A DNA stretch of 64,000 bases, from the NCBI RefSeq assembly GCF_011493005.1, contig NZ_CP049156.1, forward strand, positions 992,001 to 1,056,000, read 5' to 3'. This document shows positions 1 through 64,000 of this stretch, one piece after another; positions within the stretch are counted from its first letter, which is position 1, and every line of letters starts with the position of its first letter. Origin of the DNA: Caballeronia sp. SBC1 (GTDB lineage Bacteria; Pseudomonadota; Gammaproteobacteria; Burkholderiales; Burkholderiaceae). The translations under genes and the position numbers were made by a program. The notes under the pieces are model-generated. The model was not told the origin of the DNA. It did not search any database and saw nothing but the letters and a program-made list of their open reading frames with translations.

Positions 1-123
1 ATAGAAATCGTAGAACTCGATCGCCGTACCGATAAAACTCGCGAAGATGACGCGGGAAGTGCTCATTTTCGCGTCGCTTGCGGGCGATGCGGGCAACGAG
101 CCCGAGGGTGAGGCTGATGACAT
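1..123 (-). CDS. MHS-family MFS transporter, N-terminal fragment
   Basis: The minus strand reads an open frame from an ATG at 123 to the window edge (41 codons). After a Ser/Pro/Ala-rich leader comes SDAKMSTSRVIFASFIGTAI and then EFYDFY. This is the start of transmembrane helix 1 in the metabolite:H+ symporter (MHS) group of the major facilitator superfamily, related to ProP, KgtP and ShiA. A second in-frame ATG at residue 20 is an equally plausible start. The substrate cannot be inferred because the rest of the protein lies outside the window. Seen: the reading frame and motif. Known: this motif is typical of MHS symporters. Confidence 0.75.
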   Translation of the reverse strand, partial: MSSASPSGSLPASPASDAKMSTSRVIFASFIGTAIEFYDFY

Positions 124-444
124 GGCGTCTCCGGTTCGCCCTTCGTGTCGCGCCCAGGAATGGGAACGTGCGTCGGGACACTTTGTATTGAATGCGCAGC
201 GAGCAACAGGCCTCGGGCGTCAGGCGCTCGAGGCGGTGTACGGCGGTGACAACGAACCGCGTTCGACTGCGCGTGGTATGTCGCGGAGTCGAACGGTCAG
301 GCGCCGGCTCAAGCGCTGGATGGGCGACGGCGACGGCTTTGCCGGCATGGCCGGCGTGGGGTATCGAAAATTATAACGATCGTGCGCGGCGGCCGGCAAG
401 GAAACCGTATTGATGAATGCACCAATAGTTCCGCTTAGTTTCGC
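124..444. other. Intergenic region between divergently oriented ends, no gene seen
   Basis: The 321 bases lie between the transporter start (minus strand) and the 3' end of the TonB-like lipoprotein gene. The short plus-strand frames here have no ribosome site and no recognisable product. The region presumably holds the transporter promoter; I see no clear -35/-10 pair or terminator. Confidence 0.5.
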
Positions 445-924
445 TCAATCGATGGTTGTCGCCTGCGGTGAATGGATGCTGCGCAGCTGGAACTGGCCGT
501 TGTCGTTGAAGAGCCAGTCTTCGAACAAATCTAGCTGGCCGTTGCCGTCAAGCAGACGCGCAGGCGGCGTGGGCAATGGCGATGCGCGTCGTAGCGACGC
601 GAGCGCGGTGGCTTCGGCTTCGTCGTCGCCATTGGTCCGGTAGACCGACGACCGGATCACGCGGCCGTTGCGGTCCACGGTGAACGCGACCACGACTAGC
701 GAGCGCAGCATGGCTTGCGGCGTGCCTTTGAGTACCAGGGAAGGATTGCGCTCGAAGATGTGTTGCGCCACGCGCACCTTGTACTGATCGAGCGTCGCGC
801 TGCTCACGGCGGCGGCTGGTTTGGATTCGAGCGCGCTGGGCGGCGGGGTGATTGTGCAGGCGGCGATGGTTGCCGCGATCGATAAGGTCAGCGCAATGCG
901 CGCTGTTTTTAAGCTGGAGGTCAT
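445..924 (-). CDS. TonB C-terminal-like lipoprotein
   Basis: A protein of 159 residues. The N-terminus MTSSLKTARIALTLSIAATI then AAC is a lipoprotein signal with a lipobox-like Ala-Ala-Cys. The C-terminal half contains VVVAFTVDRNGRVIRSSVYR followed by a Leu/Ala-rich helix and a pair of prolines, the pattern of the TonB C-terminal beta-alpha-beta fold. It lacks the long Pro-rich spacer and the N-terminal membrane anchor of a true TonB, so it is probably an envelope lipoprotein that borrows the fold, not an energy transducer. I start it at the ATG at 924 because AGGAGC lies just upstream (minus strand) and the signal peptide follows at once; an in-frame extension to 1095 lacks these features. 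Function unknown. Confidence 0.72.
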   Translation of the reverse strand: MTSSLKTARIALTLSIAATIAACTITPPPSALESKPAAAVSSATLDQYKVRVAQHIFERNPSLVLKGTPQAMLRSLVVVAFTVDRNGRVIRSSVYRTNGDDEAEATALASLRRASPLPTPPARLLDGNGQLDLFEDWLFNDNGQFQLRSIHSPQATTID

Positions 925-1047
925 GATCGACGAAGCTCCTGCGAATTCTGTGCATTCGTTGCACCCATACTTAACAATACGCGGCGGGTCCGGGTCTTGC
1001 TGCCAATTTTGCATGTCCACTGCATTTTGATGCGCAAGGAGAAGACC

Positions 1048-1206
1048 ATGAGCAACGATTCCACCGATGTGAAAAATCCGAAGCCCGCCGAGCATAGCGA
1101 TAACGAGGCAAGCAAGTTGCCGGATCGCGCGGACGACGACCGTAAGCAGGCCCCAAGCGATAAGCCCGGAAAAAAGCCGGGGGAGGGTGAGCCGGAAGTG
1201 GGGTGA
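1048..1206 (+). CDS. Small hydrophilic hypothetical protein (52 aa)
   Basis: The ATG at 1048 is preceded by AAGGAGA at 1036-1042, a strong ribosome site. The product is very charged and rich in Asp, Glu, Lys, Pro and Gly, ending KKPGEGEPEVG, with no hydrophobic core; it is likely disordered. A good terminator lies 28 bases after the stop. Function unknown; I infer a real gene from the ribosome site and terminator. Confidence 0.6.
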   Translation: MSNDSTDVKNPKPAEHSDNEASKLPDRADDDRKQAPSDKPGKKPGEGEPEVG

Positions 1207-1233
1207 GGTTTGGCGGTGTGGTTGGTACGCTAA

Positions 1234-1263
1234 CCCCGCATCGGCGACGATGCGGGGTTTTTT
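1234..1263 (+). terminator. Rho-independent terminator
   Basis: CCCCGCATCG at 1234-1243 pairs perfectly with CGATGCGGGG at 1248-1257 around the loop GCGA, followed by six T. It ends the transcript of the small gene at 1048-1206. Confidence 0.88.
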
Positions 1264-1564
1264 ATCGTGGTGCGGCGCTCAAGACTCACTCGCCGGACGA
1301 ATTGGCGGTGTGAAGCGCTTGGCTATCAAGGTGCGGAATTTGAGGCGAGGAGTTTGAAGCAGAGGTCTGCAGACAAGCCGGAATGCTGGTTTTTGGCGGA
1401 AGCGGTGTCCGCCATAACAGGAATTCATCGGAATATACCGGAATAACGTTAAGCCTTTTCCAATAAGGCTTTCGTAAATGCATTGTCCGCTGCGTACCGG
1501 GATGGTAGGATCAAATCCTGAAATGTATGGCGGGTACGATGATGGGTTTACGGGAGCAGTCGAA
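1264..1564. other. Chromosome/element junction upstream of the integrase
   Basis: About 300 bases without a gene. They contain the left 14-bp att repeat at 1394-1407 and then the integrase leader. Bases left of 1394 should be the old downstream flank of the tRNA-Ser gene. The left repeat also lies inside a local inverted repeat, GGCGG at 1395-1399 with CCGCC at 1409-1413. No convincing promoter was picked out. Confidence 0.5.
1394..1407. repeat. attL candidate (14-bp direct repeat)
   Basis: Exact copy of the tRNA-Ser 3' end (TGGCGGAAGCGGTG). Identity stops on both sides, so the core is 14 bp. It lies next to the integrase gene and would be the displaced original tRNA 3' end left by integration. 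Confidence 0.8.
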
Positions 1565-2797
1565 ATGCCGAAGGTAGCTAAAGAGCTTGGGGCGCTGGCG
1601 GTGTCCCGACTTACTCAAGAAGGAATGCACCCTGTCGGCAAGGTGGCGGGGTTATACCTGCAGGTAACCGGTGCTAAATCGCGTTCGTGGATCTTGCGCG
1701 TTAAGGTGGGTGACCGCCGGCGCGAGATCGGGCTCGGCGCTTTTCCTGCAATCTCCCTCGCTGATGCGCGCTTAAAAGCTCAGTTCGAGCGCGACAAAAT
1801 CAGAACTGGCGTCGACCCTATCCTTGAGCGTCGTGAAGCTGCGAGTCGCCTTAAAGCAAGCCAAGATCTGGAAATGACGTTCGAGGCTTCCGCCAAAAAG
1901 TTTATGGAAGCGAAGTCTTCCGAATGGAAAAATCCGAAACACGGCGATCAGTGGCGTAACACGCTGGAAACCTACGCTTATCCGTTCATCGGACGGCTCT
2001 TCGTTCGCCACATTGCCCGCGATCACGTGATGCAAGTTCTCGATCCGATCTGGCTAACTAAAAATGAAACCGCATCGCGCCTTCGCGGCCGCGTCGAGGC
2101 AATTCTTAATTGGTGCAAGGTGAAGGGTTATCGTTCGGGCGAGAATCCGGCAACCTGGCGTGGCAACTTGGAAACCCTGCTGTCGAAACCGTCAAAGGTT
2201 CAGAAGGTCCGTAACCATCCGGCGCTTCCGTTCTCGGAAATGGGCACGTTCATGCAAAACCTCCGAAAGATCGATGCCGTCGGCGCTCGATGCTTGGAGT
2301 TTGCGATCCTGACGGCTGCTCGCTCCGGAGAAGTTCGCGGCGCCCGCTTCAGTGAAATCGATCGAGAGACAAAGGTTTGGCGCGTGCCGGGCGAGCGCAT
2401 GAAGGCTAAGAAAGAACACCGCGTGCCGCTTTCAGAAGCTGCATTTGCCTTGATCGAAAAGATGCCTCAATCCGAAGATGACGGACTGATATTTCCGAGC
2501 CCACGTGGCAAGGTGCTGTCTGACATGACGTTGCTCATGATCGTTCGGCGTATGGGCGCTGATGCCGTGCCTCATGGCTTCCGGAGCACTTTCCGCGACT
2601 GGGCCGGAGAGATTACGAACTATCCTCGCGAGCTGGCCGAGGTCGCGCTTGCACACGTGAAGGGCGACGCCACAGAGGCAGCTTACTGGCGCAGCGACAT
2701 CCTGGAAAAGCGCCGGCGCATGATGGATGATTGGGCGCGTTTCATTGCGGTACCGATGCCGAAGGGGTCCGTAATCCCACTTCACAAACAAGCATGA
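1565..2797 (+). CDS. P4-type tyrosine integrase
   Basis: A site-specific tyrosine recombinase of 410 residues that should integrate and excise this element at tRNA-Ser. The N-terminal part (about 1-90) is the arm-binding domain of P4-like integrases, with LYLQVTGAKSRSWILR and IGLGAFPAISLADAR. The catalytic domain shows Arg253 (TAARSGEVRG), His337-x-x-Arg340 (PHGFRSTFRDW), His364 (LAHVKG) and the nucleophile Tyr374 (AAYWRSD), so it appears intact. I start at the ATG at 1565 because GGGAG lies just upstream; the longer frame from 1478 adds 29 residues unlike the family. The stop overlaps the next gene's start (ATGA), so the two are coupled. Length is normal for the family. Confidence 0.95.
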   Translation: MPKVAKELGALAVSRLTQEGMHPVGKVAGLYLQVTGAKSRSWILRVKVGDRRREIGLGAFPAISLADARLKAQFERDKIRTGVDPILERREAASRLKASQDLEMTFEASAKKFMEAKSSEWKNPKHGDQWRNTLETYAYPFIGRLFVRHIARDHVMQVLDPIWLTKNETASRLRGRVEAILNWCKVKGYRSGENPATWRGNLETLLSKPSKVQKVRNHPALPFSEMGTFMQNLRKIDAVGARCLEFAILTAARSGEVRGARFSEIDRETKVWRVPGERMKAKKEHRVPLSEAAFALIEKMPQSEDDGLIFPSPRGKVLSDMTLLMIVRRMGADAVPHGFRSTFRDWAGEITNYPRELAEVALAHVKGDATEAAYWRSDILEKRRRMMDDWARFIAVPMPKGSVIPLHKQA

Positions 2798-3396
2798 CCG
2801 ACACAACTCGCACCGCGATCGAGGCGGCCTTTCGGAAACTTGAGTTGCTTCCGGGCGTCGAATCTCAGATTTCTACAATGACGGACATGCTTGTGCCGCT
2901 ATACGGCGGCGATAGGCATCCGTTTCCTGCTCACCTACGCGTTAAAGATCGCAAAACAGCTAACCTGGAAATCGACAAGATATCTAGCGTTGCTAATAAG
3001 CTAGCGCTTCTCTTGGACGACCTTTCAGAGCCATCGATAGATGCCTTAGCTGACAGTGGGCTCCTTCAAATCATCCACCACGATCAACTTTCTGCAATCC
3101 TAAAACAAGTTGCCACAATCGCAAGGAAAGCTGATTTATCAAAGGCTGCGAAAACGGGAGATCGAGGGCCTGCGAATCATCTCGCAAAAGGAATTGCATC
3201 GATTCTTGCGCACGGCTTCGAGACATTGACTGGCAACGTACCGACCCTCGTTACACCCGCTGATACAAGACAAAAGAAGTACAGTCCTTTCATTACCTTG
3301 GTCGGCGACGTGTTCTCCGCTCTTAATATCGATGCTAAGCCTGAGGGATATGCAAAAGCTGCGAAGGAAAGTTATCGGCCAAAAGCCGAGAAATAA
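2794..3396 (+). CDS. Hypothetical protein coupled to the integrase
   Basis: A 200-residue protein whose ATG overlaps the integrase stop codon (ATGA), so it is translationally coupled to it. It is mostly helical by composition, with no signal peptide or membrane segment, and the codon use is less GC-rich than the housekeeping genes nearby. I recognise no family. The coupling hints at a role in element maintenance or excision control, but that is inference only. Confidence 0.7.
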   Translation: MTDTTRTAIEAAFRKLELLPGVESQISTMTDMLVPLYGGDRHPFPAHLRVKDRKTANLEIDKISSVANKLALLLDDLSEPSIDALADSGLLQIIHHDQLSAILKQVATIARKADLSKAAKTGDRGPANHLAKGIASILAHGFETLTGNVPTLVTPADTRQKKYSPFITLVGDVFSALNIDAKPEGYAKAAKESYRPKAEK

Positions 3397-3480
3397 CCTC
3401 CTTTCGATTTAACGACTCCAAGTCTCTAAATTCGGTCATGTGCTCCGGGCAGTTCCGGAGCGGTTCACTTGAGGTGAAAC

Positions 3481-3684
3481 ATGACCGAGCAATACCGCAC
3501 TTCTCTCGCAATTCTGCGACGCAAACAAGTCGAAAATGAAACCGGGCTTGCCCGTTCGACGATCTATGACCGCATGAAGGATGGCACTTTTCCGCCGGCG
3601 ATCAAGATCGGCGTGAAGGCTGTTGGTTGGAGAGCCGGTGACATCGACAGATTCCTCGCGAACCCTGCTGGATTCAGGGCATAA
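3481..3684 (+). CDS. AlpA-family phage transcriptional regulator
   Basis: A protein of 67 residues with the AlpA/excisionase-type winged helix: RRKQVENETGLARSTIYDRM, then DGTFPPAIKIG and a W-R-x-GDID-x-F motif. Proteins of this family bind DNA near integrase genes and activate or direct excision in P4-like elements. GAGGTG lies at a good distance from the ATG. Its place just downstream of the integrase fits that role. The family is clear; the target promoter is not known. Confidence 0.9.
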   Translation: MTEQYRTSLAILRRKQVENETGLARSTIYDRMKDGTFPPAIKIGVKAVGWRAGDIDRFLANPAGFRA

Positions 3685-3696
3685 GGGGAAGCGACG

Positions 3697-4053
3697 ATGA
3701 CCACCAGAAACAACAAGGGGCACGCTGGCAAGAGCGCACCCCCAAAAAAGACCACCGAGAACGATTCTAAGCAGAAGCCGGCTCGGTTGCAAGACATGAG
3801 CAGCGCCGCGCAGCGGAAACGCGTTCTCGAATACCTGCGTGCCTCGCCGCAGACCACATACAGCCTTCGCGCCCACGGCATCTCGCACCCTGCACAGCGG
3901 GTTCGTGAGCTGATCTGCATTGATGGCTACCTCATCAACAGCGACCCCGTAGTGGCGGTCGACAGCGACGGCTACAGGCATTCGCGCGTTGCTCTCTATT
4001 CGCTCGGTGGCGAGCCCGATACCCGTGACCTCTTTGATCTGGAGGTCGCGTGA
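3697..4053 (+). CDS. Helix-turn-helix domain phage protein
   Basis: A protein of 118 residues. The first 35 are a Lys/Ser/Thr-rich tail, probably disordered. Residues about 38-80 (AAQRKRVLEYLRASPQTTYS and PAQRVRELICIDGYLI) form a winged-helix-like domain of a type common in proteobacterial prophages, where it is predicted to bind DNA. It lies 12 bases after the AlpA gene and 3 bases before the next gene, so the three look co-transcribed. AGGGGA precedes the start. Function beyond DNA binding is unknown. Confidence 0.72.
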   Translation: MTTRNNKGHAGKSAPPKKTTENDSKQKPARLQDMSSAAQRKRVLEYLRASPQTTYSLRAHGISHPAQRVRELICIDGYLINSDPVVAVDSDGYRHSRVALYSLGGEPDTRDLFDLEVA

Positions 4054-4056
4054 TGT

Positions 4057-4521
4057 ATGGCCAAAGAAGACAAGAACTGGAGCGGCGTAGCACATGTGCG
4101 CATCCGGCTCGACATTCTGCACTCACCCGCGTGGCGCACGCTCAGCTTCACGGCGCGCGCGCTGTTCATGGACATGCGTGCCAGTCTGCGATCGACAAAC
4201 AACGGCGACATCAACGCAGCGCTGGGAACGCTGTCTCACAAGGGCTGGACCTCACGCACGACGATCCTAAAGGCCGTCGCGGAGCTGACCGCATTGGGGT
4301 TCATCGCCAAGACCAGGCAGGGCGTGGGCGGCCCGACGACAGGCTCGTGCAGCCTTTTTCGCTTTACCGACGTGCCAACGTTCGAGCAACCGCGGTTAGG
4401 GGTGAGCGCTTGCAAGGCCACGTTCGAGTACTTGGTGTTCAAAACGCTCGACGAGGCGGAGCAAGCGCTGCGGGATCTGGCGGCAAGCGAGGCAAAAGCC
4501 AAGGCCTCGAAAACAAAATGA
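4057..4521 (+). CDS. Winged-helix-like protein followed by its own direct repeats (copy 1)
   Basis: A protein of 154 residues with an N-terminal helical domain (VRIRLDILHSPAWRTLSFTA) and a winged-helix-like segment around residues 55-105 (LSHKGWTSRTTILKAVAELT, then LGFIAKTRQGV). The plan resembles small replication-initiator or regulator proteins of integrative elements. GGAGG lies at 4039-4043. Five copies of a CAGATTCTGGACTCGA-type motif begin four bases after the stop. The gene at 15620-16096 has a similar plan and its own, different repeats. I infer that the protein binds the repeats; whether as replication initiator, autoregulator or both cannot be told here. Confidence 0.7.
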   Translation: MAKEDKNWSGVAHVRIRLDILHSPAWRTLSFTARALFMDMRASLRSTNNGDINAALGTLSHKGWTSRTTILKAVAELTALGFIAKTRQGVGGPTTGSCSLFRFTDVPTFEQPRLGVSACKATFEYLVFKTLDEAEQALRDLAASEAKAKASKTK

Positions 4522-4525
4522 CCCG

Positions 4526-4698
4526 CCAGATTCTGGACTCGACCTGTTCAGATTCTGGACTCGATCTATACAGATTCTGGACTCGATGCCATTTATCGCG
4601 TTCATTTTCTGGACTCGATAAAACGGCTCAAAGCCTTTCTGTTTATGGCTTGGACCCGGTTTCGGCCCATTTCTCCATCGAGTACAGATTCTGGACAC
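4526..4698. repeat. Five iteron-like repeats downstream of winged-helix gene 1
   Basis: Copies start at 4526 (CCAGATTCTGG, an 11-base odd palindrome), 4549, 4571, 4605 (TTTTCTGGACTCGA, weaker) and 4685 (CAGATTCTGGACAC). Four of them continue as ACTCGA. The spacing is irregular (about 23, 22, 34 and 80 bases). The motif differs completely from the one behind the second winged-helix gene. Confidence 0.8.
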
Positions 4699-4753
4699 CT
4701 TTACTACTACCAACAGAGAGTGCGATTCCTGTTGGCCGGGCGGAGGGGGCAGC

Positions 4754-5131
4754 ATGAGCGAAGTCCAAACCAACTCCCAGATGTGGGCTGCGATCGATGG
4801 GACCCTGACCAACGACCCGCACAGACGCAGTCCGCTCCAGCGCACGCTACGGGCGAAGTTATCCGCAATTGATGCAAAGGGAAACGAGGTCAGCGTGCGG
4901 CTCATCACTCGGGCCACCAGTCCCTACTACTTGGACATGCTGGGATTCCGCAATGGCGATCGGGTCCGAGTCATTGGGATGATGGGTATCTCCGTGAATC
5001 CCGTTGCAGGTAATCCGCCGCATATTTCAATCGATGTAGATAGTGCCGTGCGGCTAGAAGGCGCTGAACGCACCAAGCACACACCTTTTGAGCGCCTCAC
5101 AGAACGTTTTAAATTTTGGAGCACTAAATGA
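4754..5131 (+). CDS. Hypothetical protein, possible OB-fold
   Basis: A protein of 125 residues, with the ATG at 4754 close after GGAGGGGG. The middle (LRAKLSAIDAKGNEVSVRLI, then GFRNGDRVRVIGMMGI) alternates beta-strand-like segments in a way that recalls the OB-fold of single-strand-binding or primosome proteins. The stop overlaps the next start (ATGA). Position downstream of the winged-helix gene and its repeats would fit a DNA-metabolism accessory, but I do not recognise a named family and no DNA-binding residue can be shown. Confidence 0.65.
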   Translation: MSEVQTNSQMWAAIDGTLTNDPHRRSPLQRTLRAKLSAIDAKGNEVSVRLITRATSPYYLDMLGFRNGDRVRVIGMMGISVNPVAGNPPHISIDVDSAVRLEGAERTKHTPFERLTERFKFWSTK

Positions 5132-5265
5132 ATCTTTGGCAAATCACAACCAACGGCACGGTAGTTGTTCAAAACGTTTCGCACGCGATCGCCTGGGACC
5201 TTGTCCAGCTGCTCGAAACGACATACAACCTGCCCAATTTGCAACTCTCCCTGATGGTGGCCTAA
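5128..5265 (+). CDS. Small hypothetical protein (45 aa)
   Basis: The ATG overlaps the previous stop (ATGA at 5128-5131), and the stop TAA ends two bases before the next gene's ATG. The product begins MNLWQITTNGTVVVQNVSHA and has an amphipathic C-terminal helix. No family recognised. The tight packing on both sides is the main evidence that it is translated. Confidence 0.6.
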   Translation: MNLWQITTNGTVVVQNVSHAIAWDLVQLLETTYNLPNLQLSLMVA

Positions 5266-5267
5266 CC

Positions 5268-6095
5268 ATGCAAGAGCCAGCGGTTTTCAAAGTTGTTTCC
5301 GGCGACGGCGAGGTGCATGCCGAAAACCTGTCGTCGACGGCGGCCTTTCAAATGGCGTCGTTCTTGGTCACGAATCGCAATCTCCAGCACGTCCGCACCG
5401 AGCCGATGGCTACGCCCGTGAAACCAACGGGGCAGATCGTGGCGCCGCACATCGTGGCGACCGCTACGCCCCTGCCGCATATCGAGCCGGGTAAAGAGCG
5501 GGACGCGCTGCGTGAGGCCGTTGAGGCGCACCTGGACGCCTCGGCGCGACTCGATGACGCCAATCAGGCGGTGGACCGTGCACGGGCCTTTGTGGCTGCC
5601 CGTCAGGCCGAAGTCGATGCGCTGCAGGTCGAGCACGATCGCGAGGTGCAGGCATCCGGCGAAACGCTCGCTGCGATCCTGAAGGCCGGCGGCATCACGG
5701 CAAGCGCCGGTCATGCGGTTGACCGCAGCGCGCTGACTAACGCGGAGATCCGTCGCAATACCGCACGGGTGGCGCTGGAGCATCTGGCGGCAGAGCAAAC
5801 GGCGGCCGGATCGGCTCACACGTCCGCAGAAAGCTTTGTCAGGCTCGCCGTGATGGCAGTCAAGCGAGCAAACGTCGCGGAAATGGTTAAGCGCCTAGAC
5901 GAAGTCAAAGCCCAATTTACGGCTTTGGCGACAGCGATTGACGCCGCACGGTTTAGCGACGTGCCGGTGACGCCTGAAGCGGAGCTTGCGATGCGCATTG
6001 AGATTCCCGCGGTAGACGAGGCTGCCCGGGGATGGCATCGCTATAGCGCCGCCCTCCGTGACGACCCCGAAGCAGTGTGGGAGGACTTCGCATGA
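5268..6095 (+). CDS. Coiled-coil hypothetical protein
   Basis: A protein of 275 residues. Residues about 75-230 are rich in Ala, Glu, Asp and Arg with heptad-like spacing (DAREAVEAHLDASARLDDAN-like and ARAFVAARQAEVDALQ), predicting a long coiled coil; the N-terminus is a compact 50-residue segment. The start ATG lies two bases after the 45-aa gene, and the end overlaps the next start by four bases. Function unknown. Position in the small-gene run suggests an accessory structural or regulatory role for the element. Confidence 0.65.
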   Translation: MQEPAVFKVVSGDGEVHAENLSSTAAFQMASFLVTNRNLQHVRTEPMATPVKPTGQIVAPHIVATATPLPHIEPGKERDALREAVEAHLDASARLDDANQAVDRARAFVAARQAEVDALQVEHDREVQASGETLAAILKAGGITASAGHAVDRSALTNAEIRRNTARVALEHLAAEQTAAGSAHTSAESFVRLAVMAVKRANVAEMVKRLDEVKAQFTALATAIDAARFSDVPVTPEAELAMRIEIPAVDEAARGWHRYSAALRDDPEAVWEDFA

Positions 6096-6274
6096 AAGCC
6101 CGAACCATGAAGCGATTCACGTGTGACGCCCTGATCCGGCTCGCGGTCCAAAAGCGAAAACAGGCCGATGTAAAGCCGGAAGCGCTCACTACTGATGCGG
6201 TACTCACCGAGGACCGCGTTGACCTGAACGAGATCCATCGCCGTTTCTGGGCAAAGCTGGCCGGCAAGGAATAA
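6092..6274 (+). CDS. Small basic hypothetical protein (60 aa)
   Basis: Starts inside the stop of the preceding gene (ATGA) and encodes MKARTMKRFTCDALIRLAVQ, then a Lys-rich stretch and a C-terminal helix ending AKLAGKE. No recognised domain. The start overlap argues for translational coupling. Confidence 0.6.
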   Translation: MKARTMKRFTCDALIRLAVQKRKQADVKPEALTTDAVLTEDRVDLNEIHRRFWAKLAGKE

Positions 6275-6381
6275 GCAGTGTCCAGGCGGATTAGTCGGCG
6301 AGTGCCGCCCTCCGCAAAACCCCGACAGCCGGCGGGCGAACCTCATGGCGCCGCGGCCGGCACCCTTATTTTGGAGAAGTT

Positions 6382-6567
6382 ATGGACGAACGATTGTGGT
6401 GTGTGTGGGTGGACGGCGTAGTGCAGGGCATCTACCCGCGAGGGATGGCGTGGGACTTTGCAGAAAAGGCACGCCAGCAACAGCCTGAGTCGAGCGTCGC
6501 CATGGTTAGGTGCGATTCGACATTGCAGCCTGTCCCGGGCTGGATATTGAAGTCCGAGGGGGACTAA
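6382..6567 (+). CDS. Small hypothetical protein (61 aa)
   Basis: The ATG at 6382 follows TTGGAG at 6370-6375. The product begins MDERLWCVWVDGVVQGIYPR and has three tryptophans. It resembles short phage accessory proteins by size and context only. The stop is two bases before the GTG start of the hub-like gene, suggesting co-translation with it. Confidence 0.6.
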   Translation: MDERLWCVWVDGVVQGIYPRGMAWDFAEKARQQQPESSVAMVRCDSTLQPVPGWILKSEGD

Positions 6568-6569
6568 CC

Positions 6570-7592
6570 GTGGCAAACCAATTCGGCCGCAAGGCTTCAC
6601 TCATTGTCAGTTCCGGTACAACCGGACTCGAATTGTCGGAGTTACGCTTCGCCTTCAAAACGGAGAATTCAGAAGCGCAGACACCGAACATTATGCGTGC
6701 GCGCATTTACAACCTGAAGAAAGAAACCGCAGCGAAGATAGGCGGCGAGTTCAATATGATCACGCTTCAAGCGGGGTACGAAAACGGCAACTTCGGGATC
6801 ATATTTCAAGGCACGATTAAACAGACTGCAACTGGCCGTGAGCGCAATGTCGATTCCTATGTTGACGTCTGGGCCGCTGACGGGGATGACTGGTACAACT
6901 TCGCGGTAATTAGCCTAGCACTGAAAGCCGGGCAGACGCCGGCGCAGATTATCACGGCGATCCAAAGCTCTCCGTCCGTCAACGGAGTTCCTGTCGTGAA
7001 TTTCGCCGGCGATGCGACGGAACTCATCGCCGGGGCCGCTGCCGGGACGCAACAGGCGCTATCGCGTGGCAAAACGATGTTCGGAATGAGCCGCGAGTAC
7101 GCCCGTGACTGGGCGAGCAAGTACGGCTATAGCTGGTCACTACAGAACGGTCAGTTTGTCGTAGTACCAATCACCGGATATCGGCCTGGTGAGGCCGTTG
7201 TGCTGTCGTCCACCACGGGGCTCATCGGAATCCCTGAGGCCACGGCTGATGGCGTCAAGGTTAGAGCGTTGCTTAACCCATTAATCCGCATTGGCTGCCT
7301 GGTGCAGATCGCTCAAGGCGATATCAATCACATCACAATGCAGCAGCAGGGCCTGAGCTATAACCCGTCGACGCCCGCCGTAGCTGGGTTGGCGACTGCG
7401 CAGGGTTTCTATCGGGTGATGACAGCAGAGTTCGAAGGCGATACACGGGGAAATGCCTGGTACGTCGATCTCATCTGCCTTGCCGTCGATATATCGGCGC
7501 CGGATCAGAACAACTCCGTATCGGCAACGGGCCTGACGCAGGGACCGGTAGAGCAGCGTCAGCCCGACGGAACTTGGAAGGCGGTCACTTGA
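6570..7592 (+). CDS. Phage baseplate/tail hub-like protein
   Basis: A protein of 340 residues from a GTG two bases after the preceding stop. The segment RIYNLKKETAAKIGGEFNMI and the following ITLQAGYENGNFGIIFQGTI are typical of phage tail hub proteins of the gp27/gp44 class, in which a beta-rich domain measures a path through an injected field of modules; QTPAQIITAI and a later beta-rich SYSWSLQNGQFVV-like segment also fit. It would sit at the centre of a baseplate. It stands without its usual neighbours (tape measure, lysin, spike), which is odd. The assignment rests on motif recall and is moderate. Confidence 0.52.
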   Translation: MANQFGRKASLIVSSGTTGLELSELRFAFKTENSEAQTPNIMRARIYNLKKETAAKIGGEFNMITLQAGYENGNFGIIFQGTIKQTATGRERNVDSYVDVWAADGDDWYNFAVISLALKAGQTPAQIITAIQSSPSVNGVPVVNFAGDATELIAGAAAGTQQALSRGKTMFGMSREYARDWASKYGYSWSLQNGQFVVVPITGYRPGEAVVLSSTTGLIGIPEATADGVKVRALLNPLIRIGCLVQIAQGDINHITMQQQGLSYNPSTPAVAGLATAQGFYRVMTAEFEGDTRGNAWYVDLICLAVDISAPDQNNSVSATGLTQGPVEQRQPDGTWKAVT

Positions 7593-7707
7593 GCGGAGCG
7601 TCTGTCCGCATCGAAGCGCGGCGGCGCTTGGCTTGCGCGCGGTCCTGAACAGGAACCCGCCATCCTTCCCACCATTGATAACCCTGTTATTTGCAGGAGA
7701 GAAACAG

Positions 7708-8367
7708 ATGAGTAAAGAAAAGCATTCCACGCCGGTGACTTCCGACGCAAAGACGGAGTTGGACGCAGTTCCTAGCGCTAACCTTGCGCGTGCATCCGTT
7801 AGGCCGTCAGTTAATAGCGCGATCACGCGGACGCATTTTGTTCATGAATCACAGTCCAAGGTGAATTTTGGCGATCATCATGCAGAGGTTGCCAAGCAAT
7901 GCGCAGACGTTGTAAATGGCGAGATGCGTCACGTTGAAGCCATGCTGATGGCGCAGGCGCTATCACTCGATGCAATTTTCAACGACTACGCGCAAAAGGC
8001 CACGACCAGATCGACCGTTCCCCATGTGGAGGCGTACATGCGGATGGCTATGAAGGCTCAGGCCCAATGCGCTATGAGTTTGCGGGTCCTGGGTGAGATC
8101 AAGTCTCCCAAACAGGTCGCGTTTGTGAAACAGCAAAATGTTGCGCATGGTCACCAGCAGGTAAATAACGGCATGCCTGGGCCATCGGCGCCGGCCGTTC
8201 ACACGCAGGAGAATCCAGAAAATGCAGTTGTGACAAACGAACTATTAACCGACGACACAGAGGCGCAACATGCCGCGACGCTGGACACCGGAACAACGAG
8301 CAGCGCAAGCCGAGAAAATCAAGCATTGGAAACCGTGGGAGCGATCGACCGGCCCGAAGACGCCTGA
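7708..8367 (+). CDS. Conserved phage/plasmid-associated hypothetical protein
   Basis: A protein of 219 residues. The central part, HAEVAKQCADVVNGEMRHVE to MLMAQALSLDAIFNDYAQKA, then AYMRMAMKAQAQCAMSLRVL and KQQNVAHGHQQVNNG, is a conserved helical block that I recall from many proteobacterial plasmids and prophages, often next to a protein like the one at 8270. GCAGGAGAG precedes the ATG at 7708. The C-terminal 60 residues are acidic and probably disordered; their coding sequence overlaps the next gene in another frame by 98 bases. No function is established. Confidence 0.75.
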   Translation: MSKEKHSTPVTSDAKTELDAVPSANLARASVRPSVNSAITRTHFVHESQSKVNFGDHHAEVAKQCADVVNGEMRHVEAMLMAQALSLDAIFNDYAQKATTRSTVPHVEAYMRMAMKAQAQCAMSLRVLGEIKSPKQVAFVKQQNVAHGHQQVNNGMPGPSAPAVHTQENPENAVVTNELLTDDTEAQHAATLDTGTTSSASRENQALETVGAIDRPEDA

Positions 8368-8503
8368 AGGCAAAGCAGCTGCGGCTCAGAACGCGTTGGT
8401 GCACGGTCTCCGCGCTAAACCTTTCCTCGATCGTCGTAGGCGGTTCAATGACATGATCCGCGAGGTTCGCGCGCTGGTGAAGCGGCACCGAGGGATCTAC
8501 TAG
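8270..8503 (+). CDS. Small basic conserved protein overlapping its neighbour
   Basis: A protein of 77 residues: MPRRWTPEQRAAQAEKIKHW, then KPWERSTGPKTPEGKAAAAQ and a basic C-terminus with HGLRAKPFLDRRRR. The STGPKTPEGKA motif belongs to a widespread small family in phages and mobile elements, commonly encoded directly after the family at 7708. The gene begins inside the 3' end of that gene in a different frame. The basic charge suggests nucleic acid binding; that is inference. Confidence 0.78.
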   Translation: MPRRWTPEQRAAQAEKIKHWKPWERSTGPKTPEGKAAAAQNALVHGLRAKPFLDRRRRFNDMIREVRALVKRHRGIY

Positions 8504-8566
8504 CTGCGCACTTACTGCCCACCAGTCGCGCTGGAATCGGATTCCACGCTATCTTATCCAAGCACT

Positions 8567-8604
8567 TGTTTCCGCAGCGACTGTTTCCACTGGTGTTTCC
8601 ACAG
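8567..8604. repeat. Three TGTTTCC-type 11-mer repeats
   Basis: TGTTTCCGCAG at 8567-8577, TGTTTCCACTG at 8582-8592 and TGTTTCCACAG at 8594-8604. They lie in the gap after the 77-aa gene, just ahead of a hairpin (GGGTGCG at 8612-8618 with CGCACCC at 8628-8634). Confidence 0.55.
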
Positions 8605-8611
8605 TTTGAGG

Positions 8612-8634
8612 GGGTGCGGTTTGAAATCGCACCC
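8612..8634. terminator. Hairpin, possible terminator
   Basis: Perfect 7-bp arms GGGTGCG/CGCACCC around a nine-base loop. It follows the 8270 gene by about 110 bases but lacks a clear T-run, so termination is uncertain. Confidence 0.4.
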
Positions 8635-8755
8635 TTGCTCTCAAATTTGAGCCAACGAAATCAACGACTTAGCAATGGTAGCTTTTCTCGCGCGACCCTT
8701 TTCAACTTAGGATTATGATGAGCGCTCCACAATAAACGAAAAGAGGGCCACTCAC

Positions 8756-9199
8756 ATGAATACTGAAGAGTTGAGAATTATGTTGGAGCGCGGTATTGCA
8801 ATCGAGGCGGCCGTTGCTGCCATGTCGTCTTCGATTTGTGCACCTAATAAGTCGAACCCGTATGCTGCACCGGGGCTTGTTTATGAGCCGGTTGAAAATG
8901 GCATGGGGTTTAAGGTCCGCCTGCACGGATTGGCGATTGTGCCGAAATATGAGCAAGTGAAAGATGGCGAGGGTCAATTTCCCGCCCTCTTCGGGAGGAT
9001 AACGCTTTGTTTTGCTGACGACGAAGGGTACCCCGGAAAGCCGTTACTCAAGATCCTGATCAATCCGCGAGGCCACTTTTCGCTTGATGGCACCAAAAAC
9101 TTCGACTATGGAATAGGCGAGGATGTGCTTGACCATGCCCGGCTCCGGCTGTCTCTTACCATTGCCGAAGCCGTGCAAGCAGAGATACCGATCCTTTAA
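8756..9199 (+). CDS. Hypothetical protein (147 aa)
   Basis: GAGGG lies about ten bases before the ATG. The product starts MNTEELRIMLERGIAIEAAV and has a beta-rich middle (GMGFKVRLHGLAIVPKYEQV) with no signal peptide or membrane segment. It has its own leader region and looks like a separate cargo gene of the element. I recognise no family. Confidence 0.65.
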   Translation: MNTEELRIMLERGIAIEAAVAAMSSSICAPNKSNPYAAPGLVYEPVENGMGFKVRLHGLAIVPKYEQVKDGEGQFPALFGRITLCFADDEGYPGKPLLKILINPRGHFSLDGTKNFDYGIGEDVLDHARLRLSLTIAEAVQAEIPIL

Positions 9200-9215
9200 C
9201 GAGGTAGATCAACTG

Positions 9216-9755
9216 CTAGCGATCCACCATGGCCGGCAAAGTGACGCCGCTGAACCGCCGGCCGTTCGGTAGCCTTCCAGATACCACTGAGACATAGTTG
9301 CCCGGTTCGAGAGCCATGGGTGTGCCCACGGGAACGAGCACGCATCCGTAGTCGGAAAGCCGCGGCTCTTTCGACTCGTCGTAACCTTTGATCAACGCGT
9401 CCTGCCTGCGAAGATCCGGCGGCAGATGCGCTTGCATGTGCCTCGCCACGTTAATGCGCCCGTAAATGTAATTGGTCAGATCGAGCGAGCTGCAGACGAT
9501 GGCTCCATCGATCGAGCCGTCCATCAATTCCATTCCCTTCGCTGTCGGCTGCACTACTGGCGCTCTCTTTCGGAAGGTCACTTGGCCAGGCTGCGGAGCT
9601 GGCGTGATGGATATAGGCGCTACATCTGTTTGCGAAACTTTCGCGGGTACCGCTTCTATGTAGTTTCCGTCAGCAGCAATCGACTCGCGTGGCCAATGCA
9701 ATTCGTTCGCGCATCCAGAAAGCAGAAGCGTCACGGCAAATATCAGTGTTTTCAT
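9216..9755 (-). CDS. Predicted lipoprotein, element cargo
   Basis: A protein of 179 residues on the minus strand, opposite to most element genes. MKTLIFAVTLLLSGCANELH is a lipoprotein signal with lipobox LSGC. The mature protein has a Pro-rich region, then a helical and beta-rich domain with CSSLDLTNYIYGRINVARHM. It could modify the envelope of the host (lysogenic conversion), but no domain is recognised. I prefer the ATG at 9755; an in-frame TTG at 9779 would add eight residues before the signal. A 16-bp palindrome lies 25 bases upstream. Confidence 0.72.
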   Translation of the reverse strand: MKTLIFAVTLLLSGCANELHWPRESIAADGNYIEAVPAKVSQTDVAPISITPAPQPGQVTFRKRAPVVQPTAKGMELMDGSIDGAIVCSSLDLTNYIYGRINVARHMQAHLPPDLRRQDALIKGYDESKEPRLSDYGCVLVPVGTPMALEPGNYVSVVSGRLPNGRRFSGVTLPAMVDR

Positions 9756-9780
9756 TTTTGTTTTGGGTTTCACGAGCAAT

Positions 9781-9796
9781 AGTGCAACGTTGCACT
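9781..9796. promoter_or_regulatory. Perfect 16-bp palindrome, operator candidate
   Basis: AGTGCAACGTTGCACT is a perfect 16-base palindrome, 25 bases upstream of the minus-strand lipoprotein gene. Its position is where a repressor would block that gene's promoter. The binding protein is unknown. Confidence 0.5.
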
Positions 9797-10075
9797 TTTG
9801 CTCAGCAGTCAGGCAAGAGATATTTTTATAGGCGGATCATCCTTCCGCCTCATCTCCAAGCCAGTAAACCGTCTCCGCAAAACATCCGAGACGCACCCGC
9901 CATACACCCCGCCAAACTAAGGATCTTATTCCGCTAGGAACGCAGCAATAAGCTCCTTTATCATTTATTAGGACAAGAAAACAAAATCGTATGCAGGCTG
10001 AGTCACACATCAACTTCGCAGCACGCAGCGCACAAGCATCGCTCAGCCCGCGCCCCGTTGCTGCTGAGACTGCAT
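9797..10075. other. Gene-free region ahead of the second AlpA-like gene
   Basis: About 280 bases with lower GC than the flanks. I see no convincing ORF; it probably holds promoters for the lipoprotein gene (leftward) and the tail-spike operon (rightward). Confidence 0.4.
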
Positions 10076-10315
10076 ATGACAAGCGCACTTTCGAGCGCGG
10101 GCGTGGCGCCAGAGGTCGAACACTTTGACCGGCTGCCCGACGCGGCTCACGTAGACGTGGGAGTGGTAGCGGCCATCTACGGCATCTCCGTTGCCACTGT
10201 TAAACGCCGCGTCAAAGACGGCAAGCTACCGGCGCCGCACGAGATCTGCGGCATGAAACGCTTCAAGGTCGGTGACCTGCGCGCCCACGTCCAGGGGGAT
10301 CGCGCATGCCCATAA
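10076..10315 (+). CDS. AlpA/MerR-like DNA-binding protein
   Basis: A protein of 79 residues with VVAAIYGISVATVKRRVKDG, then KLPAPHEICGMKRFKVGDLR, the helix-turn-helix and wing of AlpA/excisionase-like small regulators. The ATG at 10076 is chosen over a start six codons earlier because the upstream codons are atypical. The end overlaps the tail-spike start by 10 bases, so the regulator and the spike are translated from one message. It may control the tail-spike operon. Confidence 0.75.
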   Translation: MTSALSSAGVAPEVEHFDRLPDAAHVDVGVVAAIYGISVATVKRRVKDGKLPAPHEICGMKRFKVGDLRAHVQGDRACP

Positions 10316-12438
10316 TCGGCGAACAGCTTAAGCAGTTCCCATCGGCCGCGCCGACGCAAGACGCGGATTTGCTTTACACCTCACAAAGTGGGTCGGAAGC
10401 CGCGACTCCCGCCTCGCAGCTTGCTGCCTATGTCAACGCGAAGGTCAATCCGGGCAATCTCCCATCCAGAAATACGCTTACCGGATCTGAAAAGCTGGCG
10501 ATTCTGCAAGCTGGTGCGTTGGTCGAAGCGACGGTCAACGATCTGACCATCACTAACGCCACCCGCGAGACCTTTACGGTCGGATCTGGCTTCGCATCGG
10601 GCGCGTCATCAATCACGCTCGCGGGTACCTACGGGTCAGTCAACAATATCCTCGTGTTGTTCGACAACACGATCCAGACCGATTGTGCGCTCGTTGGCCA
10701 AGTTCTCTCTTTTAATCCCACGGTTCCTGCCGGTGTGCAGCAGATCGTCGTAATCGGTGGCCAGTCGCGCACGATTGGCGCGCCTAGCGCTGGAACAGTG
10801 ACGGCGCCCACGATCGCGCCTGGAGCCGTTACCGCACCCGCCATCGGGCCGTCGGCAGTCACTGCTCCCGCGCTCGCGGCTTCCGCAGTAGTCGATGCGT
10901 CCGTTGCTGCCGGCACGAAGCTCTATAACCGCATCATCAACGAGATCAACGTCTGCGATCCGCCTTTTAATGCAGATCCCACGGGTGTTGCGGATTCATC
11001 GGCCGCCTTTCAAGCCGCGATTAATCTCATTGAGGCATCGGGCAAAGCGGGCGTGATTTACGTCCCGCGCGGGTACTACACCGTCTCCACTCAACTGGCG
11101 ATGGATAGATCCACCATATCGACGAACGGCACCGTCAGCTTCCGCGGCGCTGGCTCCGATGCTACGCGCATCACCTATACCGGAACCGGCAACACAGCGC
11201 TCTTTTATGTCTCGGGCAACTCTGGCGCTGGCGGTCCGACCACGTACATGAAATTTTCCGGGATGACCCTTTTGGGGACCGGGCAAGTCGGTACGGCGCC
11301 GTTCCTGACGCTCTTGTGCTCGTTCTTCCACTATGAGGATCTGCACATCGAGGGTTTTGACTACTGCTTCTACGGGCAGGACATCGACCATACGCTGTTC
11401 CAGATGGTTACCTGGCGGTTCAACCTTCGCGGCTTCTTCGCGCAGCAGAACCCGACTCCGACCGCAAACAGCACGTGCCCGAACCAGTTGACCTTTGTTC
11501 AGTGTCAGTGGGGGGTGAACTCGGCCTATGCGGTTGACCTCGTCATGGGCGCCGGAAATGTCTTTATCGGATGCCAGTTCGAGGAAAACGGCGTGGCCGG
11601 GCCGGCCGGCTTCGGTGTGCAGCTAACTAACTCGTCGTATCAAGGTGGACCGGCCGCGGCCTTCTATGGCTGCTACTTCGAATCGACCAACGGCATCGCC
11701 GACGTTATCCTCGTCAATATCGCGACAAACCTCACCCCACCGATCACTGATGCGACGTATGTCTTTAGCGGCACGTCGTTCAATCGCGCCAACCCAGCCA
11801 GTTTTGCGACAAACAGCATACTCACCAACTTCGGCCCGCAGAGCGTCGTGGGTCAGCAGATACTCATTCTGACCGGCTGCACGTTCAAGGACTACAACGC
11901 CTACGTTCCGAGCGGCACGCGTCCGTACATCAACTTTAGCGGCACGCAGACACAGAATAAGAACAACTTCATATCGTCAGGGTGCGTCTACCAAAATGCG
12001 CTCGAAGCTCCGACGGCAGTTCAAAACTCGAACAAGTGCTACGTCGAGATCGGAAAGCTTGCGAATCAATCCATCCCGAACGCGACGCCAACGGCCTGGT
12101 TGATAGACACGATCGCAACCGGATTTTCTTGGGCGACGTCGATCTCCAGCAATGCGATCACCATCCCAGAGCCTGGCTGCTACAGCATCTCAACCAATCT
12201 GGTATTCACTGGCGCCGTGAGCGGGGTAAGCAGCCTTTCCATCCTCAAGAACGGCATTGCCATCGGTTACGGAGAAGCGACCGGCAGCGGAATCGTTGCA
12301 GCGCATTGCATGAAAACCATGTCGGCCGGCGACGTCATTACCGTCTCGGTCACTCAATCGTCGGGCTCGGCCGCAACGGTAGCGGGAAGCGCCAGCGCGA
12401 ACTCTTACATCGTCCTCACCAAAATGATTGACGGCTAA
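10306..12438 (+). CDS. Phage tail spike with pectate-lyase fold
   Basis: A protein of 710 residues. The N-terminal 150 residues are a phage-type attachment domain. Residues about 160-205 hold a repetitive Thr-Ala-Pro stalk (VTAPTIAPGAVTAPAIGPSA). From about 210 (NADPTGVADSSAAFQAAINL) begins a right-handed beta-helix of the Pectate_lyase_3 superfamily, which in tail spikes binds or cuts surface polysaccharide. The last 120 residues (GCYSISTNLVFTGAVSGVSS) look like a C1q/TNF-type jelly-roll trimerisation domain. The stop overlaps the next ATG. It is the clearest virion gene of the element and determines receptor range; enzymatic activity is not shown by any catalytic residues I can point to. 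Confidence 0.85.
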   Translation: MPIIGEQLKQFPSAAPTQDADLLYTSQSGSEAATPASQLAAYVNAKVNPGNLPSRNTLTGSEKLAILQAGALVEATVNDLTITNATRETFTVGSGFASGASSITLAGTYGSVNNILVLFDNTIQTDCALVGQVLSFNPTVPAGVQQIVVIGGQSRTIGAPSAGTVTAPTIAPGAVTAPAIGPSAVTAPALAASAVVDASVAAGTKLYNRIINEINVCDPPFNADPTGVADSSAAFQAAINLIEASGKAGVIYVPRGYYTVSTQLAMDRSTISTNGTVSFRGAGSDATRITYTGTGNTALFYVSGNSGAGGPTTYMKFSGMTLLGTGQVGTAPFLTLLCSFFHYEDLHIEGFDYCFYGQDIDHTLFQMVTWRFNLRGFFAQQNPTPTANSTCPNQLTFVQCQWGVNSAYAVDLVMGAGNVFIGCQFEENGVAGPAGFGVQLTNSSYQGGPAAAFYGCYFESTNGIADVILVNIATNLTPPITDATYVFSGTSFNRANPASFATNSILTNFGPQSVVGQQILILTGCTFKDYNAYVPSGTRPYINFSGTQTQNKNNFISSGCVYQNALEAPTAVQNSNKCYVEIGKLANQSIPNATPTAWLIDTIATGFSWATSISSNAITIPEPGCYSISTNLVFTGAVSGVSSLSILKNGIAIGYGEATGSGIVAAHCMKTMSAGDVITVSVTQSSGSAATVAGSASANSYIVLTKMIDG

Positions 12439-13127
12439 TGATGAAATCCATGAAAAAACTACTTCTCGTCTTGGCCGCGGCGCCCCTGTCGCTGTCGGCT
12501 TTTGCGACAACATACACTCCGCTTTCGGTGCTGAGTCCGTTCGGCTCTCTCGCGGGGCAAGTGATTGCATCCACGGGCCCAACCACCGCGCCAGCATGGA
12601 CGACGGTTACGCTTTCCGGCCTGGGTGGTCTCGCAAAGGCGAACAACCTGTCAGACGTGACAAGCACCGCAACAGCGCTCTCCAATTTGGGCGGGCTGAG
12701 CACGACCACAGCTGCGTCCACCTATGCCACGATCACCAACCTGGCGCTGAAGGCTGCGCTCGCGGGAAGCACGTCTCAGGCTTTCAGTGTTGCGAACGCC
12801 ACGGCGGGCACGCAGGCGGAGGCGCTCGGCCAGTCACTCACCAGCGGAACGGTTCAAACGGAGACGGGCAGCCGCGCGCTGTCAACGACCTACACGAACT
12901 CGACCGCGCACCCGATATTCGTCTATGCGACTGTTATTACGTCGTCCGCTGTCGCTACCACTCTGCAGGCGACCGTCTCTGGAATTGTGATCGGACTTTC
13001 GAACACGTCAGCGGCCCAGGCAAGTATCGCGGTGGCAATCGGCTTTATCGTGCCAGCGGGCGCCACTTATGGGGTGGCACTAAACGCCGGTGCGGCGACG
13101 TTGAATAACTGGTCCGAAGTGCGGTAA
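12438..13127 (+). CDS. Tail-fibre-like protein with a signal peptide
   Basis: A protein of 229 residues that begins MMKSMKKLLLVLAAAPLSLS and AFATTY, a clear Sec signal. Residues about 66-98 (KANNLSDVTSTATALSNLGG) match the repeated motif of phage tail fibres. The C-terminus is Ser/Thr/Ala-rich and ends with a beta-rich segment. A signal on a virion protein is unusual because tails assemble in the cytoplasm; it may have become a secreted surface protein. The start overlaps the spike stop (TAATG), so it is coupled to it. Confidence 0.72.
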   Translation: MMKSMKKLLLVLAAAPLSLSAFATTYTPLSVLSPFGSLAGQVIASTGPTTAPAWTTVTLSGLGGLAKANNLSDVTSTATALSNLGGLSTTTAASTYATITNLALKAALAGSTSQAFSVANATAGTQAEALGQSLTSGTVQTETGSRALSTTYTNSTAHPIFVYATVITSSAVATTLQATVSGIVIGLSNTSAAQASIAVAIGFIVPAGATYGVALNAGAATLNNWSEVR

Positions 13128-13134
13128 CGCCTAC

Positions 13135-13296
13135 ATGATGAACCAAACCATTCCTGAGGCCGACGACCTTGCGCCGGCGATCGCTTTCGAGAGGATCGTT
13201 GCCGCTTGCCTGGAGCTGGAGTGGCAGATTATGCCGCGGGTGTACCAGCGGAGTGTGAAGGCGGTACGCGAGCCGGCCGAGGAGAAATCGGATTAG
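13135..13296 (+). CDS. Small hypothetical protein (53 aa)
   Basis: Starts seven bases after the tail-fibre-like gene. It encodes MMNQTIPEADDLAPAIAFER and a helical rest ending PAEEKSD. Its context matches the small tail-associated genes that commonly follow phage fibres. No family recognised, and there is no strong ribosome site. Confidence 0.5.
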   Translation: MMNQTIPEADDLAPAIAFERIVAACLELEWQIMPRVYQRSVKAVREPAEEKSD

Positions 13297-13387
13297 ATGG
13301 GGGGACGAGGGCGGGTAGAGTGGTCAGGCGTGCCGCTCTGCCTTGCTGATACGCAGGGAGTGGCGGAGACAGGCTCCGCCGATTTCA

Positions 13388-13837
13388 CTACAAAGCGAGG
13401 CGCGCCACCTCAGCCTGTGACCATTGATATAGCGCGTTATCGAAGTCGCTTAGAACGAGTGGCCACTCACCCGACGTCGTATGCACGGAACCGCAGGCAC
13501 GCTCATCGCCGCCTTTCACGGCAACATATAAGCCTTGTCCATCAATGCGGAAGGTAATTGGGATCTCGACCAGCAATGATTCGTAGTTTCCTATGGGGAA
13601 CTGGACCATCACCGAAAAAGCGATTTGATTGGTGCCTTGATCGGCCTCGAACACCCTTTGTTCCCGGAAGGAATTCTCAGTATGAATCCCTACCTGAAGC
13701 AGTCTGTCTTCAACGTCAAGGTGCTTTAGCAGTGAGATCTTAAACAGCGGAACCAGTGCGTTGAGGGTGCTCAGCGCATTGCGGTGCTCCGCTACTGCTT
13801 TTGTAAGACGCTCGCTTATTGTGCGGTACATGCTCAT
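13388..13837 (-). CDS. Hypothetical protein (149 aa)
   Basis: Minus strand. It starts MSMYRTISERLTKAVAEHRN, with a helical first half and a beta-rich second half (FSVMVQFPIGNYESLLVEIP). No signal peptide and no recognised domain. The ATG at 13837 is chosen; an ATG two codons later and an in-frame extension to 13882 are alternatives. It faces the tail genes and is followed by no clear terminator. It is probably a cargo gene of the element. Confidence 0.62.
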   Translation of the reverse strand: MSMYRTISERLTKAVAEHRNALSTLNALVPLFKISLLKHLDVEDRLLQVGIHTENSFREQRVFEADQGTNQIAFSVMVQFPIGNYESLLVEIPITFRIDGQGLYVAVKGGDERACGSVHTTSGEWPLVLSDFDNALYQWSQAEVARLAL

Positions 13838-13887
13838 TTTTAGCCTTGTCTCGTAGGGTGGAGCGCAGTACAAGCCTAGCACAAGCG

Positions 13888-13916
13888 AAAAAAATCCCGC
13901 CGTCTAACGGGCGGGT
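13888..13916 (-). terminator. Minus-strand rho-independent terminator
   Basis: CCCGCC at 13896-13901 pairs with GGCGGG at 13910-13915; on the minus strand the hairpin is followed by a run of seven T. It lies downstream of the minus-strand ribbon-helix-helix gene and ends its transcript. Confidence 0.72.
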
Positions 13917-14044
13917 CGGGCGTCGACGCTGAGAGGGCCATCGCCTAAGGACGTCGATATTTTATCGAAGCGCACTCTGCAGCGTGACAACGAAGGCTGC
14001 AACATCATCTGCATTTCATGAAACGATCGGCCGCCGGCTGGCGC

Positions 14045-14272
14045 TCAAACCTTCTTCCGCCTCTTTTCCCGCTCGTCCAGCGCTTTGACGACCTTCTCCG
14101 CGAACAGATCGAGGGTGTACTGATCGATTGACGCACTGCCTGAAAAACTTTCCTGTAGGCGCGACACGACCTCGGCATTTAGCGACCGATTGTTTGCGAT
14201 AGCTGCATCCGCGAGCATTTCCTTCAGCTCGTGCGGAAGCCGCAGTTTCATTTGAGGATCTTCACGTGTCAT
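14045..14272 (-). CDS. Arc/Mnt-family ribbon-helix-helix repressor
   Basis: A protein of 75 residues. PQMKLRLPHELKEMLADAAI then NNRSLNAEVVSRLQESF is the Arc/Mnt ribbon-helix-helix fold: a beta strand that enters the major groove, then two helices. The C-terminal tail is charged (DEREKRRKKV). It is transcribed divergently from a second protein of the same family, across a 96-base gap with three copies of a palindromic operator. By analogy with P22 it should repress one or both divergent promoters. Confidence 0.88.
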   Translation of the reverse strand: MTREDPQMKLRLPHELKEMLADAAIANNRSLNAEVVSRLQESFSGSASIDQYTLDLFAEKVVKALDEREKRRKKV

Positions 14273-14288
14273 GGCACGAATAATGATG

Positions 14289-14354
14289 GATCACGGTGGT
14301 GTTGACAATGGGACCACGGTGGTCTATCTTGTACGAAACGGACCACGGTGGTCC
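14289..14354. promoter_or_regulatory. Three operator copies and a promoter between divergent RHH genes
   Basis: GGACCACGGTGGTC occurs at 14311-14324, GGACCACGGTGGTCC at 14340-14354, and a degenerate GATCACGGTGGT at 14289-14300. A strong plus-strand promoter, TTGACA at 14302-14307 and TATCTT at 14325-14330 with a 17-base spacer, has one operator filling the spacer and another at the expected start of transcription. Binding there should block the promoter for the 14369 gene. The half-site arrangement recalls the Mnt operator of phage P22. Confidence 0.85.
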
Positions 14355-14368
14355 ATAAGGAGGTGTCG

Positions 14369-14572
14369 ATGAGTACGGCTGCACAGTTTCCTCAGATGAA
14401 GCTTCGATTGCCGGCAGCGCTGAAAGACTGGTTGACCGCCCAGGCGGACATGAATCGTCGAAGCGTCAATGCCGAAGTGGTGTTTCGCCTGCAGAACACC
14501 TTGATGACAGGCGCCGACCCGCGCGCCCAAATAGAAAACGCCCCGCTGGCTGCAACCGGCGAGGCGTTGTGA
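14369..14572 (+). CDS. Second Arc/Mnt-family ribbon-helix-helix protein
   Basis: A protein of 67 residues with QMKLRLPAALKDWLTAQADM and NRRSVNAEVVFRLQNTL, the ribbon-helix-helix fold. AAGGAGGT lies at 14358-14365, an unusually strong ribosome site, and the ATG is at 14369. It is a paralogue of the divergent minus-strand gene. Its promoter overlaps two operator copies, so it probably represses itself. The acidic C-terminus (ADPRAQIENAPLAATGEAL) differs from that of the partner. The pair may form a two-state switch. Confidence 0.88.
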   Translation: MSTAAQFPQMKLRLPAALKDWLTAQADMNRRSVNAEVVFRLQNTLMTGADPRAQIENAPLAATGEAL

Positions 14573-14604
14573 GTGAAAATCCCCTCTAGAAAGGAGCATT
14601 CATC

Positions 14605-15195
14605 ATGATGGACCGTAACACGACGGGTTTGACTGGTGTACAACAGGTAACAAAAATGACACTTCGTTCACACGCGATGGCGGATAGCGACCGGCTCGCT
14701 GAAATCACGCGTGCGGTGTGCGCATCACCAGCCGTGCGGAAGGAGGTAGCACGCGGCGATCGAAACACTCGTAAGGCGGCGACGCCGAAGCATGTTACGG
14801 GTCACCGCAGCGATCAGGATCGGCCGGCGATTGCTTGCCATTTGGTGTTCATCGCGCCATTCAGCTTTGGCCTTACGATTGACGGAAGGGCAACACGACA
14901 ACGGTTCGATAAGACGCTCCCTGACGCACTTCGAGGTCTCGCTGAGGACTGCAAGCGTGCGCGCCAATTGTTGGCCGAGCATCCAGGCGAATCAGGCGAC
15001 CATCGTCCTAATGCAAGCCTCATTGGTGATGATGAGCATTTCTATTGCGGCCGCATCAACCTCCCCCCGACAATGACCGACGAAGCCCTCGCTGAGTTAA
15101 TGCCGGAAATCGAAGCCAAGGCGCGCGATCTCTTCGACCGGGCGTCGCGCCGCACCCGCCGTGCAATCGCCAACAAGGAGGTCTGCCATGCATAA
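14605..15195 (+). CDS. Hypothetical protein of the RHH operon
   Basis: A protein of 196 residues; AAAGGAG lies ahead of two adjacent ATGs at 14605 and 14608. The first 75 residues are basic and probably disordered, then a compact domain follows (IAPFSFGLTIDGRATRQRFD to FYCGRINLPPTMTDEALAEL) and the C-terminus is Arg-rich. It probably shares the RHH-regulated message. The end overlaps the next ATG by eight bases. No family recognised. Confidence 0.62.
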   Translation: MMDRNTTGLTGVQQVTKMTLRSHAMADSDRLAEITRAVCASPAVRKEVARGDRNTRKAATPKHVTGHRSDQDRPAIACHLVFIAPFSFGLTIDGRATRQRFDKTLPDALRGLAEDCKRARQLLAEHPGESGDHRPNASLIGDDEHFYCGRINLPPTMTDEALAELMPEIEAKARDLFDRASRRTRRAIANKEVCHA

Positions 15196-15538
15196 CGACG
15201 CCCGTAACTTCGCTGAAATGGATCGTCAATCGATGCTCCCCGCTGTGTTTGTCAGCCGCGTGGTTCACGCCAACATGGCTCCCCGGCATAAGCAGGGGCA
15301 TTTCGTGCTGTTCGAAAAACATGAGCCTGTGCACTTGGGGGGCGATATCTTCGTAGTCTTAATCGATGGCACGTCCATCATATGGAGGCTCGATGGCATT
15401 AGCGACACCGAGTTGACGGTGCACAGCTATGCGCCTGAGATGACCGAGACCGTTCCGCGTCGACTTATTAAGGAGATTTACCCGGTCATGTGGTCTGTGA
15501 AGGGCATCGAAGGAGCGGACCTCGGAACCGACCTGTGA
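15188..15538 (+). CDS. Hypothetical protein with an S24/LexA-like segment
   Basis: A protein of 116 residues whose ATG at 15188 follows AAGGAGG. The segment GGDIFVVLIDGTSIIWRLDG, then LTVHSYAPEMTETVPRRLIK and PVMWSVKG, resembles the C-terminal dimerisation domain of LexA/S24 repressors. At the place where LexA has its catalytic lysine (VKRL) this protein has Trp (IWRL), and no catalytic serine is obvious, so it would not self-cleave. No helix-turn-helix is present. The resemblance is by pattern only and could be coincidental. Confidence 0.55.
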   Translation: MHNDARNFAEMDRQSMLPAVFVSRVVHANMAPRHKQGHFVLFEKHEPVHLGGDIFVVLIDGTSIIWRLDGISDTELTVHSYAPEMTETVPRRLIKEIYPVMWSVKGIEGADLGTDL

Positions 15539-15619
15539 CGCGCGGCACTGGGGCGGAGAAAACTCGAACATGACGCGATGCTTTTTCGGCGGTCGTTGGT
15601 GGAAGAGGTCATTTAATGT

Positions 15620-16096
15620 ATGAGCGACCGCTCAAACCGCGCCAAGACGGCTAAATCAAAGCGTGATGGCCCCGGCGGGGCCGTCATGCTTATTCCTCAT
15701 GTGGTTCTCTTCAGCGACGCTTTCCTGTCCCTCTCGGGCAACGGCGTGAAGCTACTCGTCGACATTACGCAGCAATACAACACTCGGAACAACGGAGCAC
15801 TTCTTTGTTCATGGCGGTACATGAACGAAAAGCGCGGCTGGCGTTCGCCGGAAACGTTGAACCGGGCTCGTCTGGAGCTGATGGAAAGGGATCTGATTTT
15901 CCAGACTGTTCAAGGGCGTATGCCGAACAAGGCGAGCTGGTATGCGATCACGTGGGCAGCGCTCGACAAGTTGGACGGGCTAGACGTGTCTCCAGCCGTC
16001 TTCCCGCGCGGCGCCTATGCGCGCTGGAAGCCATCCACCAAGCCCGATCAAAAAACAGAGTCTACTGTACGGAAACCGTATATGGTAGCCGCCTGA
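15620..16096 (+). CDS. Winged-helix-like protein followed by its own iterons (copy 2)
   Basis: A protein of 158 residues. MLIPHVVLFSDAFLSLSGNG, then VKLLVDITQQYNTRNNGALL, and a helix-turn-helix-like stretch (MNEKRGWRSPETLNRARLEL to MERDLIFQTVQGRMPN) recall small replication-initiator or regulator proteins. Four palindromic repeats of a TACGG-type motif begin in its last codons. Plan and position of the repeats match the gene at 4057, with unrelated repeat sequence, so each protein probably has its own DNA specificity. Whether it initiates replication of the excised element or regulates itself is not shown. Confidence 0.72.
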   Translation: MSDRSNRAKTAKSKRDGPGGAVMLIPHVVLFSDAFLSLSGNGVKLLVDITQQYNTRNNGALLCSWRYMNEKRGWRSPETLNRARLELMERDLIFQTVQGRMPNKASWYAITWAALDKLDGLDVSPAVFPRGAYARWKPSTKPDQKTESTVRKPYMVAA

Positions 16097-16192
16097 TAGA
16101 TACGAAAACCGTACATGGGGCTTCTCTCATATGTACGGTTCCCGTATCTATCTGTGGCATTCGAGAGCCATGCCTAAGTACGGTTTTCGTAC
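16068..16192. repeat. Four palindromic iterons at the end of winged-helix gene 2
   Basis: TACGGAAACCGTA at 16068-16080, TACGAAAACCGTAC at 16101-16114, GTACGGTTCCCGTAT at 16133-16147 and GTACGGTTTTCGTAC at 16178-16192. Each is a pair of TACGG/CCGTA arms around an A- or T-rich centre. The first lies inside the coding region; the others follow the stop. Confidence 0.85.
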
Positions 16193-16221
16193 ACCTTCTA
16201 GTATTGCCACTCCATACCGAT

Positions 16222-16728
16222 TTAAGCACCGCCCATCCGAACGACCTTGGCGCGAATGCGCCGAATGATGCTCTTGTCGGCCGCAGCAAAGACCTCGCAC
16301 TGGTGAGGGGTGCTCTCGCCCAGCAGATGCCGCCTCAATCCCTCAGGAAAGGCGAAACCACGCGTGTTGCCGGGGCCATTTGTGCTTCCTCGGCAAAGCG
16401 GACAAAGAGCACGCTCCCCATGTCCATAAGCTCCCATCTGCAACGCTGGCCGCGGGTCAGCAGCATTTAGCACTCGATCGAGTGCCTGACGTCTCCATGC
16501 CACTAGGTCTTGATGATCCTCCAGCCCCTCATGACCATCCAGTAAGCCCTGGACGTCCATTAGTTCGATGATCGCGTAGCGCGACATCGCCAGATCGCTT
16601 TCTAGCGAACGGTTATCTAACGCAAGCCTCTTGTTTTCGGTCTCAAGCCTAGCCAGTTCACGTTCCAGCTTGAGGAAGTCGGCGAGTTTAAGTTCGCGAG
16701 GTTTTCGGACGGTCCGAGTCACGGCCAT
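16222..16728 (-). CDS. Coiled-coil and zinc-finger-like hypothetical protein
   Basis: A protein of 168 residues on the minus strand, running towards the iterons of gene 2. Residues about 15-55 (LADFLKLERELARLETENKR) predict a coiled coil. The C-terminal half has a CPLC motif and a later single Cys near HQC, a possible incomplete zinc-binding site with two histidines nearby (RRHLLGESTPHQC). ATG at 16728 is preferred over a GTG at 16743. No family named; nucleic acid binding is possible. Confidence 0.6.
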   Translation of the reverse strand: MAVTRTVRKPRELKLADFLKLERELARLETENKRLALDNRSLESDLAMSRYAIIELMDVQGLLDGHEGLEDHQDLVAWRRQALDRVLNAADPRPALQMGAYGHGERALCPLCRGSTNGPGNTRGFAFPEGLRRHLLGESTPHQCEVFAAADKSIIRRIRAKVVRMGGA

Positions 16729-16800
16729 GGCGCACCTGGGCACGAATAATGGGCGCTCAGATTAGCTCAAAACTGGCGACGGTTGATGCTGGAAATCACA

Positions 16801-17805
16801 CATAGGTCCGGTTACCGTTTTGGTAGCCGTTCCTGATCTAGTAACCCCCCTTATATCCCCCCTTCGAAGGCCCATCGATGCCCCTTGGTTGTCAAATCAA
16901 CAACCCCAGTTGTCAAAACGACAACCGTTGCCGAATCAGTAACCCATGGCTTACCCATAGGTTACCCGTGGGATAACGGTGAGTTCACGGTGAGTTCACG
17001 CGTCACGCTGCGTCACTGACGCGTCACCGTTACGTGTAACGCTACGTGCGTTGCAGTGCGTTGCATTTCGTTGCGACAGACTCTGTCGGCGCTCTGTCAC
17101 AGAACGCCCACCGACGGTGGAAGGTGCCATTTCTAATTCTGCGTCGGCGCAGTTTTGCGCTCAGTGGCATAACAACCCCCAACGGGGGAAGACGTCTCCC
17201 CAAAGTCGGGGCGGCCGGGATTCTAATTACGGAGATTTCCCCAAATCGGGGGAAAAGGTTTGGGGAGGGTGTCGTTGCCCAGAACGAGGCTGGGCAAACG
17301 CCAGATCTGGCGGCAGATCTAACTACCGGAAATCCGGCAGTTCGGCCGATCCTTCAAGGAGGGCTCAAGGAGTCGTCATGGAATCCTTGAAGCAATGCTT
17401 GGAGCATCGAGCTAAGTCAGATTTGAAATCCCGATCGGCGTTTGAAACGCTGTTGGAGTTTTACGACTTGATCGCAGAAGTCGCGTTTCAAATTGCACTT
17501 GCTTAGCAGATGCCGAGCACTGGCAAGGCACATGCGAGCATGGTGCTAGAACCGGGAATTCCCGCTAATCAACTCGGCAGGCTCAAAGCCGGCACGGTCC
17601 CCCGACTGGGTGACCTCGGAGACGCATCGGTAGACGGTGATGCGTCTACACCGATGCCTACCGGATGCCTACCTTTGGTGAAGGCAAGAGTGCCGTTTTT
17701 GGGAGGCTTTGGCGATGGAACAGTGCCGTTTTCGGTACTGTTCGCGGAGCGCAGTTTTGCGCCTGAACAACACTTTTCTGATTGGCGGGATGTTTGGCGG
17801 GTAGA
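16801..17805. repeat. Array of more than twenty different short palindromes and tandem repeats
   Basis: About 1 kb with no convincing gene except a 42-aa frame. Units, mostly present once or twice, include GTTGTCAAAACGACAAC (16909-16925), tandem GGTGAGTTCAC (16978-16999), GCGTCACTGACGC (17010-17022), tandem GTGCGTTGCA (17046-17065), GACAGACTCTGTC (17075-17087), TCTGTCACAGA (17093-17103), CCACCGACGGTGG (17108-17120), GCGCAGTTTTGCGC (17147-17160 and 17749-17762), TTTCCCC/GGGGAAA (17236-17255), TGCCCAG/CTGGGCA (17276-17296), CGCCAGATCTGGCG (17299-17312), CCGGAAATCCGG (17326-17337), CATGCGAGCATG (17531-17542), CGGGAATTCCCG (17553-17564) and AGACGCATC/GATGCGTCT (17620-17647). Arm sequence changes from unit to unit. 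Several share the arms-plus-A/T-centre plan of the iterons behind the two winged-helix genes. Confidence 0.85.
17378..17506 (+). CDS. Possible small protein (42 aa) inside the palindrome array
   Basis: The ATG at 17378 follows CAAGGAG. The product is MESLKQCLEHRAKSDLKSRS, then AFETLLEFYDLIAEVAFQIA and LA, an amphipathic helical peptide. The frame contains a 10-bp perfect inverted repeat (TTTGAAACGC at 17441-17450, GCGTTTCAAA at 17483-17492) and its start lies in the loop of another (TCAAGGA/TCCTTGA, 17365-17390). It may be a real small gene with structured mRNA, or chance within the array. Confidence 0.4.
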   Translation: MESLKQCLEHRAKSDLKSRSAFETLLEFYDLIAEVAFQIALA

Positions 17806-17845
17806 GATCGAAAGTTTGCTGTGAGCCTTTTAGAGTAAGGCTTCG

Positions 17846-17859
17846 TGGCGGAAGCGGTG
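17846..17859. repeat. attR candidate (14-bp direct repeat, in the tRNA-Ser 3' end)
   Basis: TGGCGGAAGCGGTG, identical to 1394-1407. It covers the CCA, discriminator and 3' acceptor strand of tRNA-Ser, a standard target for P4-like integrases. Confidence 0.8.
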
Positions 17860-17935
17860 AGATTCGAACTCACGGACGAGTCACCCCGTCGCTAGTTTTC
17901 AAGACTAGTGCCTTAAACCGCTCGGCCACGCTTCC
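17846..17935 (-). tRNA. tRNA-Ser(UGA)
   Basis: On the minus strand, the acceptor stem GGAAGCG pairs with CGCTTCC. The anticodon loop CTTGAAA gives anticodon TGA. There is a long variable arm (class II, as for Ser) and an encoded CCA at 17848-17846. The 3' end is the right attachment site of the integrative element; the tRNA is intact after integration. Confidence 0.95.
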
Positions 17936-18046
17936 ACGTTTCATACACAGCAACTACGAGAAAAGTGCGCTCAAACCGCGTCGCACCTTCCGGCAAGGCG
18001 CGTATTGTAGCGCAACTTTCGCTGGAGTCCATCAAGCAAAACCGCC

Positions 18047-19276
18047 TCACCCTTCCAGCGACCGGGTTGCACGCAAACCCGGAAACAATCGCATCCATAG
18101 CAACGCAACCACGATGGTCCCCACGCCGCCAATCAGCACCGCCGGTACCGCGCCGAACAGTCCCGCCGTCATCCCAGACTCGAACTCGCCCAACTGATTC
18201 GATGTCCCGATAAACAGCGAATTGATGGCGCCCACTCGTCCTCGCATATCGTCGGGCGTTTGAAGCTGCACGAGCGACATGCGCACGACGACGCTGATCA
18301 CATCGGAGGCGCCTAGCGCGGCCAGCGCGATCAGCGAAACATATAAATTCCGCGATAACCCGAACACAATTGTCGCAATGCCAAACGCGATCACGCCGCC
18401 GAACAACGCTGTCCCGGCGCGCTGTCGCAGAGGAAAATGCGCGAGATATATCGATCCGGTCAGCGCGCCGACCGCAGGCGCCGCGCGCAGGACGCCAAGC
18501 GCCCACGGGCCGGCGTGCAAGATATCGCGGGCAAAAACGGGCAGCAATGCCGTTGCGCCGCCGAGCAATACCGCGAACAGATCCAGCGATAACGCCCCCA
18601 GGATCACCGGCTTGCGTCGAATGAAGGCGATGCCGGAGAAGAGCGACTCGAACGTCAGCGGCGTACGCATGCGCACCACTTGTTCGATCTTTATCGATGA
18701 CAACGCCACGGCCGCCCCAATGAACGCGACTGCTACCGCACCGTACACCGTAAGCGCCCCGAGGCCGTAGAGCAGACCGCCCATTGCCGGGCCGAGGATC
18801 TGTGCGGTCTGGTTAGCCGACGTCGACCACGCGGTCGCATATTGCAATTGGGCGCGCGGAATCAGATTAGGCAAGAGTGCAGCCATCGATGGCGACTCGA
18901 ACGCGCGTGCCGACCCGGCAACAGCTGCGATCAGATAGATCAACCCCTGGCTGGTCACCCCGCGCCACGTCGCGATGCATAGCGTCAACGCGGCCACGCC
19001 CTGAATTGCCTGACAGACGAACGCGATCGTGCGCCGGTCGTAGCGGTCGGCGACATGGCCCACCACCAGCGTGAGCATGAACATCGGCAGGAATTGCGAG
19101 AGGCCGACAAGCCCAAGCGCGAACGCGCTGTGTGTGATCGAGTAGATCTGCCAGCCGATTGCCACCGACATCATCTGGAACGCAACCGATGACATCACCC
19201 GAGCGCTCCAAAAGAGCGCAAACGGCCGGTGGCGCATCACGGAGCCAGCGGTCAAAGCAGGGGCGGACGCGTCCAA
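18047..19276 (-). CDS. MFS transporter, EntS-like
   Basis: A protein of 409 residues with about 12 predicted membrane helices. It belongs to the MFS_3/EntS-like group: the segment between helices 2 and 3 reads GHVADRYDRRTIAFVCQAIQ, the family's G-x-x-x-D-R-x-x-R-R signature, and LQTPDDMRGRVGAINSLF before helix 10 is also typical. Such proteins export siderophores or drugs; the substrate here is not known. It begins one base after the hemW stop, so it is the last gene of the rph-rdgB-hemW operon, and follows the chromosome/element junction by about 190 bases. Confidence 0.85.
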   Translation of the reverse strand: MDASAPALTAGSVMRHRPFALFWSARVMSSVAFQMMSVAIGWQIYSITHSAFALGLVGLSQFLPMFMLTLVVGHVADRYDRRTIAFVCQAIQGVAALTLCIATWRGVTSQGLIYLIAAVAGSARAFESPSMAALLPNLIPRAQLQYATAWSTSANQTAQILGPAMGGLLYGLGALTVYGAVAVAFIGAAVALSSIKIEQVVRMRTPLTFESLFSGIAFIRRKPVILGALSLDLFAVLLGGATALLPVFARDILHAGPWALGVLRAAPAVGALTGSIYLAHFPLRQRAGTALFGGVIAFGIATIVFGLSRNLYVSLIALAALGASDVISVVVRMSLVQLQTPDDMRGRVGAINSLFIGTSNQLGEFESGMTAGLFGAVPAVLIGGVGTIVVALLWMRLFPGLRATRSLEG

Positions 19277-19277
19277 T

Positions 19278-20525
19278 TTAGCGGTCTTCCTTGATTTTTA
19301 TCGATGGCGTGTCCCTGAGAAAGAGCGCTTGCAGGTCGTTGAGAAAATCCTGCCCGCGCTGCGTTGGCGCGATGCGTTCAATGTCGCGCGTGATCAAGCC
19401 ACGACGCTCCGCTTCCACCAGTCCCGGTTCGATCGCGGACATCGCAAGCCCGGTTCGTTCGTTGAACGAATGCACCGGAAACCCTTCCACAAGCCGCAAC
19501 GTATTCAGCATGAATTCGAATGGCAGGTCGCGCGGCCCGACTTCGTGCTCTTCCTGCACCGCCGCGCCGCCAAGCGCTTCATCCATGTACGTTCCCGGAT
19601 GCTTGTAACGCACCTGACGCACGATTTTCTGCGGAAACGACAGCTTGGTATGCGCGCCCGCACCAATGCCGAGATAGTCGCCAAAACGCCAGTAGTTCAG
19701 GTTGTGCTGGCTCTTCCTGTGCGGCTTCGCGTAGGCAGACACCTCGTAGCGTTCATAACCCGCTGAAGCCGTGCGCTCGTGAATCCAGTCCTGCATGTCG
19801 GCGGAAGCGTCGTCGTCGGGAACGGGCGGCGGGTACTTCGCGAACATCGTGTTCGGTTCGAGCGTCAGGTGATACAGCGACAAATGCGGCGGCGCGAAAC
19901 TGATCGCCGTTTCAATATCCGCACGGCACTCGTCCAGCGTCTGCTTGGGCAGCGCGAACATCAGGTCGAGGTTGAAGTTGTCGAAGTTCTTTGCCGCTAT
20001 TTCCACTGCCTGACGCGCTTGCGTTGCATCGTGAATCCGGCCGAGCGCCTTCAGATGCTGCTCGTTGAAACTTTGAATGCCTATCGATAAACGATTCACG
20101 CCGCTCGCCCGAAACTGCGCGAACTTCGCGGCTTCGAACGTGCCGGGGTTAGCTTCGAGCGTGATTTCGGCGTCGGCGTCGAGCGGCAGCAGCGCGCGGG
20201 CATCGGAGAGCAGACGGTCAAGTCCTTTCGCCGACAGCAAACTCGGCGTGCCTCCGCCAATGAAAATAGTGTGCACCTGGCGGCCCCAGACCATCGGCAA
20301 TGCGCGCTCCAGGTCAGCGCGCAAGGCATCGAGATAACGGTCTTCGGGGAACGTCTCGCCTTTCCATTCGTGCGAGTTGAAATCGCAATACGGGCATTTG
20401 CGCACGCACCACGGGAAATGCACATACAACGACAGCGGCGGCAGCGACGTCAGCCGAATACTGCCCGGCGACGTGAACGCCTTGATCACGTTGATCGCCT
20501 GAGGACCGCTTGAACTGGCCGTCAC
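19278..20525 (-). CDS. hemW: Radical SAM heme chaperone HemW
   Basis: A 415-residue protein of the HemN-like radical SAM family. The cluster motif C40-x3-C44-x2-C47 (PWCVRKCPYCDF) binds [4Fe-4S] with SAM; IFIGGGTPSLL and NRLSIGIQSFN are family signatures. HemW binds heme and helps insert it into respiratory enzymes; it lacks the residues that make HemN a coproporphyrinogen oxidase. It starts from GTG at 20525, overlapping the rdgB stop by four bases. The N-terminus is about 30 residues longer than usual, so a later start is possible. A true hemN lies at the right end of the window. Confidence 0.93.
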   Translation of the reverse strand: MTASSSGPQAINVIKAFTSPGSIRLTSLPPLSLYVHFPWCVRKCPYCDFNSHEWKGETFPEDRYLDALRADLERALPMVWGRQVHTIFIGGGTPSLLSAKGLDRLLSDARALLPLDADAEITLEANPGTFEAAKFAQFRASGVNRLSIGIQSFNEQHLKALGRIHDATQARQAVEIAAKNFDNFNLDLMFALPKQTLDECRADIETAISFAPPHLSLYHLTLEPNTMFAKYPPPVPDDDASADMQDWIHERTASAGYERYEVSAYAKPHRKSQHNLNYWRFGDYLGIGAGAHTKLSFPQKIVRQVRYKHPGTYMDEALGGAAVQEEHEVGPRDLPFEFMLNTLRLVEGFPVHSFNERTGLAMSAIEPGLVEAERRGLITRDIERIAPTQRGQDFLNDLQALFLRDTPSIKIKEDR

Positions 20526-21145
20526 GATACTTCCTTCAACCGCGCCAACAAATGGCGAAGCGCAATTGCCCGATGGCTGCTGGCGTTTTTCACGGCGGGA
20601 TCGAGTTCGGCGGCGGTTTGTCCGAGCGACGGCACCAGGAAATGCGCGTCATAGCCAAATCCGTTTGCTCCGCGCGGGGTATCGATGACTTCGCCATGCC
20701 AGCGGCCTTCCGCAATCAGCGGTTCGGGGTCCGCTGCATGGCGCACCAGCACGAGTACGGAGAAGAAATACGCGCGCCGATCTGTTTCATTGGCGAGATC
20801 CTTCACGAGCCGTGCATTGTTCGCGGCATCGCTTTTCTCTCCACCGTTGAGCAGTTGCGCATAACGTGCCGAATACACGCCCGGTGCGCCGCGCAACGCA
20901 TGCACGCAGAGGCCGGAGTCGTCAGCGAGAGCAGGCAATCCTGTCGCCGCCGATGCATGCCGTGCCTTCGCCAGCGCATTCTCGACGAACGTCACGTGCG
21001 GTTCCTCAGCCTCGGACACACCCAGCTCGCCTTGCGTCACGAGATCGATGCCGGCGGTGCTCAGCAGTGCTGCGAACTCGCGCAATTTGCCGGGGTTATT
21101 GGACGCGAGTACGACGCGTTTCGATGCGTTATCGGAATCAGGCAC
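20522..21145 (-). CDS. rdgB: XTP/dITP diphosphatase RdgB
   Basis: A protein of 207 residues that hydrolyses non-canonical purine triphosphates (dITP, XTP), keeping them out of DNA. Motifs: [14 protein letters not shown] at the N-terminus, [20 protein letters not shown] in the middle and [20 protein letters not shown] near the C-terminus, all in the HAM1/RdgB family. Its start overlaps the end of rph by eight bases and its stop overlaps hemW, so the three are co-translated. Length is normal. Cytoplasmic. Confidence 0.96.
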
Positions 21146-21899
21146 TGAGCAACTCCAGCGCGACTTTTTGCTTCGCGATCAACGTTTCAATGCCGCTTTG
21201 CGCCAGATCCATCAGCGCGGTCATTTCGGCGCGCGTGAACGGTACGCCTTCGGCCGTTCCTTGTACTTCCACGAAACCGCCTGCGCCGGTCATCACGACG
21301 TTCATGTCTGTGTCGCACTGTGAGTCTTCGTCGTAGTCGAGATCGAGCACCGGCTGGCCGTTGTACACGCCGACCGAGATCGCCGCGACAAATTGATTGA
21401 TCGGCGATTCTGCGATCTTGCCGGCCGCCAGCAGCTTGGTTACTGCATCGTGCGCCGCGACAAACGCGCCCGTAATGCTTGCCGTGCGCGTGCCGCCGTC
21501 GGCCTGGATCACGTCGCAATCGATATGCAGCGTGCGCGCGCCCAGCTTGCTCAGATCGAATACTGAGCGCAGCGCGCGCCCGATCAAACGCTGGATTTCC
21601 TGCGTGCGTCCGGTTTGCTTGCCGCGCGCGGCTTCGCGGTCGTTACGCGTGTTGGTGGCCCGCGGCAGCATGCCGTATTCGGCGGTGAGCCAGCCTTGGT
21701 CGCGTCCGCGCAGGAATTCGGGCACGCGCTCGGAAATGCTCGCGGTGCAGATCACTTTGGTATCGCCGAATTCGACGAGAACCGACCCTTCCGCATGCTT
21801 CGTGTAATGCCGCGTGATGCGCACGTCGCGCAATTGGTCCGCGCTACGGCCGCTCGGGCGGTTGAACGGGGCGGACGGGTTCAGCGTGGAGTCGGTCAT
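21138..21899 (-). CDS. rph: Ribonuclease PH
   Basis: A protein of 254 residues, a phosphate-dependent 3'-5' exoribonuclease that trims tRNA 3' ends. Family motifs: [20 protein letters not shown], then [34 protein letters not shown] with [20 protein letters not shown], and [17 protein letters not shown]. The start at 21899 gives the standard length; the in-frame extension to 22127 has no family similarity. It is the first gene of the rph-rdgB-hemW-MFS operon. Confidence 0.97.
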
Positions 21900-22259
21900 G
21901 GAGGAGGCAAGGTGAAAGAAACGCAGTGAAAGGAGCTTGGGCGCACAGTAAAAAAAGCGTAAAAACCGCGCCAAGGTTCGAATTTTATCCGCAATCCGGG
22001 TGAGCGTCCGGTGCGGTGTCCCGTGTTCATCTCGTGTTGATCTGCGCGCGCCGCATGGCGGCGTTGCGTTTCCACGGGCGGGATCGGCAAAAATGGGATA
22101 ATGCCAGCTTCCTCGCCCGGCCAACATTGCCTGCCATTCTCGCGCAGCTTCACGCCGGGCGTTTCGAAGCGAACTGGCCGTGCCGCGCTAGCAGCCAAGC
22201 GATAAGCAACAAGCGAGCAAGCAGCAAAGCCGCCACGGCCTTCAATCACGGACGCGACA
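21900..22259. other. Divergent intergenic region between rph and yicC
   Basis: 360 bases without a supported gene. It must hold the promoters of both the leftward rph operon and the rightward yicC-gmk operon. I see no clear consensus promoter, riboswitch or terminator. Confidence 0.5.
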
Positions 22260-23192
22260 ATGATCTACAGCATGACAGGCTACGCAAGCGCTACGCGCGA
22301 AGTAGCGTCGGACGGCGCGGGCGCCAATGGCTCGGGCGTGGGGGTATCGGTGGAATTGCGCACAGTGAATTCGCGCTTCCTCGACATGAATTTCCGCATG
22401 CCCGAAGACGTACGCGTCTGCGAGCCGCAATTGCGCGAAATGCTGATGAACAAGCTCTCGCGCGGCAAGGTCGATATCCGCATCAACCTGAATCGCGCAG
22501 AGCAGACCACCATTGCAGGCGTGCTTAATCGCGATGCACTCTCGCAACTCGCCGCGCTCGAGCGTTCGGTGCTGGATATTTTCCCGGAAGCCGAACGCAT
22601 GCGCACGGGTGAAATCCTGCGCTGGCCGGGCATTTTGTCGGAGAGCGGGGTATCGGCGGAAACGTTGCGCGACGCGGTCCTGGCGTGCGGCAAGCAGGCG
22701 ATTGCCGAACTTATCGATGTCCGCGCCCGTGAAGGCGCCGCGCTCGCCGCCGTGCTGATCGCGAACGTGACGGAAATGGAGGCTATCGTTGCCCGGGTCA
22801 CGCCGCTTGTGCCGGAACTGATCACGAAGCATCAGCAGAAAATTGTCGAGCGTTTGCAGGATGCGCTGGGGATCGCGTCGCCGGAAGGCACGCAAACCAG
22901 CATCCCGCGCGAGGAAATTGCGGAACGGATTCGCCAGGAAGTGACTATGTACGGCATCCGCATTGACATCACTGAGGAATTGCAGCGTCTCTCCGCGCAT
23001 CTGGCGGAAACACGCCACGTGCTGCAAAAGGGCGGGAAAGTGGGCAAGCGGCTCGACTTCATGATGCAGGAGCTGAATCGCGAAGCGAACACGCTCGGTT
23101 CGAAGGCGGCTGCGAAAGAACTCGCGGACTCGTCGATGACGCTCAAATTGCTCATCGAACAGATGCGCGAGCAAGTGCAAAACCTGGAGTAA
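22260..23192 (+). CDS. yicC: YicC family endoribonuclease
   Basis: A protein of 310 residues with the family start [34 protein letters not shown], and the C-terminal block [20 protein letters not shown] with [20 protein letters not shown] and [10 protein letters not shown]. YicC/YloC proteins are stress-related endoribonucleases that cut single-stranded RNA. It is about 20 residues longer than the E. coli protein. The stop is seven bases before gmk, with which it forms the usual pair. Confidence 0.95.
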
Positions 23193-23199
23193 CGCTGTT

Positions 23200-23868
23200 A
23201 TGAACGACGCACAACAACGCAACACCTACGCCGGCGTTTATCCGGGCAACCTGTTCATGGTCGTGGCGCCGTCGGGCGCGGGCAAGTCGACGCTGGTCAA
23301 CGCGCTGCTCGCGCAGGACCAGGCGATCCGCCTGTCCGTGTCGTACACCACGCGCGAACCGCGTCCGGGTGAGGAAAACGGCGTTCAATACCATTTCGCT
23401 TCCGTCGATGACTTCATGGCGCGCCACGCCGCCGGCGAGTTCCTCGAAAGCGCGGAAGTGCACGGGAACTACTACGCCACGTCGCGCGTGTGGATTGAAG
23501 AGCAAATGAAAAGCGGCCACGACGTGCTGCTCGAAATCGATTGGCAAGGTGCGCAACAGGTCAAGAAGCGCTTTCGCAACGCGGTGGAAATCTTTATCCT
23601 GCCGCCGTCGCTGGATGCGCTGGAAGAGCGCCTGAAAAAGCGCGGCCAGGATGCACCAAACGTGATCGTGCGCCGTTTGCTGGCAGCCGGCAGCGAGATG
23701 GCGCATGCACCGGAAGCGGAATACGTGCTGATCAACGAGAACTTCGAGCGTGCGCTCGGCGAGTTGCAATGTCTCGTCGCAGCCACACGGCTACGTTTCG
23801 GTTCACAGTACGCGCGTTATACGCAGTTGTTTGTTGAGTTAGGCATACACTCGCCGCACGCCGAGTGA
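23200..23868 (+). CDS. gmk: Guanylate kinase
   Basis: A protein of 222 residues that phosphorylates GMP to GDP. The P-loop is APSGAGKST at about residues 23-31. The GMP-binding motif reads [20 protein letters not shown], and [18 protein letters not shown] follows. [21 protein letters not shown] lid segment is present. It lies between yicC and rpoZ, as in other proteobacteria. Slightly longer N-terminus than E. coli Gmk. Confidence 0.97.
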
Positions 23869-23925
23869 ACGGGGCTTTCCGGTCACATAAGGTAGAATGA
23901 AGAACATATCGAGAAGGAATCAACC

Positions 23926-24129
23926 ATGGCCCGCATCACCGTCGAAGACTGTCTGAAAATGATCCCCAATCGCTTCGAGCTCGCGCTCGCGGCAACGTAT
24001 CGCGCGCGCCAGCTCGCTCAAGGCCATACGCCGAAGATCGAAAGCCGCGACAAACCGACTGTTGTTGCGCTGCGCGAAATCGCAGCCGGCCAGGTCGGCG
24101 TCGAGATGTTGAAGAAAGTGCCGGTTTGA
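23926..24129 (+). CDS. rpoZ: RNA polymerase omega subunit
   Basis: A protein of 67 residues: [20 protein letters not shown], then [20 protein letters not shown] and [20 protein letters not shown]. Omega assists beta-prime folding and carries part of the ppGpp binding site. The spacing to spoT is 62 bases, and the neighbouring ppGpp synthetase is consistent with that role. Length fits beta-proteobacterial omega. Confidence 0.97.
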
Positions 24130-24191
24130 TTATCGGTCCGGACGTCTACGCGCATTGTCACTAATCGCGTCAGCTAACCACGGAGGCGACC

Positions 24192-26624
24192 ATGAATCCT
24201 GTTCCATCGTCCGTCTCTGTGGATCCGCATAACGACGTCCTCAGTACAGAGTCACATTCCGGGTCACATTCTGGAAACCACGCGCACGATCATGACACTG
24301 CTCATGATGCCGATTCTCCCTCGGCGGCGCGCAAGTACATCGACGCAGTCCTCGAACAATCGTTTCGCCATCTGTTCGGGCCAACTGCTACCCCGGAAAA
24401 GCCGCGCCGTCACGACGTAGTTTCCATCGCGAAACTGACCACTGAGCTGGCCGCGTACCTTTCACCGGAAGAAATCAAGCAGGTCAAGCTGGCTTTCCAT
24501 TTCAGCGATGAAGCCCATCTCGGGCAATATCGTCAGAGTGGCGAGCCGTACATCACGCATCCGGTCGCGGTCGCGGAAATCTGCGCCAGCTGGAAACTCG
24601 ACGATCAATCGATCATGGCAGCGTTGCTGCACGACGTGATCGAAGATCAGGGCGTGACGAAGACCGAGATTGCTGAGCGTTTCGGGCCGAAGGTTGCAGA
24701 ACTCGTCGATGGCTTGTCGAAACTGGACAAGATGGAGTTTCGCAATCGCGAGGAAGCGCAGGCGGAAAATTTCCGCAAGATGCTGCTCGCCATGGCGCGC
24801 GACGTCCGCGTGATTCTCGTCAAGCTGGCCGACCGGCTGCACAACATGCGCACGCTGGGTGCGGTGCCGCCGGAAAAACGGCGTCGCGTGGCGCGTGAAA
24901 CCATCGATATTTACGCGCCTATCGCGCATCGGCTTGGGTTGAACAACACGTATCGCGAACTGCAGGACCTGAGCTTCGCGAACTTCAATCCGCATAGGTA
25001 CGCCACGCTCGAACGCGCTGTGAAGGCCGCGCGCGGCAACCGGCGTGAAGTGGTGGGCAAGATCCTTGAAGCGGTCCAGCGCACGATTGCGGACGCGAAA
25101 ATCAAGGCCGACGTGACCGGCCGCGAGAAAACCATCTTCAGCATTTACAAGAAGATGCGCGACAAGCAGTTGTCGTTCTCGCAAGTGCTCGACGTCTATG
25201 GCTTTCGCGTGGTCGTGGATACCGCGCTCGAATGTTATACGTGCATTGGCGCGCTGCACGCGCTCTATAAACCGGTGCCGGGCAAGTTCAAGGATTACAT
25301 CGCCATTCCGAAGGTGAATGGCTATCAATCGTTGCACACCACGCTGGTAGGTCCGTTCGGTGCGCCGATCGAGTTCCAGATCCGCACGCGCAAGATGCAT
25401 GAAATCGCGGAAGCGGGCGTGGCTGCACATTGGCTTTACAAGAATGGCGGCGCGGATCTGAACGACGTGCAAAAGCGCGCGCATCAGTGGCTCAAGTCGC
25501 TGCTAGACATTCAAAGCGAAGCAGGAGACTCCAGCGAATTCCTCGAACACGTCAAGATCGACCTGTTCCCCGATGCTGTTTACGTGTTCACACCCAAGTC
25601 GAAGATCATGCCGCTGCCGCGAGGCGCGACGGCTTTGGATTTTGCGTATTCCATTCACAGCGACCTGGGCAATCAATGCGTCGCGGTGAAGATCAATAAC
25701 GAGTTGCTGCCGTTGCGCACCGAGTTGAAGAGCGGCGACATTGTCGAAGTGATCACGGCGCCTTATTCGAAGCCGAATCCCGCGTGGCTGGGTTTCGTGC
25801 GTACCGGCAAGGCGCGTTCGGCCATTCGTCACTATCTCAAGACCATGCGGTTGAACGAATCGGTTCAACTGGGCGAACGGCTCGTCGATCAAAGCCTCAA
25901 GGGCTATGGCCTGGCGTTGTCGGAAGTGACGCCGGAAGTCTGGGAAAGGCTGGCGCAATGGACGGGCAACAAGAGCCGTCAGGAAATTTTCGCGGATATC
26001 GGCCTGGGCCGGCGCGTGGCCGCCGTGATGGCGAAGCGCATTGAAGTGCTGATGACCGGCCGCGACGACGACGATTCCCCGCGCGAGGGCCTCAGCACGA
26101 ATACGGCACCGCCGGTTGTGATCACGGGCACCGAAGGGATGTCGGTGCAACTGTCTGCCTGCTGCCGCCCGATTCCCGGCGACAACATCATGGGTTACAT
26201 CGGCATTGGGCTGGGCATGGCGATCCATACCACCGAATGCCGTGTGGCCCAGCGGATTCACAAGCGCGATCCGGGCCGATGGATTGACGTTGCCTGGGCG
26301 CCGCAGCCGGGCCGTCTGTTCGACGTATCCATCAAGGTGCTCGTCAGCACGTCGAAGGGCGTGTTCGCCCGCGTAGCAGCCGATATCACGTCCGCCGATG
26401 CCAACATTGTCCACATCGCCATGGACGAGGACGTGACGCAGGAATCGACCGTACTGCGTTTCGTCATCCAGGTCAGCGATCGCGTGCACCTGGCGAATGT
26501 CATGCGGCGCGTGCGCACGAACCCGGACGTGATGCGCATCGCGCGTGAGCGGCCGAGTGACGAGCCACATCATCGCAATACCGAAGGTGGCATGCGGATC
26601 GATCGCGAACGCGGCGATTATTAA
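24192..26624 (+). CDS. spoT: Bifunctional (p)ppGpp synthetase/hydrolase
   Basis: A protein of 810 residues of the Rel/Spo class. The hydrolase domain shows HPVAVAEICASW and the HD at about residue 147 (LLHDVIED), so hydrolysis should be active; KLADRLHNMRTLGAVPPEKR follows. The synthetase domain (FSIYKKMRDKQLSFSQVLDV to VNGYQSLHTTLVGPFGAPIE), TGS domain (DLFPDAVYVFTPKSKIMPLP) and a C-terminal ACT domain are present. The first 65 residues are an additional His/Ser/Asp-rich segment. GGAGG precedes the ATG. It follows rpoZ as in other beta-proteobacteria. Confidence 0.95.
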   Translation: MNPVPSSVSVDPHNDVLSTESHSGSHSGNHAHDHDTAHDADSPSAARKYIDAVLEQSFRHLFGPTATPEKPRRHDVVSIAKLTTELAAYLSPEEIKQVKLAFHFSDEAHLGQYRQSGEPYITHPVAVAEICASWKLDDQSIMAALLHDVIEDQGVTKTEIAERFGPKVAELVDGLSKLDKMEFRNREEAQAENFRKMLLAMARDVRVILVKLADRLHNMRTLGAVPPEKRRRVARETIDIYAPIAHRLGLNNTYRELQDLSFANFNPHRYATLERAVKAARGNRREVVGKILEAVQRTIADAKIKADVTGREKTIFSIYKKMRDKQLSFSQVLDVYGFRVVVDTALECYTCIGALHALYKPVPGKFKDYIAIPKVNGYQSLHTTLVGPFGAPIEFQIRTRKMHEIAEAGVAAHWLYKNGGADLNDVQKRAHQWLKSLLDIQSEAGDSSEFLEHVKIDLFPDAVYVFTPKSKIMPLPRGATALDFAYSIHSDLGNQCVAVKINNELLPLRTELKSGDIVEVITAPYSKPNPAWLGFVRTGKARSAIRHYLKTMRLNESVQLGERLVDQSLKGYGLALSEVTPEVWERLAQWTGNKSRQEIFADIGLGRRVAAVMAKRIEVLMTGRDDDDSPREGLSTNTAPPVVITGTEGMSVQLSACCRPIPGDNIMGYIGIGLGMAIHTTECRVAQRIHKRDPGRWIDVAWAPQPGRLFDVSIKVLVSTSKGVFARVAADITSADANIVHIAMDEDVTQESTVLRFVIQVSDRVHLANVMRRVRTNPDVMRIARERPSDEPHHRNTEGGMRIDRERGDY

Positions 26625-26740
26625 CGCCTGGCGTTCGCCTCTTGGCGCGGCGGCCGGCGGAGTCTAGGTCTGAGCTCGATCTGCCGCCGCTCGAAAGCGA
26701 CCTGCTTGCCTGTACCCATTCTGCGTACACAGGGGCACTT

Positions 26741-27232
26741 ATGAAAACATCAGAACTGGAAGGCGCCGGGCTCGACTATTGGGTCGCGCGCGGGCTGCAT
26801 GACTTCATCCGGGAAATTCATTTCACCGATGGTGGCCAGACGCTGTCCATCCGCGGCAATGATCGTGGCCGGGCGTGGGACGGGCGCTTCCTGCCGTCGA
26901 CGTCGTGGGAAGCGGCGTCTGTCGTGCTTGAGCGTGCGTGCCGGCTGGAGATGAACGACCACGGACGTGGCGAAGTCGTGTGCACGGCAGTATTCGGCAA
27001 GGCCGGCGCGGAAGTGGAGGGGCGCGGGCCGTCGTTGCGTATCGCCTTGCTGCGGGCTTTTTTGCTGCATGCGTTCGGAGACACAGTGGACGACGAGTTT
27101 CCGCATCGTTCGCAAATGCTGCTCGGAGAGCGGGCTGAACTGCTGGGCGAGCAGAGTGCGGCCGCAACGATTGAAGATGCACCGTTGCCGGACGGACGCA
27201 TAGGCGATATTGGGTCGACTGCGCGGCAGTAA
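26741..27232 (+). CDS. DUF2591 (NinX-like) family protein
   Basis: A protein of 163 residues beginning MKTSELEGAGLDYWVARGLH, the start of the DUF2591 family, which includes the phage NinX proteins. The family is common in phages, but in this region of Burkholderiales chromosomes it appears as a stand-alone gene. No catalytic role is established. The ATG at 26741 follows AGGGG; the longer frame from 26642 has no such motif. A strong terminator lies about 90 bases downstream. Confidence 0.8.
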   Translation: MKTSELEGAGLDYWVARGLHDFIREIHFTDGGQTLSIRGNDRGRAWDGRFLPSTSWEAASVVLERACRLEMNDHGRGEVVCTAVFGKAGAEVEGRGPSLRIALLRAFLLHAFGDTVDDEFPHRSQMLLGERAELLGEQSAAATIEDAPLPDGRIGDIGSTARQ

Positions 27233-27319
27233 GCGGGTTCGCGGTCCGTACCCCTGGAAGCTGGCGAGCGCCAAGTGCAAACCCGCCAGACGTGTGCGCG
27301 ACTTTCGCCCGCAGAAAGA

Positions 27320-27350
27320 AAAAGGGCCTTCCGTGAGGAAGGCCCTTCTA
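27320..27350. terminator. Bidirectional rho-independent terminator
   Basis: AAGGGCCTTCC at 27322-27332 pairs perfectly with GGAAGGCCCTT at 27337-27347 around GTGA. A-runs precede it on the plus strand, giving T-runs for the minus-strand tRNA transcript; it ends the tRNA-Arg unit leftwards and can also serve the gene at 26741-27232. Confidence 0.85.
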
Positions 27351-27354
27351 AAAC

Positions 27355-27431
27355 TGGTGCGGCTGGCAGGATTCGAACCCACGACCCCTTGGTTCGTAGC
27401 CAAGTACTCTATCCATCTGAGCTACAGCCGC
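27355..27431 (-). tRNA. tRNA-Arg(ACG), copy 1
   Basis: Minus strand, 77 bases with encoded CCA. The acceptor stem is GCGGCTG/CAGCCGC, and the anticodon loop CTACGAA gives anticodon ACG, normally deaminated to ICG. It is identical in its core to the copy at 27518-27594. Confidence 0.96.
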
Positions 27432-27517
27432 GCACAAAGCAGGGTAATACAAAAAACTGATTCAGGAAACGCTTGCTTGAAACAAAACAACTAAAACGTC
27501 TTGAAGCTTTGAAGAAG

Positions 27518-27594
27518 TGGTGCGGCTGGCAGGATTCGAACCCACGACCCCTTGGTTCGTAGCCAAGTACTCTATCCATCTGAGCTACAGCCGC
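27518..27594 (-). tRNA. tRNA-Arg(ACG), copy 2
   Basis: Minus strand, 77 bases with encoded CCA; same cloverleaf and anticodon as copy 1. The two are 86 bases apart and probably form one transcript. Confidence 0.96.
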
Positions 27595-27733
27595 ACGCGA
27601 GACCAAGAGTATAGCCAAGCTCTCCCAAAAAAGGAAGCGTTACGCTGCGATTTCTGTAATACCGATCTCCTTCGTGTTACCGTGCACAGGAGCTATCTCG
27701 CTCCTCTTCACGTTATTTTGAGCGGTTTGCACC

Positions 27734-28294
27734 ATGAACAAAGCATTTGTAAAGGAATCGGACGAGAGCGACGAAGATCTCGACCTCGAGCAACCCCCCG
27801 GCGTCCCTCCCGGCACCAAGAACTACATCACGCCAGCCGGGCACCAGCGTCTGCGTGACGAGCTGCTGCATCTGCTGGACATCGAGCGGCCGGATGTCGT
27901 GAAACTGCTTTCCTGGGCGGCGTCGAATGGCGACCGTTCGGAGAACGGCGACTACATTTACGGCAAGCGGCGCTTGCGCGAGATTGACCGGCGGATTCGC
28001 TTCCTGACCAAACGGCTCGACAAAGCGGAAGTGGTGGACAGCAGCCGGCAGGAAAACATCGACCAGGTGTTTTTCGGCGCTACCGTGGACTACGCCGGCG
28101 ACGATGGGGAAGCGCACACAGTGACAATCGTAGGCGTGGACGAAGTCAATCTGGATGTCGGACACGTGAGCTGGATCTCGCCCATTGCTCGCGCGTTGCT
28201 CAAAGCCAAGGTCGGCGATACGGTCACGCTGCATACGCCCGCTGGTGTCCAGCAGATCGATATCCTCGACGTACATTATCCGCCGAAGGCCTGA
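27734..28294 (+). CDS. greB: Transcription elongation factor GreB
   Basis: A protein of 186 residues. GreB enters the secondary channel of RNA polymerase and stimulates cleavage of backtracked RNA. The N-terminal coiled coil with its acidic tip is seen in NYITPAGHQRLRDELLHLLD, then NGDRSENGDYIYGKRRLREI and DRRIRFLTKRLDKAEVVD; the C-terminal FKBP-like domain has VFFGATVDYA and ISWVGHV-like residues. The N-terminal 25 residues are an acidic extension (SDESDEDLDLEQ) of the kind seen in beta-proteobacterial GreB. Confidence 0.95.
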   Translation: MNKAFVKESDESDEDLDLEQPPGVPPGTKNYITPAGHQRLRDELLHLLDIERPDVVKLLSWAASNGDRSENGDYIYGKRRLREIDRRIRFLTKRLDKAEVVDSSRQENIDQVFFGATVDYAGDDGEAHTVTIVGVDEVNLDVGHVSWISPIARALLKAKVGDTVTLHTPAGVQQIDILDVHYPPKA

Positions 28295-28351
28295 GGCGCT
28301 TCATCTTGAGGCGCTTCATCTAAAGCAATAACGTAAGGAACCTCAGGACGA

Positions 28352-28381
28352 AAAAAAGGCGCCGCAAGCGGCGCCTTTTTC
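28352..28381. terminator. Bidirectional terminator between greB and the porin gene
   Basis: AAAAAGGCGCCGC pairs with GCGGCGCCTTTTT around AA(G). A-run and T-run on the two sides allow it to stop both convergent genes. Confidence 0.9.
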
Positions 28382-28406
28382 ACATCGGTACAACTTTGAA
28401 CAAGAC

Positions 28407-29549
28407 TTAGAAGCGGTGGCGAATGCCAACCGTTGCCGAGACTTGGTTCGGGGTCGACGACATGCCTACGCCGTTGATCGGAGCGCCAATGCCGCTGTCG
28501 CCCAGGTCCAGTGCGTGGACGTATTCGCCTTGCAGGTACACGTCCGTGCGCTTCGACAGCGAATAAGCTGTTTGCACGCTGAACTGATGGAACGACGGCT
28601 TTTCGCCATCGAGACGGGCATCGGTGTACGTGTACGCGCCAGCCAGGCTCAGGGCCGGGGTCAGGGCATAGTGAGCGTTCAGCTCATAGTTGTTGAAGCG
28701 AGCGTAGTTGCCGATTGCGATGTTGTTCGAGTTGCCAACCGTAGCGCCGTTGATGCTTGCCGCATCTTCAAGCTTGGTTTGCGTGAACACGAAACCAACC
28801 GTTGCCGGGCCGAACGCGTAGTTCAAGCCAGCACCGAACGTGCGTTGCAGGCCTGCGTTGAACGTGTTGTCGCTAGCAACAGCGCCGCCCGTGTTGTTGA
28901 TCACGCCAGCGGTCAGGTCGTTGTTCAACTGCAAGTAAGCTGCAGCAATGTTCAACGGACCGTAGTTATACGATGCGCCAACGCTGTAAGCGCGGTTGTT
29001 CGAGAAACCAGCAGCTTGGTTCGAGAAGCCATATTGCGCGCCGAACTTGAAGCCCGCGTAGTTCGCGCTCGTGTACTTGACTGAGTTGTTGATACGGAAC
29101 GAGTTGTCGAGGTTGTCGTTGTCGAACGGGTGCGCGAACTGCGTGCCACCGTATTGCGTGCCAGTCAGAGCCAACGGGCCCAGGTAATCGACCACGGAGT
29201 CATATTGACGACCGAGGGTCACAGCACCGTACTGGTTGCTCGACAGACCGACAAATGCTTGACGGCCAAACTCACGACCATTTTGGCCCAGCGTGCCGTT
29301 AGCAATGCTGAAGCCGTTTTCCAACGTGAAGATTGCCTTCAGGCCACCACCGAGGTCTTCAGAGCCGCGCAGGCCCCAACGGCTGCCGTTCACCGCGCCG
29401 CTCGTCATCTTGAAGTTATGTGAACCGTTTTGATTGTTTGTGTACGTCAGGCCAGCGTCGATCAAACCGTACAACGTCACGCTGCTTTGAGCATGAGCGG
29501 CGGTTGCAAATACGCCCGACAGGGCGGCGACCATGAGAGTCTTTTTCAT
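28407..29549 (-). CDS. Gram-negative general porin
   Basis: A protein of 380 residues. MKKTLMVAALSGVFATAAHA is a Sec signal, then QSSVTLYGLIDAGLTYTNNQ starts the 16-strand trimeric barrel of the Burkholderia porin family. The PEFAF-like loop region is seen in YGAVTLGRQYDSVVDYLGPL, and the last residue is Phe (VGIRHRF), the outer-membrane assembly signal. The gene uses a restricted codon set and looks highly expressed. GGAG precedes the ATG on the minus strand; the 5' region of about 560 bases probably holds its regulation. Confidence 0.95.
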   Translation of the reverse strand: MKKTLMVAALSGVFATAAHAQSSVTLYGLIDAGLTYTNNQNGSHNFKMTSGAVNGSRWGLRGSEDLGGGLKAIFTLENGFSIANGTLGQNGREFGRQAFVGLSSNQYGAVTLGRQYDSVVDYLGPLALTGTQYGGTQFAHPFDNDNLDNSFRINNSVKYTSANYAGFKFGAQYGFSNQAAGFSNNRAYSVGASYNYGPLNIAAAYLQLNNDLTAGVINNTGGAVASDNTFNAGLQRTFGAGLNYAFGPATVGFVFTQTKLEDAASINGATVGNSNNIAIGNYARFNNYELNAHYALTPALSLAGAYTYTDARLDGEKPSFHQFSVQTAYSLSKRTDVYLQGEYVHALDLGDSGIGAPINGVGMSSTPNQVSATVGIRHRF

Positions 29550-29969
29550 CTTTGTAACTCCGAGAGCAATTTGGGTCTGACAACCCAGGCTTGAAGGAAA
29601 CCTTCACTCCAACGCGCTGCGAGAGGCGCAGTCAGGTGATTTCGTGTGCCAAGAATAGACACAGTCGTTTCCGGACCAGACGAAGTGTAAAGACGGTGTT
29701 ACAGCGGTGGCATTCCGATTTACGCAATAAAGTATTCTGCGATCGGCAATGATTGGAAAAAGCAATCTGAGCCTTTACTGGCAAGGCTTTGCGGGGGAAT
29801 GGCAGGAGTAAATACAGAGTGTCAACAGAGGTTCGTTGCGCAATTGCGACATGCACTATCGTTAAAATACAACGCGAATAATCCTAAATGTCGATTGTTG
29901 ACGGAACTGCAATAGATGATTGCCAGATCTGTTGGTGATTTCGATAAGGCGCGTCGTTATACTTTAACG
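29550..29969. other. Porin upstream region, no gene
   Basis: About 420 bases with lower GC than the surroundings. They should contain the porin promoter, reading leftwards; no clear ORF is present. The right boundary is the candidate small RNA at 29970. Confidence 0.45.
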
Positions 29970-30051
29970 GCTGCTTTCCGAAGCAGACTTTTTCGTTGAC
30001 GGAAAAGATCTCCAAACCTTGTCGGCGCGACTTCCCAGTCGCGCTTTTTTT
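29970..30051 (+). ncRNA. Candidate small RNA with terminator
   Basis: A -10-like TATACT sits at 29958-29963 (a poor -35, TTGGTG, lies about 20 bases further up). Then come a hairpin CTGCTT/AAGCAG at 29971-29986, an A/T-paired hairpin TTTTTCG/CGGAAAA at about 29990-30006, and a rho-independent terminator GCGCGACT/AGTCGCGC at 30025-30044 with seven T. No plus-strand ORF precedes the terminator, so it must end a non-coding transcript of about 80 nt. Confidence 0.55.
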
Positions 30052-30106
30052 CGCCTGAACGGATGCAATGTCCGAAGCCTGTTGCAGGTGCTGTTTACCT
30101 TCTTAG

Positions 30107-30385
30107 TTAGTTAGCTACTTCCAGCTCTTCTTCCGGCTCCCCTTCAGCTTCATTCCCAACTTCGGATGATTCTGCGCCGCCGTTGCTATCGAATGTCAGC
30201 GGACTCGATATTGTCCAGTCTTCCATCACATAACGACGCGCATCCATTGGCGAGGACAGAAGGTTCTGCCAATGATCGCCATGCCATGCAGGGTCGAAAT
30301 CCAGAGCTGAATGCGATTCCACAACTGCTCGGGGCGCTACCAACGTCCTGATCCACGAAAACATGCTTTTGAGTTCGGTCGTCAC
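30107..30385 (-). CDS. Hypothetical acidic-tail protein (92 aa)
   Basis: I place the start at the GTG at 30385 because AAAGGAGG (30394-30401 on the minus strand) lies eight bases before it; an ATG at 30421 has no ribosome site. The product reads VTTELKSMFSWIRTLVAPRA, a middle segment with HGDHWQNLLSSPMDARRYV, and a very acidic C-terminus (EAEGEPEEELEVAN). No family recognised. Cytoplasmic by composition. Confidence 0.6.
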   Translation of the reverse strand: MTTELKSMFSWIRTLVAPRAVVESHSALDFDPAWHGDHWQNLLSSPMDARRYVMEDWTISSPLTFDSNGGAESSEVGNEAEGEPEEELEVAN

Positions 30386-30739
30386 AGCAATGACCTCCTT
30401 TAAAGTGCTTGCGGTACTCATTTATGATGGCGGCAGCTGATTTCGGTAACAAGGCTCGTAAACGCTTACGATTCGACAATAATGGTTACAGGCTGAGTAA
30501 ATATTTCCTTTTGAGGGATATGGTCGGTTTAATTCGGAATTATTACGACCGATTGTTCTCTTTTCTGCCCTTGCGGTTCGAACACCAGCCTTCGAAACTC
30601 CTCCCTCGTGTGCAGCCCGGGCTAGTGGCTGGGAACGGCCTGGAACCGTCGGCGCTCGAATGCACGTGAGCTAAAATGACCCATCGATACGCCTTTTCTT
30701 GCGCGGATCGCGTCCATTCCTCTTTTAGCGGTCAGCGCT
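30386..30739. other. Intergenic region, no gene seen
   Basis: About 350 bases between the divergent hypothetical gene and the DnaQ-like gene. Apart from the ribosome site of the former I see no feature that can be supported. Confidence 0.4.
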
Positions 30740-31885
30740 GTGCTCCCAATCCTTACTAATAGTGTTAGTGCAGAACCGCTGGTTTTCGTCGACCTCGAAA
30801 CCACGGGCGGCACCTTCGGCGTGAATCGCATCACTGAAATCGGCGTGGTCGAGGTTGGGCCGGCTGGTGTGACGCAGTGGAGTTCGCTCGTCAATCCGCA
30901 GCAGCCGATTCCGTTCTTTATCCAGCAACTTACCGGTATCAGTGATTCGATGGTGCGCAACGCGCCAACGTTCGAGGCCATCGCGCATGATTTGCTGGCC
31001 CGCCTCGATGGACGGCTGTTTATTGCCCACAACGCGCGGTTCGATCATGGCTTCCTGCGCAGCGAGTTCAAGCGTGCCGGCATCAAGTTCCAGCCCGACG
31101 TGTTGTGCACGGTCCAGTTGTCGCGCGCCATCTACCCGGCGGAACGTCGGCATGGACTCGATGCGCTGATCGAACGGCACGCGCTCGTGCCTGCGGCGCG
31201 CCATCGCGCACTTGCCGACGCCGATCTGCTCTGGCAATTCTGGCAGCACCTGCACCGCGCATTTTCCGCCGATGTCCTGCATGGCCACATAGAACAGGTT
31301 GCCCGGCGTTTCCGGCTTGCCGGCGATATTGACGAGGACACCATCGAACAGATTCCGGCCGGCTGCGGCATCTACGTGTTTTATGGCGAGGACGATGTGC
31401 CGCTCTATGTTGGACGAAGCGTGCGTTTGCGCCAGCGCGTGCGTGCGCATCTGTCGGGTCCGAAACGGTCGGCGAAGGATCTGCGGCTCGCGGAACTCGT
31501 CCGGCGGGTGGAGTGGACCGCGACGGGCGGCGAGATCGGCGCGATGCTGGCAGAAGGGCGCTCGGTCGCGCGGTTGCGCCCTGCCCATAACCGGCTGTCC
31601 AAAGCACGTCGCGATGACCCGGGCCAGGCGCCCTGGACCTATCCTGGCGCCATCGCGATAGAGGAAACGGACGCCGCGACCAGCGCGCGGGTGTGGCATG
31701 TCGTCGATGGCTGGCAGTATTTCGGCATGGCCTCGTCGCTCGCCGAGGCCGCGCAATTGCGAGCGGCGGTATCCGCAGCGTGTTTCGAGTTATCGACGTA
31801 TCGGATTCTCGGCGAACGTCTGTCGCGCGGGCTGACAATCGTGCCGCTTGCAGCCACCGCCTGCCTGTCAGGCGAGCCGGTCTAG
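30740..31885 (+). CDS. DnaQ-type exonuclease fused to a GIY-YIG nuclease domain
   Basis: A protein of 381 residues from a GTG. Residues about 15-180 are a DEDDh 3'-5' exonuclease: FVDLETTGG (D-x-E), then AHNARFDHGFL and the later HRALADADLL (H-x4-D), as in Pol III epsilon. Residues about 205-290 are a UvrC/Cho-type GIY-YIG endonuclease: GCGIYVFYGEDDVPLYVGRS, with Arg and Glu further on (EIGAMLAEGRSVARLRPAHN). Such fusions are known in actinobacteria and proteobacteria and are predicted to act in DNA repair, but no UvrB- or UvrC-like helix-hairpin-helix domain is present. Confidence 0.88.
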   Translation: MLPILTNSVSAEPLVFVDLETTGGTFGVNRITEIGVVEVGPAGVTQWSSLVNPQQPIPFFIQQLTGISDSMVRNAPTFEAIAHDLLARLDGRLFIAHNARFDHGFLRSEFKRAGIKFQPDVLCTVQLSRAIYPAERRHGLDALIERHALVPAARHRALADADLLWQFWQHLHRAFSADVLHGHIEQVARRFRLAGDIDEDTIEQIPAGCGIYVFYGEDDVPLYVGRSVRLRQRVRAHLSGPKRSAKDLRLAELVRRVEWTATGGEIGAMLAEGRSVARLRPAHNRLSKARRDDPGQAPWTYPGAIAIEETDAATSARVWHVVDGWQYFGMASSLAEAAQLRAAVSAACFELSTYRILGERLSRGLTIVPLAATACLSGEPV

Positions 31886-32490
31886 CCGACCGCGCCCACG
31901 CCACCCGACGCACACACGTGCGACAACGCGCGCGCAAGCGGCGCATTCTGGGCGGAATCGTAGCGGGTGAGATGTTTCCAGCGCGCGATGCTGTCGGCCA
32001 GTCGCAGTGGGCAGTCGTCGGCATGGCGCAGCGGCTCGACGCCCGCCAGCGCGGAGAGCAACGCGTTAGTCACGCTATCGAGCTTCGGCCGGGTATCGCG
32101 GGACAGATCGGGTGCCGTGCCTTCGGGCGCGCGCGATTTACGCCAGTTATCGAAGAGGGCGTTCTGCACGTCCTTGCTTGCCTCTATCTGATCGCGAAAG
32201 AAGAGCTGCGCAAACGCCGGGTCGATGCCGGCGGATTTCGCGCGGCTATTGATGCCGGCCAGCAACGCGGCTTCACGGGGTTTATCGGTGATGGGCTCGT
32301 GATGCGCCCATTTCCAGCGCGCGACCGGATCGGCAAGCGCCAGCCGTTGCGACGACAACGCAATGAGATTGGTGAAGGGCGTGTCGTCGCCATCTGCCAA
32401 GGCCGCCGAGGAGCACACGGTGAGGGTGATAACAAAAGCGGCCATGGAAGCCACGGCGCGGAGAACTTGGAGAAGGGAATGGCGAAGCAT
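31882..32490 (-). CDS. Periplasmic chorismate mutase (AroQ-gamma type)
   Basis: A protein of 202 residues. Residues 1-32 form a Sec signal ending in SSAALADG. The mature part is all-helical with NLIALSSQRLALADPVARWK, then PREAALLAGINSRAKSAGID and AQLFFRDQIEASKDVQNALF, matching secreted monofunctional chorismate mutases (the *AroQ class of M. tuberculosis and P. aeruginosa). It converts chorismate to prephenate outside the cytoplasm; its purpose there is unknown. The stop overlaps the DnaQ-GIY-YIG stop convergently. I choose the ATG at 32490 because the signal starts there. Confidence 0.87.
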   Translation of the reverse strand: MLRHSLLQVLRAVASMAAFVITLTVCSSAALADGDDTPFTNLIALSSQRLALADPVARWKWAHHEPITDKPREAALLAGINSRAKSAGIDPAFAQLFFRDQIEASKDVQNALFDNWRKSRAPEGTAPDLSRDTRPKLDSVTNALLSALAGVEPLRHADDCPLRLADSIARWKHLTRYDSAQNAPLARALSHVCASGGVGAVG

Positions 32491-32752
32491 GAATACCGGA
32501 GCCAGAACGAGAAAGCCGCAGCTTAACGTAAGACGACGCGGTAAGACGCCGCGGCATGACGCGCAGGGCGCGCGCATGGTGACCATGAAACCCGCCACGC
32601 TCGTGGCGTTATAAGGTGAAACCGGTCGTGCTATTAATACCCGCGTGCGAATCCGGCGCTGCTGCAAAGGCATGCTGCGACGATCAAGCGTGCAGAAACC
32701 GCGGCTCGCACAACATCTGCAAACACCGTGGGCGTACTACTCATTTCAGCAA

Positions 32753-32902
32753 TTACTTCGGGTCGCACAGGTTACGTTGTTCGTCGAAGAACGCCCGCAC
32801 ATATTCGGGCAACTCTGCGAGGAATTCGACCCCGACCGGTTCTTGATCCGGACATTCCACCTTGTCGGGCGTCGGGATTTTCGTCGGCTTGGCGTCCATC
32901 AT
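32753..32902 (-). CDS. Small hypothetical protein (49 aa)
   Basis: AAGGAGAG precedes two adjacent ATGs at 32902 and 32899. The product is MMDAKPTKIPTPDKVECPDQ, then EPVGVEFLAELPEYVRAFFD and EQRNLCDPK, acidic and with two Cys. No family recognised. The ribosome site and absence of other genes here support it. It is too short for most gene finders. Confidence 0.55.
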   Translation of the reverse strand: MMDAKPTKIPTPDKVECPDQEPVGVEFLAELPEYVRAFFDEQRNLCDPK

Positions 32903-33534
32903 TTTCTCTCCTTGTGTAGGTCGATTATCAATCTCGACTCTGGCTTCGCGCTAGCGTCGAATGCGCGGTTGGGACATTTCCCCATTTCTGTGTTGCTTTA
33001 ACGGAACACCCGTCGGGTGACTTAAGGCTCGGATAATTTAAGGCTCTGAATTTCTGGTTCAGCCGCCGATATTTTTCCGTGCCTCACGATCCGTTCGTCA
33101 ACTAATTTTCCGACGATTTACGCTGATTAACTCGGCGCTCGCTTATTGCCGGTACTTTCCGATATCTGGTCGCCGCAGCTGAAACATTTCGCAAACTGCT
33201 TCAAAGAATCCGGTCGTCGTCCTGGGCGGATTCAGTGTTCATTCAGTGTTCACAAGCGCACGACGTTGCATAAAAGCGAGTCCCCTCAATAGTGATAACG
33301 GCACGATTCAGTTGCGGTTGACCGTTTTATCTATCTTTAAAAAAATTTAACGCTTTGCTGTGTCTGAAAGCGCACGTATTCATGCAAACGAATGTTCGCA
33401 AATCAATCGAGAAGGAAGCATCGGGGAAACGACGGGAAGTTTATGAATTGCGCTCACTTAAAGTTTCACTTTAAGTACGTGAACTTACCGATTGATCTTG
33501 AAGATCATTTTTGAGATGAAGTCCAAAAATTAAA
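32903..33534. other. Long AT-richer intergenic region, no gene seen
   Basis: About 630 bases of lower GC than the flanks, between the small gene and the tRNA-Thr terminator. It holds an 8-bp inverted repeat, ACTTAAAG at 33456-33463 with CTTTAAGT at 33469-33476. I see no ORF, promoter or known RNA that I can support. Confidence 0.4.
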
Positions 33535-33567
33535 AAACCCGCGAAGCCTGGAGGCAACGCGGGTTTC
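33535..33567 (-). terminator. tRNA-Thr terminator
   Basis: AAACCCGCG at 33535-33543 pairs with CGCGGGTTT at 33558-33566; on the minus strand the hairpin is followed by TTTTTTAATTTTT. It lies just downstream of tRNA-Thr. Confidence 0.85.
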
Positions 33568-33580
33568 TTGAAATGAAGCT

Positions 33581-33656
33581 TGGTGCCGGAAAGAGGAATC
33601 GAACCCCCGACCTTCGCATTACGAATGCGCTGCTCTACCGTCTGAGCTATTCCGGC
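33581..33656 (-). tRNA. tRNA-Thr(CGU)
   Basis: Minus strand, 76 bases including encoded CCA. Acceptor GCCGGAA pairs with TTCCGGC; the anticodon loop TTCGTAA gives anticodon CGT. It is followed by its own terminator. Confidence 0.95.
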
Positions 33657-33710
33657 ATCAGAGAAACGAGATTATAAGTACCTTCCGGCGAGTTTGGCAA
33701 CACCCTACGC

Positions 33711-34736
33711 TCAATTAATTTCCGAGTGATAGCGTGTCACGCGTTCAACCTCGTTTTTCGATCCGAGGAACACTGGCACGCGCTGATGCAGGTTGGTCGG
33801 AACGATGTCGAGGATGCGCTGCTCGCCGTCCGTCGCAGCTCCGCCCGCCTGTTCGACGATAAATGCCATCGGGTTCGCTTCGTACAACAGGCGCAGCTTG
33901 CCGGGGCGATCAGGCGTGCGTTTGTCGGCGGGGTACATAAACACGCCGCCGCGATTCAGGATGCGGTGCACGTCGGCGACCATCGACGCGATCCATCGCA
34001 TGTTGAAGTCCTCCTTGCGCGGACCGTCCTTGCCTTCGTTCAGCTCGTTCACATATTTCTGCACCGGCTCGTACCAATGGCGGCTATTCGATGCGTTGAC
34101 TGCGTACTCGTGCGTGTCGGCGGGAATCTGCATGTTGCTGTGCGTGAGTACCCACGAACCCAGCTCGCGATCGAGCGTGAAGCAGTTCACGCCGTAGCCG
34201 GTGGTCAGCACGAAAACGGTCTGCGGACCATATACCGCATAACCGGCCGCAACCTGCGCCGAGCCCGGCTGCATGAAGGCCTGTTCGCTCGGCTCCATGC
34301 CGTCCGGGCAGCGGAGCACAGAAAAGATCGTGCCGATAGACACGTTCACGTCGATATTCGACGACCCGTCGAGCGGATCGAACGTGAGCAGATAGTTGCC
34401 CTTCGGATACCGGTTGGGAATGGGGAAGATCTTTTCCATTTCTTCCGACGCCATCGCGGCCAGGTTGCCGCCCCATTCGTTGGCTTCGAGCAGGATCTCG
34501 TTCGAGAGAATATCGAGTTTTTTCTGCACTTCGCCTTGAACGTTCTCGCTGCCGGCGGTTCCCAGCGCTTCGCCTAACGCGCCTTTGCTCACTTGATAGC
34601 CAATCTGTTTGCACGCGCGAGCGATCACTTCGATCAACAGCCGAAGGTCGGCGGGAAGGTTTTGATGCTCCCGCTGCTGCTCGATCAGATACTTGGTCAG
34701 CGTCGTGCGGCGGGAAATGGATGAGGGGGTCGACAT
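33711..34736 (-). CDS. fbp: Fructose-1,6-bisphosphatase class 1
   Basis: A protein of 341 residues that hydrolyses fructose 1,6-bisphosphate to fructose 6-phosphate in gluconeogenesis. Signature: [20 protein letters not shown], with metal ligands in the DPLDGSS motif, and [20 protein letters not shown] plus [20 protein letters not shown]. Normal length. Minus strand; its 5' region is separated from pepN by a terminator at 34879-34906. Confidence 0.97.
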
Positions 34737-34878
34737 TGCGTTGGGCTCCAGGAGCGTTAGACGAATGCCTCAGATTCTACCCGCTCGGAATGTGTCTCCC
34801 GATGTCACAGAAATGTGGCGCACATTCCCCTGCACGGGGCGAGCATCGCGATGGCTGATTTTCGAGATACGCGAACAC

Positions 34879-34906
34879 AAAAAAACCGGCGCCGAAGCGC
34901 CGGTTT
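34879..34906 (-). terminator. pepN terminator
   Basis: AAACCGGCGC pairs with GCGCCGGTTT around CGAA; on the minus strand a run of seven T follows. It ends the pepN transcript. Confidence 0.88.
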
Positions 34907-34950
34907 CCGATGGGTCGGGATAAAGGATTAAACCCTTACGGATTAAACCC

Positions 34951-37659
34951 TTAGCCCAGTGCTTTTTCCACAATCTCGCGTACATCGCGGGATTTCACCT
35001 TCGACGCCACCCGTTCCAGAGCCACGTGCGCCTTTTCGCTCAAGGCGGGCGTGTACCGGCGCCATTGTTCGAGCGTGCGAGCAAGGCGTGCAGCCACCTG
35101 AGGGTTCATTGCGTCGAGCGCAACAACCTGTTCGGCCCAGAACGCGTATCCGGAACCGTCTGCGGCGTGGAATTGCGCCGGATTCGCACCGCAGAAGCTG
35201 AAAATCAGCGAGCGGGCGCGATTCGGATTTTTCAGCGTGAACGCGGGGTGTTGCATCAGCTTGCGCACGATGTCGAGCACATTGCGCTTCGGTCCGCCGC
35301 GTTGCGTGGCTTGCAACGCGAACCATTTGTCGATCACGAGCGGTTCTTTCTCGAAGCGCTGGTAGAAATCACCAAGAGCCGCATCGGCGACGCTGGTATC
35401 GACAGAACCTGACGCGCCGGCAGTCAGCAACGCGGACAACGCAGCCGACCGGTCCGTCATATTGTTCGCGGTGTCGTACTGGGCGCTTGCCAGTTCGATG
35501 GCGCGGGTGGGATCGTCAAGCTGGCTCAGGTAGCCGAGGGCAAGATTCTTCAGCCCGCGCTTGCCGGCGTCGTCCGGCGTCGCGCGATATTCGCCTGGCG
35601 TGCGGTTCGCTTCGTACACTGCGAGCCAACGGTCACGCAAGCCCGTGGCGAGGCGACGGCTGACGAACACGCGCGCAGCGTGAACGGCAGCGGGGTCCGA
35701 CACAGCCATTTGTTCTGCAAGATACCCCTCCGACGGCAACATCAGCGCCAATTCCTGGAATGCCGGCGTAAGCGTGGTGTCGTCGAGTACCTGGGCGAAT
35801 GCGGATACCACTTGGTCGTCGAGCGTCAGTTCCTCACCTTTCGATGCCCGATCCGCCAGCGCAAGCAGTTCGCGCGTGGCGAGGCGCTGCCCGGCTTCCC
35901 ACCGGTTGAACGGGTCGCTGTCATGAGCCAGCAAAAACGCGAGCTGCTCGTTCGTGTAGTCGTAATCAACCACCACCGGTGCCGAGAAGTTGCGCAGTAA
36001 CGATGGCAACGGTTCTTCGGTCACATCGGCGAACGTGAAGGTTTGTTCTTGTTCCGTGAACTCCAGCACGCGCGTGGTGCCTTGCGGCTCTTTCTCACCC
36101 TCAAGCTTCAATGGCAGGTCCGCTCCGCTCTTGCCGATCAGCCCGATGGAGAACGGAATCACCAGCGGACCCTTTTGCGTCGCGCGCGCGGCCTCGGACG
36201 CTTCGCCGTAGCCTTGCGTGAGCGTCAGCGTATAGCGCTTCGCGGCTGCATCGTAACGCGTGCGGACCGTGATCCGGGGCGTGCCCGCCTGGCTGTACCA
36301 GCGCTCGAATTGAGCCAGGTCGCGGCCGTTCGCGTCGGCCATTGCGTGGCGGAAGTCGTCGCAGGTGACTGCCTGACCATCGTGACGCTGGAAATACAGG
36401 TCCATGCCGCGCCGGAAACCGTCGCGCCCGAGCAGCGTCTGATACATGCGCACGACTTCCGAGCCTTTTTCATAGACGGTCATCGTGTAGAAGTTGTTGA
36501 TCTCGGCGTAGCTTTCCGGGCGCACCGGATGCGCCATTGGACCCGCATCCTCGGCGAACTGCATCTGGCGCAGCACGCGAACGTCGTCGATCCGTTTCGT
36601 GGCGCGCGCCGCGTCGCTGGCCGCGCCCGGTTCGAGTCCGGCGGCCATGTCGGCTGAGAATTCCTGGTCGCGGAATACGGTCAAGCCTTCCTTCAGGCTC
36701 AACTGGAACCAGTCACGGCAGGTCACGCGGTTGCCCGTCCAGTTGTGGAAGTACTCATGGCCGACCACCGCTTCAATATTGCTGAAATCCACGTCCGTAG
36801 CCGTCTCAGGATTCGCGAGCACGTATTTCGTATTGAAGATGTTCAAGCCCTTGTTTTCCATTGCGCCCATATTGAAGTCGCTCACGGCAACAATCATGAA
36901 GCGGTCCAGGTCGAGCTCCAGCCCAAAGCGGCGTTCGTCCCATTCGATTGAATGAACCAGCGAATCCATGGCGTGCTGGGTCTTGTCGAGATCGTGAGGT
37001 TCGACCCAGACCTGCAGCAGTTTTTCCTTCCCCGAACCAGTCTTCATGCGCTGCTCGAGCTTGACGAGCTTGCCGGCCACCAGCGCAAACAGATAGCTTG
37101 GTTTCTTGAACGGGTCTTCCCAGCGCGCAAAGTGCCGGCCATTGTCCAGATCGCCTTCTTCAATCAGGTTGCCGTTCGACAGCAGCACCGGGTACGCAGC
37201 CTTGTCCGCCCGCAACGTGACGGTGTAGGTGGCCATGACATCAGGGCGGTCAAGGAAATAGGTGATGCGCCGGAAGCCCTCGGCCTCACATTGCGTAAAG
37301 AAATTGCCACCGGACACGTACAAGCCCGACAAAGTCGTGTTCTCAGCCGGATTGCATGTGCTTTCCAGAATCAATTCAAACGCATCGGGAATGTTGCTCA
37401 CCGACAAACCGTTCTCAGTGACGCGGACATCCGCATGCGGGCGCCCGTCCAGCGTTGCGCCAATGAACTCCATTTGCTCGCCGAGCAACTCCAGCGTCGC
37501 CGCAGGCGCGGCGTCCGGATTGCGGCGCAAGCGCATGGTGTTGCGCACCACCGTGCGTTCCGGGACGAGATCAAATTCGAGCGCGACGGTATCAATCAGG
37601 AATGCGGGCGGCGTGTAGTCGGCACGGCGGATTACGGCAGGTGCGGTCGAGTTGGACAT
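34951..37659 (-). CDS. pepN: Aminopeptidase N
   Basis: A zinc metalloprotease (M1 family) of 902 residues that removes N-terminal amino acids from peptides in the cytoplasm. The substrate-binding motif GAMENKGLNIFN and the zinc motif H301-E-x-x-H305 (GHEYFHNWTGNRVT) are present, with the distal Glu in FRDQEFSADM-like residues and the C-terminal domain of alpha-helical repeats. Length fits the family (E. coli 870). The start ATG at 37659 is supported by ISRADYTPP-like alignment of the N-terminus. The short intergenic gap upstream probably contains its promoter. Confidence 0.96.
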   Translation of the reverse strand: MSNSTAPAVIRRADYTPPAFLIDTVALEFDLVPERTVVRNTMRLRRNPDAAPAATLELLGEQMEFIGATLDGRPHADVRVTENGLSVSNIPDAFELILESTCNPAENTTLSGLYVSGGNFFTQCEAEGFRRITYFLDRPDVMATYTVTLRADKAAYPVLLSNGNLIEEGDLDNGRHFARWEDPFKKPSYLFALVAGKLVKLEQRMKTGSGKEKLLQVWVEPHDLDKTQHAMDSLVHSIEWDERRFGLELDLDRFMIVAVSDFNMGAMENKGLNIFNTKYVLANPETATDVDFSNIEAVVGHEYFHNWTGNRVTCRDWFQLSLKEGLTVFRDQEFSADMAAGLEPGAASDAARATKRIDDVRVLRQMQFAEDAGPMAHPVRPESYAEINNFYTMTVYEKGSEVVRMYQTLLGRDGFRRGMDLYFQRHDGQAVTCDDFRHAMADANGRDLAQFERWYSQAGTPRITVRTRYDAAAKRYTLTLTQGYGEASEAARATQKGPLVIPFSIGLIGKSGADLPLKLEGEKEPQGTTRVLEFTEQEQTFTFADVTEEPLPSLLRNFSAPVVVDYDYTNEQLAFLLAHDSDPFNRWEAGQRLATRELLALADRASKGEELTLDDQVVSAFAQVLDDTTLTPAFQELALMLPSEGYLAEQMAVSDPAAVHAARVFVSRRLATGLRDRWLAVYEANRTPGEYRATPDDAGKRGLKNLALGYLSQLDDPTRAIELASAQYDTANNMTDRSAALSALLTAGASGSVDTSVADAALGDFYQRFEKEPLVIDKWFALQATQRGGPKRNVLDIVRKLMQHPAFTLKNPNRARSLIFSFCGANPAQFHAADGSGYAFWAEQVVALDAMNPQVAARLARTLEQWRRYTPALSEKAHVALERVASKVKSRDVREIVEKALG

Positions 37660-37913
37660 GGCGGTTCTGATTGAGTTGAGCGGATGCCTTTGCTTTCCAG
37701 GCGGCCTTGTGTCGGATCATTGTACAAAGCCTCGCGGGATCGTGCGCTCGATTCGGGGTCAGCCGAATGGCCTATTCCCCGAACTTCGTTTATCTGTGAC
37801 GGTCTTTAAACAGACGGAATCAGGCGGTTGTCGTGCGGTGCGTGCGACACTTCACGGTTGCTGTTTGACACATGACATCGCAACAAAAATCAACAAGACA
37901 TATGAGGTCGGCC

Positions 37914-38654
37914 ATGACGTTGGAACGGTTGTACGGGGAATGGAAGGGTGCGTTGCGCGTGATGCTGATCGCGGGGTTCGCGTTGCTCGGCGGTTGTACG
38001 ACCTACGTTCAGACGCAGGTGGCGGTGTTCTCTGACTGGTCCGGGACCGACGCCACTCGGACCTATGCGTTCGTTCGCTCGGCGCCGCAGCAAAACAGCA
38101 TTGAACAGAAGACGTATGAGGTGCTCGCCGCGAACGAGCTCGCCACCCATTCGTTCAAGCAGGTTCCCGATGCCAGCGCGCGTTATCTCGTGGAATTGTC
38201 GTACTCCATTCGCGGCGACATGATCACTGTGCGCCAGCCTGTCTATTACGATCCGTGGCCGATGTACGGCGGCTGGTACGGCCGGCCATACGGCGGGTGG
38301 GGAGGTTGGGGCGGTTGGGGCGGCTGGGACATGGGGCCGGCGGGTTATGTCGACCAAAGCTACCCGATCTTCGTCCATTCGCTGCAGATTCGCATGACCG
38401 AGCGTGAAAGCGGGCGCGAAGTGTACAAAGTGAGCGCGAGCAATTCCGGCGGCGAATCGTCGCTGGTCCGGGCCATGCCTTATCTGATCCGCAGTGCGCT
38501 CGCGGATTTTCCGCTGGGCAACGGCACCGTGCGGACGGTGAAAATCCCGCTCGGCAAAACGGGCGGTGTCAGCAATGAAGGTCCGGCTGCAGTAGGGACG
38601 AACGAGAAGGCCGCCGCCCTGGCGCCTGTTCCAGCGCCGGTGCCCGTGCAGTAG
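37914..38654 (+). CDS. DUF4136-like lipoprotein
   Basis: A protein of about 246 residues. Residues 15-30 form a signal with lipobox LLGGC (FALLGGCTTYVQTQVAVFSD). The mature part has an SDW-x-G start, and a beta-rich domain with TRTYAFVRSAPQQNSIEQKT, typical of DUF4136. A Gly/Trp-rich loop (GGWGGWGGWGGW) lies in the middle and the C-terminus is Ala/Pro-rich. GAGG lies seven bases before the ATG at 37914; ATGs at 37872 and 37902 are alternatives. Envelope lipoprotein of unknown role. Confidence 0.8.
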   Translation: MTLERLYGEWKGALRVMLIAGFALLGGCTTYVQTQVAVFSDWSGTDATRTYAFVRSAPQQNSIEQKTYEVLAANELATHSFKQVPDASARYLVELSYSIRGDMITVRQPVYYDPWPMYGGWYGRPYGGWGGWGGWGGWDMGPAGYVDQSYPIFVHSLQIRMTERESGREVYKVSASNSGGESSLVRAMPYLIRSALADFPLGNGTVRTVKIPLGKTGGVSNEGPAAVGTNEKAAALAPVPAPVPVQ

Positions 38655-38849
38655 CCGTCAAGTCGGAGCGGCTTTTGGGCGCAATTTGAGAAAAATTTAC
38701 CGCTACGGCGGCCGGCTGTCCGATCCGGTCGCCGCCTTCGTTGCGGTCAGCGAAACGCTCGAATTCTGGTTGGGAAATCACCTTTCTTACACGCGTGTGG
38801 CAGAGTGCCCTTGTATGCAATTAAATTCGAAACGAGATATATTTCGAGG

Positions 38850-39548
38850 ATGAACAAACCCCGCAACGCCCAACCACATGCGCTTCCTGAGCCCGCAACC
38901 TGGGATGCGCGGCTCGCCCGGCGCCTCGTTACACCGCTCATTGGCACCCCGATTACACCGAATCACCTGACCACCCTGCGCTTGCTGATTGGCATTGCCG
39001 GCGCTTATTACCTGTCGGTCGGCAGCTTCTGGTCGTGCAGCTTGGGCGCCTTGCTCATCGCGCTCTCCAATTTTGTCGACCATACAGATGGCGAACTCGC
39101 GCGAATCAGCGGGCAATCGAGCAAAATCGGTCATTTTTACGATCTTGCGTGCGATTCCATCGTGACCGTGCTGCTGTTTGTTGGCCTCGGGTTTTATGTG
39201 AGCGTGCATCATCCGGCCATGATCGTGCCGGCTGAATGGCTTGGCGGGATTGCAGGGGTTGCCGTCGCGCTGATCTTCTTCCTGCGCATGCGGATCGAAT
39301 CAATGGCGGGTAAGAACGGCACGAAGCAGGCCTCCATGGCGGGCTTCGAGACCGAAGACGTCTTGTATTTGCTGCCGGTAGTGACGCTGCTCAACGGCAT
39401 GACGCCGTTTCTCGTGGCTGCTTCAATTGGTGCACCGTTGTTTGCCGTCTGGGTCGTCGTGGATTACCAGCGCGCACTGCGACGTTTCGCCCAGGCCACA
39501 GCGCGTAACAAAGACGCTGATGGTCAAGATTTGCAGGCTGTTCAATGA
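38850..39548 (+). CDS. CDP-alcohol phosphatidyltransferase
   Basis: A membrane enzyme of 232 residues with about six helices. The catalytic signature D80-G-x2-A-R-x8-G-x3-D98-x3-D102 (DGELARISGQSSKIGHFYDL) is complete, with D80 and D98/D102 binding metal. This family transfers a phospho-alcohol from CDP-diacylglycerol or moves a phosphoalcohol onto a lipid. In an operon with PEP mutase, the likely job is to make a phosphonolipid or related conjugate. The start at 38850 follows CGAGG. The end overlaps the next gene by four bases. Confidence 0.88.
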   Translation: MNKPRNAQPHALPEPATWDARLARRLVTPLIGTPITPNHLTTLRLLIGIAGAYYLSVGSFWSCSLGALLIALSNFVDHTDGELARISGQSSKIGHFYDLACDSIVTVLLFVGLGFYVSVHHPAMIVPAEWLGGIAGVAVALIFFLRMRIESMAGKNGTKQASMAGFETEDVLYLLPVVTLLNGMTPFLVAASIGAPLFAVWVVVDYQRALRRFAQATARNKDADGQDLQAVQ

Positions 39549-40363
39549 ATTCATCTGTCGATTCCCTATCTTCCCGTGCGGTTGGCGCCAAGTCCGCGGA
39601 GCGCAAGAGTATTCACGCTCTCGACGAGACCCTGACCGCGCATCTTCAGCGCCTGTCTCCAGAGCGCCAGACCGCGAGACTGCACGAAACGTTCGATAGC
39701 CAAGGTGCGTTCCTGTATCTGGACGACTTTCTGCCACGCGAATTCACCGAGAAATTGGTCGCGGCTGTCCATGCCGTTACGCCCGCGATCAACCGCAATT
39801 ACCTGCCGGGACACAAGCAGGGCGGCAGCGTCAGCCGTCATTCGATCGACGAACTTGCGCCGTTCATCGCCGAGTTGTACCGGTCGCCAGCGCTGATCAG
39901 CTGGCTGGAGAAAATCAGCGGCGACACGCTCCAGGAGTCGCCCGCTGACGATCCGCACGCATACGCGCTGTATTTCTACACCAAGGCGGGTGACCATATC
40001 GGCTGGCACTACGATACGTCGTACTACGAAGGTCGCCGTTATACGCTGCTGCTCGGTGTGATGGACGATTCGTCGTGCCGTCTCGACTATGAGCTGCACA
40101 CCCGCACGCCGGAGATTCCCGACCAGCCGGGTTCGGTGCAGATTCCGCCGGGCGGTCTGGTTTTCTTCGATGGCGACAAACTCCGCCATCGCATCACGCC
40201 GGCTCGCGCGAACGAATTCCGCGTGTCGCTGACATTCGAGTACGTGACGAATCCGAACATGCGGCCGTGGCAGCGTTTCATCTCGAACATGAAGGACTCG
40301 ATCGCGTACTTCGGCTTCGGACAGGTTTTCCGCCGCAAAGGCGGGAAGAACAGCGCAGCATGA
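39545..40363 (+). CDS. 2-oxoglutarate/Fe(II)-dependent oxygenase
   Basis: A protein of 272 residues with the double-stranded beta-helix iron site: H155-x-D157 (GWHYDTSYYEG), distal H215 (LRHRITPAR) and Arg226 (EFRVSLTFEY) for 2-oxoglutarate. It therefore probably hydroxylates or otherwise oxidises the organophosphonate or its lipid. The ATG overlaps the previous stop and the stop overlaps the next start (ATGA), showing close coupling. The family resembles the prolyl-hydroxylase type; the exact substrate is not known. Confidence 0.88.
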   Translation: MNSSVDSLSSRAVGAKSAERKSIHALDETLTAHLQRLSPERQTARLHETFDSQGAFLYLDDFLPREFTEKLVAAVHAVTPAINRNYLPGHKQGGSVSRHSIDELAPFIAELYRSPALISWLEKISGDTLQESPADDPHAYALYFYTKAGDHIGWHYDTSYYEGRRYTLLLGVMDDSSCRLDYELHTRTPEIPDQPGSVQIPPGGLVFFDGDKLRHRITPARANEFRVSLTFEYVTNPNMRPWQRFISNMKDSIAYFGFGQVFRRKGGKNSAA

Positions 40364-41367
40364 GCCGCGCTGGAACGGTCCTCCTGTCGCTCGGCGTGGT
40401 GCTGTTCATCGCGCTGCTCGGCTGGCAGGGCTTCGGTTCCGTCGCGACCGCGCTCGCGGCCGCAGGCTGGGGCCTGCTTGCGGTGGCGGTATTCCATCTG
40501 CTGCCTGTCGTGATCGACGCCCTGGCTATCGAAACGCTGTTTCCCCGCAATCAACGTGATGTGAGCTTCCGCGACGCGCTGCTCGCGCGCTGGACCGGCG
40601 AGTCGGTGAATAGCCTGATGCCCGCTGGACAGATCGGCGGTCCAATGCTGATGGTGCGTTATCTCTCGCAGCGCGGCATGCGGGCGCGCGACGCCGCGGC
40701 AGTCATCACCATCAGCACGACGATGCAAACCGTCGGCCAGATGATCTTCGCGCTCGTCGGCGTGGCGTTGCTGAGCAGCTATGTGTCGGGCGTGGGCATG
40801 CTGCTGCCGGTGCTGATCGTGATCGCAGTGTGCTCACTGATGGTCGTCGGGTTTTTCTTCGCGCAGCGCAAGGGTTTGTTCGCCCGCGCGACGCGCTTTG
40901 CTTCGCAATTTGCAGCGCGATTTTCGAAGAAGCGCGACTGGTCGTCGCTGGTGTCGCGTGCGGAAGCCGTGGACACCGCCGTGCTCGAACTATACAAAAA
41001 GCCCGGTCCGGTCGCGGCGAGTTTCGCGCTGAGCCTTCTGGGCTGGATCGTGGGCACCGGTGAGGTGTGGCTGGCGTTGCATTTGATGGGCTCGCCGGTC
41101 GGCTGGGCCGAAGCGCTGATGCTGGAAAGTCTCGGGCAGGCCATTCGGGGAGCGGCGTTTGCCATTCCCGGTTCTCTCGGCGTGCAAGAGGGCGGCTACT
41201 TGCTGCTCGCGCGCCTGATCGGTCTGCCGCCGGAAGCCGCGCTCGCGCTTTCGTTAGCGAAGCGCGCGCGGGAATTACTGCTCGGCTTGCCGGGTATCGT
41301 TTATCTGCATTTCGCTGAAAAGGGCTGGCAGCGCCGTCGTCTCGCGCGCGTGCCGGATATCGAATAA
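40360..41367 (+). CDS. LPG-synthase-like membrane protein (UPF0104/YbhN family)
   Basis: A protein of 335 residues with about eight predicted helices. RWTGESVNSLMPAGQIGGPM and AIPGSLGVQEGGYLLLARLI are family motifs of the lysylphosphatidylglycerol synthase transmembrane region, which flips lipids in MprF-like proteins. Here it lacks a catalytic aminoacyl domain. In this operon it may flip or export the product. Start at 40360 overlaps the oxygenase stop. Function in this context is inference. Confidence 0.8.
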   Translation: MSRAGTVLLSLGVVLFIALLGWQGFGSVATALAAAGWGLLAVAVFHLLPVVIDALAIETLFPRNQRDVSFRDALLARWTGESVNSLMPAGQIGGPMLMVRYLSQRGMRARDAAAVITISTTMQTVGQMIFALVGVALLSSYVSGVGMLLPVLIVIAVCSLMVVGFFFAQRKGLFARATRFASQFAARFSKKRDWSSLVSRAEAVDTAVLELYKKPGPVAASFALSLLGWIVGTGEVWLALHLMGSPVGWAEALMLESLGQAIRGAAFAIPGSLGVQEGGYLLLARLIGLPPEAALALSLAKRARELLLGLPGIVYLHFAEKGWQRRRLARVPDIE

Positions 41368-41388
41368 AGCATCACCGATAGGATCAAC

Positions 41389-42156
41389 ATGCGCGCAATT
41401 ATTCTTGCCGCCGGGATGGGTTTGCGCCTGGTTCAGCCGGAAGGACAGCAAAAGCCGAAGTGCCTGCTGCGTTTCGGCGAGTCGTCGCTGCTCGAACGCC
41501 ATCTTCAACTACTGAAGACAGCCGGCGTTGACGAAATCGTCTTTGTGCTCGGCTTCAAGCATGAACAGGTGGAAGCGGAACTTGCCGCGATCGACTGGAA
41601 ACCGCATACGGAAGTGGTCGTGAATCGCGAGTTTTCGCTCGGCAGCGCGCTGTCCGTGCACACGGCGGCCGAAGCGCTGACGCGTGGCGGAGACGTGCTG
41701 CTGATGGACGCCGACGTGCTCTACGACGAGCGCATTCTCGAGCCGCTGGTGGCGGGCGCAGGACCGGTGAATCGCTTGCTGATCGACCGTGATTTCGAAG
41801 CCGGCGATGAACCCGTGAAACTGTGCGTCGCGAATGGCGTGCCGGTGGAACTGCGCAAGCAAGTGCTGGCGGACCTGAAGTTTGACGTGATCGGCGAGTC
41901 GGTGGGTTTTTTTCGCTTCGACGAAACGGCGGCGCGGCGTCTGGCCGAACTCGTTGCGGGGTATGTCGCGACGGGCCGTGCCAACTTGCCGCACGAGGAA
42001 GCTGTGCGCGATCTGCTGCTGGAACGTAGTCAGGTATTCGATGTGGCCGACGTAACCGGCGCGCCTTGGATAGAAATCGATTTTCAGAACGACGTTAAAC
42101 GCGCGGCCGACGAAGTCTTGCCGCAACTGCGTCAGCTTGCAGGAGCCCTACGATGA
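41389..42156 (+). CDS. Nucleotidyltransferase (NTP_transferase domain)
   Basis: A protein of 255 residues with the nucleotidyltransferase motif [10 protein letters not shown] (residues 5-14), then [20 protein letters not shown] and [10 protein letters not shown] for metal binding. It resembles sugar-phosphate and phosphonate cytidylyltransferases (PntC type). It could activate a phosphonate with CTP for the CDP-alcohol phosphatidyltransferase. The gene starts 21 bases after the membrane-protein gene and overlaps aepX by four bases. Confidence 0.87.
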
Positions 42157-43853
42157 ACGCACCGTATCAACTACCCGCTGCCTATGCCCGCAGCCTTCGC
42201 CTGCGCGAGATGCTGCAAAGTAACCAGCTCGAATTCCTGATGGAAGCGCATAACGGCCTGTCCGCGCGCATTGTGAAGGAAGCCGGTTTCAAGGCGATCT
42301 GGGGCTCGGGTCTCACGATCTCCGCACAGTTCGGCGTACGCGACAACAACGAAGCGAGCTGGACCCAGGTGGTCGACACGCTCGAGTTCATGGCGGATGC
42401 GAGCGACCTGCCTATTCTGCTGGATGGCGACACCGGCTACGGCAACTTCAATAACGTGCGCCGGCTGGTGAAAAAGCTGGAGCAGCGCGGCATTGCTGGC
42501 GTATGTATCGAAGACAAGCAGTTTCCGAAGACCAATAGCTTCCTGAACGGCGAGCGTCAGCCGCTCGCCGAAATGGACGAGTTCTGCGGCAAGATCAAGG
42601 CCGGCAAGGACTCGCAAAGCGATCCGAATTTCTCCATCGTTGCACGCGTGGAAGCGTTGATCGCGGGCTGGGGTATGGAAGAAGCGCTGAAGCGCGCGGA
42701 GGCTTATCGTCAGGCCGGTGCGGACGCCATCCTGATTCACAGCAAGCTCTCGAAGCCCGACGAAATCCTCACGTTCGCGCGCGAATGGGCGGGTCGTGGA
42801 CCGCTTGTGATCGTGCCGACCAAGTACTACAGCACGCCCACCGATGTGTTCCGTCAAGCCGGCATCAGCACGGTGATCTGGGCGAACCATTTGCTGCGCG
42901 GCGCGGCGTCGACCATGCAGGCGATCGCGAAGGAAATCCACAGCAGCGAGACGCTCGTGAACGTGGAAGACCGCGTGGCGACGGTGAACGAAATCTTCCG
43001 TCTTCAGGACGCCGAGGAATATTCGACCGCTGAAAGCGTGTATCTGTCGTCGGCGAGTGCATCGCGCAATGCCGTCGTGCTCGCGGCAAGCCGGGGCGCA
43101 GGGCTGGAAGCCGTTACCGCCGATAAACCCAAGGTCATGCTGCCGATCGCGGGCAAGCCGCTGCTGCGCCGTCTGGTTGAAGCATTCAAGAAAGAAGGTA
43201 TCAACGACATTACCGTGGTGGGCGGTTATCGCGCCGATGCCATCGATACATCGGGGATCCGGCTGGTTGTGAACGAGAAGCACGAGCAAACGGGCGAACT
43301 GGCGTCGCTGGCATGCGCGGCGAAGTCGTTCACCGCCGACACCGTGATCTCCTACGGCGATCTCTTGTTCCGCAGCTACATTCTTCGCGATCTGGTGGAG
43401 TCGGACAGCGACTTCTGCGTGGTCGTGGATTCGTCGCAGACGCCGGCAGCCGGCGGGGCATCGACGGACTTTGCGTATTGCTCGACCGCTGACGATCGCG
43501 CGTTGTTCGGACAGAAAGTCTGGCTCGAAAGCGTGACGAGCTCGGCGGGTCCTGCGAATGCCAAGACGCCGCAAGGCCGCTGGATGGGTCTGCTCAACGT
43601 GCGCGGTGCTGGCCGTGAACGTCTGGTCACCATGCTCGAAAAGCTGCAGCAACGCGATGACTTCGCCAAGCTCGACATGGCCGCGCTGCTCAACGCGCTG
43701 GTGGCCGCGGATGAAAAGATCGAAGTGCAGTACGTGCACGGCCACTGGCGCGGTGTGAACGACCTGGACGAGTTGCGGCAAGCCGGCGATTTCGCGCACG
43801 GACAAGCGCCGTACGGATCGAACGGCTCGGGCTCCTCGGAGGCCGGCGCGTGA
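42153..43853 (+). CDS. aepX: Phosphoenolpyruvate mutase fused to a nucleotidyltransferase-like domain
   Basis: A protein of 566 residues. The N-terminal 290 residues are PEP mutase, which forms the C-P bond by turning phosphoenolpyruvate into phosphonopyruvate: [20 protein letters not shown] and the signature E120-D-K-x-F-P-K-x-N-S ([10 protein letters not shown]). The C-terminal part from about residue 310 is a nucleotidyltransferase-like domain ([20 protein letters not shown] then [20 protein letters not shown]), though the usual LAAGxGxRL loop reads LAASRGAGL. This makes the operon a phosphonate pathway. Fusion of these two activities is known in other phosphonate clusters. Confidence 0.95.
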
Positions 43854-45025
43854 TCGAAGCCGCACAATTCGTCGAAGCCGCGCGCGAGCGCGGTTTCGAC
43901 TGGTACGCGGGCGTGCCGTGCTCGTATCTGACGCCGTTCATCAATTACGTGCTGCAGGATGAGTCGCTGAATTACGTGTCGGCGGCGAATGAAGGTGATG
44001 CGGTTGCGTTGATCGCGGGCGTGGCGCTTGGCGCGTCGGGCGTGCATAAGGCGCGTCGCGGCATTTCAATGATGCAGAACTCCGGGCTCGGCAACGCGGT
44101 GAGCCCGCTCACATCGCTCACGTGGACGTTCAGGCTGCCGCAATTGTTGATCGTCACGTGGCGCGGTCAGCCGGGTGTCGCCGACGAGCCGCAACACGCG
44201 CTGATGGGACCCGTCACGCCGGCCATGCTCGAGACCATGGAAATTCCATGGGAACTGTTCCCGACGGAAGCCGATGCAATCGGACCCGCGCTCGATCGTG
44301 CAACTGCGCATATGGACAGCACCGGACGTCCTTATGCGTTGGTGATGCAGAAGGGCAGCGTCGCGCCTTACAAGTTGAACAAGAAAGGCTTGAGCGGTGT
44401 GCGTCAGCGCTCATTGAACGAGCGCGCCGAGGTCGAGTCGTTTGAAGTCACTGGCGAACGCGTGTCACGTCATGACGCGTTGCAGCGCGTGATTGCGCGC
44501 ACGCCGAAAGAGTCGACGGTTGTGCTGGCGTCGACGGGATTTTGCGGGCGGGAACTCTACGCTATCGATGACCGCGAGAACCAGGTGTATCTCGTCGGAT
44601 CAATGGGTTGTGTGACGCCTATGGCGCTCGGCCTGGCGTTGTCGCGGCCTGACCTGAACGTGGTTGCGCTCGACGGCGACGGCGCCGCGCTGATGCGCAT
44701 GGGCGTGTTCGCGACCCTCGGCGCTTATGGGCCGGCCAACCTCACCCACTTGCTGCTGGACAACGGCGCGCATGAGTCGACCGGCGGTCAGGCGACGGTG
44801 TCGCAGGGCGTAGAGTTCGCGCGGATCGCTTCAGCGTGCGGGTACGCGATGGCGCTCGACGGCGATGACCTTTCGATCATCGACCGGTTGTTCGACGCGA
44901 AGGACGTCGATGGCGTGCGTTTCGCGCGGCTGTCGATCAACACCGGTACGCCGAGCGACCTGCCGCGGCCGTCGATCACGCCGGAAGATGTGCGTCGCCG
45001 GTTGCAAGCGCATATTGGACGTTAG
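43850..45025 (+). CDS. aepY: Phosphonopyruvate decarboxylase
   Basis: A thiamine-diphosphate enzyme of 391 residues that decarboxylates phosphonopyruvate to phosphonoacetaldehyde, pulling the unfavourable PEP mutase reaction forward. Motifs: [49 protein letters not shown], and the TPP-binding [10 protein letters not shown] (GDG at about 276-278) with [11 protein letters not shown]. It uses a GTG start overlapping the aepX stop (GTGA). No transaminase follows, so the aldehyde's next step is not 2-aminoethylphosphonate formation by a neighbour; a terminator follows at 45090. Confidence 0.94.
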
Positions 45026-45089
45026 GCGGGCGCGCGGTTCGATCGCTAAATCTAGCGCCGTTCTTGCTTCAAACGTCTGCTGTTCACCC

Positions 45090-45124
45090 AAAGGCCGCAC
45101 CAACCAATGTTGGCGCGGCCTTTT
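45090..45124 (+). terminator. Phosphonate operon terminator
   Basis: AAAGGCCGC-a-CCAAC pairs with GTTGG-c-GCGGCCTTT with loop CAAT, followed by four T. It ends the phosphonate operon and can also stop the facing gene. Confidence 0.85.
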
Positions 45125-45180
45125 GACGCGTGCTAGTCGTCGATCGAGTGGACCGAGTGGATCACTTGGCTTGCTCGCGA

Positions 45181-45621
45181 CTAATCGCGGTTGCAGAAGA
45201 TCGCGGTAATAAAGGGCGCGACGTGATGAATAACAGCGTCGCTGCCGGCCGCGCGGACCTTTTCCTTGACTGAGTCTTCCCCGCCAATCACGACAGCGCC
45301 ATAAGCCGAGTCGGCGATCGGTTCGCCGCTGCCCTGCTTGAAAATCGCGTCATTCTTCTGATACCCAACCACCGCGAATACGCCGAAATCGAACGCCGTG
45401 AGGTGGCTGCCGTGCGTCGGTTTGAATGCGTTGATTGAATTGGTTTCCACACGCATAGGCGTGGTTTCTATCGTGTGGTTTTCCTGAAGCGGCGCGATGA
45501 ACGCGTGCGCGGTCGATTTGCAGTCGAGCTGGGAGTCCAGCGCATAAGCCGAAGCCTGCGTCGACAATGCTCCAATAAATATGAATAAGCCGATGCGGAC
45601 GGCTTGTACAAGTGGCTTCAT
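45181..45621 (-). CDS. Predicted periplasmic hypothetical protein
   Basis: A protein of 146 residues. MKPLVQAVRIGLFIFIGALS with TQASAYALD is a Sec signal. The mature protein has two Cys (LDCKSTAH and the final FCNRD) that could form a disulfide, and a beta-rich middle. The ATG at 45621 is chosen over an in-frame extension to 45675. No family recognised. It ends convergently with the phosphonate operon. Confidence 0.65.
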   Translation of the reverse strand: MKPLVQAVRIGLFIFIGALSTQASAYALDSQLDCKSTAHAFIAPLQENHTIETTPMRVETNSINAFKPTHGSHLTAFDFGVFAVVGYQKNDAIFKQGSGEPIADSAYGAVVIGGEDSVKEKVRAAGSDAVIHHVAPFITAIFCNRD

Positions 45622-46018
45622 GTTTGTTTGTTTCTGTCCACGTGCCCGTGAAGGACGCGACGTGAGTACGCACACGGCGTTGCCAAAAGCCTAGACTTTA
45701 GCGGGAAGCGGAAAAGTGTGCTGAAACAAGTGCTTGATGCCCGTCTGGCGGGGCGCTGCGGGGAGCAGGGGCCGTTCGGTTTGCAGAGGATTGCGCAAGT
45801 ACGCAATCCTCTGCGGAATTAAGGTGAGCTGTGCGAATGGATTCGAAACGTGCCTGAACCCACTCCTTCGATAAAGATAGTTAAGCGAAATTAAGGCGCC
45901 CGAGCAGGTTTCAGCGCCGAATTTGCTCGGCACGCTCAACTTGGCATTTAACTAATCAAGGCCGCGTTCGGCGAGCGACCTCATGCTCGGGTTCGCGCGT
46001 CAGTGAATAACCCCGACT
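45622..46018. other. Intergenic region with a strong hairpin
   Basis: About 400 bases without a supported gene. At 45783-45814 lies a perfect 13-bp inverted repeat, GCAGAGGATTGCG and CGCAATCCTCTGC, around the loop CAAGTA, without a T-run. It may be an RNA hairpin or operator. Confidence 0.5.
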
Positions 46019-47350
46019 TCAAGCCGCGGCCAACTCCGGCACAGTCGCGCGCCGCGTCTCTCTCCCATGCACGCATTTCCCCGCCGCGTAGGTTTCGAAC
46101 ACGGCGCGGTCGTCGCCGAGCATCGCGAACGCGAACAGCAGTTCTTCCAGCGATTCCGCGCGCGTCGTCCGGCGCGCGAGCAAAGGCGTGCCGGCGGGGT
46201 CCAGCACGACGAAATCCGCCTCGGAACCGGGCTTCAGCGTCCCGACGCGGTCCGCCATGTCGAGCACTTGAGCCGCGCCCGTGGTCGCCAGCCAGAACAT
46301 ACGCGCCGCGGTCAGGTGATGGCCCGTCAGTCGCGCGATCTTGTGCGCTTCGCCCATGGTTTGCAGCATCGAAAACGTCGTGCCGCCGCCTACGTCGGTT
46401 GCAAGCGCCACCGGCATCTTCGCGGCGCCGGCCTTTTCAATATCGAACAAACCACTGCCGAGGAACAAATTCGATGTCGGGCAATGCGACGCCACCGCGC
46501 CTGTTTCAGCCATGCGCTGGCGGTCGGCATCGTCGAGATAGATGCAATGGCCGTAGACCGCGCGCTGACGCAGCAAGTCATAGTGATCGTAGATATCCAG
46601 ATAGCTCCGATGCCCCGGAAACAAGCTTTCGACCCACTTGATCTCATCGGTGTTTTCGGCAACGTGGCTCTGGATATACACGTCCTGGTGCTTGCGCGCG
46701 ATCACCGCGCAGGCTTCGAGTTGTGCCTCCGTCGAGGTTGGCGCAAAACGCGGCGTCAGCGCGTATTCCTGGCGCCCGCGACCATGCCAGCGTGCGATGA
46801 GTTCGGCGCTGTCGTCATAGCCCGATTGCGCTGTGTCGCGCAGATACTCCGGGCAGTTGCGATCCATCAGCACCTTGCCCGCGATCATGCGCAGGTTGCG
46901 TGATTCGCTCTCGCTAAAGAAGGCATCGGCGGATTGCTTGTGGACCGTGCAATAAACGAGGGCCGTGGTCGTGCCGCAAGCCAGCAGTTCATCGATGAAA
47001 AAGGCCGCCGTCTCGCGCGCGTACGCCGGGTCTTCGAATTTGCGTTCGGTCGGAAACGTGTACGTGTTCAACCATGGCAACAGACCCGGCGCAGGCGAGG
47101 CGATCATGTCGGTCTGCGGATAGTGAATGTGCGAGTCGATGAAACCCGGCACGATCAATTTGTCCCGCAGATCCTTCACGATTGCATCGGGCGCTATCTC
47201 GGCGCGCAACGCCGCATACGCGCCCGCTGCAACCACGCGGCCATCTTCCACCAGCAACAGGCCGTCGGTTTCATACACGGCGTTGTCATCGGAAAAAGCA
47301 GGGTCGTCGCGGAAAGTAAGTAGCTGTGCGCGGTAAGCGGTCTGAGTCAT
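46019..47350 (-). CDS. guaD: Guanine deaminase
   Basis: A protein of 443 residues of the amidohydrolase family. It converts guanine to xanthine. Zinc-site motifs: PGFIDSHIHYPQTDMIASPA at the start, QSHVAENTDE in the middle and ATDVGGGTTFSMLQTMGEAH near the end. It is the last gene of the purine operon, beginning 36 bases after the NCS2 permease. Length fits the family; the start at 47350 is followed by a normal N-terminus, while the extension to 47584 is not. Confidence 0.95.
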   Translation of the reverse strand: MTQTAYRAQLLTFRDDPAFSDDNAVYETDGLLLVEDGRVVAAGAYAALRAEIAPDAIVKDLRDKLIVPGFIDSHIHYPQTDMIASPAPGLLPWLNTYTFPTERKFEDPAYARETAAFFIDELLACGTTTALVYCTVHKQSADAFFSESESRNLRMIAGKVLMDRNCPEYLRDTAQSGYDDSAELIARWHGRGRQEYALTPRFAPTSTEAQLEACAVIARKHQDVYIQSHVAENTDEIKWVESLFPGHRSYLDIYDHYDLLRQRAVYGHCIYLDDADRQRMAETGAVASHCPTSNLFLGSGLFDIEKAGAAKMPVALATDVGGGTTFSMLQTMGEAHKIARLTGHHLTAARMFWLATTGAAQVLDMADRVGTLKPGSEADFVVLDPAGTPLLARRTTRAESLEELLFAFAMLGDDRAVFETYAAGKCVHGRETRRATVPELAAA

Positions 47351-47385
47351 GGGTGAAACGTCTCCAGTAAAGCGGGTCAACGCCC

Positions 47386-48747
47386 TTATAGCTGTGTCAA
47401 CAACAGCAACGACAGCGCGGCGACAATCCACATCGCCGGCTTGATTTCTTTTCTGCGACCAGTGAACGACTTGATCACGACAAACGCGAGGAAGCCGTAC
47501 GCGATGCCATCGGTGATCGAATAGGTCAGCGGGATCAGGATCATCGCGAGGAAAGCGGGAATGGCTTCGTCGAAACGGCTCCATTCAATCTTGGTGATCG
47601 ACTCCATCATGAACACGCCGACCAGCACCAGCGCGGGCGCGGTCGCAATGGCGGGCACCAGCGAGAGCAGCGGCGAGAGGAACAGGAAGGGCAGGAAACA
47701 CAAGCCGGCGACGACCGCGACGAGCCCCGTGCGACCGCCCGCGGAAATGCCCGCCGCCGATTCTATATACGCATTCGCCGGGCTCGTGCCGAGCGGCGCG
47801 GAGACCAGCGCGGCGAATGAATCGACGATCATCGACTGGCGGATGTTGCGCGGGTTGCCGTCTTCATCGTAGAGCTTGCCGGCTTCCGAGATCGCCATGA
47901 ACGTGGAGAGCGCGTCGAAGAAAGACGTGAACAGCATCACGAAAATAAACGGCCAGTAGATCACCTTCAGTGAGCCGAGCAGGTCCAGTTGGCCGATCGC
48001 CGAAAAGTCCGGCGCCGAGAACAGACCGTTCCAGTTCACGAGCGTCTTGGTGGCAATCGCTGCCGGCCAGTAAGCGGTGCCGTCGCCCCAAAAGCGGCCG
48101 ATGGGAATCGCAATCACGGTCGTGAAAATAATGCCGATCATCAACGCGCCGGTCACCTTTCGTGCAACCAGAATCGTAGTCACCGCGAGGCCGACCAGGA
48201 ACGTGATCACCACCGGATTCAGCGATGCCGAATGCACGATCGTCACGGGATCGCTGATAACAAACTTCGCGTTGACCAGTCCGATCAGGCTGATAAACAG
48301 TCCGATACCGCACGACACCGCATGACGCAGGTTCGCCGGAATAGCATCGACGACCAGCTTGCGCGCGTTGAACGCCGCAAGCACCGCGAAGATCACGCCG
48401 GCCCAGAACACGCAGCCGAGCGCGGTCTGCCACGACATCTTGCCGCTGTGAACCATCACGAACGCGAACAGCGCGTTCATGCCCATGCCGGGCGCGACGA
48501 GCACCGGGTTGCGCGCGTAGAGGCCCATCGCGCAACTGCCGAGGAAACTGACAACCACGGTGGCTGTCAGCGCTGCGGGAAAGGGGACGCCTGCCTGCGA
48601 CAAGATTCCGGGATTGACGACGATGATGTACATCGCCGTGAGGAAGGTCGTGATGCCCGCAACAATCTCGGTCTTGGTGCGCGAACCCGCCGCGCGGATG
48701 CCGAAGAAACGCTCGAGCGTGGTGGTGTCGTTGGTAATCGTAGCCAT
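47386..48747 (-). CDS. NCS2-family purine permease
   Basis: A protein of 453 residues with about 12-14 predicted membrane helices, of the AzgA-like NCS2 (nucleobase:cation symporter) group: TKTEIVAGITTFLTAMYIIV near the N-terminus, ARNPVLVAPGMGMNALFAFV and the TSFFDALSTFMAISEAGKLY and ESAAGISAGGRTGLVAVVAG motifs. Such proteins import guanine, hypoxanthine or adenine. It lies between the deaminase genes of the purine operon, 11 bases after the adenosine/adenine deaminase stop. Confidence 0.93.
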   Translation of the reverse strand: MATITNDTTTLERFFGIRAAGSRTKTEIVAGITTFLTAMYIIVVNPGILSQAGVPFPAALTATVVVSFLGSCAMGLYARNPVLVAPGMGMNALFAFVMVHSGKMSWQTALGCVFWAGVIFAVLAAFNARKLVVDAIPANLRHAVSCGIGLFISLIGLVNAKFVISDPVTIVHSASLNPVVITFLVGLAVTTILVARKVTGALMIGIIFTTVIAIPIGRFWGDGTAYWPAAIATKTLVNWNGLFSAPDFSAIGQLDLLGSLKVIYWPFIFVMLFTSFFDALSTFMAISEAGKLYDEDGNPRNIRQSMIVDSFAALVSAPLGTSPANAYIESAAGISAGGRTGLVAVVAGLCFLPFLFLSPLLSLVPAIATAPALVLVGVFMMESITKIEWSRFDEAIPAFLAMILIPLTYSITDGIAYGFLAFVVIKSFTGRRKEIKPAMWIVAALSLLLLTQL

Positions 48748-48758
48748 GATGTTCTCGC

Positions 48759-49805
48759 TCAAGCCGCCGCGTACCCGTCGTGCCCGTCGTACCAGTAGGC
48801 ATCGAGTTTGGCGACCATCGCGAGGCGTTCGGCGTCCGTCACGAATGACGCTTCCAGGCTGTTTTTCAACAGTGTGTAACACTCGGCGTCATTGAGTTTC
48901 AATGCGTCGAGGATCGCGAAGTAATTGGCGTTCACGTAGCCGCCGAAATACGCGGGGTCGTCGGAGTTAATCATCACGGCCACACCCTGATCCAGCAGCG
49001 CCTTGAGCGTGTGTTTCGCCATGTCGTCGAACAAGCGTAGCTTCAGGTTCGACAGCGGGCAGACGGTGAGTGCAATGCGGGCATCGGCGAGACGGGCGAC
49101 CAGCGCCGGGTCTTCCATGCTGCGCACGCCGTGATCCACGCGGTCTACTTTCAGCACGTCGAGCGCTTCGTACACGTAGGCGGGCGGCCCTTCCTCGCCT
49201 GCGTGCGCCACGAGCTTCAATCCCTTCTCACGCGCCTTCGCGAACACGCGCGCGAACTTCGACGGCGGATGACCGCGTTCGGAAGAATCCAGCCCGACAC
49301 CAATTAGCCGATGCGCATATTGATCGAACAAGGGCAACGCTTCATCGAAGGTCTTGAGCGCATCTTCTTCCGGCAAATGGCGCAGGAAACACAGGATCAG
49401 CTTGCTCGTCAAACCGCGCCGCTCACCTTCAGCCAGCGCGCTTTCGATACCCGCGACCGCCGTGGCGATCGATACGCCACGTTCTGTGTGCGTCTGTGGA
49501 TCGAAGAAAATTTCGGTGTGCGTGACATGATCGGCGAGCGCGCGTTCAACATACGCGAGGGTCATGTCGTGGAAATCGCGCTCGTGCAGCAGCACGCTCG
49601 CGCCCGCGTAGTAGATGTCGAGGAACGATTGCAGGTCGGTGAACGCGTAGGCCGCGCGCAATGTGTCGATAGAGTCGTACGCGAGCGTCACACCGTTGCG
49701 CTTCGCGAGTTCGAAGATCAACTCGGGCTCGAGCGAACCTTCAATGTGAATGTGGAGTTCGGCCTTGGGCGCGCGGGCGATCTTGTCAGCGAGAGTGGGA
49801 TTCAT
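48759..49805 (-). CDS. Adenosine or adenine deaminase
   Basis: A protein of 348 residues. HIHIEGSLEPELIFELAKRN, with the zinc-binding HIH, AHAGEEGPPAYVYEALDVLK, VDHGVRSMEDPALVARLADA and NSDDPAYFGGYV are the deaminase motifs. The block GVGLDSSERGHPPSKFARVF is typical of the adenine deaminase subgroup (AAH1-like), so the substrate may be adenine. It belongs to the purine operon, 29 bases after xdhC. Start at 49805. Confidence 0.9.
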   Translation of the reverse strand: MNPTLADKIARAPKAELHIHIEGSLEPELIFELAKRNGVTLAYDSIDTLRAAYAFTDLQSFLDIYYAGASVLLHERDFHDMTLAYVERALADHVTHTEIFFDPQTHTERGVSIATAVAGIESALAEGERRGLTSKLILCFLRHLPEEDALKTFDEALPLFDQYAHRLIGVGLDSSERGHPPSKFARVFAKAREKGLKLVAHAGEEGPPAYVYEALDVLKVDRVDHGVRSMEDPALVARLADARIALTVCPLSNLKLRLFDDMAKHTLKALLDQGVAVMINSDDPAYFGGYVNANYFAILDALKLNDAECYTLLKNSLEASFVTDAERLAMVAKLDAYWYDGHDGYAAA

Positions 49806-49834
49806 GCTTGTTTTGTGCTTTAAAAGGTCTGGGA

Positions 49835-50860
49835 TCACGCGGTTTGCGGATGCTGCGCGGAATTGTAGCTGTGCGCGGCGCGTTCCTCGACCTTCTGCAG
49901 CAACTGAGCTGCCACCGATACTGCAATCATTTCCGGCGCTTTATCAACAATGCCGGGTACGCCGATTGGGCACGTCATGCGGCTGATCAACACGGGATCC
50001 AGGCCTCGCGACTCGAGTCGGCGCTCGAACAGCATTTTCTTCGTATGCGAGCCAATCATGCCGAAAAACGCAAAATCTCCGCGCCGGAGAATACGCTCGG
50101 CGAGTTCGAGATCGAGCGCGTGGTTGTGCGTCATCACCAGAAAGTAGCTATTGGCAGGCGCTTCGTCCACGGCGGCTTCGGGGATTCCGCTGGCGTCCAG
50201 CGTGACATTTGGGGGGATGCCGTCCATGGGCGGGAATGTTTCATCGCGTTCGTCCACCCACACCACCCGGCATGGCAAATTCGCGAGCACCCTGACCAGC
50301 GCCGCACCCACGTGGCCCGCACCGAACAGCACCACGGGAAAGTCGCGCACTGCAATGGTTTCGGTGAGCAACGAGCCGCTTTCGTCGAAACCCGCGCCGT
50401 CCCAGAGCAGGCAATCCGGGCCAGTCACGCCCGGTTCCGGGTCCGAGATCATCACGCCGTCTGGAATCGGGCCGAACCCGACGCTGCGCACGGTGGACAG
50501 TCCCTGCGCCATGCGTTTGTTCAACGACGTGACCCAGGCAAGATCGCCAATATCCAGCCGTTCGAACGCCACCACGACCGCGCCGCCGCAGCATTGACCC
50601 AGGCTTGGGCCGAGCGCGAAACGCTCGAGCCGGCGCATGTGAGGACTGCGGGCGCCGTCTTTCAGCACCTGCCGCGCTGTCTCAATCGCCTTCCATTCCA
50701 GATGACCGCCGCCGATGGTATGGCGTGCATCGTCGCGCGTGACGATCATCTTCGTGCCTGCTTCGCGCGGCGCCGAGCCTTCCACGCGCGCGACCGTCAC
50801 CAGCACGACGGCGTCGCCGTGCGCGAGGAGGTGTTGCAGATCGTGTAGCCAGGCTTGCAT
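49835..50860 (-). CDS. xdhC: Xanthine dehydrogenase accessory protein XdhC
   Basis: A protein of 341 residues that binds and sulfurates the molybdenum cofactor before insertion into xanthine dehydrogenase. VARVEGSAPREAGTKMIVTR in the N-terminal XdhC/CoxI domain and VVLFGAGHVGAALVRVLANL, a Rossmann-like motif of the C-terminal domain, mark the family. It follows xdhB by 19 bases, as in other purine operons of this class. Confidence 0.95.
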   Translation of the reverse strand: MQAWLHDLQHLLAHGDAVVLVTVARVEGSAPREAGTKMIVTRDDARHTIGGGHLEWKAIETARQVLKDGARSPHMRRLERFALGPSLGQCCGGAVVVAFERLDIGDLAWVTSLNKRMAQGLSTVRSVGFGPIPDGVMISDPEPGVTGPDCLLWDGAGFDESGSLLTETIAVRDFPVVLFGAGHVGAALVRVLANLPCRVVWVDERDETFPPMDGIPPNVTLDASGIPEAAVDEAPANSYFLVMTHNHALDLELAERILRRGDFAFFGMIGSHTKKMLFERRLESRGLDPVLISRMTCPIGVPGIVDKAPEMIAVSVAAQLLQKVEERAAHSYNSAQHPQTA

Positions 50861-50879
50861 CGAATGGGCTCCGGGTTAG

Positions 50880-53312
50880 TTAGTTGACCGGCACAGGCTG
50901 GGCGACGTCCTGAGTCGTCGCGGCGAGCATTTTCAATGCCTGCGCGTCCAGTGCATTCAGGATCGATTCGGGTGTGGCCGGCGCGCGCAGTACGGGCGCA
51001 TCGGTTGAATCGGGTGCGACCGACGCCACCGCGGCGCGGATCGCCAGCAACACCGAGAAACCGAGCAGCAACGGCGGTTCGCCCACGGCTTTCGATCGAA
51101 ACACGGTCGGCTCGACGTTCTGGTTATCGTAGAGCGCGACGTTCATGGCGGCCGGAATGTCGCTCACCGATGGTATCTTGTACGTCGACGGTGCGTGCGT
51201 CATCAGCCTGCCGTCGCGATTCCACCAGAGTTCTTCCGTCGTGAGCCAACCCATGCCCTGGACAAAACCGCCTTCTACCTGGCCGATATCGAGCGCGGGA
51301 TTGATCGACTGTCCCGCGTCGTGGAGGATGTCCGTGCGCAACAGCCGCCACTCGCCGGTGAGCGTGTCCACGACCACTTCCGAGATCGCCGCGCCATACG
51401 CGAAGTAGTAGAAGGGCTGCCCGGTCAGCGTTTTCGAATCCCAGTTGACCTTGGGCGTGGCGTAAAAACCATCCGACCACAACTGCACGCGCGAGAGATA
51501 GGCGGCCCCGACCAGTTGATCGAAAGGCATCTGGCCGCCGTTCGACTCGACCACGCCATCGTGAAAACGCACGTCTTCCGCGCGTCCGCCGAGCTGCTTC
51601 GCGGCGAGTTCCGCAAGGCGGCCGCGAATGGTGAGCGCGGCGGCTTCGGCCGCCTTGCCGTTCAGGTCGCTGCCGGTGGACGCGGCGGTGGCCGATGTAT
51701 TCGCGATCTTCGAGGTATCGGTGGCGGTCACGCGCACGCGCGACAACGGCACGCCCAGCGCATTCGCCACGACCTGCGCGACCTTGGTGTTCAGGCCTTG
51801 GCCCATCTCGGTGCCGCCGTGATTGACGAGGGCGGAGCCGTCTTTATAGACATGCACGAGCGCACCAGCCTGGTTCAGGAACGGCACGTTGAACGAGATG
51901 CCGAACTTGACCGGCGTGAACGCGATGCCGCGCTTGAGCACGGGACTCGTTGCATTGAACGCGGCGATAGCCTTACGCCGCTGCACATACGCACTCGATG
52001 CCAACAGTTCGTCGGTCAGCGGCGCGATGATGTTGTCTTCCACGGTCTGGCCGTACGGCGTCACGTTGCGCTCGGTGATGCCGTAGTAGTTCACGCGACG
52101 GATATCGACGGGATCGCGTTTTAGCCGGTGCGCGATTTCATCCATCATGATTTCCATCACCAGCGCGCCTTGCGGACCGCCGAAACCGCGAAACGCCGTA
52201 TTCGACTGCGTGTTGGTACGGCAGCAGAGCGCGGTGATATCGACGTCCTGCAGGTAGTACGCGTTGTCGAAGTGACAGACGGCGCGCGTGGCCACCGCAC
52301 CCGACAAATCCGCCGAATAACCCGCGCGCAACGCGATTTCTACACGTGCGCCTTGCAAGCGGCCGTCGTCATCGAAGCCGGCTTCGTAGGTGTAGACGGC
52401 GTCGTGGCGCTTGCCGGTGATCATGAAGTCGTCGTCACGATCCGCGCGCAATTTCACCGGCCGATGCAGCAAATGCGCCGCCAGCGACGCGATGCACGCA
52501 AAGATTCCCGACTGCGATTCCTTGCCGCCGAACCCGCCGCCCATCCGGCGGCATTCGCAGATGACGTTATGCGTCGGCCAGTCGAGCATATGCGCGACCA
52601 GGTGCTGCATTTCGCTCGGATGCTGCGTGGAACTGTAGACGAGCATGCCGTCGAGTTCCTTCGGAATGGCATACGCGATCTGCCCTTCGAGATAGAACTG
52701 CTCCTGCCCGCCAACCTCGAATTCACCCTGCAGCCGATGCGCTGCCGACGCGATTTTTCCGTCCGGATCGCCGCGTTTCAGATGCAGCGGCGGCAGCACG
52801 AACTGCTGTTTCGCTTTTGCGTCGCGCGGCGTCAGGATGGCTTCGAGCGGTTCGTATCGGATCACTTCTTCGCTCTTCGCCAGCGCTGCGGCACGGCGCG
52901 CGAGATCGTGCGTTTCCGCGATAACCACGAACACGGGTTGTCCCAGATACAGCACTTCATCTTTCGCGAGGATCGGGTCGTCGTGGAGCACGGGACCGCA
53001 ATTGTTCTCGCCGGGGATATCGTCGGCAGTGAACACGGCGATCACACCGGGCGCGGCCAGAACCAAGTCGAGATTGATCGACACGATGCGCGCATGTGCA
53101 TGCCGCGACAGGGCGAGCGCCGCGTGCAGCGTGCCGCGCAGTTCGCCGATGTCATCAACGTAAGTCGCTTCGCCGCTCACATGCAGGGCCGCCGATTCGT
53201 GCGGCAAGCCGACGCCAATCGCCGCGCGCTCCGGCTTTTTCGCGTCGATGTGCAGCGTGAGTGCGTCAGCGGCGGCACGGTCGATATGATGTGGATCGGT
53301 ACGCTTGTTCAT
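50880..53312 (-). CDS. xdhB: Xanthine dehydrogenase molybdopterin-binding subunit
   Basis: A protein of 810 residues that carries the molybdenum site and oxidises hypoxanthine and xanthine to urate. Motifs: LPHESAALHVSGEATYVDDI near the N-terminus, CRRMGGGFGGKESQ in the middle, TNTQSNTAFRGFGGPQGALV and GGTEMGQGLNTKVAQVVANA. Length and order fit the bacterial xdhAB enzyme, with the FeS/FAD subunit encoded upstream. Start at 53312. Confidence 0.96.
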   Translation of the reverse strand: MNKRTDPHHIDRAAADALTLHIDAKKPERAAIGVGLPHESAALHVSGEATYVDDIGELRGTLHAALALSRHAHARIVSINLDLVLAAPGVIAVFTADDIPGENNCGPVLHDDPILAKDEVLYLGQPVFVVIAETHDLARRAAALAKSEEVIRYEPLEAILTPRDAKAKQQFVLPPLHLKRGDPDGKIASAAHRLQGEFEVGGQEQFYLEGQIAYAIPKELDGMLVYSSTQHPSEMQHLVAHMLDWPTHNVICECRRMGGGFGGKESQSGIFACIASLAAHLLHRPVKLRADRDDDFMITGKRHDAVYTYEAGFDDDGRLQGARVEIALRAGYSADLSGAVATRAVCHFDNAYYLQDVDITALCCRTNTQSNTAFRGFGGPQGALVMEIMMDEIAHRLKRDPVDIRRVNYYGITERNVTPYGQTVEDNIIAPLTDELLASSAYVQRRKAIAAFNATSPVLKRGIAFTPVKFGISFNVPFLNQAGALVHVYKDGSALVNHGGTEMGQGLNTKVAQVVANALGVPLSRVRVTATDTSKIANTSATAASTGSDLNGKAAEAAALTIRGRLAELAAKQLGGRAEDVRFHDGVVESNGGQMPFDQLVGAAYLSRVQLWSDGFYATPKVNWDSKTLTGQPFYYFAYGAAISEVVVDTLTGEWRLLRTDILHDAGQSINPALDIGQVEGGFVQGMGWLTTEELWWNRDGRLMTHAPSTYKIPSVSDIPAAMNVALYDNQNVEPTVFRSKAVGEPPLLLGFSVLLAIRAAVASVAPDSTDAPVLRAPATPESILNALDAQALKMLAATTQDVAQPVPVN

Positions 53313-53359
53313 GGCGTGGTCCTTGGGGCTTGGTGTGACGCGGCGTGACGTTACGCTGC

Positions 53360-54862
53360 TCATTGCACGTCAAACGCGAACGCGTTGACGTCGTGGAGTG
53401 CGAGCGGCGAGTCCTCACGGGTTTCGAGGAAGAAACGCCACAGCACGTTGCGCGCCACTTTGCTGCGGTACGCGCTCGACGCCCGCATGTCGGTGAGCGG
53501 CTGGAAGTCGACGTCCAGCGCGCACATGGCGGCTTTCACGTTGGCCTCGTTCCACTCTTCGTTCACCAACACGGCTTCCGCATTCGATGCCCGTTTGGGC
53601 GTGGCGGCCATGCCGCCAAACGCGAACCGCGCGGCTGCCACGCGAGTGCCGTCGAGCGTCACGGCGAACGCGGCGCACACCGCCGAAATGTCCTGGTCGT
53701 AGCGCTTGGAGATTTTGTAAGTCCGAAAGCGCAGGTTCGCCGATGGCAAGGGCACGCGAATTCCCGCGACGAATTCGCCAGTTTCCAGCGCGGATTTTTG
53801 ATAGCCGAGATAGAAGGCATCGAGCGGCATCGTGCGGACTTTAGCGGCTTTTTGCAGCACGATTTGAGCATCGAGCGCGATCAGTGCCGGCATGGAATCG
53901 CCGATAGGCGAGCCGTTCGCCACGTTGCCACCGAGCGTGCCGGCGTTGCGAATGGGCAGCGAAGCAAAGCGCGTCCACAATTCCGCGAGTTCCGGATAAA
54001 CGGCCGAGAGCGCGCCGTATGAATCTTCCAGCGAGGCCGCAGCACCGATAGTCAACCATTGCCCGTCGCGGGTAATCGCCTTGAGTTCGGCCACATTGGC
54101 GATATACAGGACGTCGCCCAGATCGCGGAATTGCTTGGTGACCCACAGGCCGACGTCCGTGCTGCCGGCGAGGATGCGCGCGTCCGGATGGTCGGCACGC
54201 AAGCGCGCGAATTCGGCGAGCGAGACGGGCGCGAAAAACGTCGGGTGGCCGAATGCAGCGCCGCGCGCGTCGGGCGCCGCGTATTCGAGCGTTTCCTTGC
54301 GCCGGATGGTTTCGAGCCGGCGCTTGAGCGTGTCACGATCAAGCAGTGCGCGAGGGTACTCGAACATTTTCTGCGACGCATCCACGATCGGCCGATAGCC
54401 CGTACAGCGGCAGAGATTGCCGGAGAGGGCGGCGTTGATTTCGTCGCGGGTGGGCAGGCCGGCGTCGGCGGGCTGATTCTGATAAAGCGCCCACATCGAC
54501 ATCACGAAACCGGGCGTGCAGAAGCCGCATTGCGAGCCGTGGCAATCGACCATGGCTTGCTGGACCGGATGCAGCGTGCCGTCCTTGGCGCGCAGGTCTT
54601 CAACTGTAAAGAGCGCTCGACCGTCGAGCGTCGGCATGAACTGGATGCAGGCGTTGACGGCCTTGAGGACGGGTTGGCCTTCCGCATCGAGTTCACCGAT
54701 CACCACCGTACACGCACCGCAATCGCCTTCCGCGCATCCCTCTTTCGTGCCGGTGCATTGGTCGTGCTCGCGCAAATGCTGGAGCACCGTACGCGAAGCG
54801 GGTACGTCGCGCACTTCGCGCAGGGCGTTGTGCTGGAAGAACCGGATGGTTTGCGTTGTCAT
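53360..54862 (-). CDS. xdhA: Xanthine dehydrogenase FeS/FAD subunit
   Basis: A protein of 500 residues. The N-terminus holds two [2Fe-2S] centres: CAEGDCGACTVV and CGFCTPGFVMSM with CRCTGYRPIVDA. The FAD domain (LAEFARLRADHPDARILAGS, then NVANGSPIGDSMPALIALDA) follows. It passes electrons from the molybdenum subunit to NAD+. It is the first gene of the operon, and its upstream region (54863-55311) should contain the promoter. Confidence 0.96.
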   Translation of the reverse strand: MTTQTIRFFQHNALREVRDVPASRTVLQHLREHDQCTGTKEGCAEGDCGACTVVIGELDAEGQPVLKAVNACIQFMPTLDGRALFTVEDLRAKDGTLHPVQQAMVDCHGSQCGFCTPGFVMSMWALYQNQPADAGLPTRDEINAALSGNLCRCTGYRPIVDASQKMFEYPRALLDRDTLKRRLETIRRKETLEYAAPDARGAAFGHPTFFAPVSLAEFARLRADHPDARILAGSTDVGLWVTKQFRDLGDVLYIANVAELKAITRDGQWLTIGAAASLEDSYGALSAVYPELAELWTRFASLPIRNAGTLGGNVANGSPIGDSMPALIALDAQIVLQKAAKVRTMPLDAFYLGYQKSALETGEFVAGIRVPLPSANLRFRTYKISKRYDQDISAVCAAFAVTLDGTRVAAARFAFGGMAATPKRASNAEAVLVNEEWNEANVKAAMCALDVDFQPLTDMRASSAYRSKVARNVLWRFFLETREDSPLALHDVNAFAFDVQ

Positions 54863-55311
54863 AAAGAAGTCCGAGACATTGCGGATCGGGCGCGCGTTAC
54901 GCGAAAATCGGCGTCAGTTTCCAAAGAAAACAGGCCGAAAGAGCGCACGTGGATCGCCATCCAAAGATAACGATATCACCGCAATATCTCAAAAAGATTC
55001 CGGCAAACGTATCAAGACTATGCGAACAGCTGGATGAGGGCGGCGAAAAAAACGCCAAGAACGCACACGGAGGGATATTGAGGGGACAGGAGGGGTGCGA
55101 CGAAACGAGAGAGCGAGGTTTTGGCCGTTGGTGCCCAAGCGCGGCGGCGGGCGGACAACGGCATTGGACATTCATGCGCGGCGACGCCGCAAAACGCATG
55201 GCTGGGTAACTGCGTCTTTGGCAAGGCTGAGGCCCGCCACGCATCGCGCCCTCAGCTTTTGCGGAAAGCGGGGCCAGTTCGGCAAAGGTCCGAAGCGCCC
55301 GCCACCCGCAC
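54863..55311. other. Intergenic region between xdhA and dsbB, no gene seen
   Basis: About 450 bases. The short frames on either strand lack ribosome sites and recognisable products. The right end of xdhA's promoter region is here. No repeat or terminator can be supported. Confidence 0.45.
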
Positions 55312-55851
55312 TCAACTAGCGCGCAACCTGCGCTTGCCCCACAAGCTGCCGGCGACGGACAGGAAGATCACCCCAAACGCGATAAGACCCCATTGCGGCA
55401 ACGAGAGTCCAAGAATGGGCGGATAGGGCGTCTCGCAAAGCCCCGCGACCTTGAAGACCTGAGGCAGCCACTGCGCGGGCGGAAGAGAATCCACAACAGG
55501 CTGGAGGGCGTCGAACCCGCAGCTGAATCCCGGGTGTGCCTGCACATAAACGTGCCGTGCGGCTGCTACCACGCCCCCGAGAGCGGACAGCGCAACCAGC
55601 ATTTCGAGCAATGCAATCCCGCGCCATCCGCGGAACGAAGCGCCGAGCAAGGCAAAGACCGCGATCAGCACGAAAAAGTAGCGTTGAATGATGCAAAGCG
55701 GGCAGGGATCTTCACCTTTGACGAACTGAAGATAGAGCGCGCCGCCAACGAGCCCCAGACAGATCACAGCGAGCAGAACCAACAATCGGCGTTCGCGGCG
55801 AATCCCGCGTTCGTCGTGGTGCATGGTGAAATGATTCAAGGAGTTGTTCAT
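55312..55851 (-). CDS. dsbB: Disulfide bond formation protein DsbB
   Basis: A membrane protein of 179 residues with four helices that reoxidises DsbA and passes electrons to quinone. The first Cys pair is C50-x-x-C53 ([15 protein letters not shown]) in the first periplasmic loop; the second is in the second loop (FSCGFDALQ and AGLCETPYP). Normal length. Minus strand; start at 55851, with an ATG nine codons later as an alternative. Confidence 0.95.
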
Positions 55852-55956
55852 ATTTTCCGAATTGTTCGAGAAAAAGGCACCTGAAAGGGCACATCCGCCG
55901 ACGGAATTCTATCGTGATCGCGGGCGCCAGACGGTTTCAGGCGCGGCGTGAGCGGC

Positions 55957-57339
55957 TCAGCGCGTGGTTTCGAGTACCGCTTCCACGGCACGGCCGATGG
56001 AGAGCAGCGCGTCGTCGCCGAACGGCGCCCCGGCCAGCATGAGGCCGACCGGCGCTTCGCCCCGTGGATGGCATGGCAGCGACAACGCGCAACTATCCAG
56101 GAAATTGAAAACGGAGGGGTTGCGCAGGATCAGCGCGTTGGTTCGGCCGAACGCTTCGTCGTCGTGTTCGAGGTCGGCCACGCGCGGCGGCACGACCGGC
56201 ACGGTCGGGCACACAATGGCGTCGAACCGCTGCCACAGCGCCCGCGCCTGCTCGATCATTGTGGCGCGCGCCTGCAACAAGTCGATGTAATCAGCCGCGC
56301 TCGCGGGCTGGCCTTTCAGTATCCGCACGCGGACGCGGGGATCGTATTCATCGGCGTGGGCCTGGAGTAGCGGCCGATGCCATGCGTAAGCCTCGATTGG
56401 CGCGAAGCCGAAGCGGTTGATCTCGGCAAGCCGTTCGAGCGGTGCGAAACGCACGTCTTCCACCAGCGCACCGGCTGCCGATAGATGTCCGATCGCCGCG
56501 GCGTAGGCACTGGCGACCGTTTCATCGACACCGTCCATGACGTAGTTGGCCAGCACGCCCAGACGCACGCCGTCCAGTGGCCGGGGCCGAGTCGTGGGTA
56601 CGCCGGAGTCCCGGCCGGAGAGAATGCGGTCTACAAGCGCGCAGCACGCCACAGACAACCCGATAGGCCCGAACGAGTCGAGCGTGGTGGAAAGCGGCAC
56701 GCCGCCTTGCGTAGGCACGCGGGCAGCGGTCGGCTTGAAGCCGGTGAGCCCGCAGAGCGCCGCCGGGATGCGAATGGAGCCACCGGTGTCTGTGCCGAGC
56801 GCGATGGCCGCCATGCCGTCCGCCACCGACGCCGCGGCGCCCGATGACGAGCCTCCGGCAATCCGTTCGTCGCCCGCCACATCGCTTCGATACGGCGAGT
56901 GCGGCGTTCCGTAGTGCGGGTTCAGCCCGAGCCCGGAGAACGCGAATTCGCTCATGTTGGTGCGCCCGACGATCACGCCGCCCGCCCGCCGCAGCCGGGC
57001 AACGGCGACAGCGTCGGCCTTGGCGGGCAGTGAGTCGGCCAGTACACGCGAGCCGGCGCGTGTCACCTGGCCTTCGATATCGAAGAGATCCTTGATCGAC
57101 ACAGGAATGCCCGCCAACGGTGAGAGGACGGTGCTCGCACGGCGCAATGCGTCATGGGCGTCGGCGGCGGCGCGGGCGCGCTCTGCATCGACGTGCAGGA
57201 ACGAAACCGCTCCCTGCCCCGAAGGGTTTGCAATGCGTTCGAGCGCCTGCTCCACCAACTCGCGGCTGGTCGTTTTACCGTCACGAAGCGCGGCGGCGAG
57301 TTGTGCGAGAGGCGCGAACTGAGGCGAAGTGGTGGGCAT
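55957..57339 (-). CDS. Amidase (amidase signature family)
   Basis: A protein of 460 residues with the Ser-cisSer-Lys triad of the amidase signature family: Lys in VSIKDLFDIEGQVTRAG, and the two Ser in AGGSSSGAAASVADGMAAIA. GTDTGGSIRIPAALCGLTGF is the signature motif. It hydrolyses an amide, but the substrate is not clear; relatives include AtzF-like and GatA-like proteins. A 5' partner gene is not evident, so it is probably a stand-alone catabolic amidase. Start at 57339. Confidence 0.9.
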   Translation of the reverse strand: MPTTSPQFAPLAQLAAALRDGKTTSRELVEQALERIANPSGQGAVSFLHVDAERARAAADAHDALRRASTVLSPLAGIPVSIKDLFDIEGQVTRAGSRVLADSLPAKADAVAVARLRRAGGVIVGRTNMSEFAFSGLGLNPHYGTPHSPYRSDVAGDERIAGGSSSGAAASVADGMAAIALGTDTGGSIRIPAALCGLTGFKPTAARVPTQGGVPLSTTLDSFGPIGLSVACCALVDRILSGRDSGVPTTRPRPLDGVRLGVLANYVMDGVDETVASAYAAAIGHLSAAGALVEDVRFAPLERLAEINRFGFAPIEAYAWHRPLLQAHADEYDPRVRVRILKGQPASAADYIDLLQARATMIEQARALWQRFDAIVCPTVPVVPPRVADLEHDDEAFGRTNALILRNPSVFNFLDSCALSLPCHPRGEAPVGLMLAGAPFGDDALLSIGRAVEAVLETTR

Positions 57340-57692
57340 GATGTCGAGAGAAACCGGTGGCTTGACGGGCTACAAAACGGAGCTACAAACGGAGCTACAA
57401 ACAGGCAAGGTCGGGCGTGCTGCGCAGAGCACGAATGCGGCGCGGTAAGCGATCCGTTCGCACCGTGGCGTTGCGGCGTTGCTGTGCTCAAGGCCGCAAT
57501 GCAACACCTGATGCAACTTGCCCAAAAGTGGCTGTCATTCTAAGCCAGCCCAGTAATAAATACTCGCCGCCGCACACTTGATGCTTGATAAACCGGGCTC
57601 CTCTGCCATTCGGCTGATAGCGCCGGTTCCGCTTCCTGCCTAAGCTTGACTGGTCCCCGCACACGGTCTTTTGCGGGGTAAAACAACAGTTC

Positions 57693-57722
57693 CAAGTAAA
57701 CCCAAGCGTTTGGGTTTACTTG
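57693..57722. promoter_or_regulatory. Perfect 13-bp inverted repeat ahead of the DUF4160 gene
   Basis: CAAGTAAACCCAA at 57693-57705 pairs exactly with TTGGGTTTACTTG at 57710-57722 with the four-base spacer GCGT, ending 27 bases before the DUF4160 start. The position suits an operator for autoregulation or a 5' RNA hairpin; no T-run, so not a terminator. The rest of the 410-base gap upstream has no other supportable feature. Confidence 0.65.
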
Positions 57723-57749
57723 CCCGCAGCTAACGGATAGAGTGACTGC

Positions 57750-58001
57750 ATGCCAACAATTTTCCGCATCGGCGCTGCCCGCGTCGTGATTTATTTGAAC
57801 GATCATCAACCTGCTCACGTGCATGTTCTTGACGGCAAGCAACACGCCATCTTCAACTTGCACTGTCCGGTTGGACCGCCGACCTTGCAAAAGAATCACG
57901 GCTTTTCGCACGTTGACGCAACTACCTTCGCTCGCCGGATGCAAAACGTGGTCGGCTCGCTATGCACTGAATGGAAGACACTACATGACTGCTTTTGTTG
58001 A
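57750..58001 (+). CDS. DUF4160 protein, possible toxin-antitoxin partner
   Basis: A protein of 83 residues, MPTIFRIGAARVVIYLNDHQ then PAHVHVLDGKQHAIFNLHCP, the DUF4160 family with the H-x-P-A-H-V-H-V motif. The family is usually next to a DUF2442 gene and is predicted, not proven, to form a toxin-antitoxin-like pair. The end overlaps the next ATG by 17 bases. It follows the 13-bp inverted repeat. Confidence 0.88.
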   Translation: MPTIFRIGAARVVIYLNDHQPAHVHVLDGKQHAIFNLHCPVGPPTLQKNHGFSHVDATTFARRMQNVVGSLCTEWKTLHDCFC

Positions 58002-58452
58002 TATCACCGAACACCAGATGCGCGAAGCCGAAGAGCGGATGAACAAACACGTTGCCGCACATCCGATCGCCATGTCCGCCTCGTTTAATCCAGTGGACGG
58101 CAGGGTGGCTATCGAACTGTCGAATGGCGCGTTGTTCGCGATTCCCGCGCGGATTATCCAGGGTTTGGAAAATGCTTCGGACAGCGACCTGAAAACAATC
58201 GAAATCACGGCATCCGGCACGGGTTTGTATTTCCCCACCGTCGACGCCGACATTCTCGTGGCACCGTTACTTGCCGGTGTACTGGGGTCGCGATCGTTCA
58301 TGGCCAGACGACTGGGTAAGGCGGGAGGGGCCAGTCGCAGCGAATCCAAAGCGGCCGCGGCGCGCGCGAACGGCGCGCGTGGCGGCCGGCCCCGCAAGGT
58401 CAATGTGGAAAGCGAGGAGTATGAGGGAGGTGCTGCGCTCGAGAAAAAGTAG
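57985..58452 (+). CDS. DUF2442 protein
   Basis: A protein of 155 residues. The DUF2442 domain (residues about 20-80) has VDGRVAIELSNGALFAIPAR, then IQGLENASDSDLKTIEITAS and GLYFPTVDADILVAPLLAG. The C-terminal 60 residues are basic and disordered (RSESKAAAARANGARGGRPR), with an AT-hook-like RGGRPRK that may bind DNA, consistent with an antitoxin-like regulator. The start overlaps the DUF4160 gene. Confidence 0.87.
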   Translation: MTAFVDITEHQMREAEERMNKHVAAHPIAMSASFNPVDGRVAIELSNGALFAIPARIIQGLENASDSDLKTIEITASGTGLYFPTVDADILVAPLLAGVLGSRSFMARRLGKAGGASRSESKAAAARANGARGGRPRKVNVESEEYEGGAALEKK

Positions 58453-58522
58453 CCGGCGGCTAATGAGGCAACTTCGAACGCAACCTCGTGCGTAAAGCGA
58501 GCTTTCGCGCGCCGCGATGCAT

Positions 58523-61500
58523 TCAAGGCACGCGGTCCACCTCGGCGGGAATGTCTCGGGAGCGTTCGGAAGATGCAATAAGCGTCTTTCCCTTTGCACC
58601 GCGCCGCCATTTCCTCGTCACCCATGCGCCGAAATCATCAAGGACCGTATAAGCCACTGGCACGACCACCAGCGTTAACAAAGACGAGGTGATCACGCCG
58701 CCAATGACCGTCTGGCCGAGCGGCCCCCGTTGCTCGCCGCCTTCGCCCAAGCCCAGCGCGAGCGGCAGCATGCCGAAGATCATCGCGAGCGTGGTCATCA
58801 GGATCGGGCGCAGCCTGACGCGTGCCGCTTCCAGCAACGCGTCGGTGCGGGTCATCGGGTGGCCTTTACCCGTCGCGTCGAGCAGGGTGCCGCGCCGTGC
58901 CTGATTCGCGAAGTCGACGAGCAGGATCGCGTTCTTCGTGACGAGGCCCATCAGCATGATGAAACCGATGATCGAGAACATGTTCAGCGTGCTGCCGAAC
59001 AGCAGCAACGCGAGCAGCACGCCCACCAGCGTGAGCGGGAGGGACGTCATGATCGCGAGCGGTTGCAGGAAGCTGCCGAATTGCGACGCGAGGATCATGT
59101 AGATGAAGATCACGGCGAGCACCAGCGCCTGGACCGCATAGATGAACGACTCGTTCATGCTTTTTGTGGAGCCGCCGAAACGGTATCGGTAGCCTGCGGG
59201 AAGGTGCATCTCGTCGAGGGTTTTCTTCACATCGGCGGCGACTTCGCCCGGCGATCGTCCTATGACGTTTGCCGAAATCTCGACCTCGCGCGACAAATCC
59301 CGCCGGCCGATCACATCCGGTCCGGTCGTCTCGGTAATAGCGGCGACCTGTCGCAAGGGCACGAGTACGGGCGCGCCGTTTGCGTCGGTGCGGCTGGTGG
59401 CAATCATGAGCTTTGACAGGTCGTCTACGTTGCGGCGTTGTGCCGAGGGCAAACGCACGCTCACGTCGTAATCCTGATCGTCGGGCGCGCGCCACGTGCT
59501 GATGGCGTCACCCGACAGCAGCGGGCGCAGCGCCTGACCGACCTCCGCTACGCCTACGCCCAGGTCAGACGCGAGTTCGCGACGGACGTCAATGGCCACA
59601 ATGGGTTTGTCGTCCTTCAGGCTCGCGTCCAGATCCACGAGGCCGGGAATCTTTCGCAAGCGCTGTTGTGCTTCGGCGGACAGACGCCGGAGCTCGTCCA
59701 GGTTGTCGCCTTGCAGGCTGAACTGCACCGCCTTGCTGGAGCCGGCGCCGTCCGGCATGCCGATCTCGGTCACCACGATCCCGGCAATCCTCTGCAGCCG
59801 CGTACGGAACACCTGGTTCAATTCCAGCACGCCGCGCGTGCGTTCGCGCCGCTCCTTCAGGCGTACGGTAATCAGCGCGTTGTTCTTGCCCTGCGCGTTA
59901 CCGGAGTTGATCGTGGCATAGCTATAACGCACCTCAGGGTATGACGCGAGTGCCGCTTCGACCTGGCGGACTTTGTCGGCGGTTGCTTCCAGCGACGTTC
60001 CCACGGGCGTGTTCAAGCCAATCTGCGTGGTGGAAAAATCGGCATTCGGGACGAACTCGGTGCCGATCAGCGGCACGAGGAACAGGCTGCCGAAAAAAGT
60101 CGCGGCCGCAACCGACAGCGTCGTGATGCGGTGCCTGAGCGACCAGCCGAGCAGCCGCCGATAGAACTGCGCGAGCCGTTCCACGCCGCGCTCGAAGAAG
60201 GCGAGCAAACGGGCGAGATGGCGTGTGCCGCGCACGTGCAGCGCGGGATCGGGCCAGATCGACGAGAGCATGGGGTCGAGCGTAAACGAGACGAACATCG
60301 AGATCAGCACGGCGGCCGCGACTGTCACGCCGAACTGGTGAAAGAACCGGCCGATGATGCCGCTCATGAATCCCACTGGCAGGAACACGGCGACAATCGA
60401 AAACGTTGTGGCGAGCACGGCGAGGGCGATTTCCTTCGTGCCATCGAGTGCGGCCGTGCGGTGGTCCGCGCCAAGCTGAACATGCCGGACAATGTTTTCA
60501 CGCACCACGATCGCGTCGTCGATCAACAAGCCCACGCATAGCGACAACGCCATCAGCGTGATGACGTTGATCGTGAAACCGGCCGCGAACATGAACGCAA
60601 ACGTGCCGATCAACGCGATCGGCAGCGTGAGCCCGGTGATCACGGTGCTGCGCCACGAGCCGAGGAACAGGAACACGATCGCGATGGTCAGCAGCGCGCC
60701 CTCGAGCAATGTGCCCTTGACTTCGTTCACGCTGTTTTCGATATCGAGTGACGAGTCGTCGGTGATGTCTAGCTTGACGCCCGGCGGCAGCGCCTTTCGC
60801 AGTGCTTCGACTTCGGCCCGGATGCCATGCGCCACGTCAACCGTGTTCTCGCCCTGCGCCTTGACCACCGATAAAAACAGCGCGCGATTACCGTTGAGCA
60901 GCGCCATGCTGTCCGGCTCTTCCTGCCCGTCGACCACTTGCGCCACCTGATCCAGCGTGACGGCATGCCCAGCATTCGATGCGCCGCGACGCGCGACAAT
61001 GATGCGTTTGAAGTCATCGGGCGTCTGGAAACGGCCCTTCACCTGCACGGTCTGTTCAATACCCGCCGACGTCAGCGGCCCGGCTGGGATCTCCTGATTC
61101 TCGTTCTGCACGGCGCGAATCACCTGATCAACGCCAACGGACAATGCTTGCAGGCGATCCGGACTGACATCAATCCGAACCTGCCGCTTTACGCCGCCCA
61201 CAATGCTCACCGAGCCCACGCCGCGCACGGTTTCCAGACGCTTGCGCACGATCTGGTCGGCGGTGGTCGTGAGGTCACGCGTGCTCAACGCTGAGCCTGG
61301 CGCGTTGGACACGGCAACCGTGACGATCGGCATGTCGGACGGGTCATAGCGCAAAACGCGCGGTTCCTTCACGCCGTCGCGCAGATCGGGCCTGATCAGC
61401 GCCACCTTGTCGCGGACGTCCTGCGCGGCCTGCATGACGTTGACCGAGAGATCGAACTGGACGATCACGACCGACAACGCGTCGTAGGAGTGCGATGAAA

Positions 61501-61738
61501 TTTCGTCGATGCCGCTAATCGTGTTGACCGCTTCCTCTATCTTGCGAGTGACGTCGGATTCCACCGATTCCGGCGATGCCCCTGGATACGCCGTCTGGAC
61601 AACGACCACGGGAAACGTGATATCGGGAAACTGATCGACCTTCAGGCGCTCGTATGAGAACAGGCCGATCACGAGAAACGCCGCCATCATCATGGCGGCG
61701 AACACGGGGTTATTGATGCTGACGCGCGTGAACCACAT
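58523..61738 (-). CDS. RND-family efflux permease
   Basis: A protein of 1071 residues of the HAE1/AcrB-type resistance-nodulation-division family: 12 helices with two large periplasmic loops. Motifs: [20 protein letters not shown] at the N-terminus, [40 protein letters not shown] in TM4 with the two Asp of the proton relay, and a late [20 protein letters not shown]. It pumps drugs or other compounds with the adaptor encoded 14 bases upstream. The substrate is not known; no outer-membrane channel gene is adjacent. Confidence 0.94.
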
Positions 61739-61752
61739 GGCTTGCGGCTCCG

Positions 61753-62952
61753 CTATTGAACAGCTGGCATGGACGCCGCCGTGGCCGCCGTTGGCAAAGC
61801 GGCGGCGGCTAGTCCGACCATGCGCACGGTGCTGCCGATGCGCAGCGCGCCGAGGTTATTCTTCACGACCTGCTGGCCTTCCTTGAGCGGTGGATCGACG
61901 AGCTGGGTCCAGCTCGCGCCCTCGGCGGCACCGGTTGCTGCCGTGGTGACAGGAACTTCGACGAGTTTGCCGCCCGAGAGCGCGTAGACGCTTTGGCTCG
62001 CGCCATCCGTGCGCACCGCGGATGCTGGCACCACCAGCGCGTTCGGGGTGCTGCCCACCGTCACGCTGCCCGTGCCAAACATGCCGACGCGCAGTGTGGC
62101 AGTCGGATTGGGCACCTGGATATAAACCATGATCGAGCGCGAGCCCGGCTGCGCTGCGGGATTGATGCGCGTGACAGTGGACACGACGGGCGGTTCGATG
62201 CCATCGAACCGGATGGAAACGGGCTGGCCGATTCGAACGCGGCCGATTTCCCCCACGGGCACGGGGGCTTCGAGTTCAAGCTGGGTCAGGTCGACGACAT
62301 CGAACAATTTGCTGTCGACGGCCACACGCTCCCCGGGTTCAATGCTTCGCGACGCAATCTGACCGCTGAACGGCGCGCGCACGATGGTGTCCGCCACCGA
62401 CAAATTCGACGATGCCAGCGCAGCGCGGGCAGCCGCGAGATTGGCGGCAGCGATGGTGTACTGGCTTTGGGCCGTATCGAAGGCATTTTTTGAGATGAAG
62501 CCCTTTTCGACGAGCACGCGATTGTTCTCGAGCGTTTGTTTCGCGATATCCAACTGACCGGCCATGGCGGCCATTTGCCCACGCGATTGCTCGGCGCGAG
62601 CGGCGTAGTCGCGGGCGTCGATGGAGGCGAGTATTTGTCCTGCCTTGACGGTATCGCCTTCACGCGCCCGCACGTCGAGAGCCGAGCCCGCCACTTTCGC
62701 CTTGACGGCAGCTTGCGTGACGGCGCGAAGTGAACCGGTGAGCGGCAGCGTTTCGGACAGCGTGTGACGCGTGAGCGCGGCGAGGTCACCGGGCGTGAAT
62801 TCGATGACAGACTCGTCGGCGGAGGACGAAGCCGATGTTGCCGGTGCGCCGGCGCTCGCGCGTTTTCTGAGCGTGTGTGTGATGCCGAGCGTCAGTACGA
62901 TGATGACAACAATTGCCGCGATGAGGATGTTTCGTTTTCTTGATAGATGCAT
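61753..62952 (-). CDS. RND efflux periplasmic adaptor
   Basis: A protein of 399 residues of the HlyD/AcrA family. An N-terminal membrane anchor (ILIAAIVVIIVLTLGITHTL) is followed by the lipoyl domain, an alpha-hairpin (TLENNRVLVEKGFISKNAFD to AAARAALASSNLSVADTIVR) and the beta-barrel with APFSGQIASRSIEPGERVAV. It joins the inner-membrane pump to an outer-membrane channel. Transcribed just upstream of the pump. Start at 62952. Confidence 0.93.
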   Translation of the reverse strand: MHLSRKRNILIAAIVVIIVLTLGITHTLRKRASAGAPATSASSSADESVIEFTPGDLAALTRHTLSETLPLTGSLRAVTQAAVKAKVAGSALDVRAREGDTVKAGQILASIDARDYAARAEQSRGQMAAMAGQLDIAKQTLENNRVLVEKGFISKNAFDTAQSQYTIAAANLAAARAALASSNLSVADTIVRAPFSGQIASRSIEPGERVAVDSKLFDVVDLTQLELEAPVPVGEIGRVRIGQPVSIRFDGIEPPVVSTVTRINPAAQPGSRSIMVYIQVPNPTATLRVGMFGTGSVTVGSTPNALVVPASAVRTDGASQSVYALSGGKLVEVPVTTAATGAAEGASWTQLVDPPLKEGQQVVKNNLGALRIGSTVRMVGLAAAALPTAATAASMPAVQ

Positions 62953-63062
62953 TGCGTGTCTGTGGAGCGTGAAGCACGCCGCACGATAGCGCATTTACGG
63001 CTGGCGAGCGTCAAAGTTGCGAAAGGCCGTGGGGAGGGTCGCCCAGACTTTGACGCCAGCGA

Positions 63063-64000
63063 TCAAATCGTCCGTGAAAACCGCTGCGTTGTGTTCCCGG
63101 CGAGATACCGATCGAAGATCATGGCCACGTTACGTACGAGCAGGCGCCCGGCGGGAAGCACTTCGATGCCATCGTGGTTCACCTTGACCAGCCCATCGGC
63201 CTCAAGCGGTTTCAACCGCTCCAGCTCACTGGCAAAAGCAGTCTCGAACCGAATCCCATAAACCGCTTCCAACGCATCAAAGCGCAGTGAAAACTGACAC
63301 ATGATTTCACTGATGATGTCGCGCCGCAGCCGATCATCGGCGCTTAGCCGCACGCCTCGTGCAATAGCGAGTTCGCCGCGATCGATCGCAGCGGCGTAAC
63401 CGGCCATGTCCTTGGCGTTCTGCGCGTAGACATCGCCGACCTTGCCAATGGAAGACACCCCCAATCCGATCAGATCGCAATCCGCCTGGGTGCTGTAACC
63501 CTGAAAATTTCGATGCAGCGTACCCGCTCGCTGCGCCACGGCTAGTTCATCGTTTGGCAAAGCGAAATGATCCATCCCGATGTACACATAACCTGCGTCA
63601 GTCAGTTTCTCGATAACCCGTTCGAGAAGCGCCAGACGCACAGCCGGCGAGGGCAATGTGGCTTCATCCATCTGCCGCTGCATCTTGAAAACAGACGGCA
63701 TATGCGCATAGCCGAACACCGAAAGCCGGTCGGGCGCGAGCGTGATCATCGTGTCGAGCGTACGGCTGAAGCTCTCCACGCTCTGATGCGGCAAGCCATA
63801 GATCAGATCAACGCTGACCGATTTAAACCCTTCGGCCCGTGCCGCCGACATCACCCTTTGCGTCATCTCGAGCGGTTGAACGCGATTGACCGCTTGCTGC
63901 ACACGCAGATCAAAGTCTTGCACCCCGAAGCTCAGCCGGTTGAAACCCAGCTCGCGCAATACGTTGATTGTTTCTGGCGATGCCTCGCGCGGATCGACTT
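63063..64000 (-). CDS. hemN: Oxygen-independent coproporphyrinogen III oxidase, N-terminus cut by the window
   Basis: An open frame of 312 codons that runs off the right edge, so the [4Fe-4S] N-terminus is missing. VDPREASPETINVLRELGFN, then RLSFGVQDFDLRVQQAVNRV and SVDLIYGLPHQSVESF are HemN motifs. This enzyme decarboxylates coproporphyrinogen III to protoporphyrinogen IX without oxygen. The C-terminal domain (LIGLGVSSIGKVGDVYAQNA) is complete. It is the true HemN, distinct from hemW at 19278. Confidence 0.94.
   Translation of the reverse strand, partial: VDPREASPETINVLRELGFNRLSFGVQDFDLRVQQAVNRVQPLEMTQRVMSAARAEGFKSVSVDLIYGLPHQSVESFSRTLDTMITLAPDRLSVFGYAHMPSVFKMQRQMDEATLPSPAVRLALLERVIEKLTDAGYVYIGMDHFALPNDELAVAQRAGTLHRNFQGYSTQADCDLIGLGVSSIGKVGDVYAQNAKDMAGYAAAIDRGELAIARGVRLSADDRLRRDIISEIMCQFSLRFDALEAVYGIRFETAFASELERLKPLEADGLVKVNHDGIEVLPAGRLLVRNVAMIFDRYLAGNTTQRFSRTI

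Follow-up and report, generated by a model that had tools for sequence, protein, structure and literature searches.

An array of palindromic units matching phage replication-initiator iterons in an integrated element of Caballeronia sp. SBC1

The integrated element described here carries, beside its tRNA-Ser integration site, a dense array of short palindromes, in which six sets of units match iterons located inside the replication-initiator genes of other phages and prophages. As judged by sequence comparison, the first set is of the lambda-O type; the other five were matched in genomes of the same genus. Arrays that draw on a common vocabulary are also carried by other phage contigs, namely L069, L070 and L358.

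The integrated element and its palindrome array

The window, i.e. the whole stretch of 64,000 nucleotides that was analysed, contains an integrated element of 16.4 kb, bounded by a 14-bp copy of the end of a tRNA-Ser gene (at 1394) and by the tRNA-Ser gene itself (17846-17935). Its features are as follows.

1394..1407, no strand: left att site, a 14-bp copy of the tRNA-Ser 3' end (TGGCGGAAGCGGTG, at both 1394 and 17846)
1478..2797, plus strand: tyrosine integrase gene of the element (Pfam integrase domains; PHROG integrase)
3481-3684: excisionase-like gene
4057..4521, plus strand: winged-helix gene 1 (A1 profile match, E 9.8e-17; no Pfam or PHROG match)
4527..4699, plus strand: tandem own sites behind winged-helix gene 1 (CAGATTCTGGACTCGA three times, and two variants)
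6510-7592: baseplate hub gene
10306-12438: gene for a pectate-lyase-like protein
15620..16096, plus strand: winged-helix gene 2 (family member; protein without a Pfam or PHROG match)
16068..16191, plus strand: four own sites (TACGNNNNNCGTA) behind or across the end of winged-helix gene 2
16222-16743, minus strand: ORF, left neighbour of the array (no Pfam or PHROG match)
16844..17770: the whole palindrome array, read as heterologous initiator sites from its palindrome density and unit matches
17846..17935, minus strand: tRNA-Ser, the integration site (ARAGORN)

The sequence-only reading, an earlier interpretation made without database searches, had placed the array beside an att site. This was correct, as the 14-bp tRNA-Ser end at 17846 was found again at 1394, where it adjoins the integrase gene. 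The array occupies the gap between the minus-strand ORF and tRNA-Ser. No terminase was found among the window proteins scanned (sets of 9 and 5), whose matches were the integrase, the excisionase-like protein, the baseplate hub and the pectate-lyase-like protein.

The high density of palindromes claimed in the same reading was borne out by comparison with 200 dinucleotide shuffles. Counting arms of at least 5 and spacers of at most 7 bases, we found 31 palindromes in the region 16801-17805, against 6.97 ± 2.61 (maximum 15) in the shuffles; with arms of at least 6 the numbers were 13 and 1.9, and with arms of at least 7 they were 6 and 0.46. The core of the array (16880-17360) accounted for 22 palindromes (shuffles 3.1, maximum 10), and the right half (17360-17845) was weaker, with 9 (shuffles 3.1, maximum 9). 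When the 64-kb window was divided into 500-bp tiles, the seven richest in palindromes all overlapped the array (best tile 23, best tile outside the array 10, window mean 4.65 ± 2.5). The words quoted in the earlier reading are present in the sequence, and its description of the palindromes as unrelated holds in part: many distinct arm sequences occur, but many of them appear as two or three related copies. The unit sets that can be read in the array comprise GTTGTC units, AACCCATGG units, two copies of GGTGAGTTCAC, three GCGTCAC and three CGTTGCA-like units, CCCC units, and others.

The array does not resemble REP/BIME-like repeats, as a search of its own genome gave a single match at E 0.001 (one further match, of 22 bp, has E 0.08). 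Nor does it resemble a CRISPR array: unit sequence changes along it, and there is no constant direct repeat. Structured RNA was considered and dropped, Rfam giving 0 matches at gathering score in 16100-17845.

Two ORFs run over the array (17051-17503 and 17510-17821), neither with a PHROG match. The former contains a 42-codon frame (MESLKQ..., 17379-17504), which begins at an array unit and may be a small gene. At the left end of the array, the stretch 16844-16886, with CCCTTATATCCCC..TTCGAAGGCCCATCGATG, was found again in two genomes of the genus (L002/L024 and L003/L025), next to a small histidine-rich gene; the similar GGCATCGATGGGCCTTCCGAGGGG lies in an array-like region of L290 (about 6440-6470).

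The sequence-only reading had derived the palindromes from a single family of winged-helix proteins whose sites follow the stop codon. The gene-specific sites of this family are real. The family of winged-helix gene 2 is present in 35 of the 399 genomes of the order and lies in integrated elements (window 15620-16191; L005, L006, L007, L009, L012 and others). Many of its genes have about four copies of a gene-specific site overlapping or following the stop codon, the last copy being followed by a ACACCTTTCTAGATATACCATC-like stretch, and the site sequence varies from gene to gene; some members read (e.g. L008, L047 and L051) have no own-type sites at the stop codon. Yet the element's own winged-helix sites are missing from the array, where the best matches (12/17 and 10/16 letters) are not above chance (means of 11.2 and 10.3 in 15 shuffles). 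Winged-helix sites were therefore rejected as the source of the array, in which six sets of words match iterons of other initiator types (lambda-O, DUF1376, HTH_36/DnaT and others). The absence of own-initiator sites above chance also argues against a copy-control locus of the element itself, the winged-helix genes being likely initiators.

Winged-helix gene 2 probably encodes the element's own initiator, as judged from its relatives and a structural model. The winged-helix relatives in L069 and L072 gave weak PHROG matches, to a DnaD-like helicase loader (E 1e-5) and a replication initiation protein (E 2e-4). An AlphaFold2 model of the gene 2 protein (pLDDT 82.7) retrieved nothing below E 0.001 in a fold search; the ten best fold matches, all weak, included the DnaD N-domain and Rep/initiator structures alongside ordinary winged-helix regulators.

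Array units and iterons of phage initiator genes

The matched and unmatched units of the array are distributed as follows.

16888-16904, 16909-16925 and 16927-16943: three lambda-O-type iterons, matched in the O gene of L117 (0/300 shuffles; L117 O-like by PHROG)
16941..16969: AACCCATGG units, matched in the linker of the same-genus initiator L538 (0/300 shuffles; PHROG)
17001..17031: three GCGTCAC units, matched in the linker of the same-genus initiator L549 (0/300 shuffles; PHROG)
17047..17074: three CGTTGCA-like units (TGCAACG on the other strand), matched in the same-genus initiator L504/L517 (0/300 shuffles; PHROG)
17074..17345: palindromes without an initiator match (GACAGACTCTGTC, CCACCGACGGTGG, GCGCAGTTTTGCGC, CCCC units, TTGCCCAG, CGCCAGATCTGGCG, CCGGAAATCCGG)
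17391..17410: ATGCTTGGAGCAT unit, matched in a linker in L202 and in the same-genus L147 (PHROG primosomal protein)
17630..17649: GTAGACG unit, with similar words in the L069 and L358 arrays; no initiator match found
17686..17743: CAGTGCCGTTTTCGGTACTG units, matched in linkers of L521 and L522 (same-genus initiators) and of L142 (a replication protein of an Enterobacteria phage) (0/300 shuffles; PHROG)

The window stretch 16888-16930 is identical to the O gene in L117 at 41 of 43 bp, and 17394-17410 agrees with the L202 linker at 17/17 and with L147, from the same genus, at 14/14 positions. Window stretches were locally aligned with initiator linkers and compared with 300 shuffles, the pairs having been picked after the searches. 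All 300 shuffles were beaten by the lambda-O units (L117, L115), AACCCATGG (L538), GCGTCAC (L549), TGCAACG (L504, L517), ATGCTTGGAGCAT with L202, and CAGTGCCGTTTTCGG with L521, L522 and L142; for ATGCTTGGAGCAT with L147 a single shuffle reached the score. The units of 17074..17345 were treated differently, GACAGA, the CCCC units and CCGGAAATCCGG being aligned with one or two chosen genes each and the rest covered by the whole-array searches. Among these single alignments GACAGA failed (134/300 shuffles reached the score), as did the CCCC units (264 and 253 of 300), and CCGGAAATCCGG was marginal (9/300). GCGTCAC did not beat the shuffles with L393 (11/300). All eight proteins checked against PHROGs (L117, L147, L504, L505, L521, L522, L538 and L549) matched families of replication initiation, primosomal or replication proteins.

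Phage genes of the lambda-O family (PF04492; in PHROGs, replication initiation O-like) were reached through the word GTTGTCAAAACGACAAC; they carry 4-8 such iterons in mid-gene. In IMG/VR the word occurs in 26 stretches, of which five lie in O-type genes (L084, L085, L094, L090 and L093) and one is the L069 array; nine are beside genes resembling XRE-type regulators (probably one related group), six are upstream of a YqaJ-like gene, and five are single others. The iterons of the DUF1376 genes of the genus are GATGCTCCAAGCAT (L147, with similar ones in L148), TGTCCC (L149) and CGCCCCCCGAT (L150, L151). A lambda-O origin is enclosed or adjoined by its cognate initiator gene, which is not the case in the window, whose genome gave no PF04492 match at E 0.001.

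Pattern scans (at least 120 stretches each, 80 loci read) pointed to similar families. For TGCAACG, 72 ORFs contained a match and 49 were taken to PHROGs; at least 12 matched a replication-protein family and 11 matched DUF1376, the other large group being tail-fibre and collagen-like proteins. For GCGTCAC, 64 ORFs contained a match and 47 were taken to PHROGs, where the families richest in named members were replication initiation proteins (5, 3, 3, 3 and 3 members, possibly overlapping).

At E 1e-5 neither the window array nor the L069 array matched plasmids or phages, and the L072 array did not match phages. When E-values of up to 10 were allowed against 50,697 phage records, the window array matched 20 records in four groups. 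The Enterobacteria match lies in the linker of a gene annotated as a phage replication protein, and the mycobacteriophage match (Tweety) just past the stop codon of a replication initiation protein gene (2 bases of overlap); the matches in the Gordonia group and a Lysinibacillus phage are in other genes. The L070 array gave seven matches, two of them in initiators by PHROG. These window and L070 matches count only together, because at E-values of about 1 to 4 they are not significant singly. Of the 39 matches of the L069 array to the same records, only one was below E 1e-3, namely that to Burkholderia phage Bcep176, in its primosomal protein gene (E 2e-4). The L072 array (E up to 10) matched 7 records, none a named initiator.

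In 58 same-genus genomes (E up to 0.2) the window array matched 43 places besides itself, with about 12 expected by chance. As many as 28 of the 43 correspond to one 22-bp query stretch, for which the sole context read (L523) is a GMP-synthase-like gene. Two of the six loci read in context are initiators with the iterons in the linker (L521 and L522, orthologous); the other four, which are not initiators, are an intergenic TGCGTTGCA repeat, a NuoF-like gene, the GMP-synthase-like gene just named and a repetitive gene. Another of the places, G039:C5 (E 0.11), corresponds to the L504 initiator gene. Among 14 loci read for the L070 array, three places fall in two initiator genes (L504/L517, and L505, the DUF1376 gene of L149) and 11 are not initiators; for the L358 array the corresponding figures are four initiators (L538, L543, L549, L540) and seven others in 11 loci, ten of which were read and one known by its place. 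Because initiator genes are few per genome (PF04492 was found in 3/58 and DUF1376 in 5/58 same-genus genomes), these shares look far above chance when set against gene frequency. The family phrog_2447 was not found in the 58 genomes, and in 150 relatives the L358 array gave two matches at E 0.001, neither of them an array. One same-genus genome has a lone intergenic TGCGTTGCAT triple (L501, about 1500-1530), apparently between two chromosomal genes.

Sharing of 13-mers was measured in 43 initiators fetched by family alone. Taken together, the window, L069 and L070 arrays shared 12 13-mers with the linkers (shuffles 1.9 ± 1.8; 0/200 reached this number), 7 with the rest of the ORF (shuffles 3.1) and 16 with the flanks (11.7); the window alone shared 4 with the linkers (0.8; 6/200). 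In 80 more initiators the three arrays shared 16 with the linkers (2.6 ± 1.9; 0/100), 12 with the rest of the ORF (2.8) and 19 with the flanks (22), and in these linkers the window alone shared 6 (0.8; 2/100) and L069 alone 3 (0.8; 9/100). A harder control consisted of 87 real one-kb tiles of non-array DNA. Here the window had 7 shared 13-mers (reached by 7 tiles), L069 had 5 (18 tiles), L070 had 12 (1 tile), and the two halves of L358 had 5 (18 tiles) and 8 (5 tiles). The sharing is thus strong against shuffles and only moderate against real DNA. A test limited to palindromes gave a clearer result. Arms of the window array were found in 71/503 linker palindromes against 240/3215 in flanks (p 2e-6), and arms of the four arrays in 199/503 against 804/3215 (p 2.5e-11), both p values being too small because related sequences, which are not independent, were kept in. 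The linker/flank ratio was 1.58 for the arrays and 1.03 ± 0.10 for 60 real non-array arm sets (maximum 1.30).

Related arrays and the state of their units

In a density scan of the collected loci, the IMG/VR contigs L070 and L069 ranked at the top, with arrays of about 1 kb. The window and L069 arrays share 30 identical bases around GTTGTCAAAACGACAAC, and also CACTTGCTTAGCAGATGCC, while the window and L070 arrays share GCGCTCTGTCACAGAAC; by eye, AACCC, TGCAACG and GTAGACG words are also common to the window and the L069/L070 arrays. The third contig, L358, was found through the TGCAACG pattern scan, and its array of 1.8 kb lies behind an RNase H gene; the order of unit types in this array, again by eye, follows that of L069 and L070. 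Long open frames cross this array (2778-3959 and 3965-4510; 394 and 182 codons) and in part read as initiator-linker-like peptide strings. A coding function was considered and dropped, in view of the lack of a plus-strand ORF of 70 codons within the L069 array and of PHROG matches for the window ORFs.

Besides a winged-helix gene of its own, L069 carries genes for an integrase, an anti-repressor and a terminase. Its array is 66% identical to that of L070 (with 211 gap columns), against 79-89% for the four flanking genes, and the two arrays differ by clusters of units gained or lost between conserved flanks. The symmetry of the O-type units is well preserved: GTT-N11-AAC units have 5.21 of 6 arm pairs in the four arrays (n=24) and 5.15 in ten O genes (n=60), compared with 3.46 in chance flank matches (n=37). 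This symmetry, together with the faster divergence of the L069 and L070 arrays than of their flanking genes, suggests that at least the O-type units have not decayed and that the whole array turns over. The AT-rich unwinding region that stands next to the iterons in a lambda-O origin is not present in the window array. The minimum GC content in 40 bp is 0.40 in the window array and 0.35-0.40 across the four arrays, compared with 0.25-0.30 in seven of the ten O genes (the remaining three have 0.35, 0.38 and 0.40, the gene with 0.40 being truncated).

Other palindrome-dense regions, partly with other words, lie near winged-helix genes or in viral contigs (L072 4600-5420, L074-L081, L041 501-900 and L290 5401-6560). 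For the L072, L080 and L041 regions, 12-mers were not enriched in the first initiator set (7 vs 4.6 in shuffles), and 14-mers were enriched in the second (6 vs 0.3). Their membership among the arrays is not proven.

Possible function of the array

On balance, we favour reading the array as a set of heterologous phage origin sites that act as decoys and titrate the initiators of rivals. The array would consist of iterons from the replication origins of several phages, kept by an element that has no use of its own for them. When a phage enters or is co-induced, its initiator would bind the array, and such binding would be unproductive because each class has few iterons and the array lacks the AT-rich unwinding stretch seen in most O genes. 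The bound initiator would be titrated or handcuffed, and the first initiation at the rival's single origin would be delayed; when infection begins, each chromosome of the host would contribute one array copy, and the invader would have one origin. The array would thus amount to a multi-specific immunity element made of DNA only. Of the three functions proposed in the sequence-only reading, such a decoy fits best, with titration as the presumed step, and an array of left-over 3' tails is less likely, because the units with matches derive from linkers in the middle of genes for several initiator types and are found again in other phage contigs, by eye in a common order.

Several observations speak against decoys. 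Many unit types have no initiator match, many of the genome matches read in context are not initiators (4/6 for the window, 11/14 for L070, 7/11 for L358), and single-copy arrays may be too weak to titrate. The best argument against them may be drawn from lambda. Passages of PMC3349717 report that plasmids with oop plus the iterons block rep-lambda phages and that the AT-rich part is not needed; iterons alone, however, were not inhibitory, oop transcription being also required, and the authors argue there that handcuffing cannot explain the effect.

The main rival to the decoy reading, which we consider unlikely, is a promiscuous origin that lets the initiators of many helper phages replicate the element, so that it is amplified on their infection or induction. 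The same initiators would bind the same units, and the lack of a terminase among the window proteins scanned suggests that the element may depend on helpers. However, each class has few iterons, most O genes have a more AT-rich stretch than any in the array, and L069, given its own integrase, anti-repressor, terminase and winged-helix genes, should need no helper origin yet bears an array. Slightly less probable still is a mosaic of relics, i.e. functionless fragments of replication modules left by repeated recombination, or patches of homology that guide module exchange. The gain and loss of unit clusters between the conserved flanks of L069 and L070 would be expected of such a mosaic, but the O-type units of the arrays are as symmetric as those of O genes, several initiator types contribute, and L069, L070 and L358 appear by eye to have a common order of unit types.

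Regulatory sites of the element or the host, with every palindrome serving as operator for a transcription factor of its own or the whole array forming a structured RNA of many hairpins, seem improbable. The L069 array lies immediately upstream of the anti-repressor gene, and nine of the 26 IMG/VR stretches with GTTGTCAAAACGACAAC are beside XRE-type-like regulator genes, which probably form one related group. Against this, in the window it is tRNA-Ser that follows the array, no Rfam family was detected in 16100-17845, and the matches that span several iterons sit within initiator genes.

As a generalization of the decoy reading, which we put forward more tentatively, temperate phages and integrated elements may carry compact libraries of rival-origin iterons that keep their symmetry, are updated as units are gained and lost, and provide protein-free, multi-specific immunity via initiator titration. 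If so, phages would wage war on one another by DNA sites alone, without protein or guide RNA, one array acting against many replication modules. The diverse iteron and initiator specificities of phages would then be easier to understand, and the unit content might record the phages met by a lineage. No literature on such an array was found in open-licence PubMed Central (titles and abstract starts), and even without a decoy function we know of no description of an array of heterologous phage-origin sites.

The closest parallel is the Per phenotype of lactococcal phages. According to passages of PMC8965321, phage origin regions cloned in trans give resistant cells, and in TP901-1 and Tuc2009 the replisome organizer binds repeats located inside the gene that encodes it. 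The window array likewise presents phage origin sites in trans, as six of its unit sets match initiator genes of other phages or prophages. Per differs in that elements of one phage are cloned, whereas here a native element would hold the sites of many phages in about 900 bp. Replicative inhibition by lambda oop plus oriLambda plasmids is similar in that iterons without the AT-rich region contribute to the inhibition of rep-lambda phages; as described in the same parts of PMC3349717, it is plasmid-based, also needs oop transcription and has a single specificity. The O-type units of the array are nearly identical to the iterons of lambda O/PF04492 origins, but the genome of the window has no PF04492 gene (E 0.001), and the array has few units per class and no comparable AT-rich stretch. 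PLE satellites are integrated and interfere with phage replication, as the window element is supposed to do; in the portions of PMC7145576 that describe them, they have their own RepA initiator and iterons, and no array of foreign origin sites appears. Like CRISPR arrays, the present array is a compact store of short phage-matching sequences; unlike them, it has no constant repeat, and its units are putative initiator-binding palindromes that would act as DNA.
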